Shown here piece after piece: positions 1 to 35,378 of a stretch of 35,378 nucleotides of DNA. The DNA is taken from NCBI GenBank assembly GCA_025360815.1, contig JANYBL010000010.1, forward strand, positions 1 through 35,378. The letters are read 5' to 3'. The stretch comes from Burkholderiales bacterium. GTDB lineage: Bacteria; Pseudomonadota; Gammaproteobacteria; Burkholderiales; Usitatibacteraceae. How positions within the stretch are numbered: the first letter of the stretch is position 1; each line of letters starts with the position of its first letter. The notes below the pieces were generated by a model, which searched no databases, was not told where the DNA came from, and saw only the letters and a program-made list of their open reading frames with translations. Position numbers and translations under genes: made by a program.

Positions 1-393
1 GTTCAAATCGTTGCTCACGGTGTTGAACACCACGGCGTTCGTCAGCACGACATTCATGCCGATAGTTTGAAGCTGGTTCGTGGCGTCGTTCTGCACCGTG
101 CCTTGCAGCAGAATCCGGTTGCCGCCCAGAGTGAACGGTGAGGCGGTGGGAGCAAAGTTGAGGTTGTTGAACAACGTATCGGCGGTCAGGTCGTTGTTGG
201 GGCTGGTCTGCGTGCTGCCGTCAAAGATGAGGTTGTCGCCGGCACTTGGCACGCCGGGCGACCAGTTGCCAGCCGTGGACCAGTTGGCATCCACGCTGCC
301 GTTCCAAGTGTCAGTGGTTTGCGCGAAGGCCGGCAGCGAAACTGCCAGCATGGCGGCGGGGAGCGATTTCAGAAGACAAGACAAGGCTTTCAT
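1..393 (-). CDS. Autotransporter-like beta-strand repeat protein, N-terminal part (runs off left edge)
   Basis: The reading frame is open from an ATG at 393 to the window edge (131 codons). The first ~25 residues are a clear Sec signal peptide: MKALSCLLK, a hydrophobic core, then a cleavage site after PAFA-Q. The mature start contains TWNGSVDANWSTAGNWSPG and GDNLIFDG, the N-terminal signature of autotransporter-associated beta-strand repeat proteins that are abundant in Verrucomicrobia. These are long, surface-exposed or secreted passenger proteins of mostly unknown role. There is no Shine-Dalgarno; the leader is A/C-rich, which suits that phylum more than a betaproteobacterium. GC is visibly higher than in the sequence to the right. 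The gene is either foreign DNA or belongs to another organism joined to this contig. The repeat region and C-terminal barrel or anchor would lie outside the window. Confidence 0.8.
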   Translation of the reverse strand, partial: MKALSCLLKSLPAAMLAVSLPAFAQTTDTWNGSVDANWSTAGNWSPGVPSAGDNLIFDGSTQTSPNNDLTADTLFNNLNFAPTASPFTLGGNRILLQGTVQNDATNQLQTIGMNVVLTNAVVFNTVSNDLN

Positions 394-420
394 GTTTGTG
401 TTTTTGTTTTGGGCAATGTC

Positions 421-1851
421 GATAACCCCGCCGCCGCCCCCCCCGCCGCAAAACCCACTGACAATGCGGCGATAAAAACCGCGGGTGGTTTGCGCGATTC
501 CGAATGGCTTGGTGTTCCCATTCGCTGGGTCACCGGTGCATTGTTTGCGCTTGCCTTGTTGGCGATTTTATTTTTTGTGGGACGTTTATTGAACAGTAAA
601 AATCGCGAAAAGCGTTTGATGAGTGATGACGATATGCGGGTGCTGGCCAAAGAGGCCGAGATGCGCGCAGAAGGAAACGCAGCCGACTATGATGCCCGTC
701 AAAATGATGCCGCCGGCGATGATACGCCCCACTATTCCGCAGCTGAATTGAAGACCCTGTCCGAAGCGCATGCTGCTGAACAAGACGATGCAATGTTACG
801 CGCGATCAAACAACAACGCACGGGACAGTTCCAAGCCTCTGATTTTGTGTTGCCAAGCGGAGGAGCCGGTTTTGTTGCCTTGCCGGATACAGCGGCCTCT
901 ACATCAGATGCCCCAAACGCCGCATCTGGCGGGGCAATTGGGGTAGTTCAAGAGACGGCAGAATCGCAATATGCGCCCGCAACCTTGCCAGATTTATTGT
1001 TGTTCGACGCCGAGAAATTTGTTGTGCATCCCCCGGATGCAGACGGCCGCACGAAAGCACCAGCATACCCAGTCACCGATTTCTCAATGGATTTCCCGAT
1101 CGAGTCGCCGCTTGCTTCTGCGGCCAGCATTCATCTTGGCGAGCCGTTGGACGACGATAGCAATCCCTCGTCCGCGCGGTTTGATTTGGATACCTCGCCT
1201 ACCACCATGGTTGATTTTCTCGTTGGCGGCGATGAGGGCACAGACGACGAGCGTGTGCGGCGTTTGAAGTACATGTTTGAGCGTTACCCCGAGCTGCAAT
1301 CTAAAACAATTTCGATTGATGATGCCGATTCGGTGATAAATGCAGCACGTTTGTATTATGAGGAATCAAAAACTGACTCTGCACGCGACAAAGCCTGCGA
1401 ACTATTAACCTTCGCGGTTGAGGAGCGTCCACAAGAAACGAGTTTTTGGCTTGCTCTTTTCGAGATTTATCGCCTGGATCGGCTTGCCAAAGATTTCGCC
1501 GAATTAGCCTCAAAATTCCATGTGTTTTTTGGCAGTACTGAAGCATGGCCAAAGGTACGTCATATTGGCCACGAGCTGGATCCGGCGAACCCGCTGTTCG
1601 CAGCAGGCGGCACGTCGTCCGGGATTGATCGCTTTGATCCGCTCGCAGAAAACTGGCTTCATGCGCCAATTGACAGTGCGCCAGATTCGCTGGCGACCGA
1701 GATGCGTCAATCGCTACTGACGGCACACAAGGTGGCAGCCACTGAATTTGCACAAATCATGTCGAGGCTTACCTTACTTGATCAATCGTCCCGCGGCGCT
1801 GTCGCGCGCACCGGTGCCACTATCGATAATACAAACACCCCCAACCGCTGA
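421..1851 (+). pseudogene. FimV-like protein, C-terminal region, 5' end missing
   Basis: This frame has no credible start. Upstream of about 424 it enters the antisense of the autotransporter gene. What remains begins with a Pro/Ala linker, then one membrane helix (nt ~526-591, WVTGALFALALLAILFFVG) followed by basic residues, an acidic low-complexity cytoplasmic stretch, and a C-terminal helical region (nt ~1290-1600). That last region has the FimV-type C-terminal pattern: a TPR-like segment with AREF-style helices, a WPKVRHIG motif and ELDPANPLF. FimV-family proteins are inner-membrane organisers of type IV pili and cell poles. The periplasmic FimV N-terminal domain and LysM motif are absent. 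A PilZ-like gene follows 13 bp downstream, probably co-transcribed. The missing 5' end could reflect a contig chimera, an insertion or an inversion. Family assignment is by pattern only. Confidence 0.6.
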
Positions 1852-1864
1852 CGAAGAGTCGAAC

Positions 1865-3571
1865 ATGGACAATCAAATTGGCGATTCAGCACTTTCAATT
1901 GAAGCCGTAGACAACAGCAATTCGCATGGCGAGCGATCCGCGACCCCACCCAGCGAAATGTCGGTCAGCTCGCTCAAAAATCGGGAGCAGCGCACCAGCC
2001 TTATTGCCATGGTGAAGTCGCTGGCCGATGCCCCTGCGCCGATTGCTTCAGAAAAATTGCGCGAGATTATCGCGTTTGAAAACAAACTGTATCCAATTAT
2101 CCAAGCTGATAAAAGATGGTTTTTTTCACGCGCCAGCAAGATCGAAGCGATTCAGTTTTCGCGGGATATGTTTGTGTTGCACAGCGTCGCCGCGCAAACG
2201 TTGGCGACATTAATTGAGCGTCGTGCCGAATGGTCATACACCAACAGTGATCAACTACTCCAGCAAATGGTGGCGTTTGCGCTCTACCACCACTGCGCTG
2301 CGATTAAATGGTCTTTTTTTCGGCATGAGCCGATCAAACCAACGGTCTGGCCCGAACTGCATAAGCTTTTTCAATTTGCCGAGAGAAATGGCTTTGCCAC
2401 AGCAGCGGTGATCTTGTTTGATGAGGTGCCGGCCACATACACCGATGGTCGTCCCAACTATATTTCTGCGCAGGCGCTGTACATCCGTGCACTGTTATTG
2501 GATGTTTTGAACACGGGCAGCCTGACAACCGAGCAGGTGGAAATCGCCGATGGCTGGCTGGCCGAATGGACGTCAAAATATTCGTTTGAAAACTCTTATC
2601 TTCCAAACGCGCACAGCCTGTTTGTGGATTTGCAAATGCCAGCAGGCCTACAACTTATCACCGGCCGTTCTGCGGGCAATCATTACCGCTATTTACGTCA
2701 GGATGCACTCAAAAATCAGGTTGAAGCGGTACGCAGCGAACTCCGTGCTGGGCGAACCTATCAGGGGCGAGGCGCCCCCTATGCGTTCACGATGGAGCAG
2801 CACGTGGCGCTGTTGTCGACGATCGAACGCCTGTATCAAACGCTGCTTAACGCCAGTGTTTCCCGCATTGAAGAACGAACCGAAGTCGCCAATCTATCGG
2901 CAGAAATTTGCGTGGATTTTGAGTCTGTTCGCCGTGCGGTTGCTGGAGAAGCGCCGCCGTTGCCGACTGAAAATAACGGTGCAATAAAATTTGATGCGAA
3001 CGAGCTGTCGTTGGAACCTAAAGGAGGAGAGCCCAACGCGGCGACCGCGCAAAACCAAGTCGATCAACTTGTACGGCCGCGCTGGAAAATTTACGACATC
3101 AGCTCAAAGGGCGTTGGGTTGTTGGTTGATCGCGCTGCGGGTGAAGAGGTTAGTGTTAGCCAGATCATTGCGATCAAACCGGATAGTTTTGCACATTGGA
3201 TGGTAGGCGTGGTGGTGCGCAAAATCATGCAGCCAACAACCGGTCAAACGCTGCTGGGTGTGCAGATCCTGTGCTATCGACCGTTGCCGGTATCGCTAAC
3301 GCGAACCGTGGCTGCGACGGACTCAAAGGCGGAAACGGAAACTGCGGGAGCAACACCGGCTGCGACCGTGACGATTGCAGCGCTTTATTTGCCAGATATA
3401 AACCAAGACGGTAAATCAGACATCATGATTTTGCCTGCATCGGATTTTCAATTAAAAAACGTGTTCAGTTTGGTTGCCGAAAGTAGCCAATTCAGCGTGC
3501 GAATCAATCGGGTCTTAAGGCAAGGCCGCGATTGGGTCGGCCTGCGCTTTGAGGTGATTGGTAAGGCTTAA
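1865..3571 (+). CDS. PilZ-like domain protein
   Basis: A 568-residue protein starting at ATG 1865, with GAAGAG 7 nt upstream, 13 bp after the preceding gene. No signal peptide or membrane helix is visible, so it should be cytoplasmic. The first ~390 residues are helical and unrecognised. The C-terminal third (around residues 400-568) has two segments typical of PilZ-type beta barrels: WKIYDISSKGVGLLV with nearby basic residues, then a tail ending in DWVGLRFEVIG. PilZ domains bind cyclic di-GMP and often act on pili, flagella or exopolysaccharide. The canonical RxxxR ... DxSxxG motif is only partly met: YDISSKGVG is present, and the arginines before it are at RPRW. Cyclic di-GMP binding is therefore an inference. 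Placement after a FimV-like gene suggests a pilus or cell-pole role. Confidence 0.55.
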   Translation: MDNQIGDSALSIEAVDNSNSHGERSATPPSEMSVSSLKNREQRTSLIAMVKSLADAPAPIASEKLREIIAFENKLYPIIQADKRWFFSRASKIEAIQFSRDMFVLHSVAAQTLATLIERRAEWSYTNSDQLLQQMVAFALYHHCAAIKWSFFRHEPIKPTVWPELHKLFQFAERNGFATAAVILFDEVPATYTDGRPNYISAQALYIRALLLDVLNTGSLTTEQVEIADGWLAEWTSKYSFENSYLPNAHSLFVDLQMPAGLQLITGRSAGNHYRYLRQDALKNQVEAVRSELRAGRTYQGRGAPYAFTMEQHVALLSTIERLYQTLLNASVSRIEERTEVANLSAEICVDFESVRRAVAGEAPPLPTENNGAIKFDANELSLEPKGGEPNAATAQNQVDQLVRPRWKIYDISSKGVGLLVDRAAGEEVSVSQIIAIKPDSFAHWMVGVVVRKIMQPTTGQTLLGVQILCYRPLPVSLTRTVAATDSKAETETAGATPAATVTIAALYLPDINQDGKSDIMILPASDFQLKNVFSLVAESSQFSVRINRVLRQGRDWVGLRFEVIGKA

Positions 3572-3585
3572 GGTGGTGCACAGGG

Positions 3586-3723
3586 CTACACCTGAATCAG
3601 CATAAAACTCGCGCCAAAGTATCTTGCGATGCGCTTGGCACGGTTAGGCCCAAATGCAAGATGTCCGTATTCGTTTTGAATCGCCGATCCGAAATCCCAG
3701 TAGGGACGGGCATCTTCAGGCAT
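3586..3723 (-). CDS. Small ORF (45 aa) after rnfH, unknown
   Basis: ATG at 3723 lies 8 bp beyond the rnfH stop on the same strand and opens 45 codons (MPEDARPYWDFGSAIQNEY...GASFMLIQV) to TAG. The composition looks protein-like, with W, Y, F and balanced charges, and it fills the gap between rnfH and the convergent PilZ-like gene. There is no Shine-Dalgarno, so translation would have to be coupled to rnfH. I do not recognise the family. It could equally be the tail of a decayed gene. Confidence 0.3.
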   Translation of the reverse strand: MPEDARPYWDFGSAIQNEYGHLAFGPNRAKRIARYFGASFMLIQV

Positions 3724-3731
3724 TTTAGCTA

Positions 3732-4034
3732 TTAGGTGTGAGCGCTTTTACGATAGCTTTTAGTCGGTACTTTTGCACGGCGAGCGTCTTTTGGATCGGC
3801 TTGAAGCGGCCGATAAATCTCTACACGATCACCCTCGCGCAGCACAAAATTAATCGCCCGAGCTTTCCCCCAAACGCCGCAAGCAATGTTCGACATTGAA
3901 AAATTTTGGATATGTTCGGCGATGGCCGACGCCATAATCGCATCAGAAATCGTTGCGCCAATCGCGACCTGAACAAGTCGCTCGCCTGCCCATTCGGGGC
4001 ATGAATACGCGACAGTAATATTTAGCAGGCTCAT
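3732..4034 (-). CDS. rnfH: RnfH family ubiquitin-like protein
   Basis: A 100-residue protein with the RnfH/PasI pattern: ITVAYSCPE near the N terminus, a GATISDAI segment, VWGKA, then the signature GDRVEIYRPLQADPKDARRAK near the C terminus. The family has a ubiquitin-like beta-grasp fold. Its role is unsettled, although it is usually paired with RatA and in some E. coli work was described as the antitoxin PasI. The start at 4034 is chosen because ATGA overlaps the ratA stop (positions 4031-4034), a classic translational coupling. A longer in-frame extension upstream lies inside ratA and is unlikely. Confidence 0.88.
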   Translation of the reverse strand: MSLLNITVAYSCPEWAGERLVQVAIGATISDAIMASAIAEHIQNFSMSNIACGVWGKARAINFVLREGDRVEIYRPLQADPKDARRAKVPTKSYRKSAHT

Positions 4035-4483
4035 CGTTTTTGCCCAGCCGTCGCCCAAGATAAGTTCTCAGCCCGCGCCACAAAACGATCCATCATCGTC
4101 TCTGCAATCATGCCAAATACGGGGCCGACGGCGTGCTCAAGCACGATATTAGAAAATGCATATTCAAGCTGCAATTCAACTTTACAAGCTTCTGCGGAGA
4201 GTGCTAAAAAATGCCAATGCCCTTGCAAGTTTTTGAACGGTCCATCACGTAGCGTCAGACGCATCCACTCGTGATTTTCTTTGGTGTTTACGGTGGTAAA
4301 CGATTGCGAAACCCCCGCATAGCGAATCGCAATTGTCGCAACGGTCTCGCGCTCATCCCGTTTTAACACCTCAGTTCCGCCACACCATGGCAAAAACTCC
4401 GGGTAGCGTTCAACAGCATCGACCAACTGAAACATCACCTCAGCGGCGTGGGAAACGAGTACAGATTTGGATACGGTTGGCAT
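4031..4483 (-). CDS. ratA: RatA/PasT family START-like protein
   Basis: A 150-residue single-domain SRPBCC/START protein. The start at 4483 (MPTVSKSVLVSHAAEVMF) matches the usual beginning of this family; an upstream ATG at 4510 is possible. Family marks include LVDAVERYPEFLPWCGG, DGPFKNLQGHWHF and the C-terminal MMDRFVARAENL. Homologues are the ubiquinone-binding Coq10-like proteins. E. coli RatA was reported to block 70S ribosome association, and the name PasT refers to the same protein. Whether it acts as a toxin here is not visible. It is divergent from smpB across a 134-bp shared upstream region and overlaps rnfH by 4 bp, the standard proteobacterial arrangement. Confidence 0.9.
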   Translation of the reverse strand: MPTVSKSVLVSHAAEVMFQLVDAVERYPEFLPWCGGTEVLKRDERETVATIAIRYAGVSQSFTTVNTKENHEWMRLTLRDGPFKNLQGHWHFLALSAEACKVELQLEYAFSNIVLEHAVGPVFGMIAETMMDRFVARAENLSWATAGQKR

Positions 4484-4617
4484 ATGGATTCGTCTGAATG
4501 GTGCCTTCATTTTAGCCGAGCATGCGGCTAATTCGCGAATCGATGATGAATGGATGGCGGCTGCTAGCCCGCATCGGTTAAAATCATGATTCATATGAAA
4601 AAGTGCCGAAATCAACA

Positions 4618-5067
4618 ATGACGATTGCCGACAATAAAAAAGCGTTTTTCGATTACTTTATCGAGGACCGTTACGAGGCAGGATTGGTTCTGCAAGGATG
4701 GGAAGTCAAAGCCATCCGCGAAGGCCGTGCGCAAATTAAAGAGGGCTACGTGGTGCTGCAAAACGGTGCGTTTTATTTGATCGGCGCGCACATCTCGCCG
4801 CTCAATTCCGCTTCCACCCACGTCACGCCGGATAGTGTGCGAACCCGCAAGCTGCTACTCAACGAAGCTGAAATCGACAAACTTATCGGCAAAGTGGAAC
4901 AACGCGGCTACACAGTCGTGCCGCTCAATTTGCATTATTCAAAAGGGTTTGTAAAACTCGAAATCGGTGTTGCCAAAGGCAAAAAACAATACGACAAACG
5001 TGCCACCGAAAAAGAAAAAGATGGCAAACGTGAGCAGCAACAGGCGATGAAAAAATTCGTGGAATAA
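4618..5067 (+). CDS. smpB: SsrA-binding protein SmpB
   Basis: A 149-residue tmRNA partner for trans-translation. It carries the family marks [41 protein letters not shown], a central LIGAHISPL segment, [21 protein letters not shown], and a basic, disordered C-terminal tail ending in KKFVE. ATG 4618 is preferred because it gives the usual N terminus ([11 protein letters not shown]). An in-frame GTG at 4603 would add MPKS plus one residue. No strong Shine-Dalgarno is seen at either start. No tmRNA gene is seen in the window. Confidence 0.95.
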
Positions 5068-5081
5068 AGTTTTTGAAAAAT

Positions 5082-5137
5082 CTAGGCTGGACGGGCGTTT
5101 CAGGCCATTTTGTGCTCAAACGCCGCGCGGGGGCTAG
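5082..5137. repeat. REP-like imperfect palindrome, copy 1
   Basis: This element lies 14 bp after smpB. It starts with CTAGGCTGGACGGGCGTTTC, which recurs exactly at 30226-30245. It can fold: GGCGTTT (5094-5100) pairs with AAACGCC (5118-5124), and the outer ends are both CTAG (5082-5085 and 5134-5137). The rest of 5138-5247, up to the convergent receptor gene, contains nothing I recognise. Confidence 0.5.
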
Positions 5138-5247
5138 CACTCAATGAATTCTCCCGATCACATTTGCTTGTTCTCAAGGTCGTGTTCGTTGCGTCTGATG
5201 CACCTCAGAACATACAATCAGATCCACAATCAGAACGCGCAAAGTAC

Positions 5248-7458
5248 TTAAAAATTGATTTTTGCAGACGCAAAATAGGTTCTGCCTGGCAGTCGATAAT
5301 ACTGCCCTTCGCCTAGTTCACTGACGGCCACTGGATCGCGGCGGTTGGTGATATTGCGGCCATCAATCCGGAAATCCCAATCCGCGAAACGGTAGCTGAG
5401 ACCGGCATCGACTGTTGTGTACGCGCCTGCCGGTGCCATATTTTCACGATCCAGAAAACGGCTGCCCACATAATTCCACACCACCGATCCGCCCGGACCA
5501 TTGAGGGGCGCATAAATGATGCCGAGTGAGGCGAGCTTGTCTGGTGAGGCCTCCAGGCGGTTGCCGGAAAACGATTGTAGGCTGCCGTCTCCTTGTGCGA
5601 CCGCATAGTCGGTATAGCGGGCACGATGATGTGCAGCGCTTCCTTTCGCCATCAGCGCATCGCTGAAACGATAGGCTGCTTCGGCCTCGACGCCGCTGAA
5701 CTTTTCCTGCCCCGCATTGGCAAGGCTTGGCAAACCGCCGATATTTTCACGAATCACCAGATTTTTAAATCGCATACGAAAAAAAGATATTTCCCAGTCT
5801 AGCCGTCCGCCGAGCGCGCGCCCTTTGAAACCTACCTCAGCGCTCTTGGCAGTCTCTGGTTTCAGAATAGTTCCTTCTGCCTCCGGCCCGAAATCGATGG
5901 CTGCTGGTTTGTAGCTGTCGCGATAATTTGCAAACGCGGTCAGGCGATTGGCTTGGTCAATCCACAGCGCATAGCTGGCTGCCAGGGTGCCAGTCAGCCC
6001 CGTCTTTCTCGCCTTGGCGACAGCGATAAAATTTGGCGTTCCTGGTGTGGCGTGATGATCCACCGCTTCACCATCACGGCTTTCGCGCGTGTCGTTGTAG
6101 CGCAAGCCCAACAGAAAATTCCAGCGCCCATCAGTCTGCCCATCTGGCCGCCAATTAAGTTGGCTGTACAACCCCGCGAAATTTCGCCGGTCGCGGAGCA
6201 TCGTTGATTCATCAATCTCCAGCGACGTGGAGAGTGGGCGATTGGCGCCGCTAGGCAAAACAGCGTACTCAAAATTGTCGCTTTGCTGACGACCATTCCC
6301 GTACAAAAAATCAAATCCGTTTGTCCAATTAACGGTTGCGATAGGTTTTGAGGCCAGATAAGTATCAATATAACCGTAGGCGGTGGTTACCGATTGCCGA
6401 TAACCGTCCACATTGTGGATCACGCCATCATCCGAAAATTCAGGCCGAAGGTATCCGCGAATATTGTGATTTTCAGCGCGCGCAAATGAGATAAGTGTGT
6501 TCCAGATACCGAAGGGCAATGATTTTTCCAGCCCAATATTTAGCTGGACGCGATTCTGATCCGCTCTCGCATCGCGCGGGTTGGCATTTGCATCGAGTGG
6601 GAATCGCGGCGTCAGTAAACCCTCTTCTACCGGGTGCGGGCTGTACGGCCGTTGGCGCAGCGCGGTCGCATCGAAATCGAGATGCACTTTGCCCCATGCG
6701 TTATCAAAGGCAGCTCGATACAATAAGTGTGCGCGGCCAAGCTTGGCCGCATCTTGGCTGAATTGCTGGGTACTGACATTGGCGCTTAATGATTGTTGCA
6801 ATGATTGGTTTGGGGATTGATTTCGGACTGCATGTGACGCGCTTTCAGCAGATAAATTGGTGCTGAACGACACATTGACGGTGTTGCGTGAGCCGATTGA
6901 CAGGCTGGCTTCACGCGGCATTTCACCAGCCGGATAATGAATCACATTGATGACCCCGACAAAGCTGGTGGCGCCATACATCACGGGTGCTGCGCCGCGT
7001 AACACTTCAATTTGCTTAACGTTGTTCAAATCCAGCGTGGTCAGTGCTGGGTTGAATGCGCCGCCCGAAGGCACGCCGTCTACCACTAGCAAAAACGCAT
7101 CAAATTCGCGTAATCCCCATAATCCGGGCACCGAACTAGCCGGGCCTGCGTCGCCACCAGGCGCAATATCGACACCTGCGACGAGGCTCAACGCTGTCCG
7201 CAAATCCCGCGCATTGCGGTCATGCAATTCCTTGCCGGTAACGATCGTGATCATGGCCGGGCTACTGTTAATGTCGACAGGTATTTTCGAGCTAATTACT
7301 TCCAGAACAGGCAGCGTGTCTGCAACACCAACGCTGCCAGCAGCGTTGGCGGTAGTTACAAATGGCGTAATGACTGTTGCCGCTAAGGCAGCAGTTGCCA
7401 TCATGGTGGGAGAGAAAATAGCGGACAACACAGCGGACAACACAGCGATTTCTTTCAT
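5248..7458 (-). CDS. TonB-dependent outer-membrane receptor
   Basis: A 736-residue protein starting at ATG 7458, with a long signal region (MKEIAVLSAVL ... TTANA). A TonB-box-like DTLPVLEV follows, then a plug domain (residues ~45-165: ITIVTGKELHDR, LRTALSLVAGVDI, VDGVPSGG, IEVLRGAAPVMYGATSFVGVINVI). The rest is a 22-strand-type barrel with alternating aromatic residues, ending in the family's terminal aromatic (FASAKINF). It imports a scarce ligand across the outer membrane using TonB energy. The ligand is unknown: there is no neighbouring ABC transporter, no siderophore gene and no recognisable cobalamin riboswitch upstream. The ATG is chosen over an upstream start because it begins the signal peptide. 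A 12-bp direct duplication (GCGGACAACACA, ~7424-7447) lies in the signal-peptide region. It converges with smpB. Confidence 0.9.
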   Translation of the reverse strand: MKEIAVLSAVLSAIFSPTMMATAALAATVITPFVTTANAAGSVGVADTLPVLEVISSKIPVDINSSPAMITIVTGKELHDRNARDLRTALSLVAGVDIAPGGDAGPASSVPGLWGLREFDAFLLVVDGVPSGGAFNPALTTLDLNNVKQIEVLRGAAPVMYGATSFVGVINVIHYPAGEMPREASLSIGSRNTVNVSFSTNLSAESASHAVRNQSPNQSLQQSLSANVSTQQFSQDAAKLGRAHLLYRAAFDNAWGKVHLDFDATALRQRPYSPHPVEEGLLTPRFPLDANANPRDARADQNRVQLNIGLEKSLPFGIWNTLISFARAENHNIRGYLRPEFSDDGVIHNVDGYRQSVTTAYGYIDTYLASKPIATVNWTNGFDFLYGNGRQQSDNFEYAVLPSGANRPLSTSLEIDESTMLRDRRNFAGLYSQLNWRPDGQTDGRWNFLLGLRYNDTRESRDGEAVDHHATPGTPNFIAVAKARKTGLTGTLAASYALWIDQANRLTAFANYRDSYKPAAIDFGPEAEGTILKPETAKSAEVGFKGRALGGRLDWEISFFRMRFKNLVIRENIGGLPSLANAGQEKFSGVEAEAAYRFSDALMAKGSAAHHRARYTDYAVAQGDGSLQSFSGNRLEASPDKLASLGIIYAPLNGPGGSVVWNYVGSRFLDRENMAPAGAYTTVDAGLSYRFADWDFRIDGRNITNRRDPVAVSELGEGQYYRLPGRTYFASAKINF

Positions 7459-7800
7459 GACGAGATTAAATTTGATTGGATTGATCGTATCGCGAAAAAA
7501 CGGTGCAAAAAAAGTGAATTTCTGCGCGGCCGACCATAACATCTAAACAAAAAACAACGAATAACAATTAGTCTTTTAGCGCAGATTGCAATGTCATTAC
7601 TGGTTGGTTCGATGTATGTGCATCAATGCGCTTGCACCGATCTAGACATAGACATAGGCATTGATACCGACGCAGAAACAACATAAAAAATAAATAAAAG
7701 TAAACGGCGACACAGATTGCGATAAATGCCTTGAACAGCAAATTGGCCTGAAAGGCTCGCCAGTGCTGGGGCTTGGCGATTTTTTATCATGCGATGTAAA
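7459..7800. other. Intergenic region between yaeQ and the TonB receptor
   Basis: This 342-bp gap contains no supported gene. It should hold the receptor promoter on the minus strand. I looked for a cobalamin riboswitch and a clear Fur box and found neither. The only distinct element is a plus-strand hairpin with a T-run at 7757-7785, listed separately. The segment 7640-7700 has short direct repeats (gacatagacatag). Confidence 0.5.
7757..7785 (+). terminator. Intrinsic-terminator-like hairpin on the plus strand
   Basis: TCGCCA (7757-7762) pairs with TGGCGA (7774-7779) across an 11-nt loop and is followed by six Ts (7780-7785). The T-run is on the plus strand, although both flanking genes are on the minus strand. 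It would therefore end a plus-strand transcript for which no gene is seen. Stem length is modest. Confidence 0.4.
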
Positions 7801-8358
7801 TCAGTTGACGCGTCCGTTTGCCGACTTGAGCGTATGCAGCTCAACCGCAACCATGTCCGTATCGCCTGAAAATAAAATCGCGCCGTCCTGAATGCTCACA
7901 CTAAACGACATATTGCGCTCAGCTAATTTTGCAAGGGCTTTGCTCGCTTCTTGCGGAATATTCATCACCGCTAAATTGTTCAGGCGCGCCACTAATGCTT
8001 CGTTGGCCTTCCACCACATCTCTGCCGCACTGCCGCCATAGGTGTAGAGCGTCACCGCTGTGGAGCGCCCACAGGCTTTGCGCAACCATTTTTCATCGGG
8101 CAAGCCAATATCGATCCAATCTTGAACCGCACCGGTAAAATCCTTACGCCAAATGGTTGGCTCATGATCGGTTGAAATACCTTTGGCGAATTCTAGATAT
8201 TCTTCTGCATGCAGTGCGAACGCTAGCACCCGAACCATCATTCGCTCGTCCGTCTCGGAAGGGTGACGTGCAATCGTGAGTTCGTGCGTCGCATAATAGC
8301 CGCGATCCATATCGGAAACGGAAAGTTCAGCTTTAAAAATGGTGGATTTAATAGCCAT
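7801..8358 (-). CDS. yaeQ: YaeQ family protein
   Basis: A 185-residue protein. The start MAIKSTIFKAELSVSDMDRGYY is the family's typical N terminus; an upstream extension would run into ybcJ. Further marks are HELTIARHPSETDERMMVRVLAFAL, WIDIGLPDEKWLRKACGR, VTLYTYGG and a C-terminal SFSVSIQDG segment. YaeQ has a nuclease-like (PD-(D/E)XK) fold. Its function is poorly known, though it was once reported as a high-copy suppressor of rfaH loss. It is the last gene of the prfC-ychJ-ybcJ-yaeQ run, 10 bp after ybcJ. Confidence 0.92.
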   Translation of the reverse strand: MAIKSTIFKAELSVSDMDRGYYATHELTIARHPSETDERMMVRVLAFALHAEEYLEFAKGISTDHEPTIWRKDFTGAVQDWIDIGLPDEKWLRKACGRSTAVTLYTYGGSAAEMWWKANEALVARLNNLAVMNIPQEASKALAKLAERNMSFSVSIQDGAILFSGDTDMVAVELHTLKSANGRVN

Positions 8359-8368
8359 TAGCTTGAAT

Positions 8369-8596
8369 TTAGCTACCTTTTGGTGCCAACACAAAAATCC
8401 GCGCGTTGCCGTAACGAACAATTTGACCCGCACGAATTTTATTGCGCTTTCGGCTTTCTGGTTTGCCATCGACCTTAACCAAACCCTGCACAATCAGCGC
8501 CGAGCCGCCGCCGCCGCTAGAAGCGAAGCCTGCCAGCTTGAGTAGATGGTTCAGCTCGATGTATTCGTCGGTTAAAAAATATTCAATATCGTTCAT
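8369..8596 (-). CDS. ybcJ: YbcJ-like S4-domain RNA-binding protein
   Basis: A 75-residue protein that is almost entirely one S4 domain: YIELNHLLKLAGFASSGGGGSALIVQGLVKVDGKPESRKRNKIRAGQIV. The order of hydrophobic helix, GG turn, V(N/D)G and R-K-(K/R) basic strand is that of YbcJ/RlbA-type S4 proteins, which bind structured RNA. It lies between ychJ (38 bp upstream) and yaeQ (10 bp downstream) on the same strand. The exact RNA target is unknown. Confidence 0.88.
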   Translation of the reverse strand: MNDIEYFLTDEYIELNHLLKLAGFASSGGGGSALIVQGLVKVDGKPESRKRNKIRAGQIVRYGNARIFVLAPKGS

Positions 8597-8634
8597 GTGT
8601 TTGCCTTCATTTTTAGCTGCGCTATCGATTTAAA

Positions 8635-9042
8635 TCAGCATTGCTTTAAATCACCATCGACATAAAACCAACGGCCATCTTCAAACAAAAACCGGCTCAC
8701 CTCGTGCAAACGTTCTGCGCGCCGCCCGCCGACTTTGAAGCGAGCCGTGAATTCGACAATGGCCGTGGTAGGTTGCGGCTCAACTCGTTTGATGTCTAGC
8801 CCCAACCACTTTGTAGGCGCTTCTTCATTTTCTTTAATCTCTTTATTCAGCCCTAATGAAGCGGGTCGTTTGCCGACATGCCAAGTCGCCAACAAATAAT
8901 CTTCCCTCAGCATCGTGTAGGCTGCGTAGCGAGACCGCATGAGTGCTTCAGCGCTTTGCGGGATGGCACCTTCGTCAATATAGCGTCCGCAGCATTCGAT
9001 GTATTTACGTCCCGTACCGCAAACACAAAAGGCAATCACCAT
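8635..9042 (-). CDS. ychJ: YchJ/UPF0225 family SEC-C-like zinc protein
   Basis: A 135-residue protein. The N-terminal CVCGTGRKYIECCGRYI is a zinc-binding SEC-C-like motif (C-x-C ... CC). It is followed by the YchJ domain marks ALMRSRYAAYTM, DYLLATWH and the C-terminal HEVSRFLFEDGRWFYVDGD, an NTF2-like fold. Function is not established. It begins 4 bp after the prfC stop, so the two are almost certainly co-transcribed. Confidence 0.9.
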   Translation of the reverse strand: MVIAFCVCGTGRKYIECCGRYIDEGAIPQSAEALMRSRYAAYTMLREDYLLATWHVGKRPASLGLNKEIKENEEAPTKWLGLDIKRVEPQPTTAIVEFTARFKVGGRRAERLHEVSRFLFEDGRWFYVDGDLKQC

Positions 9043-9046
9043 CTAC

Positions 9047-10738
9047 TCACTTACCTAACGCAATCGCATGTTCGCGTGTGGTGTGAAATTTTAATTTTGG
9101 CCAGCGTTCTTCAGTCAATTGCAGGTTCACATTATTGGGTGCCAAGTACGCCAAATTATTGGCGGCATCGTAGGAAACATTGTGTGCGAGGGCGTCTTCA
9201 AAATCGGCCAGCATCCGTTTATCGTCACCCGTTACCCAGCGAGCGCATTGCGTACTAGTGCCTTCAAATACGGCATCCACCCCATATTCGTTTTGAAGGC
9301 GGCTCGCCACAACCTCAAACTGCAACACGCCGACTGCGCCCAAAATTAGATCACCACCACTCACCGGTTTGAATACCTGCACCGCGCCCTCTTCGCCCAG
9401 CTGTTGCAGGCCTTTGTGCAATTGCTTTACTTTCAATGGATTGCGAATCCGGACCGCGCGGAAGAAATCCGGCGCGAAATAGGGGATGCCCGTAAATTGC
9501 AGTGGTTCTCCTTCCGAGAACGAATCGCCGATTTGCATATTGCCGTGGTTGGGTAAACCAATAATGTCACCTGCGTACGCAACCTCAACTTGCTCACGGC
9601 TCGCAGCCATGAAGGTGACGACATTGCTGACACGAATGTCGCGATTCATGCGCAGATGGTTGATTTTCATGCCACGCTCAAATTTGCCCGAACAAACCCG
9701 TAAAAACGCGATCCGATCACGGTGCGCAGGATCCATATTGGCCTGAATTTTGAACACAAAGCCAGAGAAAGGCGTTTCAGCCGAATCTACTGTACGGATA
9801 GTTGCATCACGCGGACGCGGCGGCGGCGCCCAATCAAGCAGTGCATTTAAGATCTCGCGCACACCAAAATTGTTAATGGCAGAGCCGAAGAATACGGGCG
9901 TTTGTGTACCCGCCAAAAAAGCATCTAAGTCGTAAGGATGCGAAGCGCCCTTCACCAATTCGACCTGCATTTTTAGCGCATCAATTTCCATCGGAAACAT
10001 CTCGGCCAAGCGCGGGTTGTCGATGCCTTTGATGATTTCAAAATCGCCGGTGTTGCGATCTTCGCCGGCTTCAAACAGCATGATTTCATCGCGCAACAAA
10101 TGGTAAACGCCGCGAAATGTTTTGCCCATGCCAATGGGCCATGTCACCGGCGCACATTGAATCTGAAGTACTGACTCGACTTCATCGAGCAGATCAAGCG
10201 GATCTCGCGTTTCACGATCCATCTTGTTCATAAAAGTGATGATCGGCGTGGCGCGCATGCGGCACACATTCAGCAGCTTGATCGTTTGTGTTTCCACACC
10301 CTTGGCCGCATCAATCACCATCAACGCCGAATCCACGGCGGTCAACACGCGATAGGTATCTTCCGAGAAATCCTGGTGGCCGGGGGTATCGAGCAAATTA
10401 ACCACGTGGTCACGATACTCAAACTGCATCACTGAGCTGGCAACCGAAATCCCGCGTTGCTTTTCGATCTCCATCCAGTCTGAAGTCGCATGGCGTGCGC
10501 TTTTGCGTGCTTTAACCGTGCCGGCTTGTTGAATCGCGCCCGAGAATAGCAACAGCTTTTCAGTCAGCGTGGTTTTACCAGCGTCCGGATGCGAGATGAT
10601 ACCGAAGGTACGCCGACGCGCAACTTCAAGGGTGATGTTGGCAACGCTGCGTGAGGCCTCTGATGAAGCGCTTGACGAAACCTCGGCGTTGGCTTGCTCA
10701 ACAATCGGTTTGACAGAAATAGGAGAATCGGTGGACAT
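9047..10738 (-). CDS. prfC: Peptide chain release factor 3
   Basis: A 563-residue translational GTPase that recycles RF1/RF2 from the ribosome after peptide release. G motifs are present: G1 [15 protein letters not shown], switch I with [14 protein letters not shown]3 [14 protein letters not shown] and G4 NKMDRE. The RF3-specific [12 protein letters not shown] segment and a C-terminal [10 protein letters not shown]-like region ([13 protein letters not shown]) complete it. Compared with the ~529-residue E. coli protein it has a ~35-residue Ser/Ala/Glu-rich N-terminal extension before the G domain. ATG 10738 is taken; an upstream TTG at 10747 is also open. No clear Shine-Dalgarno. It is the first gene of a four-gene minus-strand operon. 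Confidence 0.96.
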
Positions 10739-10910
10739 CGTAGGCAATCAGGTAACATTCAGGCGCAAATCAACTGGTTAACCGGCGATTTTACTGCCTA
10801 TGACAGACTAAGTCGAATCTGATTGAGTTTTAAACCTTTAGGCAGGATTGCAACCTTTACGATTGCCAATGCATTTCCCACATTTTTTTCTGATTTTTAA
10901 GTAAACCGGT

Positions 10911-11468
10911 ATGCCAGTTTCCCGCGACGACGAAAATATCATTGCCATCACCAATAAATGGCTAGAGCGCGCCGTTATTGGCCTAAACCTTTGCCCATTC
11001 GCAAAAGCGGTACACGTCAAAAAGCAAATCCGCTATGTTGTGAGCGATGCCGACACAGCGGACGCGCTATGCGAAACGTTGGTGGAAGAATTAAAATTTC
11101 TGATTGCCGCCGAAGCAGAAGCCATCGACACCACTCTCATCATCCATCCCCATACGCTCACCGATTTTTTGGACTACAACGATTTCTTGGACCTCGCCAA
11201 CCGAGTTCTGGTCGAGTTGAGATTAGACGGAGAAATCCAGATCGCGAGCTTTCATCCGCAATATCAGTTTGCCAATACTGCACCCGATGACATCACCAAT
11301 TTCACCAACCGATCACCCTACCCGATGCTGCATTTGCTGCGTGAGGCAAGTGTGGAAAAAGCGGTTGCAGCATTCTCCGATGCGGCGATGATCTATGAGA
11401 AAAACATCGCCACAATGCAAACGCTGGGTTTGGCCGGCTGGGAAGCGCTGTTTTCACCGGACTCATAG
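10911..11468 (+). CDS. DUF1415 family protein
   Basis: A 185-residue protein of the DUF1415 family. It shows ITNKWLERAVIGLNLCPFAKAV near the start, then LIIHPHTLTDFLDYNDFL, IASFHPQYQFANTAPDDITNFTNRSPYPMLHLLRE and a C-terminal NIATMQTLGLAGWEALF. The invariant C, H and D/N residues suggest a metal or redox role, but no function is established. It is divergent from prfC across 172 bp and not linked to an operon. The 200 bp after it (11469-11669) contain nothing I recognise. Confidence 0.9.
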   Translation: MPVSRDDENIIAITNKWLERAVIGLNLCPFAKAVHVKKQIRYVVSDADTADALCETLVEELKFLIAAEAEAIDTTLIIHPHTLTDFLDYNDFLDLANRVLVELRLDGEIQIASFHPQYQFANTAPDDITNFTNRSPYPMLHLLREASVEKAVAAFSDAAMIYEKNIATMQTLGLAGWEALFSPDS

Positions 11469-11669
11469 CAATTGATTACTTGCCCAGGCAATGTCGGGGT
11501 GCGTTTAGCAACGGTAGCAAGCGCTTGATGCAGGCAACAAGCTGACGGCAACCTGAAAATTGAACGCTTTATAAGTTCAGGGGCCACATTTTCCGCGCGC
11601 CAGTTTGTACTGTTCGGCAAACAACGGAATTGGAAAATTGGGTCAGTGCGATAGGTTTATGAGTGGCCC

Positions 11670-11699
11670 AAAAAAATGGGGTGGTCTTTCGACCACCCC
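11670..11699 (-). terminator. Strong intrinsic terminator of the small RNA
   Basis: Read on the minus strand: GGGGTGGTC (11699-11691), GAAA tetraloop (11690-11687), GACCACCCC (11686-11678), one A, then seven Ts (11676-11670). It is a perfect 9-bp GC-rich stem closed by a GNRA loop. On the plus strand no T-run follows, so direction is unambiguous. A long U tail of this kind also suits Hfq binding. Confidence 0.9.
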
Positions 11700-11799
11700 T
11701 CAAGGCGCACTCTCGAATACCAGTGGAGGAGAACCTCTGACTGTTTAATAAACAAACCGTCAAAGCGCCCAGGGAGGGAGGGCGTTCCACTAGTATTCA
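11670..11799 (-). ncRNA. Candidate sigma-54-dependent small RNA next to glrR
   Basis: A ~130-nt transcript is predicted from about 11798 to the end of a T-run at 11670. There is no ATG in it. It folds well: GAATACTAGTGG (11798-11787) pairs with CCACTGGTATTC (11726-11715) with a single G-U. Inside are a CGCCC/GGGCG hairpin with loop UCCCUCCCU and a second hairpin (UUUGAC/GUCAGA plus GUUU/AAAC). A single-stranded GGUUCUCCU completes the inner part. A 15-nt spacer then leads to the terminator. Its promoter, enhancer sites and terminator are listed separately. The context (glrK-qseG-glrR upstream on the same strand) parallels enterobacterial glmY, but I see no sequence likeness to GlmY or GlmZ. 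Function and targets are unknown. The pyrimidine loops could pair with Shine-Dalgarno sequences. It could instead be a long 3' tail of glrR, but the promoter argues against that. Confidence 0.75.
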
Positions 11800-11804
11800 A
11801 CAAC

Positions 11805-11826
11805 ATTATATGCAACCGCCGTGCCA
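11805..11826 (-). promoter_or_regulatory. Overlapping sigma-54 and sigma-70 promoters
   Basis: On the minus strand CTGGCACG-GCGG-TTGCA (ending at 11811) matches the sigma-54 -24/-12 consensus TGGCACG-N4-TTGCW at every fixed position. The GC of the -12 element falls at 11813-11812, putting +1 near 11800. TATAAT (11810-11805) directly follows and would place a sigma-70 start near 11798, so both forms would begin at nearly the same base. No good -35 box is seen, so the sigma-70 form is likely weak or activator-dependent. Confidence 0.85.
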
Positions 11827-11902
11827 GAAATCGTAAGATCATTAAAAACAAAGACTTATTTGTTCTGACCCGTGCCTGTAGTTGGTTTGAACCGGTGATG
11901 AT

Positions 11903-11920
11903 TGTCGTGAATTAGCGACA
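11903..11920. promoter_or_regulatory. Predicted GlrR site 1
   Basis: TGTCGTGAATTAGCGACA fits TGTC-N10-GACA exactly, the consensus described for GlrR upstream of enterobacterial glmY. Its centre is about 112 bp upstream of the predicted start, a normal distance for a sigma-54 enhancer. Confidence 0.7.
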
Positions 11921-11965
11921 TTTTCGACGAGAGCCTATAAGTAACTGATTTTATTAGGTTTAATA

Positions 11966-11983
11966 TGTCGTTATTTGGCGACA
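11966..11983. promoter_or_regulatory. Predicted GlrR site 2
   Basis: TGTCGTTATTTGGCGACA fits TGTC-N10-GACA exactly. It shares TGTCGT, an internal TT and GCGACA with site 1. The centres are 63 bp apart, i.e. six helical turns, so both sites face the same side of the DNA. Confidence 0.7.
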
Positions 11984-11986
11984 GTA

Positions 11987-12004
11987 TGCGCCCCAAAAGC
12001 GACA
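11987..12004. promoter_or_regulatory. Degenerate third GlrR-like site
   Basis: TGCGCCCCAAAAGCGACA keeps the right half (AGCGACA, as in site 1) but only TG of the left half. Its centre is 21 bp (two turns) from site 2, in phase with the other two. A third, weaker site is plausible but not certain. Confidence 0.4.
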
Positions 12005-12019
12005 ACATTTTTTCTTTTT

Positions 12020-12036
12020 ATCGGGCGGCGCCCGAT
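12020..12036. other. Hairpin downstream of glrR
   Basis: ATCGGGC-GGC-GCCCGAT is a 7-bp perfect inverted repeat 28 bp after the glrR stop. On the minus strand it is followed by A-rich, not T-rich, sequence, so it is not a standard intrinsic terminator. It might protect the glrR 3' end or limit read-through into the small RNA. Confidence 0.4.
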
Positions 12037-12064
12037 CGCACATAGCGCCCAAACCTCAGCGGGA

Positions 12065-13537
12065 CTAATCAGCGGTCGATTTAAAATGCGCAGGCTCAAG
12101 CCCATGGCGCTGTAGCAATTTATAAAATTCGGTACGATTGCGCTTGGCAATTTTTGCGGCTTGCGAGACGCTGCCCTCTGTCAGCTTAAGTAATCGCGAC
12201 AAATAATCGTATTCAAAACGACGGCGCGATTCCTCAAACGAATCGACGTTATACATACCCACTTGCATCGCTTGCTCGACAATTTTTGGCGCGACAATCT
12301 CGCTACTCGATAGTGCTACCGCTTGCTCGGCCACGTTGTAGAGCTGGCGCACATTGCCCGGCCAAGGGGCGGCCACCATGATCTCCAATGCGTCCGGCGA
12401 GAACGTATTGACGTTTTTCTCATAGCGCACGGCGAGTTTTTTCAGGAAATGATTGAGCAACAGTGGAATGTCCTCACGCCGATCCCGCAGCGTCGGCATA
12501 TTGAGCGTGACGACGTTTAAACGATAGTACAAGTCCTCCCGAAAGCCGCCATCCGCTTTGGCCTGCAGCAAATCGTGATGGCTGGCCGAAATGATGCGCA
12601 CATCGATTGGTACCGTCTTGGTGGAGCCGACGGCGCGCACTTCACGGGCTTCCAACACGCGGAGCAGCTTCACTTGCAGTGGCAACGGCATATCGCCAAT
12701 TTCGTCGAGGAACAAGGTGCCGGTATGGGCTTCCATAAATAAGCCGTTGTGATCCGCGCTGGCGCCGGTAAAGGCGCCCTTCTTATGGCCGAATAGCTCG
12801 CTTTCCAGCAATGTTTCCGGTATCGCGCCGCAGTTGATCGCCACGAATGGCTTGCCGACACGACGGCTGGCGCGATGCAAGGCTCGGGCGAGCAGTTCTT
12901 TACCCGTTCCGCTTTCCCCCTGAATCAACAGACTGGCGTCGCCTTTCGCGACGCGTTCTGCTCTTAATAACAAATCCTCCATCAACGGGCTTTGGCTGAT
13001 GATTTCGGCACGCCAGGAGTCTTCTTCAAGGCTCGCTTTGCGGGATACCGACGCTTTCCCGTGCAGTGCCAGCGCCCGCTCAATTTGGGTAATCAATTCG
13101 TTGCCATCGTAGGGCTTGGTGATATAGCCAAACACGCCTTGGCGGGTGGCAGCAACCGCGTCGGGAATAGTGCCGTGCGCCGTTAAAATTATCACAGGCA
13201 GCCCCGTGTGGCGGCGATCAATTTCATGAAACAACGCCATGCCGTCTAAGCCGGCCATGCGCAAGTCCGTCACCACCAAGTCAGGCCGCTCTGCAGCGAC
13301 CATCGAGAGCGCCTGATTGCCGCTACTTGCCATCGACACCACGTAGCCACTGGCCTTCAAACGGATGGACAACAATTTAAGCAAATCAGGGTCATCATCA
13401 ACCAGCAATAAATTGCCTTTTTTGGCATGCATCGATTGAATTGCTTGGGTGACCTGCGCAGGATAGTTTGGATGCATTGGCTTTATTGAATGTGGCGCTT
13501 GAGAGGAGAATACATCCATGATTGACCGGTGGTTCAT
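12065..13537 (-). CDS. glrR: Sigma-54-dependent response regulator GlrR (QseF)
   Basis: A 490-residue activator. The receiver spans ~41-155 (DDD at 47-49, phosphoacceptor Asp91 in VVTDLRM, Lys141 in TKPYDG). The AAA+ domain spans ~180-410, with Walker A GESGTGKE (207-214), the sigma-54 contact loop GAFTGA (254-259) and Walker B TLFLDEIGDM. A Fis-type helix-turn-helix lies at ~445-485, with NRTEFYKLLQRHGL closely matching enterobacterial GlrR. There is an unusual ~40-residue N-terminal extension before the receiver. Start 13537 has GGAG 7 nt upstream. It is third in the operon glrK-qseG-glrR, the same order as in enterobacteria. In E. coli it activates glmY with sigma-54; here matching sites lie just downstream. 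Confidence 0.95.
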   Translation of the reverse strand: MNHRSIMDVFSSQAPHSIKPMHPNYPAQVTQAIQSMHAKKGNLLLVDDDPDLLKLLSIRLKASGYVVSMASSGNQALSMVAAERPDLVVTDLRMAGLDGMALFHEIDRRHTGLPVIILTAHGTIPDAVAATRQGVFGYITKPYDGNELITQIERALALHGKASVSRKASLEEDSWRAEIISQSPLMEDLLLRAERVAKGDASLLIQGESGTGKELLARALHRASRRVGKPFVAINCGAIPETLLESELFGHKKGAFTGASADHNGLFMEAHTGTLFLDEIGDMPLPLQVKLLRVLEAREVRAVGSTKTVPIDVRIISASHHDLLQAKADGGFREDLYYRLNVVTLNMPTLRDRREDIPLLLNHFLKKLAVRYEKNVNTFSPDALEIMVAAPWPGNVRQLYNVAEQAVALSSSEIVAPKIVEQAMQVGMYNVDSFEESRRRFEYDYLSRLLKLTEGSVSQAAKIAKRNRTEFYKLLQRHGLEPAHFKSTAD

Positions 13538-13584
13538 ATCGCAACTCCAATTAATGTTTAAATGGAGAGCCGGAGAAAATAGGT

Positions 13585-13628
13585 CGCTAAAACACCGCTA
13601 AAAAACCGTTAAAACACCGTTAAACGAC
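13585..13628. repeat. Four tandem 11-bp units between qseG and glrR
   Basis: Units read on the plus strand: CGCTAAAACAC, CGCTAAAAAAC, CGTTAAAACAC, CGTTAAACGAC, then a partial CGTAAAAG. The period is exactly 11 bp. It occupies the transcribed spacer between the qseG stop (13653) and the glrR start. Confidence 0.75.
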
Positions 13629-13652
13629 CGTAAAAGTGGCCGAAAGGGACGG

Positions 13653-14291
13653 TTATTTGATCCGCGCATCGCCCTTGGTGCTGACGCTACGCTCAATCGA
13701 TTTCAACGCATCCAATTTTTTCTCAAGCTCTTCCACTTTTGCTCGCAAGATTCGTGCCTCAGTTTGTGAGCTGGCCTCGTCACGGCGCGTTGTTTGGGTT
13801 CGGGATTGTGTTTCCTTAAGTTGGTCGCGCAGTTTCTTGCGATCATGCACCAGCGCCTGAATAAGCGTTGCCAAGGCGCGGAGGTCGGGCGCAGGCGAAC
13901 CACCGTTGGCCGTCACGCCATAGGTGATCGGCTCCAACAAACTACTCAATTCAATATCTTCAGAAATGCCAATGGCCGGATTGGGCGCCGAGTTTGGCAA
14001 GCTGGCTGGCGAAAGTGCAAGCAGGATTGCTAATTTCATCCGGTTAAATTCACTTTTGTTCAGCCCGAACTCCGTGCGGACACGCTCTTTTTCTGTCGTC
14101 AGATCAGCGGCCGACATGGCGCGAGCTTCTAGCGAATAATTGAGCAACAACTCACTCGCCAGTTTGGGCGCGGGCTCGACAATGCCGCGGGTTTCAACCG
14201 GCGGCGTGACAGCAGTCGGCTGAATCGCACAGCCAGAAGCTACGGCTAGCGCGACGATAAAAACCGGCAGAACTATTATTTTTTTCTTCAT
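13653..14291 (-). CDS. qseG: QseG-like outer-membrane lipoprotein
   Basis: A 212-residue protein. The start MKKKIIVLPVFIVALAVASGC gives a lipoprotein signal peptide with lipobox ASGC (Cys21), and AAGG lies 8 nt upstream of the ATG. After the signal there is a Pro-rich linker, a helical region, and a C-terminal coiled coil (residues ~155-205, RAKVEELEKKLDAL). In enterobacteria QseG (YfhG) is an outer-membrane lipoprotein that contacts the kinase GlrK (QseE) and modulates its activity. Sequence likeness is weak, so the name rests largely on position between glrK and glrR plus the lipoprotein/coiled-coil layout. Confidence 0.7.
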   Translation of the reverse strand: MKKKIIVLPVFIVALAVASGCAIQPTAVTPPVETRGIVEPAPKLASELLLNYSLEARAMSAADLTTEKERVRTEFGLNKSEFNRMKLAILLALSPASLPNSAPNPAIGISEDIELSSLLEPITYGVTANGGSPAPDLRALATLIQALVHDRKKLRDQLKETQSRTQTTRRDEASSQTEARILRAKVEELEKKLDALKSIERSVSTKGDARIK

Positions 14292-14383
14292 TGCAAGCGC
14301 CTTGTTGAGTGATTCGCACATGAAATTCGATCAATAAAAAAATGTTTCAAACACCGCAAATTATCATTTGCCCCGCTAATTTG

Positions 14384-15844
14384 TCACCGATTTTGCGGAA
14401 TTTGTTTGGGCAAAATTACCCGGAAACGCGCACCAGCCGCTGCAATCACGGAAACCGTACCGCGATGCATTTCCACATAGTCGCGCACAATCGCTAGGCC
14501 CAGCCCTGTGCCTTTAGTGCCGCTACTCACGGCCGTCTTGCTGCGGTAAAACGGATCAAAAATTTTCTCGCGGTCCTCCGCGGCGATGCCGGGGCCGTTA
14601 TCGATGACTTCTAATACCGCGTTGTCTTTATGTTTGCCCAAACGAATCGCAACCGTGCCGCCTACCGGCGAATATTTGATCGAGTTCGAGAGCAAATTAT
14701 CGATCACCACTCGCAGCTTGGCCGCGTCGCCCTGCATGGTGGTTTTATCGCAATCTAGTTTAAGCGTAATGACCTTGGCTACCATTGCAATTTTTTGTGT
14801 GGCAACGACTTCGTCAATCAGATCTTTGAGCTGCAAAGGTTGAATGTCCAACGCCGTCTTTTGGTTTAGACGGTCCGCTGATTGTGCTTGCGAATAGGTA
14901 AGCAAATCTTGAATCAATTTTTCTAGCGTCAGTGAATTCTGCCGCAGAATTTCTGCCACTTCGCGTTGCTCACTTGTGAGCGGGCCAACCACGCCATCGG
15001 TTAGCAATTCAGAGCCTTCCCGCAACGCGGTTAGCGGTGTTTTGAGTTCATGCGAGACATGTTGAAAGAAGCGCGTTTTTTGGTCCTCCAACGTAATCAA
15101 ACGCTGCCGGAGCCAATCCAATTGCTCACCGAGCTGTTCAATATCATGCGGCCCCGAAACCTGAATCCGGCGTGCCAATTTGCCCTCGCCGAGGCGATGA
15201 ATTGCGATCCCCAATTCACGCACCGGACGCGCCAGCAAATACGTGAAACCGGCAATCATCAACAACGCGGAAGGAATAATCGCCAACAATTGCCACAGCA
15301 CCTGGTTTTTTGATTTAGTCGCCGCCGCCCGCAAGGTGCCGACCTCTTGTTCCACTAACTGGTTCGATAACCCAGTGAGCGATTCCATGCGCATAGATAG
15401 CTCGGCGAAGTCACGCTCGAGTTGTTTTGCCAACTGCGGCGATGAACTCTTGGTTGTAAGGGACGTAAAGACCGCATTCTCGGTCAATTGTGCTGCCTCG
15501 GCGCTGGCCCGCAAATCAGGCGCTAAGGGTGTGGAGGGAAGCGCCAAAAACTGTGCCAATAGTGCTTGGAATGTCACACGTGATTTTTTATAGCTCTCAA
15601 CCATTTCGCGTTCACCCGCGACGGCGTAAAACCGCGCCGAGCGCTCCATCGCCAAGCTCAGCGCGGCCAGCTGTCGTGCATTTTGCGTGGCAAGGGTGGC
15701 GTTGTACACCGCCTGCTGACTTTGCACTGATAAACGCTCAATCGATAGCGCGTTGCTCACCAAGCCTGCGATCAGCGGGAGCGCAACAATAAAAAATCCA
15801 ATCAAGAGTAAAGCCAAAAACGAGCGCGGGTAGCGTAGTTGCAT
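14384..15844 (-). CDS. glrK: Sensor histidine kinase GlrK (QseE)
   Basis: A 486-residue inner-membrane kinase. TM1 (~8-30) and TM2 (~183-205) flank a helical periplasmic sensor with LAMERSARFYAVAGE, as in enterobacterial GlrK. A HAMP-like linker follows (~205-258: RLGEGKLARRI, SGPHDIEQLGEQLDWL). The H-box is FFQHVSHELKTPL (His265), with TALREGSELLTDGVVGPLTSEQREV as in GlrK. The ATPase domain has N-box DNLLSNSIKYS, G1 VIDNGPGIA and G2 GTKGTGLGLAI. ATG 15844 is preferred because it begins just before TM1. It phosphorylates GlrR. The 267 bp upstream, shared with the divergent DUF3460 gene, show no TGTC-N10-GACA site, so no autoregulation is evident. Confidence 0.93.
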   Translation of the reverse strand: MQLRYPRSFLALLLIGFFIVALPLIAGLVSNALSIERLSVQSQQAVYNATLATQNARQLAALSLAMERSARFYAVAGEREMVESYKKSRVTFQALLAQFLALPSTPLAPDLRASAEAAQLTENAVFTSLTTKSSSPQLAKQLERDFAELSMRMESLTGLSNQLVEQEVGTLRAAATKSKNQVLWQLLAIIPSALLMIAGFTYLLARPVRELGIAIHRLGEGKLARRIQVSGPHDIEQLGEQLDWLRQRLITLEDQKTRFFQHVSHELKTPLTALREGSELLTDGVVGPLTSEQREVAEILRQNSLTLEKLIQDLLTYSQAQSADRLNQKTALDIQPLQLKDLIDEVVATQKIAMVAKVITLKLDCDKTTMQGDAAKLRVVIDNLLSNSIKYSPVGGTVAIRLGKHKDNAVLEVIDNGPGIAAEDREKIFDPFYRSKTAVSSGTKGTGLGLAIVRDYVEMHRGTVSVIAAAGARFRVILPKQIPQNR

Positions 15845-16111
15845 ATATGACTTATTGGTTTTATAGGTTGATTTGCGTGATTCAGTGCGTCGGTGCAATC
15901 GTTCATACGGTAAAGCAATGCTGGATGGACGGCTATATTGTTCGCTACTTTCAACGAAACTAATAAGTAAGGCAATGAGCAAAAGTTATGCCACTATTAT
16001 TTATTATTATGGACGCGTTGCATAAAGCCCGTAAAATCAGGGCATTGCTATAGATGTCCTTAACAACATCCAACCAAAATCTCATCATCACTGCCGCGCA
16101 GAAAGAAAAAC

Positions 16112-16318
16112 ATGGCCAATTACGAATCCGATGTGACCCAATTCATCCGCAGTTTGTTGGAAAAAAATCCGGCGTTGATCGAAGAGCAAAAACAAAACCG
16201 CGCAACTTGGTGGGACAAAAAGCAGGATTTGGTTCAGCAAAAATTAAACGAACAGTCCGAGGCGCCGAAAGCGCCCTATGCGTATTTTCCGTTACCAAAG
16301 GTTGGGGACGTGACATAG
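16112..16318 (+). CDS. DUF3460 family protein
   Basis: A 68-residue protein with the DUF3460 pattern: YESDVTQFIRSLLEKNP, a QKQNRATWWDKKQDL block and a C-terminal PYAYFPLP. The family is small, cytoplasmic, of unknown function and essentially confined to Betaproteobacteria, which makes it a taxonomic marker. AGAAAG lies upstream of the ATG. An upstream, different-frame ORF through the same DNA is a shadow. Confidence 0.88.
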   Translation: MANYESDVTQFIRSLLEKNPALIEEQKQNRATWWDKKQDLVQQKLNEQSEAPKAPYAYFPLPKVGDVT

Positions 16319-16345
16319 ATTTTGGCATGGTAGCCTTTAAGTGCG

Positions 16346-16615
16346 GTGGATCGCTCTCAGTCAAGTAGCAACGTCTATTTCGTCACCTCTGCATGGAGAT
16401 TCTATGATGGCAATCGCGAGCGGGGAAATTTCCTTGAAAACCTGCCAGCCGAAGCTGACTACGTAGAACTAATGCGAATAGCGCTGGGCGTAAAGGGTAG
16501 CCAGGCCAAATTGGATTAGATCGCAAATGAACGCAATGAACGGATCTGCTACAGACTTGGCTGGAAGTCGCCAAAACAGCGACTGTCTGAATTGACCGCC
16601 GCAACGACAGTTTGA
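16346..16615 (+). pseudogene. Decayed IS30-type transposase remnant (C-terminal part)
   Basis: One frame, interrupted by TAG at 16517-16519, gives a coherent but worn match to the C-terminal catalytic region of IS30-family transposases: NVYF, a Trp, then N-x-E ... G ... LP ... D. After the stop come IANERNERICYRLGWKSPKQRLSE, corresponding to the family's NxRPRKxLGWxSP segment. The N-terminal two thirds are missing. It sits between the DUF3460 gene and the 3' end of the FimV-domain gene. The remainder, 16319-16345 and 16616-16724, contains nothing else recognisable. The assignment is by pattern memory, not alignment. Confidence 0.55.
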
Positions 16616-16724
16616 ACGCAAACCTACCTCTTTGCTTCAAGATGCCCGTTGATATGAGTGTTATTTGTGCGAATAGCGCTTCGTGGCGCACGGTATGAAT
16701 GCTAGACAATCTGCACCACAGTCC

Positions 16725-17252
16725 CTACCGCCCAAGCTTTGGCAAATCTAATAACACCGAATATTTCTGTACCAATCTTCCATTCCCCGTGGTGAATTCA
16801 ACGAGCAAATTGATTGATGGCTCGTTGATGGCGGTGTTGCTCGTGAGCTTTAATTTGGCTCTACTGCTTTTAACATCGCCGCTGCCATCGCGCTCGGTAG
16901 TGACGCGAATCAGGCGGACAACAGTGGGGTATTCTAGCTTGGCGGCCTCATAGGTTTCAGGGCCAGCAATACGGGTTTGGATTTGTGCGAACTCGTCACC
17001 TTCTAGGGCGCTGATGTCGATTTCGGCGGCAAACGGTTGGCCTAGTGCCGAAGTTACTTTAATGTTGCCGAGGATGGCAGCATCAGAATCTGCGGGGTGC
17101 ACAATTGACAGCACAGCCGTGAAAAAAATGAAGCGCGCGAACAAGCGGGCGAATGAGGATGCCGGAAAAGCAAACACGCTGCGTATGTTTTTTGCGGGTT
17201 GTAAGGCAGCGTAAAAAGATAATTTTACGATCATTGACTCGAACAGGTTCAT
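16725..17252 (-). CDS. FimV N-terminal-domain protein, probably truncated
   Basis: A 175-residue protein. AAGGA sits 6-7 nt before ATG 17252 (another ATG at 17255 is possible). A signal or membrane region ends near SDAA. It is followed by the FimV N-terminal domain: ILGNIKVTSALGQPFAAEIDISAL, QTRIAGPETYEAAKLEYP, INEPSINLLVEFTTGNGRLVQKYSVLLD. Full FimV proteins are over 500 residues, with a LysM motif, a membrane helix and a TPR-like C terminus. Here a stop follows only six residues after the domain (PKLGR then TAG), and the IS30-type remnant lies just beyond. Truncation by that element is the simplest reading. A naturally short FimV-domain protein is the alternative. Confidence 0.75.
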   Translation of the reverse strand: MNLFESMIVKLSFYAALQPAKNIRSVFAFPASSFARLFARFIFFTAVLSIVHPADSDAAILGNIKVTSALGQPFAAEIDISALEGDEFAQIQTRIAGPETYEAAKLEYPTVVRLIRVTTERDGSGDVKSSRAKLKLTSNTAINEPSINLLVEFTTGNGRLVQKYSVLLDLPKLGR

Positions 17253-17313
17253 CATATTTCCTTTCAATTGATTTAAAAATCGTTTGAAAAACCGGCTACA
17301 AAAGTGTCTGGCG

Positions 17314-18387
17314 TTACCCAAAATCGACTGCGGCAATCGTCTCAAGGGCCTTATTCCGCGCGGCCTCCGGCAAGAACGACACGGCCGCCGCTTGTTGCAT
17401 CATGCGCTTAATTTGCAGCTTCGACACGCCGTTTTGATCATGTACCGCTTGCAATTCGGCGCTCATCGTCACGCCTGACATGAGTCGGTTATCGGTAGAG
17501 CACGAGACCGATAGCCCCGCCTCAATCATGTCATGCAGCGGATGGGTGGCGAGCGATGCGACCGCGCCGGTATGCACATTGCTAGTCGGGCAAACCTCAA
17601 AATGAGTGGCTGCAGCGCGTGCTTGGTTCAACCATTCCTCCTGCTGCGCTGCGCTGCGTGCATACATGACATTGATGCCGTGGCCAATTCGCGTTGCGCC
17701 CAGCGCCACCGCCTCAAGCACGCGCGAACCATCATCGGCTTCGCCCGCATGGAAAGTAACGCCGAGCCCGGCATTCCGAGCAAGTGCCAAGGCATCCGCG
17801 AACAGCGCGGGCGGGAAACCACGTTCGGGACCAGCCAAATCGAAGCCAATCACGCCTTGGCCTTGATAGCAGGCGGCGAGTTTGGCAGCGCGCAATATTT
17901 TTTCCGGTGGATCAAGCTTGATTCCGCAAACAATCAGTCCGCACGCTAAGTCGCTGCGTTGTAGACCGGCAATGAGCGCCTCGACAACGGCTTCGCCGGC
18001 GAGGTTATATTCCTCCAGCAACAAGGGTGCCATGCGAAATTCAGCCAGTACACAGCCATCAAGCCTTGCATCCTCAGCGGCCTCAAAGGCAACACGTTCG
18101 CAAGCATCAAGTGACGCCATGGCGGCAACGGTCAAAGCAAAGCCATCTAGATATCGGACCAAGCTGCCGGCGTTGGCGTTGGCCAGCATCCAATCGGCCA
18201 ATTCAGACGGCTTAGTTGCGGGAATGACAAGCTGCTTGTGTTGGCAAAGTTCAAGCAATGTTTGTGGACGAAGGCCACCGTCCAAATGTTCGTGCAACAG
18301 CACCTTTGGGAGTTGTTGCCAGTAGGTTGTTTGCGATGTTGCGTTCGATGTTGCGTTCGACGTTGCGGTGTAGGCTGAAATTGGCAT
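17314..18387 (-). CDS. add: Adenosine deaminase
   Basis: A 357-residue zinc enzyme that converts adenosine to inosine. Metal and catalytic motifs are present: HEHLDG (His32, His34) near the N terminus, a central TFHAGE with the catalytic Glu, and IGHGINVM. Near the C terminus there is SCSTDNRLMS in place of the commoner SxDDP; the NTDNRLMS form is seen in many bacterial enzymes of this family. The start at 18387 is taken because the longer frame runs antiparallel into unrelated sequence. The N terminus contains a Ser-Asn-Ala-Thr repeat (18335-18370). Next to it is a nucleotide-transporter-like gene, fitting purine salvage. Confidence 0.9.
   Translation of the reverse strand: MPISAYTATSNATSNATSQTTYWQQLPKVLLHEHLDGGLRPQTLLELCQHKQLVIPATKPSELADWMLANANAGSLVRYLDGFALTVAAMASLDACERVAFEAAEDARLDGCVLAEFRMAPLLLEEYNLAGEAVVEALIAGLQRSDLACGLIVCGIKLDPPEKILRAAKLAACYQGQGVIGFDLAGPERGFPPALFADALALARNAGLGVTFHAGEADDGSRVLEAVALGATRIGHGINVMYARSAAQQEEWLNQARAAATHFEVCPTSNVHTGAVASLATHPLHDMIEAGLSVSCSTDNRLMSGVTMSAELQAVHDQNGVSKLQIKRMMQQAAAVSFLPEAARNKALETIAAVDFG
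18335..18370. repeat. Three 12-bp tandem units in the add N terminus
   Basis: GATGTTGCGTTC occurs twice perfectly and a third time with changes (GACGTTGCGGTG). On the coding strand it encodes a SNAT repeat ahead of the catalytic barrel. It is in frame, so slippage would change the N-terminal length by four residues without breaking the gene. Confidence 0.7.
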
Positions 18388-18481
18388 ATCGCTTCTTTTA
18401 CGTTTTTTCGGGTGGTTTAATAGATAACTTATCGGATGATTTGAAATTATGTCGCAGTGGTTAAAACAGACTTCATGTTTT

Positions 18482-19837
18482 TCATTCAACCGTTTGCAAT
18501 TCCAGCATTCGCCGTTGGAGCTGCCGCTGTTGCTGGACGCGTCCCAAATAAATACCGGCACTAATTGCCACGAGGCAGAGCGGAATAGCGGAAAACGCCA
18601 TCTGCGCTGTGGTGATACCGAGGCCGCGCAATCCGGCATGGCTCCACGTTGAGACCACATCGCTTCCCCGCGAAATCACCGTATCAATCACGTTTTTAGC
18701 TTTGTAGCGTTCTTCCCGCGAGACGACGGTAAATAAAATTTCGCGAGTTGGTTTGCCGATCGCAAATTCGCTGGCGCGGCGGATCACAGTGGAAATGCAA
18801 ATCACCGCCAACGTCGGCATGAGTCCGGTTGCGCCAAGCGTGAAGACCCCGAGAATGGGCAAAAAAATCAGACAAAAAACCAAGCCTGCGCGCCGCACCA
18901 AGGCGCTGGTAATCAACAATTGGCTCAATAACGTAATCGTGTTCACCGCCAAATCCAGCTGTGCAAAAAGTTGTGTGCGTTCGGCTGAGTTGGGGATATT
19001 TTCCGCAATAACACGGAGTTGTTCTAAATAAAAATAGTTGCCCAGTAGCTGCAACAGCGCCACATAACCGCAAATTGCTAGCAGATAAGGCGAGGCAAAG
19101 GCGAGCTTGAGCCCATCCAGAACGCCGCCACCCAATGCGTCTTCATCATGTTCGTGCCCGGGGCGGGTGGCAGACTGTGCGGCTGCCCAGCGGCCCAAAC
19201 CGATGATGCAGGCAATGGCTGCACCCATGAGGGTTGCTGAAATTAGCAGCAAATTAGGCACGCCAACCGTTTTGACCATGAGCGCTGTAATCGCTGGCCC
19301 CGTCATCGCGCCAATGCTGCCCCCCGCCGCAATCGTGCCAAATAGACGCTTCGCCGAATCGCTGTCAAAAACATCGGTCATGAAGCTCCAAAACACGCTC
19401 ACGACGAAATAATTGAATACGGATAGCCAAATAAAAAACGCGGCGGCGATGGCGGTTTTATCGAATGCATCAGATAGCATCGCCGCATAAAAAACGAGCA
19501 GATTGGTGATAAAAAATAAATATACCAAGGGCAAAAACGTCCTGCGCGGCCAACGTGATGATACCCAGCCGAATAGCGGCGTAACAATCAGCATGCCGAC
19601 AAACGTGCCAGTGAATAGCCACGGCAAATTTTTTATTCCTCCCTGGATTCCCATTTCGTCGCGGACGGGGCGCAGCACGTAATATGCGCAAAGAAGAAAG
19701 AAAAAATAAAAAAACGACCACGCAAATGCCGGCCATTCGTCACGTTTGATATCGATGAGCTTCAACGGTGGTGTCCGCGCAAAAAAAAGAAATTCAAGTC
19801 TACTATAGATGATGCAAAAGCTTGATTCGCCCTTCAT
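18482..19837 (-). CDS. NTP/NDP-exchange-transporter-like membrane protein (MFS fold)
   Basis: A 451-residue protein with about 12 hydrophobic segments. The early motif FFLLCAYYVLRPVRDEMG, then SVFWSFMTDVFDSDSAKRLFGTIAAGGSIGAMTGP, is typical of the bacterial branch related to ATP/ADP translocases (Tlc/Npt). Later marks are KPTREILFTVVSREERYKAKNVIDTV and RGSDVVSTW. Rickettsial and plastid members exchange ATP for ADP; free-living homologues are mostly uncharacterised. ATG 19837 has no clear Shine-Dalgarno, and a TTG nearer to KLIDIKRDEW is possible. It lies 94 bp upstream of add, so a nucleoside or nucleotide role is suggested by context only. Confidence 0.8.
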   Translation of the reverse strand: MKGESSFCIIYSRLEFLFFARTPPLKLIDIKRDEWPAFAWSFFYFFFLLCAYYVLRPVRDEMGIQGGIKNLPWLFTGTFVGMLIVTPLFGWVSSRWPRRTFLPLVYLFFITNLLVFYAAMLSDAFDKTAIAAAFFIWLSVFNYFVVSVFWSFMTDVFDSDSAKRLFGTIAAGGSIGAMTGPAITALMVKTVGVPNLLLISATLMGAAIACIIGLGRWAAAQSATRPGHEHDEDALGGGVLDGLKLAFASPYLLAICGYVALLQLLGNYFYLEQLRVIAENIPNSAERTQLFAQLDLAVNTITLLSQLLITSALVRRAGLVFCLIFLPILGVFTLGATGLMPTLAVICISTVIRRASEFAIGKPTREILFTVVSREERYKAKNVIDTVISRGSDVVSTWSHAGLRGLGITTAQMAFSAIPLCLVAISAGIYLGRVQQQRQLQRRMLELQTVE

Positions 19838-20144
19838 CAAAATATGCGCTAATTCTAGGTCCGGCGTGGCTGCTGCGCCTGCTGCGTAGGCCCAGCGGCC
19901 TTACTCCACTCCACTCTAACCGCTCCTCCTCCGCTGGTTGAGCAGGGCGGCCTAGGGCACGCCGGGACCGGCAGTCTGGGATAGGGTGTCCAATGTTGAC
20001 ATTGTTTGGCGGGAACAAATCCGTCGCGCAGATTGCGTGCGAGCCCGCAGGTGCAGACCGCTTTACTGGCGAACAACATGCCGTTTGAAATCCAAGCAAA
20101 CCGTTCGCAACCTCTCTGTGCAGGGGAAGCGCGATCCGGCGAAG
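19838..20144. other. GC-rich unassigned region between serB and the transporter gene
   Basis: About 300 bp, clearly richer in GC than its neighbours at 19860-20060. It has several small palindromes (GCCGG-GA-CCGGC near 19971; CAATGT-TG-ACATTG at 19991-20004) and short repeats (CTGCGCCTGCTGCG). I checked for RNase P RNA, SRP RNA, tmRNA and tRNA marks and saw none. Short ORFs on both strands do not look like proteins. It should include the serB 3' end and the transporter promoter. Confidence 0.4.
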
Positions 20145-21029
20145 TTAGCTACCCACCGCGAACAACCCCAATACGCCATCTAATCCAACGTGGCTCAATG
20201 AATAACGCGCCTGCGCACGCACCACCGGTTTAGCATGGAAAGCGATAGAAGTGCCAGACGCCTGCATCATCAATAAATCATTCGCGCCATCACCTATAGC
20301 GATTATCTGTGAAGGCTCAAGACCCAGCACCGATGCGGTGTTTCGGACATGCGCTGCCTTGGCACGCGCATCGCACAGATCGCCCAAGACACGACCTGTG
20401 AGCACGCCGTTTTCAATTTCTAGCGTGTTCGAGAAAGCATAGTCAAGTCCCAAACGTGCTTTCAGCTTATCGGTAAAAAACGTAAATCCGCCGGATACCA
20501 AGAGTAATTTTATGTTGTCGCGTTTCGCCGCCGCGATGAGTTGCTCCGCGCCTGCGGAGAGGTGCAGGCGTTGTTGATAAACCTGATCCAGCACGTTCTC
20601 GGATAAGCCTTTCAGCATGGCCACGCGTTGCCGCAAGCTGGTTGGCCAATCGATCTCGCCGCGCATGGCGGCCTCAGTGACAGCGGCAACCTCGGCTTTT
20701 CTACCGGTAAAATCGGCGATTTCATCGATACACTCAATGGTGATCAGTGTGGAATCCATGTCCATGGCGATGAGCCCAAGGTCGGACAGCTTTGCCTGGT
20801 CAGCAACAAACCCGAAATCCAGCTTGTGATCTTCACAGTAACGCCGTACATCCTCGTTCGTCGCGGGATTGGCGTTCAAGATACGAAAAGCCTGATGTAG
20901 AAAATAGCGATCACCGTCTATTTTTTCAATTCCCCGCCCGTCAGCGCCCTTGGCCTGCGCGATGCCGTATAGATTTTTTAAATCCTGCGTCTCAATGTCG
21001 CCAGCCTGGATAACAAGATTGGTGGTCAT
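20145..21029 (-). CDS. serB: Phosphoserine phosphatase SerB
   Basis: A 294-residue HAD-family enzyme, the last step of serine biosynthesis. It has an ACT-like N-terminal half, then nucleophile motif I AMDMDSTLI (~residue 90) with ECIDEIADFTGRK, motif II LLVSGGFTFF, and motif III with IIAIGDGANDLLMM. Its ATG overlaps the mfd stop (ATGA at 21026-21029), so it is translated from the mfd message. The mfd-serB pair is found in many betaproteobacteria. Confidence 0.96.
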   Translation of the reverse strand: MTTNLVIQAGDIETQDLKNLYGIAQAKGADGRGIEKIDGDRYFLHQAFRILNANPATNEDVRRYCEDHKLDFGFVADQAKLSDLGLIAMDMDSTLITIECIDEIADFTGRKAEVAAVTEAAMRGEIDWPTSLRQRVAMLKGLSENVLDQVYQQRLHLSAGAEQLIAAAKRDNIKLLLVSGGFTFFTDKLKARLGLDYAFSNTLEIENGVLTGRVLGDLCDARAKAAHVRNTASVLGLEPSQIIAIGDGANDLLMMQASGTSIAFHAKPVVRAQARYSLSHVGLDGVLGLFAVGS

Positions 21030-24000
21030 AAAGCTTTTATAGCTTCAGCAGGCGCGGGCGTCAGTTCGCGCAGAATCGTTTTGATTTCCGCCACGCGCAA
21101 TTTAATATCGGCAATCGGCTTTTCGATCCGGAGTTTGTCAGGGCCAGCAAGCTTGTAGTGTCTGCGTTGCTGCACAAGGTGGATCACCCGATGCGGGTGA
21201 ATGGGGGTGTCGGGCCCAAATTGCACCGAGATTGATTGCGCGCTGGCATCGATTTTGAGCAAATCCAGCGGCTTGCCCATAATACGCAATCGATGCGAAT
21301 CGACCAATGTTTGCGCAGGCTCCGGGATGATGCCGAAGCGATCGACAAGCTCTTCCTGCAGCTGGTCAAGCGCATCCTCTCCCTCACAATTGGCGAGGCG
21401 TTTGTAAATCACCAAGCGCTCATGTACATCCGCACAATAGGTGTCAGGCAAAAGTGCGGGTTGATGCAAATTTATTTCAGTCGCCACATTTAACGGCCGC
21501 ATCAAGTCCGGCTCTTTGCCAGCTTTCAACGACTTCACGGCTGCGTTCAACATGTCGGTATAAAGCGTAAAACCAATATCTTGGATGCCGCCGGATTGTG
21601 AATCGCCCAGCACTTCGCCTGCGCCGCGAATTTCTAAATCATGCATTGCCAGGTAAAACCCTGCGCCCAAATCTTCCATCGCTTGAATTGCCTCCAGCCG
21701 TTTTTTTGCATTGCTCGACAACGCCTCGGATGGCGGCGTGAGCAAATACGCGTAGGCCTGATGGTGCGAGCGCCCGACGCGGCCGCGCAGCTGGTGCAAT
21801 TGCGCCAAGCCAAATTTGTCAGCACGGTGAATCAAAATTGTGTTCGCCGTCGGCACATCGATACCGGTTTCGATAATGGTCGAGCAGAGCAAAACATTTG
21901 ACTTTTGATGATAAAAATCTCGCATCACCCGCTCCAATTCCCGCTCAGGGAGCTGGCCATGGGCAATCGCGATGCGGGCTTCAGGCAACAGTCTTTCGAG
22001 CTTTTCAAGCTGGTTTTGGATCGTTTCCACTTCGTTATACAGATAATAAGCCTGCCCACCGCGCTTTAGCTCCCGCAATACGGCTTCACGTACGATGCCC
22101 TCAGACTGCGTATTGACGAAGGTTTTAATCGATAAACGGCGCTGCGGCGCGGTCGCAATCACCGAAAAATCACGCAGCCCCTCGAGCGACATCGCCAGCG
22201 TGCGCGGGATCGGCGTGGCAGTGAGGGTGAGCACATCGACCTCAGCGCGCATGGCTTTGAGCGATTCCTTTTGCCGCACACCGAAGCGGTGTTCCTCATC
22301 GATAATCACCAGCCCCAAGTTCTTAAACACCATGTCTTTTTGAATCAGCTTGTGAGTGCCAATCGCAATATCGATGGTGCCGTCAGCCAGGCCTTTCATC
22401 GCGGTGGTAGTTTCTTTTGCCGAGCGGAAACGTGAGAATTCAGCCAGTTTTACGGGCCATTCGGCGAATCGATCCGAGAAATTTTGAAAATGTTGTTCCG
22501 CCAGCAGGGTGGTCGGCACCAAGATTGCGACTTGCTTGCCGGCACTTACGGCAATGAACGCGGCACGCAACGCGACCTCCGTTTTACCAAAGCCCACATC
22601 GCCGCAGACTAAGCGATCCATCGGCTGACCTGACGTCATGTCAGCCATCACTGCGCGAATGGCGGTGGCTTGATCGGGTGTTTCTTCAAATGGGAAGGTG
22701 GCTGAAAATGCATCAAATTCATTTAACGCCAGCGGAAACGCAAACCCCTTGCGTGCAGCGCGGCGTGCATAGAGATTGAGCAATTCGGCCGCCGTATCGC
22801 GTACCTGTTCGGCCGCTTTGCGCTTCGCTTTTTCCCATTGTCCAGAACCGAGACGATGCAGGGGCGCGTTCTCTGGGTTCGCGCCGGTATAGCGCGAGAT
22901 CACGCTGAGTTGCGAAACTGGCACAAACAATTTTGCGGCTTCTGCGTAATGCAGCTCCATGAATTCCATTTTGCCATCACCGAAATCCATATTAACCAAG
23001 CCCATATAGCGGCCAATGCCGTGGTCGTTATGGACAACCGGATCGCCGATACTGACTTCAGCCAAATCGCGCAGCATGCCTTCAGCGTTGCCATTGTTGC
23101 GCTTATCGGTGCGGCGTCGGGTTTGTTTTATTTCGGACGCGTAGAGTTCGTTTTCGGTGACGAAGGCTTCGTTTGAATCCAGCAAAATGAAGCCAGATTG
23201 CAACGGTGCAGCGACGATATTCAGTTGCTCGATGCTTTGTATAAATGCCCCAAAATCTAGCACTGGCGCGGTTTTCAGGGCATGTTCCGAGAGGAATTGC
23301 GCTACCGTTTCGCGGCGGCCGAGGCTTTCGGCGGCGATTAAAATTTTGGCCGAACCCTCATCCGTAAAGACGTTAAAAAACTTTTTAAATCGCGCCAACG
23401 GATCGGCTGCTTTACGATCTACCTCGATTGCGGGCAATGCCTTTGTGGGCGAAAAAATATCGGCTGCAGCTAATTTTTTGAACGCGTTGATGCCGGAAAA
23501 TAATTCATCCGTTGGCAGAAAAATGTCTTTGGGCGGCAACAGTGGGCGGTCTTTATCGCCGCGCAATAATTCGTAGCGAGATTTTGCGTCCAGCCAAAAC
23601 GCATCGGCCTTAGCCGAGATGCCGCCAGCATCATTTTCTGCATCGCCAGCCGCTTCCTTGCCGCTGCTGGCATGTAGAAATATTTCCGTCTGACGTGGTA
23701 AATAATCGAACACGGTGGACGTTTTTTCAAAGAACAGCGGCAAATAATATTCCACCCCGTTAGGCGCTAAACCGGCTGAAACATCCTTATACAAGCGACT
23801 CTTGGAGGGGTCGCCCTCGAAACGGTCGCGGAAATTCTCGCGAAATGTGTGCTGCCCCAATTTGTCCATCGGAAATTCATGGGCAGGCAGCATGCGGATT
23901 TCGTTCACCGGATAAATGCTGCGCTGGGTATCGACGTCGAAGGTGCGAATTTGGTCAATCTCGTCACCAAATAAATCGACGCGATAGGGAACAGTTGATC

Positions 24001-24490
24001 CCATTGGGAACAAATCGATCAGCCCGCCGCGCACTGCATATTCGCCGGGCGCCATCACTTGTGCGGTGTGCGTGTAGCCGGCAAAGGTCAAACTCTCGCG
24101 CATGGTGTCGATATTGAGCTTGGTCTTGGTACGCAAGAAAAACGCGCGACCGGCCAAATATTCGAGCGGTGCAAGGCGCGTCATCGCGGTCGTCACCGGC
24201 ACGATGCCAACATCAAATTTTGCATGTAAAAATTGATATAGCGTTGCCAATCTTTCCGACACCAAATCTGGGTGGGGCGAGAATTGGTCGTAAGGCAATG
24301 TTTCCCAATCGGGCAGACGGTAGATGCCTAAAGTGGGTGCGAAAAACGCGATTTCATGTTGCAGGCGCTCGGCGTCCTGCGCGCTCGCGGTGAGAATGAA
24401 CAACGGTTTTTGATGTGCGCCGTGCTGTGCAGCGTACTGGGCAGCAAGTTTGGCAATAAAGTAAGCGTCGGCGGAGCCGTGGGGCAGCAT
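21026..24490 (-). CDS. mfd: Transcription-repair coupling factor Mfd
   Basis: A 1154-residue ATP-dependent translocase that removes stalled RNA polymerase and recruits UvrA. Order: UvrB-like N terminus (PLFILTASAQDAERL, DWETLPYDQFSPHPDL), RNA-polymerase interaction region (~residues 480-560, GDPVVHNDHGIGRYMGL), RecG-like helicase with CGDVGFGKTEVA (Walker A) and IIDEEHRFGVRQKE, TATPIPRTL, then LRGRVGRS. A C-terminal autoinhibitory domain with ELVDRFGIIP ends the protein. ATG 24490 is used; an in-frame TTG at 24502 is the alternative. It overlaps serB by 4 bp. Confidence 0.96.
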   Translation of the reverse strand: MLPHGSADAYFIAKLAAQYAAQHGAHQKPLFILTASAQDAERLQHEIAFFAPTLGIYRLPDWETLPYDQFSPHPDLVSERLATLYQFLHAKFDVGIVPVTTAMTRLAPLEYLAGRAFFLRTKTKLNIDTMRESLTFAGYTHTAQVMAPGEYAVRGGLIDLFPMGSTVPYRVDLFGDEIDQIRTFDVDTQRSIYPVNEIRMLPAHEFPMDKLGQHTFRENFRDRFEGDPSKSRLYKDVSAGLAPNGVEYYLPLFFEKTSTVFDYLPRQTEIFLHASSGKEAAGDAENDAGGISAKADAFWLDAKSRYELLRGDKDRPLLPPKDIFLPTDELFSGINAFKKLAAADIFSPTKALPAIEVDRKAADPLARFKKFFNVFTDEGSAKILIAAESLGRRETVAQFLSEHALKTAPVLDFGAFIQSIEQLNIVAAPLQSGFILLDSNEAFVTENELYASEIKQTRRRTDKRNNGNAEGMLRDLAEVSIGDPVVHNDHGIGRYMGLVNMDFGDGKMEFMELHYAEAAKLFVPVSQLSVISRYTGANPENAPLHRLGSGQWEKAKRKAAEQVRDTAAELLNLYARRAARKGFAFPLALNEFDAFSATFPFEETPDQATAIRAVMADMTSGQPMDRLVCGDVGFGKTEVALRAAFIAVSAGKQVAILVPTTLLAEQHFQNFSDRFAEWPVKLAEFSRFRSAKETTTAMKGLADGTIDIAIGTHKLIQKDMVFKNLGLVIIDEEHRFGVRQKESLKAMRAEVDVLTLTATPIPRTLAMSLEGLRDFSVIATAPQRRLSIKTFVNTQSEGIVREAVLRELKRGGQAYYLYNEVETIQNQLEKLERLLPEARIAIAHGQLPERELERVMRDFYHQKSNVLLCSTIIETGIDVPTANTILIHRADKFGLAQLHQLRGRVGRSHHQAYAYLLTPPSEALSSNAKKRLEAIQAMEDLGAGFYLAMHDLEIRGAGEVLGDSQSGGIQDIGFTLYTDMLNAAVKSLKAGKEPDLMRPLNVATEINLHQPALLPDTYCADVHERLVIYKRLANCEGEDALDQLQEELVDRFGIIPEPAQTLVDSHRLRIMGKPLDLLKIDASAQSISVQFGPDTPIHPHRVIHLVQQRRHYKLAGPDKLRIEKPIADIKLRVAEIKTILRELTPAPAEAIKAL

Positions 24491-24558
24491 GGGGGTGACC
24501 AAGTTTATAAAATATTAAAATATAGTGTGTTGAATAGACTAGAACGCTTGCTGCCGGG

Positions 24559-26079
24559 TTATGCGTCCGCTAAAAAAGGTGCAAGCGATTCGGATAATTC
24601 TGTCGCGGTTGCATAACGTTCCTCTGGACGCTTTGCCATCAGACGATCAACAATCGGCTGAAATTGGCGAGCCCGTTTTGGCAGAAGGGGGATTTCATCA
24701 TGGATATGTCGATACAGCAATTCGGCATCATTTTTAGCCGCATAAGGCTTTTCGCCCGCAAGCATTTCAAAAAATATCGCACCCAAGCTATAGAGATCAC
24801 TGCGGCCATCGATCGGCAAGCCTTGACCCTGCTCCGGACTCATATATGCGGGTGTGCCCAACACCGGCGCGCCTGCACCCTCGCCGCCGCCCAACAGATT
24901 CGTGGCTAATGTGCTTTTAGCGGTGCGACCGAACGGGGCGGAAATATTAAAATCAATCAGCACGAGTTCACAGGGGCTTTGTGAGCTGCTCTGCGCATGG
25001 CGCAGCGTGATTTCATTTTTTCCGGTGCCGCCCACGCGAAAAAAAACATTTTCAGGTTTCAAATCGAGATGGGCAATATTTCCTGCATGGACAGCAGAAA
25101 GCGCCTCAGCCAAACCGTGCATGATACGCACCGTGGCTAGGTCGTCAGCTGTCGTGGGATCGACGCTCATGATTCGCCGCAAATTCCCGTCGGCAAGGTA
25201 TTCGAGTACCGCGTAAGGCCAAGCCCCGGCAATGCCCATGTCTAGGTAGCGAACGACGTGGTGGCCTTGCAAGCTGTGGATAAATTGATAGCGCCAACAA
25301 AAACGGGTAATGCCGTCAAAATTATTGGTGGGCGATGCGGTCAATACTTTAATCACGGCGCGTTGATGTGCAGAGCGTTTGTCGTGTTTCTGGTGTTCGT
25401 CGGGGTGGCCGGGTTTCGGTATGTCGCGCTTGTCTGTGCCCTGGGCGATTTGTTCGGCAAGGAATACTTGCGCCATCGGGCTTGATGCGAGTGTTGCTAT
25501 GTATCGATAGCCTTGGATATTGACGCAAATGGTTTCGCCACTGATGCCTGCTTTGACAAAACTAAAGGTGCCAAAGGTTTTAGGTTTGCTTGGCTTGTGG
25601 TTTGCTGGGTCGCTTGGCTGCCCGCCCTGCTCGGTTAGGGTAACGGACATTGGTGGCGGCGAAAATAACGGCAAATCATGTAACAAAAGGCGCCCTACCA
25701 GCCGACAAAGGGCCGCTTGTGAGAGTGCATCCTTGAACAAAACACCGGCAGCCCCGGCGGCAATAAATTGGTCGACATCATCAGCCAGTTGTTGTGCGAC
25801 AAGCAGCACGACAGGCGGGCATTGCGGACGATTGCGCAGCCTATGCAGGATGGAAATACCTTCTTTGACGGTGCCAATACCACCCATCACGACGACATCG
25901 CCCGAGGTCCCGAATACGATTTCAGGGCCGAGCAGGGTTTGCGAAAAAGGGTCTACTTCCTCGACGGTCGCACTGGGCCATTTTGCGAGAAGATACGTCG
26001 CGATCAGGCGACGAAAACCGTTGGCACCATCAACAACTACAATGCGGGGGGCAGTCTTGGTATTGGACGACATTGACAT
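24559..26079 (-). CDS. Serine/threonine kinase with N-terminal pseudo-receiver
   Basis: A 506-residue cytoplasmic protein. Residues ~10-135 look like a response-regulator receiver (IVVVDGANGFRR, PPVVLLVAQQ, GVLFKDAL), but the phosphoacceptor position reads VVMGGIG, with Gly instead of Asp, so phosphorelay is unlikely. After a linker comes a Hanks-type kinase (~190-500): a poor glycine loop (ATLASSPMAQVFLAE), VIKVL lysine, catalytic loop HLDLKPENV (Asp retained, HRD changed to HLD), metal motif DFN instead of DFG, and APVLGTPAYMSPEQGQG with SDLYSLGAIFFEM. Kinase activity seems possible but the atypical motifs leave doubt. Start 26079 or 26073. It is the next minus-strand gene upstream of mfd, 68 bp away. 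The substrate is unknown. Confidence 0.85.
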   Translation of the reverse strand: MSMSSNTKTAPRIVVVDGANGFRRLIATYLLAKWPSATVEEVDPFSQTLLGPEIVFGTSGDVVVMGGIGTVKEGISILHRLRNRPQCPPVVLLVAQQLADDVDQFIAAGAAGVLFKDALSQAALCRLVGRLLLHDLPLFSPPPMSVTLTEQGGQPSDPANHKPSKPKTFGTFSFVKAGISGETICVNIQGYRYIATLASSPMAQVFLAEQIAQGTDKRDIPKPGHPDEHQKHDKRSAHQRAVIKVLTASPTNNFDGITRFCWRYQFIHSLQGHHVVRYLDMGIAGAWPYAVLEYLADGNLRRIMSVDPTTADDLATVRIMHGLAEALSAVHAGNIAHLDLKPENVFFRVGGTGKNEITLRHAQSSSQSPCELVLIDFNISAPFGRTAKSTLATNLLGGGEGAGAPVLGTPAYMSPEQGQGLPIDGRSDLYSLGAIFFEMLAGEKPYAAKNDAELLYRHIHDEIPLLPKRARQFQPIVDRLMAKRPEERYATATELSESLAPFLADA

Positions 26080-26173
26080 CAATTTTGGATGGGGCTGATC
26101 AGGCGACGGCAGCTTCAGCAAAGGGGTCAACAATGGTCGCGCCGCTGATCATAAAGCAGATTCATTCTCGTAT

Positions 26174-27742
26174 TCAGACAACCACGACAGGAATGCTGTT
26201 GACACTACTTTTGCCAGCAGCAATTTTTCCGCGCCATTCAGCGGGACCCGACTTATGTACCGCGTTGCCGAGCGAATCCACCGCTACAATCACCGGCATA
26301 TCGACAACATCAAATTCATAAATTGCCTCCATCCCAAGATCGCCGAATGCAACCAAGCGTGAAGCCTTAATGGCCTTTGAAACCAAATAGGCAGCACCGC
26401 CGACGGCGATAAAATAAGTCGCGCCGGCGCGCTTGATTTCTTCAACGGTCGCTGCACCGCGCTCGGATTTGCCGATCATACCAATTAGTCCAGTTTTCTC
26501 TAGTAACGGCGCGGTGAACTTGTCCATGCGTGATGCGGTGGTCGGGCCGGCTGGGCCAACCACTTCGTCGCGTACGGCCATGACCGGACCAACGTAGTAA
26601 ATCAAGCGGTCGGTCAAATCCACTGGCAATGCCTCGCCGCGATTCATCATATCGATTAAGCGGCGATGTGCGGCATCGCGGCCGGTAAGGATTTTACCGG
26701 TCAGCAGAACACGGTCGCCAGCGCGGAGCTCGCCCAATTTTTCACGACTAATGCCATCGATATTAACGCGCTTTGAGCTTGAAATATCCATCGTGAGCGT
26801 TGGCCAATCGTCCAGCGATGGCACCGCCAATATGGCGGGACCCGAACCATCAAGGGTGAAGTGAATGTGACGCGTGGCTGCGCAATTGGGTAACAGTGCA
26901 ACCGGCTTGGAGGCTGCGTGAGTAGGATAGTCTGTAACCTTGACATCAAGTACGGTTGTTAAGCCACCCAACCCCTGTGCGCCAATGCCAAGTGCGTTTA
27001 CTTTTTCAAACAATTCTAGACGCAAGGTTTCGGCACGCGTTAGAGTAGCGCCAGTTCTCGCATGGGCTTGCAATTCGTGGATATTCATCGGCGCCATCAT
27101 CGCCCATTTCGCCATCAGCATCGCTTTCTCGGGCGAGCCACCAATGCCGATCGACAAGATGCCCGGGGGGCACCAATCAGCGCCCATGATCGGCAATTGA
27201 CTCAGCACCCAGTCCACCACGCTGTCCGAGGGCAGCAGCATCGCGAATTTTGATTTGTTTTCTGACCCGCCACCCTTTGCTGCAACGGTCACTTCCACCG
27301 TATTGCCGGGGACCAACTCGACATGCGTTACGCCTGGTGTATTGTCGCCGGTATTTTTGCGCACGCCATCGGGATCAAGCAACATCGAACCGCGCAGCGG
27401 ATTGTCCTTATCGGTATAGGCGCGCCGAACGCCTTCGTTGACCATTTCTTCCAAGCTCATCAGAGCTGCATTGGCCGCATCAAAGCGAACATCCATTCCC
27501 ACTTTCACAAACGCAATGCAAATGCCGGTGTCCTGGCAAATTGGGCGGTGACCCTCAGCCGCCATGCGCGAGTTGATGAGGATTTGCGCCATTGCATCTT
27601 TCGCAGCGGGCGAGGCTTCACTGTCGTAAGCCTCGTGCAGTGCTTTGATGTAATCGGGCGGATGGTAGTAGCTGATATATTGAAAGCCATCGGCAACAGA
27701 TTGAATGAAGTCTTCTTGCTTAATGACGGTTTGGTTGGGCAT
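26174..27742 (-). CDS. Fumarate hydratase, class I (iron-sulfur)
   Basis: A 522-residue TCA-cycle enzyme converting fumarate and malate, with alpha and beta domains fused as in E. coli FumA/FumB. Cysteines expected to bind the [4Fe-4S] cluster are in CQDTGI (Cys69), ADWCPPG (Cys191) and LPNCAATRH (Cys287). The beta-domain swivel at the C terminus has VGPAGPTTASRMD and GKSERG. AAGGAG lies just upstream of ATG 27742, a strong site. It is 40 bp downstream of the YqhA-family gene. The closely related L(+)-tartrate dehydratase cannot be fully excluded. Confidence 0.92.
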   Translation of the reverse strand: MPNQTVIKQEDFIQSVADGFQYISYYHPPDYIKALHEAYDSEASPAAKDAMAQILINSRMAAEGHRPICQDTGICIAFVKVGMDVRFDAANAALMSLEEMVNEGVRRAYTDKDNPLRGSMLLDPDGVRKNTGDNTPGVTHVELVPGNTVEVTVAAKGGGSENKSKFAMLLPSDSVVDWVLSQLPIMGADWCPPGILSIGIGGSPEKAMLMAKWAMMAPMNIHELQAHARTGATLTRAETLRLELFEKVNALGIGAQGLGGLTTVLDVKVTDYPTHAASKPVALLPNCAATRHIHFTLDGSGPAILAVPSLDDWPTLTMDISSSKRVNIDGISREKLGELRAGDRVLLTGKILTGRDAAHRRLIDMMNRGEALPVDLTDRLIYYVGPVMAVRDEVVGPAGPTTASRMDKFTAPLLEKTGLIGMIGKSERGAATVEEIKRAGATYFIAVGGAAYLVSKAIKASRLVAFGDLGMEAIYEFDVVDMPVIVAVDSLGNAVHKSGPAEWRGKIAAGKSSVNSIPVVVV

Positions 27743-27782
27743 GATGCGCTCCTTTATTTCGACTGATGGTGACTACGAGCCA

Positions 27783-28403
27783 CTAATGGGCGCTGTTAGC
27801 GGATGGTGGCTTACTATGTTGAGTCATGATGCGGTCGCAATACGCGATGGCTAGCGCCGACAGCAGAAACGTAATGTGAATAACCGTTTGTGCAATCCAT
27901 TCACCGTTATCCATATACGCCTTCGCATTGATAAACGTTTTCAGTAAATGAATGGACGAAATGCCGATGATGGCAGTGGCCAGTTTTACTTTTAACACCG
28001 ACGCATTTACGTGAGATAACCACTCTGGTTGATCCGGGTGATTGCTTAAGTTCATGCGCGAAACGAAGGTTTCATAGCCACCGACAATGACCATAATGAG
28101 CAAATTTGAAATCATGACCACATCAATCAACCCCAGCACGACCAACATCAGGGTTGTTTCGTTGAGCTTGGTCGGCTTGACGGCGGCACCTTCAACGGTG
28201 ACCGCATCCAATATATGTTTTAAAGCGGATTCGTTGCCCATCGCGGAAAGAATCAAATAATAGAGTTCCGCCCAAAAGAGGTAAACATAAATAACTTGTG
28301 CAGCGATAAGCCCAATATAGAGCGGTACTTGCAGCCATCGGCTCATGAAAATCAAGTTGGGTAACGTTTTCAGCGGTTTGTGTGGGCGGGGTTGGTTGTC
28401 CAT
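27783..28403 (-). CDS. YqhA/UPF0114 family membrane protein
   Basis: A 206-residue protein with four predicted membrane segments. The family pattern is present: FMSRWLQVPLYIGLIAAQ near the N terminus, LGLIDVVMISNLLIMVIVGGYETFVS in the middle, VKLATAIIGISSIHLLKTFI, and a last helix ending in AYCDR. Function is unknown. ATG 28403 (MDNQPRPHK) is chosen because upstream residues overlap a terminator. It lies between that terminator and the fumarase gene, so it probably starts a two-gene unit with fumarase. Confidence 0.9.
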   Translation of the reverse strand: MDNQPRPHKPLKTLPNLIFMSRWLQVPLYIGLIAAQVIYVYLFWAELYYLILSAMGNESALKHILDAVTVEGAAVKPTKLNETTLMLVVLGLIDVVMISNLLIMVIVGGYETFVSRMNLSNHPDQPEWLSHVNASVLKVKLATAIIGISSIHLLKTFINAKAYMDNGEWIAQTVIHITFLLSALAIAYCDRIMTQHSKPPSANSAH

Positions 28404-28448
28404 AGCGGTCTCAAAAAAGCCACAAGAAAAAAGAAAGAAAATAACGAA

Positions 28449-28473
28449 ACCCGGCAAAATGATTTTGCCGGGT
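28449..28473 (-). terminator. Intrinsic terminator after the acyl-CoA synthetase gene
   Basis: ACCCGGCAAAA (28449-28459) and TTTTGCCGGGT (28463-28473) form an 11-bp perfect inverted repeat with a 3-nt loop. On the minus strand it is followed by TTTCGTTATTTTC. It lies 70 bp beyond the synthetase stop and 46 bp before the YqhA-family start. Confidence 0.85.
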
Positions 28474-28543
28474 GTTAAAGAATGCTTGATGACACCAACA
28501 CCGCTAGTGAAGCGCTAAGCATTCCGACAAAGCTTCAAACGTT

Positions 28544-30202
28544 TCACGCCGATTTTGCAATTGCCGTCGCCGGTGAAATTTCTCTGCGTAGAATTTTACC
28601 ATTCTTGGTGCGCGGAAAATCCTTGGCAAGGTAGATCCGCTTGGGCGCTTTGTAGGCGGCGAGATGTTGTTGGCCGAATTTGAGGAGTTCATCGGCAGAG
28701 ACCTGCTGGGCCTGCTGCAGGATGACGTAGGCCGCAACAATCAATTTATCTTTCTCTATTTCTTCACCGATACAGGCGCAGTCGGCCACGGCAGGGTGCG
28801 ATTTGAGCACGCGCTCCACTTCGTACGGTGAGACGCGATAACCAAAGCTTTTGATGATGTCATCTCGACGCCCCAAAAACCACAGATAGCCCTCAATGTC
28901 AATTTTGGCGTAATCGCCAGTGAAGAAATAGCCGTCATGTTTGTATTTGGCCGTTTCTGCATCAAGGTTCCAATAGCGCAAAAACAAACCGGGATCTGTC
29001 TCTGGAATGGCGATCATGCCCTCCTCGCCAGCTGGAACCGGCTGCATCGTATCGGGATTGAGCAATTGAATATCATGCCCCGGCTGCGCAAAGCCGGCTG
29101 AGCCGGCGCGAATCGGGCGATGAATAGATTGAGATAAATAGTATGAAAATTCGCTCATGCCGACGGCCTCATAAATATCCATGCCAAAGCGCGTGCGCCA
29201 TGCTGTCAGCATATCGTCGGACAGATGCTCACCGGCACTCATGCAAAATCGAAGCGTGGGCACGTCGGCCTTGGTGGTCGTCGTTTTTTGTAGAATTTGG
29301 CGGTAAATAGTAGGCACGCCGATGAAGATGGTGGCGCCATGTTTGGCAATGAGCCGCGTCCAACAGTTCGCGTCATTTTTTCCCTCATGTACGATGACGG
29401 TTTTGCCCAAATAGAGTGGGTCCATCAAGCCGGACCCGAGCACATAGGTCCAATTAAATTTGCCTGAATGGAGGATGCGATCAACTTGTTTATCGTCGAA
29501 ATTAAACCAATATTTTGAAGCCGGTTCGCGACCGAGAAGCGCCCGGTGGGCGTGCAAAACACCTTTTGGATAGCCGGTTGTTCCCGAGGTGTAAACGAGG
29601 TACGCGGGAGCATTGGCGTGGGTGGCGTGTGGTGCTGACCATGCGGTGATTTCCTTTAGTGCAGGCGCCAAATTCACGACATTGAGTGCGTTTGGCGTGC
29701 CCCCAGATGTCTGTTGACTTTCGCCTGATAGGAGTACGAGGTTTAGACTCTCCGCAAGACCGACACGCTCCGCCATTTGCAGCCACGCCGCGGAATCCAT
29801 CACCAGCACTTTTGCGCCGGAATCTTCGGCCAGGTATAAAACTTCCTCCGCGGTGAGCAATGTCGAGGTCGGCACAGCGATGCAGCCTGCTTTCATCGCG
29901 CCCAAAAATGCGGTCGGATAATCGATGCTGTTGGGGAGGCGAATCAACACGCGGTCGCCTGGTCCAACGCCAAGCTTCCGCAACAGCTGTGCAAACTGGC
30001 TGGTGCGCTCGGCCAGTTCTGCATAAGTAATTGAACGGGTACCAAGTGCATCGTCTTCGACGATCATGGCGATGCGGTTTTCAATATCCGTACCAAGATG
30101 CGCGTCGGTGCATGCTACGCCGATGTTAAAAAAATCGGGAACATTCCATGTCCAAGCGGGGTAGGGTTGGAAAGAGGGGAAGCGGACATTTGCGTTCATC
30201 AT
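28544..30202 (-). CDS. AMP-forming acyl-CoA synthetase / CoA ligase
   Basis: A 552-residue ANL-superfamily enzyme. It activates a carboxylic acid to an acyl-AMP and then to a CoA thioester. Motifs: YLVYTSGTTGYPKGVLHAH (A3), YEAVGMSEFSYYLS (A5), YFFTGDYAKID (A7), GRRDDIIKSFGYRVSPYEVE (A8) and the catalytic lysine in KNGKILRREI (A10). The layout resembles benzoate/aminobenzoate-CoA ligases and related medium-size acid ligases, but the substrate cannot be read from sequence. Two adjacent ATGs (30202, 30199) are possible starts. It follows a CitE-like lyase gene on the same strand, with a repeat in the 90-bp spacer, and ends at a strong terminator. Confidence 0.88.
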   Translation of the reverse strand: MMNANVRFPSFQPYPAWTWNVPDFFNIGVACTDAHLGTDIENRIAMIVEDDALGTRSITYAELAERTSQFAQLLRKLGVGPGDRVLIRLPNSIDYPTAFLGAMKAGCIAVPTSTLLTAEEVLYLAEDSGAKVLVMDSAAWLQMAERVGLAESLNLVLLSGESQQTSGGTPNALNVVNLAPALKEITAWSAPHATHANAPAYLVYTSGTTGYPKGVLHAHRALLGREPASKYWFNFDDKQVDRILHSGKFNWTYVLGSGLMDPLYLGKTVIVHEGKNDANCWTRLIAKHGATIFIGVPTIYRQILQKTTTTKADVPTLRFCMSAGEHLSDDMLTAWRTRFGMDIYEAVGMSEFSYYLSQSIHRPIRAGSAGFAQPGHDIQLLNPDTMQPVPAGEEGMIAIPETDPGLFLRYWNLDAETAKYKHDGYFFTGDYAKIDIEGYLWFLGRRDDIIKSFGYRVSPYEVERVLKSHPAVADCACIGEEIEKDKLIVAAYVILQQAQQVSADELLKFGQQHLAAYKAPKRIYLAKDFPRTKNGKILRREISPATAIAKSA

Positions 30203-30225
30203 GCGATCACAATTTAATTAAAACA

Positions 30226-30282
30226 CTAGGCTGGACGGGCGTTTCGAGGGTGTTTTGTCTGAAAATTCCCGCCGAATGACTA
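30226..30282. repeat. REP-like element, copy 2
   Basis: It begins with the same 20 bases as the copy at 5082 (CTAGGCTGGACGGGCGTTTC). It then shares a looser pattern with that copy: AGG, TTTTGT, an A-run and CCGCC. It sits in the spacer between the CitE-like gene and the CoA ligase gene. Confidence 0.5.
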
Positions 30283-30292
30283 CATCGCTTTT

Positions 30293-31414
30293 TTATAAGA
30301 TGACACCGTACGGCCAGTTTTCACGCACTACCTGTGCAGGCAATTTACGTAAAACCTCAACTGCAAACGCGGAATCGTCAACCGACAACGCGTGCAGCGC
30401 ATGAGCGCGCAACAGCGTTTGCAGCGCTTTACCAAACATCGGCGGGTCGAGCATTTCACCGTTGAATTTAATCGCGCCGCCAAGCAGGGCATCGGCTTCA
30501 ATCGCCGCTTTGAGGATGGCGATTTTAGTTCTGGTGTCCGTAGGCGAGGGCGTATAGGCGACCTTGCACGGGTGAATGTGATACGGATGAATCACTTGTT
30601 TGCCAGTCATGCCCATGGCGGATTCTTCACAGGCGTGCTTATAAACAACTCGTGATTCTTCATCGCCATGCAGATCGAGCCACCGGCGGACATCGTCAGG
30701 CTCGACAAAATTTTCGGGCATCATTGAATTGCCGATCAGCGTCTCGACGCCGCCGATGACACCTTTACCGGCGATACGTGCCTCGAACAAAATTTGGTTC
30801 ATGAAATACGCAAGTTCATTTGTCCAATTACGCGGCGTGATTTGAATGCCCATCGCTTTCGAGAAGTCATGAATGCCGAACACCACGTGCTTGACCGTCG
30901 CGTATTGCATCAAATCGGGTGCGATTTTGAGCGATTTCGGGTGCTCAATAATCGGCTGGATCGTCATCTTGTGGTTTAAGCCAACCAGCACTGCAGAAAG
31001 ATCACGAATCTCTGGCGAGCCGTAAGCCTCGCCCGCTTTAGCGAGCATGACGACATCGATATGATCAGATAAATCACGAATCAGTTGCAGGTCTTTTTCA
31101 TACTCATCCGTGCGAAACGGATTTATCCGGATCGCCACCTGCACTTCGCGCCGCTTGGGCATATGTGGCAACTCCATTCGTAGCAATTCGCGCGACATTT
31201 CTTTTTGGCGGCAACCGTCTTCCAGATCAAAGATAAGGGTGTGTGAATTGGTGCCCCAAGCATGCTTTTTAAACCGGAGCGATGCTTGCTCTAAATCTTC
31301 GTACAAACCCAAAGCCGGCGCGTATTTCACCGGCGGGTAATAAATTTGAATACCTGGCCAATAATCGCCTAGTACGGTTGCCGTGGGTATATGGATATCG
31401 AATGGATTGCTCAT
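30293..31414 (-). CDS. CitE-like (HpcH/HpaI family) CoA-ester lyase
   Basis: A 373-residue TIM-barrel protein of the citrate lyase beta / malyl-CoA lyase superfamily. Family features: HTLIFDLEDGCRQKEMSRELL, VAIRINPF with the CoA/substrate arginine, DVVMLAKAGEA, IQPIIEHPKSL with the metal-site Glu, HVVFGIHDFSKAMG and GMTGKQVIHPYHI. Members cleave or form malyl-, citramalyl- or similar CoA esters using Mg2+. The N terminus is not the standard RSxLFVPG form but has IQIYYPPVKYAPALG instead, so it is a divergent subgroup. ATG 31414 (MSNPFDIHI) is chosen over a hydrophobic upstream extension. It is co-oriented with the CoA ligase downstream and divergent from acs. Confidence 0.82.
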   Translation of the reverse strand: MSNPFDIHIPTATVLGDYWPGIQIYYPPVKYAPALGLYEDLEQASLRFKKHAWGTNSHTLIFDLEDGCRQKEMSRELLRMELPHMPKRREVQVAIRINPFRTDEYEKDLQLIRDLSDHIDVVMLAKAGEAYGSPEIRDLSAVLVGLNHKMTIQPIIEHPKSLKIAPDLMQYATVKHVVFGIHDFSKAMGIQITPRNWTNELAYFMNQILFEARIAGKGVIGGVETLIGNSMMPENFVEPDDVRRWLDLHGDEESRVVYKHACEESAMGMTGKQVIHPYHIHPCKVAYTPSPTDTRTKIAILKAAIEADALLGGAIKFNGEMLDPPMFGKALQTLLRAHALHALSVDDSAFAVEVLRKLPAQVVRENWPYGVIL

Positions 31415-31714
31415 GAAATGGGCTTTGGCAAGTATTGATAAGGATGGTGCTATTAGGATGATGGATACGGTTAAAGCGTAATAAAGCAAACTGACATATT
31501 GGGAAATTACTCTTTTTGTTGCGGTGCGTCAATAGGTCTTATATAAGATATAAGATATTGTCGTTTAAATTCATGCCGCCATGATCCGATGGTAATTTCG
31601 GCTCAACTGCCCCTGTCGATAGTCGTAACGTCAACGCAGTTTTTTGCGTTTCATGCTATACATCGTACAAATAAGAAATTTGTAAACTCAAAAACAAGCA
31701 ACGAGGAGAGCAGC
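31415..31714. other. Divergent promoter region between the CitE-like gene and acs
   Basis: 300 bp with no gene of its own. It must hold promoters in both directions. A TGCTATACAT sequence near 31651-31660 could be an extended -10 for acs. I see no sigma-54 site and no strong inverted repeat. Confidence 0.4.
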
Positions 31715-33700
31715 ATGTCGAACATCGAATCGATGTCGCAGGAGAGTCGCCTTTTCCCACCTTCTGAGGCGATGGTGCGTCAAGCCAATATTTCGGGCAT
31801 GGCGGCCTATAACGAGATGTGTGCCGAAGCTAGTGCCGACTATCGCGGTTTCTGGGCCAAGCATGCCCGTGAAACCCTGTCGTGGCATACGCCGTTTACC
31901 GAGGTTCTAGATGAATCAAATGCGCCCTTTTATAAATGGTTTTCGGATGGTGAATTAAACGCGTCCTACAATTGTTTGGATCGTAATCTTGTCAACGGCA
32001 ATGCCGATAAAACTGCGATTGTGTTCGAGGCCGACGACGGGGCGGTAACGCGGATTACTTATCGCGCGCTCACGTTGAGGGTCTGCAAATTTGCCAATGC
32101 GCTAAAATCAATGGGGATCAAAAAAGGTGATCGCGTCATCATTTATATGCCGATGACGATTGAGGGCGTGGTTGCGATGCAAGCCTGCGCGCGCATCGGC
32201 GCGATTCATTCCGTTGTGTTCGGCGGCTTCTCAGCCAAGAGTGTGCACGAACGTATTGTCGATGCCGGCGCATCCGCCATCATCACAGCGGACGAGCAAA
32301 TGCGCGGTGGCAAAGCATTGCCGATCAAAGCGATTGTCGATGAAGCGCTTGCCATGGGTAGTGGGGAGCATATCAAGGCCGCTATCGTTTATCGTCGTAC
32401 CGGCAATCCCGTCAACATGACTGATGGCCGTGACCATTGGTGGCATGAGCTCGAAGTAACACAAAGCGAAATCTGTGAGCCGGAGTGGGTCGACGCGGAA
32501 CATCCGCTGTTTATTCTTTATACCTCGGGCTCAACCGGGCAGCCAAAAGGAATTCAGCATTCGACGGGCGGCTATTTGCTCTGGGCGGCGCTCACGATGA
32601 AATGGACGTTTGATAGTAAACCCGATGACCTTTTCTGGTGCACCGCCGATATTGGCTGGGTGACCGGGCACTCGTACGTTTGCTATGGTCCACTGGCGGT
32701 GGGCGGTACCGAATTAATTTTTGAGGGTGTGCCGACTTATCCGAACGCAGGACGTTTTTGGGACATGGTCCAAAAGCACAAAGTTACTGTCTTTTATACC
32801 GCGCCAACCGCGATTCGTTCGCTCATAAAAGCTGGCGAGGTTGATCCTAAAGTGCATCCGCGTCACTACGATTTAACCTCGCTGCGGATTTTGGGTTCTG
32901 TTGGCGAGCCAATCAATCCCGAAGCGTGGATGTGGTATCACGAGAATATTGGCGGTGGGCGATGCCCGATTGTAGATACGTTCTGGCAGACCGAAACCGG
33001 TGGACATATGATCACGCCGCTGCCCGGCGTCACAACGCTCATGCCGGGCTCTTGCACACTTGCACTGCCGGGCATTATGGCTGCGATCGTTGATGAAACT
33101 GGCCACGATGTTGAGAACGGGAGCGGTGGTATTTTGGTTGTTAAACGTCCGTGGCCGTCAATGGTCCGTACCATCTGGGGCGACCCAGAGCGATTCAAAA
33201 AAACCTATTTCCCCGAAGAGTTAGGCGGCAGGTTGTACCTCGCTGGTGACGGCGCAGTGCGCGATAAAACGACTGGTTATTTCACCATCATGGGGCGGAT
33301 TGATGATGTGTTGAATGTATCGGGGCATCGGCTCGGCACGATGGAAATTGAATCGGCGTTGGTCTCAAACTCGAGGCTAGTAGCCGAGGCTGCGGTCGTT
33401 GGCCGCCCAGATGATTTGACGGGTGAGGCGATTGTTGCCTTCGTGGTACTCAAAGGTACACGACCGATAGGCGACGACGCAAAAGCGCTTGCCAAAGAAT
33501 TGCGCGATTGGGTCGGCCGTGAAATCGGTCCGATTGCCAAGCCGAAAGATATACGCTTTGGCGACAATTTGCCGAAGACCCGCTCCGGGAAAATCATGCG
33601 GCGCCTATTGCGATCCATTGCCAGAGGCGAGGCGATTACGCAGGATATTTCTACGCTGGAGAATCCGGCGATTCTGGAACAACTCAAACATAGTACTTAG
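31715..33700 (+). CDS. acs: Acetyl-CoA synthetase
   Basis: A 661-residue AMP-forming enzyme that makes acetyl-CoA from acetate. ATG 31715 has GAGGAGA just upstream. The ACS N-terminal domain ([15 protein letters not shown]) is followed by [85 protein letters not shown] and a C-terminal [11 protein letters not shown]. Its lysine is the site that Pat-type acetyltransferases modify in other bacteria. WQTETGG keeps the acetate-pocket tryptophan, favouring acetate over propionate. Divergent from the CitE-like gene and followed by a transporter gene on the same strand. Confidence 0.93.
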
Positions 33701-33905
33701 CGTTGAATTTGATCGTAAGCGCGTATTGAATGGAAGGTGTGGAATGAACTATTTTGTGGTGCGTTGCAACATAAGTAAATGTTGATTTAAGAGTAAAATT
33801 TTGTAGAAAGTAAGGTAACTTTGTTGAATAAAAGCGCAGTACACTTTGAGCGGGAAACCCAATAATAAACCGCATTCGAAACTTAAAACTTTAACAGGAG
33901 GTCGC

Positions 33906-35378
33906 ATGGCTACAGCAGCGAATGGTTTAGAAGTATCCCCGCAGGAAGAGCGAAAAGTTATTTTTGCTTCATCGCTGGGGACGGTGTTTGAATGGTACGA
34001 TTTTTATTTATTTGCGGTATTGGCCGTTTTCTTTGTCGACAAATTTTATCCTCCAGGGAACCCGACGGTTGGCTTGCTGGCATCACTTGCCACATTGGCA
34101 GCCGGTTTCTTAGTCCGGCCGTTTGGAGCCTTGTTTTTTGGCCGTTTAGGCGATTTGATCGGTCGTAAATACACTTTCCTGATCACTATTGTTTTGATGG
34201 GCGGCGCAACGGCCGCATTAGGTTTCTTGCCTACCTACGGGCAGATCGGCGATGCCGCTTGGATTATCCTGTTGCTGTTGCGTTTGCTGCAAGGTTTGGC
34301 GCTCGGCGGCGAATACGGTGGCGCCGCGACCTATGTCGCTGAGCATGCCCCTGCGGGGAAGCGTGGTTTGTCGACAGCATGGATTCAGACGACGGCGACA
34401 CTTGGCTTATTTTTGGCACTGATTGTGATTTACCTTTGCCGTACTTCTATTGGTCTGAGTGTCGACGAATTTAAGCAATGGGGCTGGAGAATTCCGTTCT
34501 GGCTGTCGATTGTATTGTTGATTTTCTCGATCTACATACGATTGAAATTGAATGAATCACCGTTGTTCCAACGCATGAAGGCTGAAGGCAAGAGTTCCAA
34601 AGCCCCCATCACTGAAAGTTTTTTCAAGTATCCAAACAACAAGTTCGTTTTGTTGGCCTTGTTAGGCGCAACAGCTGGACAAGGTGTGGTTTGGTACACC
34701 GGGCAATTCCAAGTGCTGTTCTTCTTGCAAAATGCGGTTAAAGTTGATTTTAAAGACACCTATATTTTGTTGGCGATTGGATTGTTGTTGGCTACGCCGT
34801 TCTTTATTTTCTTCGGCTGGTTGTCCGACAAGATTGGCCGCAAGTGGATTATTTTGGCAGGTTGCCTGCTTGGCGCGGTTACTTATTTCCCGCTGTTCAA
34901 TATGTTGGCTGATGCGGCAAACCCGGCGTTGGGCAGAGCCACCAAATCTTCACCAGTGGTCGTGATGGCTGATCAAAGCGAACGCAAATGTGAGTTCAGC
35001 TTCGTTGCTTCGCTTATTCCGCAACATGATGATCACAAAAAAGATTGCGTGAAAATTAAGAAGCTGTTGACGGGGGCAGGTATTAACTTTAGTTATGAGG
35101 CGCCGTTGGCTGACGCACCGGTTGCCGTCAAAATAAAAGACACCGTCATTAAGGGCACGGACGACGCTGCGATAAAGGCTGCTCTGAAGGAGGCAGGTTA
35201 TCCGACGTCTGCCAATCCTGCAGAGATGAACAAGCCCATGATCGTGTTTGTCATCTTCGTGCTGATGCTTTATGTAACGATGGTTTACGGCCCGATTGCG
35301 GCGATGCTGGTGGAGTTATTTCCAACCAAGATTCGCTACACATCGATGTCGTTACCGTATCACATTGGTAATGGTTGG
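33906..35378 (+). CDS. MFS transporter, metabolite:H+ symporter (MHS) type, C-terminal end missing
   Basis: The frame is open from ATG 33906 to the window edge (491 codons). AACAGGAGG lies 5 nt before the start, a strong site. The MHS signature is clear: SSLGTVFEWYDFYLF at the N terminus, then RPFGALFFGRLGDLIGRK, LRLLQGLALGGEYGGAATYVAEHAP, GWRIPFWLS and GWLSDKIGRK. Residues ~337-441 form a hydrophilic insert before the helix IVFVIFVLML. Inserts of this kind occur in some proline/betaine- or dicarboxylate-like MHS proteins of proteobacteria. The end, FPTKIRYTSMSLPYHIGNG, is the conserved C-terminal half motif. Position after acs suggests organic-acid uptake; the substrate is not determined. 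Confidence 0.9.
   Translation, partial: MATAANGLEVSPQEERKVIFASSLGTVFEWYDFYLFAVLAVFFVDKFYPPGNPTVGLLASLATLAAGFLVRPFGALFFGRLGDLIGRKYTFLITIVLMGGATAALGFLPTYGQIGDAAWIILLLLRLLQGLALGGEYGGAATYVAEHAPAGKRGLSTAWIQTTATLGLFLALIVIYLCRTSIGLSVDEFKQWGWRIPFWLSIVLLIFSIYIRLKLNESPLFQRMKAEGKSSKAPITESFFKYPNNKFVLLALLGATAGQGVVWYTGQFQVLFFLQNAVKVDFKDTYILLAIGLLLATPFFIFFGWLSDKIGRKWIILAGCLLGAVTYFPLFNMLADAANPALGRATKSSPVVVMADQSERKCEFSFVASLIPQHDDHKKDCVKIKKLLTGAGINFSYEAPLADAPVAVKIKDTVIKGTDDAAIKAALKEAGYPTSANPAEMNKPMIVFVIFVLMLYVTMVYGPIAAMLVELFPTKIRYTSMSLPYHIGNGW

Follow-up and report, generated by a model that had tools for sequence, protein, structure and literature searches.

Behind glrR in a member of the Burkholderiales lies a non-coding stretch that raises the question whether GlrR drives a small RNA there, and whether such an RNA would belong with GlmY. 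At E. coli glmY, according to the part of the source available to us, QseF sites of the type TGTN12ACA, assistance by IHF and a sigma-54 promoter come together, and the sRNA gene adjoins the kinase-lipoprotein-regulator operon (PMC6075780). We analysed a stretch of 35,378 nt, here called the window, for which a sequence-only reading had proposed a GlrR- and sigma-54-controlled sRNA of an undescribed family, and beyond that an ancestral module in which GlrKR activates an sRNA.

The features of the locus are compiled in Table 1. In an NCBIfam scan of the regulator GlrR was the best of 111 models (611 bits, below the curated cut-off of 763), and the locus has the kinase-lipoprotein-regulator gene order and the TGT-N12-ACA sites used to recognise GlrR/QseF. 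The 222-aa product encoded between kinase and regulator matched no protein family, nor did the PDB offer anything meaningful; because of its lipobox-like sequence and its place in the locus we regard it as the qseG counterpart. PDB chain 9m08_C covers residues 51–525 of the kinase (E 2e-65), while the next matches begin at residue 248 or later; the PDB record is annotated as ‘histidine kinase’ and nothing more specific. Clusters of qseEGF have already been published for Betaproteobacteria, as the accessible portion of that work states (PMC12691602). The distance from the glrR stop codon to the first UAS is 81 bp on the minus strand. Beyond the RNA gene follows a convergent DUF1415 gene (10911–11468, plus strand), so that the RNA is not a leader here.

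Table 1. Features of the glrK-qseG-glrR locus, the promoter array and the RNA gene in the window.
Feature	Position	Strand	Basis
glrK (qseE)-type histidine kinase	14384–15982	-	HAMP, HisKA, HATPase_c; PDB chain 9m08_C
Lipoprotein gene, qseG position	13653–14321	-	lipobox-like ASGC; between kinase and regulator
glrR (qseF)-type sigma-54 response regulator	12065–13537	-	Response_reg and Sigma54_activat domains; NCBIfam GlrR top model
UAS1 TGTCGCCAAATAACGACA, GlrR-type 18-bp TGTC-N10-GACA	11966–11983	-	pattern and conservation
IHF-like site AATCAGTTACTTA, between UAS1 and UAS2	11938–11950	-	match to WATCARNNNNTTR
UAS2 TGTCGCTAATTCACGACA, GlrR-type 18-bp TGTC-N10-GACA	11903–11920	-	pattern and conservation
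Sigma-54 -24/-12 promoter TGGCACGGCGGTTGCA	11811–11826	-	mismatch-free; 94 bp from UAS2 start
Small RNA gene, ~131 nt	11670–11800	-	5' end estimated from promoter; fold, covariation, no kept ORF, no Rfam family
Hairpin P2, exposed UCCCUCCCU-type loop	11766–11784	-	helix pairs in all 7 aligned sequences
C/U-rich linker UUCUCCUCC, putative anti-Shine-Dalgarno seed	11725–11733	-	last bases pair in the model's closing stem
RNA core UUCGAGAGUGCGCCUU	11702–11717	-	first bases close the stem, remainder unpaired in the model
Intrinsic terminator, 9-bp stem, GAAA loop	11678–11699	-	followed by A and U7 at 11676–11670

Both the TGTC-N10-GACA palindromes and the consensus-perfect sigma-54 promoter claimed earlier are present, the two UAS lying 63 bp apart. 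Two or more such palindromes also turned up in 2 of 100 shuffled windows. As the UAS pair alone is thus only moderately unlikely, the weight of the case rests on conservation, which we followed in 28 genomes of the window's GTDB family. GlrR was found at E≤1e-120 in 20 of them, leaving 19 assessable glrR loci after exclusion of G023, where the locus lies at a contig edge. All 19 carry paired UAS with at most one mismatch each, spaced by 63–67 bp, and a sigma-54 promoter (≤1 mismatch) at a distance of 92–95 bp from UAS2, followed by an RNA with GUGCGCCUU and then a terminator (which in G011 is cut short by the contig end). The combination of UAS pair and sigma-54 promoter, seen in 19/19 loci, was found in 0/19 cases on the antisense strand and in 0/19 within glrR, and shuffles gave 0.0; on this comparison the ordered array with its conserved spacing is not due to chance. 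An element absent from the earlier reading is the IHF-like site between the UAS, matching WATCARNNNNTTR, which we take to be the IHF consensus. Exact matches lie between the UAS in 14/19 family loci, 15–16 nt past UAS1 (0.05 expected from mononucleotide shuffles), and allowing one mismatch raises this to 18/19 (1.4 expected); exact matches also occur in 7 of 31 loci from other families (0.13 expected). The proposed overlap with a sigma-70 -10 box held only in part: TATAAT does stand at 11810–11805, but a simple scan of this strand detects no sigma-70 promoter, and the exact hexamer is missing from all ten relatives viewed by eye, although a TATA-like sequence survives in several. The array and its linkage to glrR lead us to infer that GlrR and sigma-54 control the RNA. 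A second mismatch-free TGGCAC-N5-TTGCW in the window (18017–18032, minus strand) is situated within an ORF and probably a chance occurrence.

In the window and in the 19 family loci the RNA is positioned downstream of glrR. Searching at the DNA level gave matches in 11 of 61 genomes, counting the window's own, all of them in the window's family, and a covariance model built from seven sequences matched 16 of the 28 family genomes; it missed G015, G024 and G025, whose RNAs were located by DNA search or inspection. The eight family genomes without a GlrR match yielded no covariance-model match (0/8), and four of these (G003, G004, G008 and G010) belong to the window's genus and are 99–100% complete. 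As judged from the genomes compared, the RNA is strictly linked to glrR within the family. A search with TTCRAGAGTGCGCCTTNNGGGG in genome_contigs, a collection described as covering 84,980 species, returned 14 stretches, all titled Betaproteobacteria or Burkholderiales, and every one that we could assign to a genome came from the window's family. Strain GR16-43, also among the 14 and available as a complete genome (CP019169), is unclassified at NCBI; we take it to be placed in Usitatibacteraceae by GTDB. With up to one mismatch the core occurs in 59 of 399 genomes of the order, and neither the exact matches outside the family (G092, G224, G366) nor the near matches in two family genomes without GlrR match, G004 and G020, have an array in the 330 nt upstream; the near match in G020 sits in a peptidase-like ORF. 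Among the matches listed for literature queries combining GlrR/QseF with betaproteobacteria, Burkholderia, sRNA and sigma-54, and Usitatibacter with sRNA, in a scope that mostly leaves aside subscription journals, no title or beginning of an abstract describes this RNA.

The segment behind the promoter bears out the description of a roughly 130-nt structured stretch ending in a GNRA-capped terminator: it contains no ATG and folds with -61.4 kcal/mol as compared to -38.4 ± 4.1 kcal/mol for shuffles (z = -5.6). The model for the window's genus and its sister genus comprises, in this order, a long closing stem, the hairpin with the UCCCUCCCU-type loop, a second hairpin, the C/U-rich linker, the unpaired core and the terminator. 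In the alignment of seven sequences 93.9% of the cells are paired, and two-sided changes are found in 17 of 40 pairs (7.8 in shuffles, 0–5 in slid controls); a second measure, further pair types, was not significant, as 34 of 500 shuffles reached it. The body folds differently in two other genera of the family, with two-sided changes in 2/27 and 7/37 pairs, counted without a control. What had been asked of the relatives came out unevenly: promoter and sites are kept in the family, the stems only in two genera, and the RNA was found in this one family only. Likewise absent from the earlier reading is the RNA core behind a CUCC-rich linker. Apart from the position R, TTCRAGAGTGCGCCTT is invariant across 11 aligned RNAs, giving the core UUCRAGAGUGCGCCUU; its part GUGCGCCUU is kept in 19/19 family loci and AGAGUGCGCC in 18/19. 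CUCC stands at the linker position in 18/19 loci, CCUCC in 17/19. At the gathering cut-off no Rfam family matched the window or any of the 19 loci, and GlmY and GlmZ are absent even from the matches at E≤10 in 11500–12100; weak matches (E 0.05–6), all below gathering, were set aside. With a conserved promoter, stems in two genera and no Rfam match, the segment may well represent an sRNA family not described before, as had been suggested.

How, then, does this RNA relate to GlmY? The two resemble each other in lying next to the kinase-lipoprotein-regulator genes and in the GlrR-type UAS, the IHF-like site and the sigma-54 promoter predicted for the window RNA. They differ in that the window RNA lies downstream of glrR and has two UAS, whereas GlmY lies upstream of the kinase gene of the qseE-qseG-qseF operon and has three, and in that the window RNA comes without Rfam match, conserved sigma-70 promoter or sign of a link to glmS. 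We consider it very improbable that the RNA is a functional analogue of GlmY, i.e. a RapZ decoy that spares another sRNA and thereby raises glmS, even though regulator type and DNA-site type are those reported for E. coli glmY in the accessible text of PMC6075780. A RapZ-like_N domain was found in 9/9 family genomes tested, but RapZ is present as well in the two genomes tested in which glrR and the RNA are both missing, and neither GlmY nor GlmZ nor any other Rfam model matches. We also tried glmS as a target: in RNAduplex calculations against 100 mononucleotide shuffles the RNA pairs no better than shuffles at 15 of 17 glmS loci, p≤0.05 being reached only at two (G005 and one locus of G025). 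The general principle of an enhancer-binding protein activating a sigma-54-dependent sRNA is also known from Qrr1/LuxO, to go by the portion of PMC10162802 at hand, where RNA and host group are unrelated to ours.

Among betaproteobacterial sRNAs, S17/bdhR1 (Rfam RF02278) shares with the window RNA an unpaired C/U-rich stretch before the terminator, as far as S17 can be compared by its description. In Bordetella, the available part of the publication reports, S17 binds Hfq and directly represses BP2158 translation via Site 1, its unpaired 5' end, next to which lies a C/U-rich loop; unlike the window RNA it has a sigma-70-type promoter, a short form produced by processing, and another core and other stems (PMC11722255). 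The window locus (G000:C65) is not among the RF02278 covariance-model matches, and any working like S17 would be an analogy rather than membership in RF02278. RF02278-type candidates do occur elsewhere in these genomes, all below the Rfam cut-off, with control genomes matching weakly too; they start with GTCTCCTCCTC in 7 of 8 loci read. Such RF02278-like loci with a GTCTCCTCCTC start before a terminator are L283–L287, L289 and L290, and they are also present in G003, which is without the glrR-linked RNA. A separate observation concerns L288 (G019:C1 near 1431737), where at ~1440–1560 a hairpin, UUUCUCCUCCGAGAG and a terminator-like stem come immediately after a sigma-54-like promoter TGGCACGCTCCCTGCA. 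It is a candidate for a second sigma-54-driven CUCC-rich sRNA; the locus contains no TGT-N12-ACA pattern.

The reading we favour, and hold to be rather probable, is that of a trans-acting sRNA of the GlrK-QseG-GlrR locus, driven by GlrR, IHF and sigma-54, which likely acts as a repressor covering Shine-Dalgarno regions and constitutes a family-specific cargo of the promoter. Phosphorylated GlrR would bind both UAS, IHF would bend the intervening DNA, and sigma-54 polymerase would start at about 11800 and produce an RNA of ~131 nt ending at the terminator. This RNA would expose CUCC-rich stretches, in the P2 loop and the UUCUCCUCC linker, together with the invariant core beside the terminator. 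Most likely its anti-SD linker would occupy the Shine-Dalgarno regions of several mRNAs and so repress their translation. The 3' part (linker, core and terminator) is probably the working module and the 5' structured domain replaceable. In a duplex calculation the UUCUCCUCC linker proved able to pair with Shine-Dalgarno sequences. Besides the S17 precedent, the enrichment of CUCC speaks for this reading, with 60 occurrences in 18 RNA bodies as compared to 20.3 ± 3.7 in shuffles, which ignore kinship. RNA length, counted from the estimated +1, varies from 44 to 139 nt across the family, and the short versions in G015 (65 nt) and G025 (44 nt) both retain GUGCGCCUU and the terminator. Against it stand the 44-nt version, which has an altered core start and no linker, the minimum-energy folds of 5/18 RNAs, in which no CUCC is unpaired, the different body fold in two genera, and the negative outcome of the target searches reported below.

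These same short versions bear on another possibility, namely that the RNA acts mainly via the invariant core GAGUGCGCCUU, as a seed for specific mRNAs or as an Hfq- or protein-binding element, with the CUCC parts being secondary. We regard this as possible, though on the unlikely side: GUGCGCCUU and the terminator are the only RNA elements kept in all 19 loci, including the linker-less one, and the core is unpaired in the model, but its complement AAGGCGCACTC is not enriched over the 19 RNA-bearing genomes. All 23 genomes searched contain the complement, including four that lack the RNA; of 57 matches in the 19 RNA-bearing genomes 18 are the RNA gene itself, and the 39 others, all inspected, compare with 45 for the reversed pattern. 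The seven RNA-bearing members of the window's genus do show a small excess (14 non-self matches vs 5 reversed), whereas four relatives without the RNA have 9 vs 10. Three matches lie near a start codon (L134, L139, L158), none of them recurrent, and recurrent matches sit inside long ORFs. Targets of the favoured Shine-Dalgarno pairing were sought with GGAGGAGAA-N2-10-ATG in 12 genomes, of which four lack the RNA; the 30 of 37 matches examined gave no recurrent target, and for products >40 aa the sole recurrence was one locus listed twice. A string similar to the GGAGGAGAA site is shared by G000, G002 and G003, the last of which has no such RNA; in the G000 and G003 loci read it opens no more than 4–5 codons.

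TGTC-N10-GACA itself is found 34 times in the window's own genome, as opposed to 10 times for the reversed pattern. Inspection of 21 of the 32 sites outside the window gave a single mismatch-free sigma-54 promoter within 320 bp. It belongs to L265 (G000:C28, minus strand, ~1550–786), where promoter TGGCACAGCGGTTGCA and a TGTC-N10-GACA site stand upstream of a type IV pilin-like gene, with a second pilin-like gene next; we presume control by PilR to be the likelier reading, though the GlrR-like site is odd.

The array is not confined to the family. Among 399 genomes from the order, 151 encode GlrR-like proteins (E≤1e-135), and nine (G056, G108, G117, G122, G142, G185, G248, G291, G359) have two above threshold. 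We looked at 82 glrR loci outside the family, 22 from the best-scoring matches and 60 hand-picked for variety among those listed. UAS and sigma-54 promoter follow glrR in 60 of the 82 loci, with a full UAS pair in 31 (controls: antisense 0, inside glrR 1, shuffles 0.2), and 22 loci are without array at this stringency. An ORF of ≥40 aa preceded by a Shine-Dalgarno sequence lies within 360 nt of 41 of the 60 non-family arrays vs 21 of 60 on the antisense strand; within the family the same test gave 8/19 vs 9/19, i.e. background. The test is unspecific but separates the family from other families. Of 18 hand-chosen products encoded behind non-family arrays 15 scored over a family cut-off, namely BON (four, one with EF-hands), CsbD, glycine zipper, DUF1328, MdoG (2/2) and MdoH (6/6), and the remaining three comprise one glycine-zipper match below cut-off and two without match. 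The periplasmic glucan synthesis genes mdoG or mdoH directly follow the array in L219, L230, L214, L238, L242, L248, L251 and L259; in L214 and L238 mdoH starts >200 nt away from the promoter, so that a leader would fit in between. Behind the array of L213 no clear product is seen, and an RNA could be encoded there. In L246 and L250 the array is located ~375–455 nt past glrR and precedes a small protein, which in L250 is a DUF1328 protein; a further sigma-54-like site stands nearer to glrR. In L208 (3054–3215, minus strand) a short ORF with GGFGGTGAP repeats follows a GlrR-type array.

Protein genes behind such arrays elsewhere suggest that the RNA might be the mRNA, or the remnant, of a small protein gene. 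In four members of the window's genus (G001, G002, G006, G011) a frame with the shared beginning MLLDR/HPPSLGA starts from an ATG at position 4 of the RNA. We nevertheless hold this origin to be extremely unlikely, since that ATG is absent from the window and the remaining members, the frames run to 21, 34, 21 and 85 codons, no ORF conserved across the family was found within the RNA, ORFs preceded by a Shine-Dalgarno sequence are at background in the family only, the RNA length is variable down to 44 nt, and its base pairs covary. It appears that the RNA is a cargo peculiar to this family, carried by a GlrR/sigma-54 promoter of order-wide occurrence, and that it is an analogue of GlmY in arrangement and not a homologue.

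An ancestral sRNA module as proposed in the sequence-only reading is disfavoured by these comparisons, because the array occurs widely across the order, often with a protein as cargo, and the RNA core was found in one family only. Instead, we see about an even chance that an order-wide ‘socket’ of UAS-IHF-UAS-sigma-54 beside glrR had its cargo swapped repeatedly between CsbD, BON/EF-hand, glycine-zipper, DUF1328, mdoG/mdoH and one new sRNA that arose independently of GlmY. The array comparison by itself accommodates either direction of cargo change. Pathway and protein cargos together point to an envelope theme; according to the available part of PMC3162934, QseF-like activators have been classed and sigma-54 tied to the cell exterior.

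The locus thus presents an sRNA family absent from Rfam together with its promoter, a likely regulator and a probable working module. It also suggests possible targets of GlrKR in betaproteobacteria, periplasmic-glucan genes included, on which the papers found, in the parts accessible, are silent, and it suggests that one regulator retains its promoter while the product, protein or RNA, gets exchanged. The array comparison makes convergence with GlmY testable. If cargo was indeed swapped at a standing promoter beside glrR, GlmY and the RNA of this family would be convergent captures of RNA regulators by one envelope-signalling pathway.
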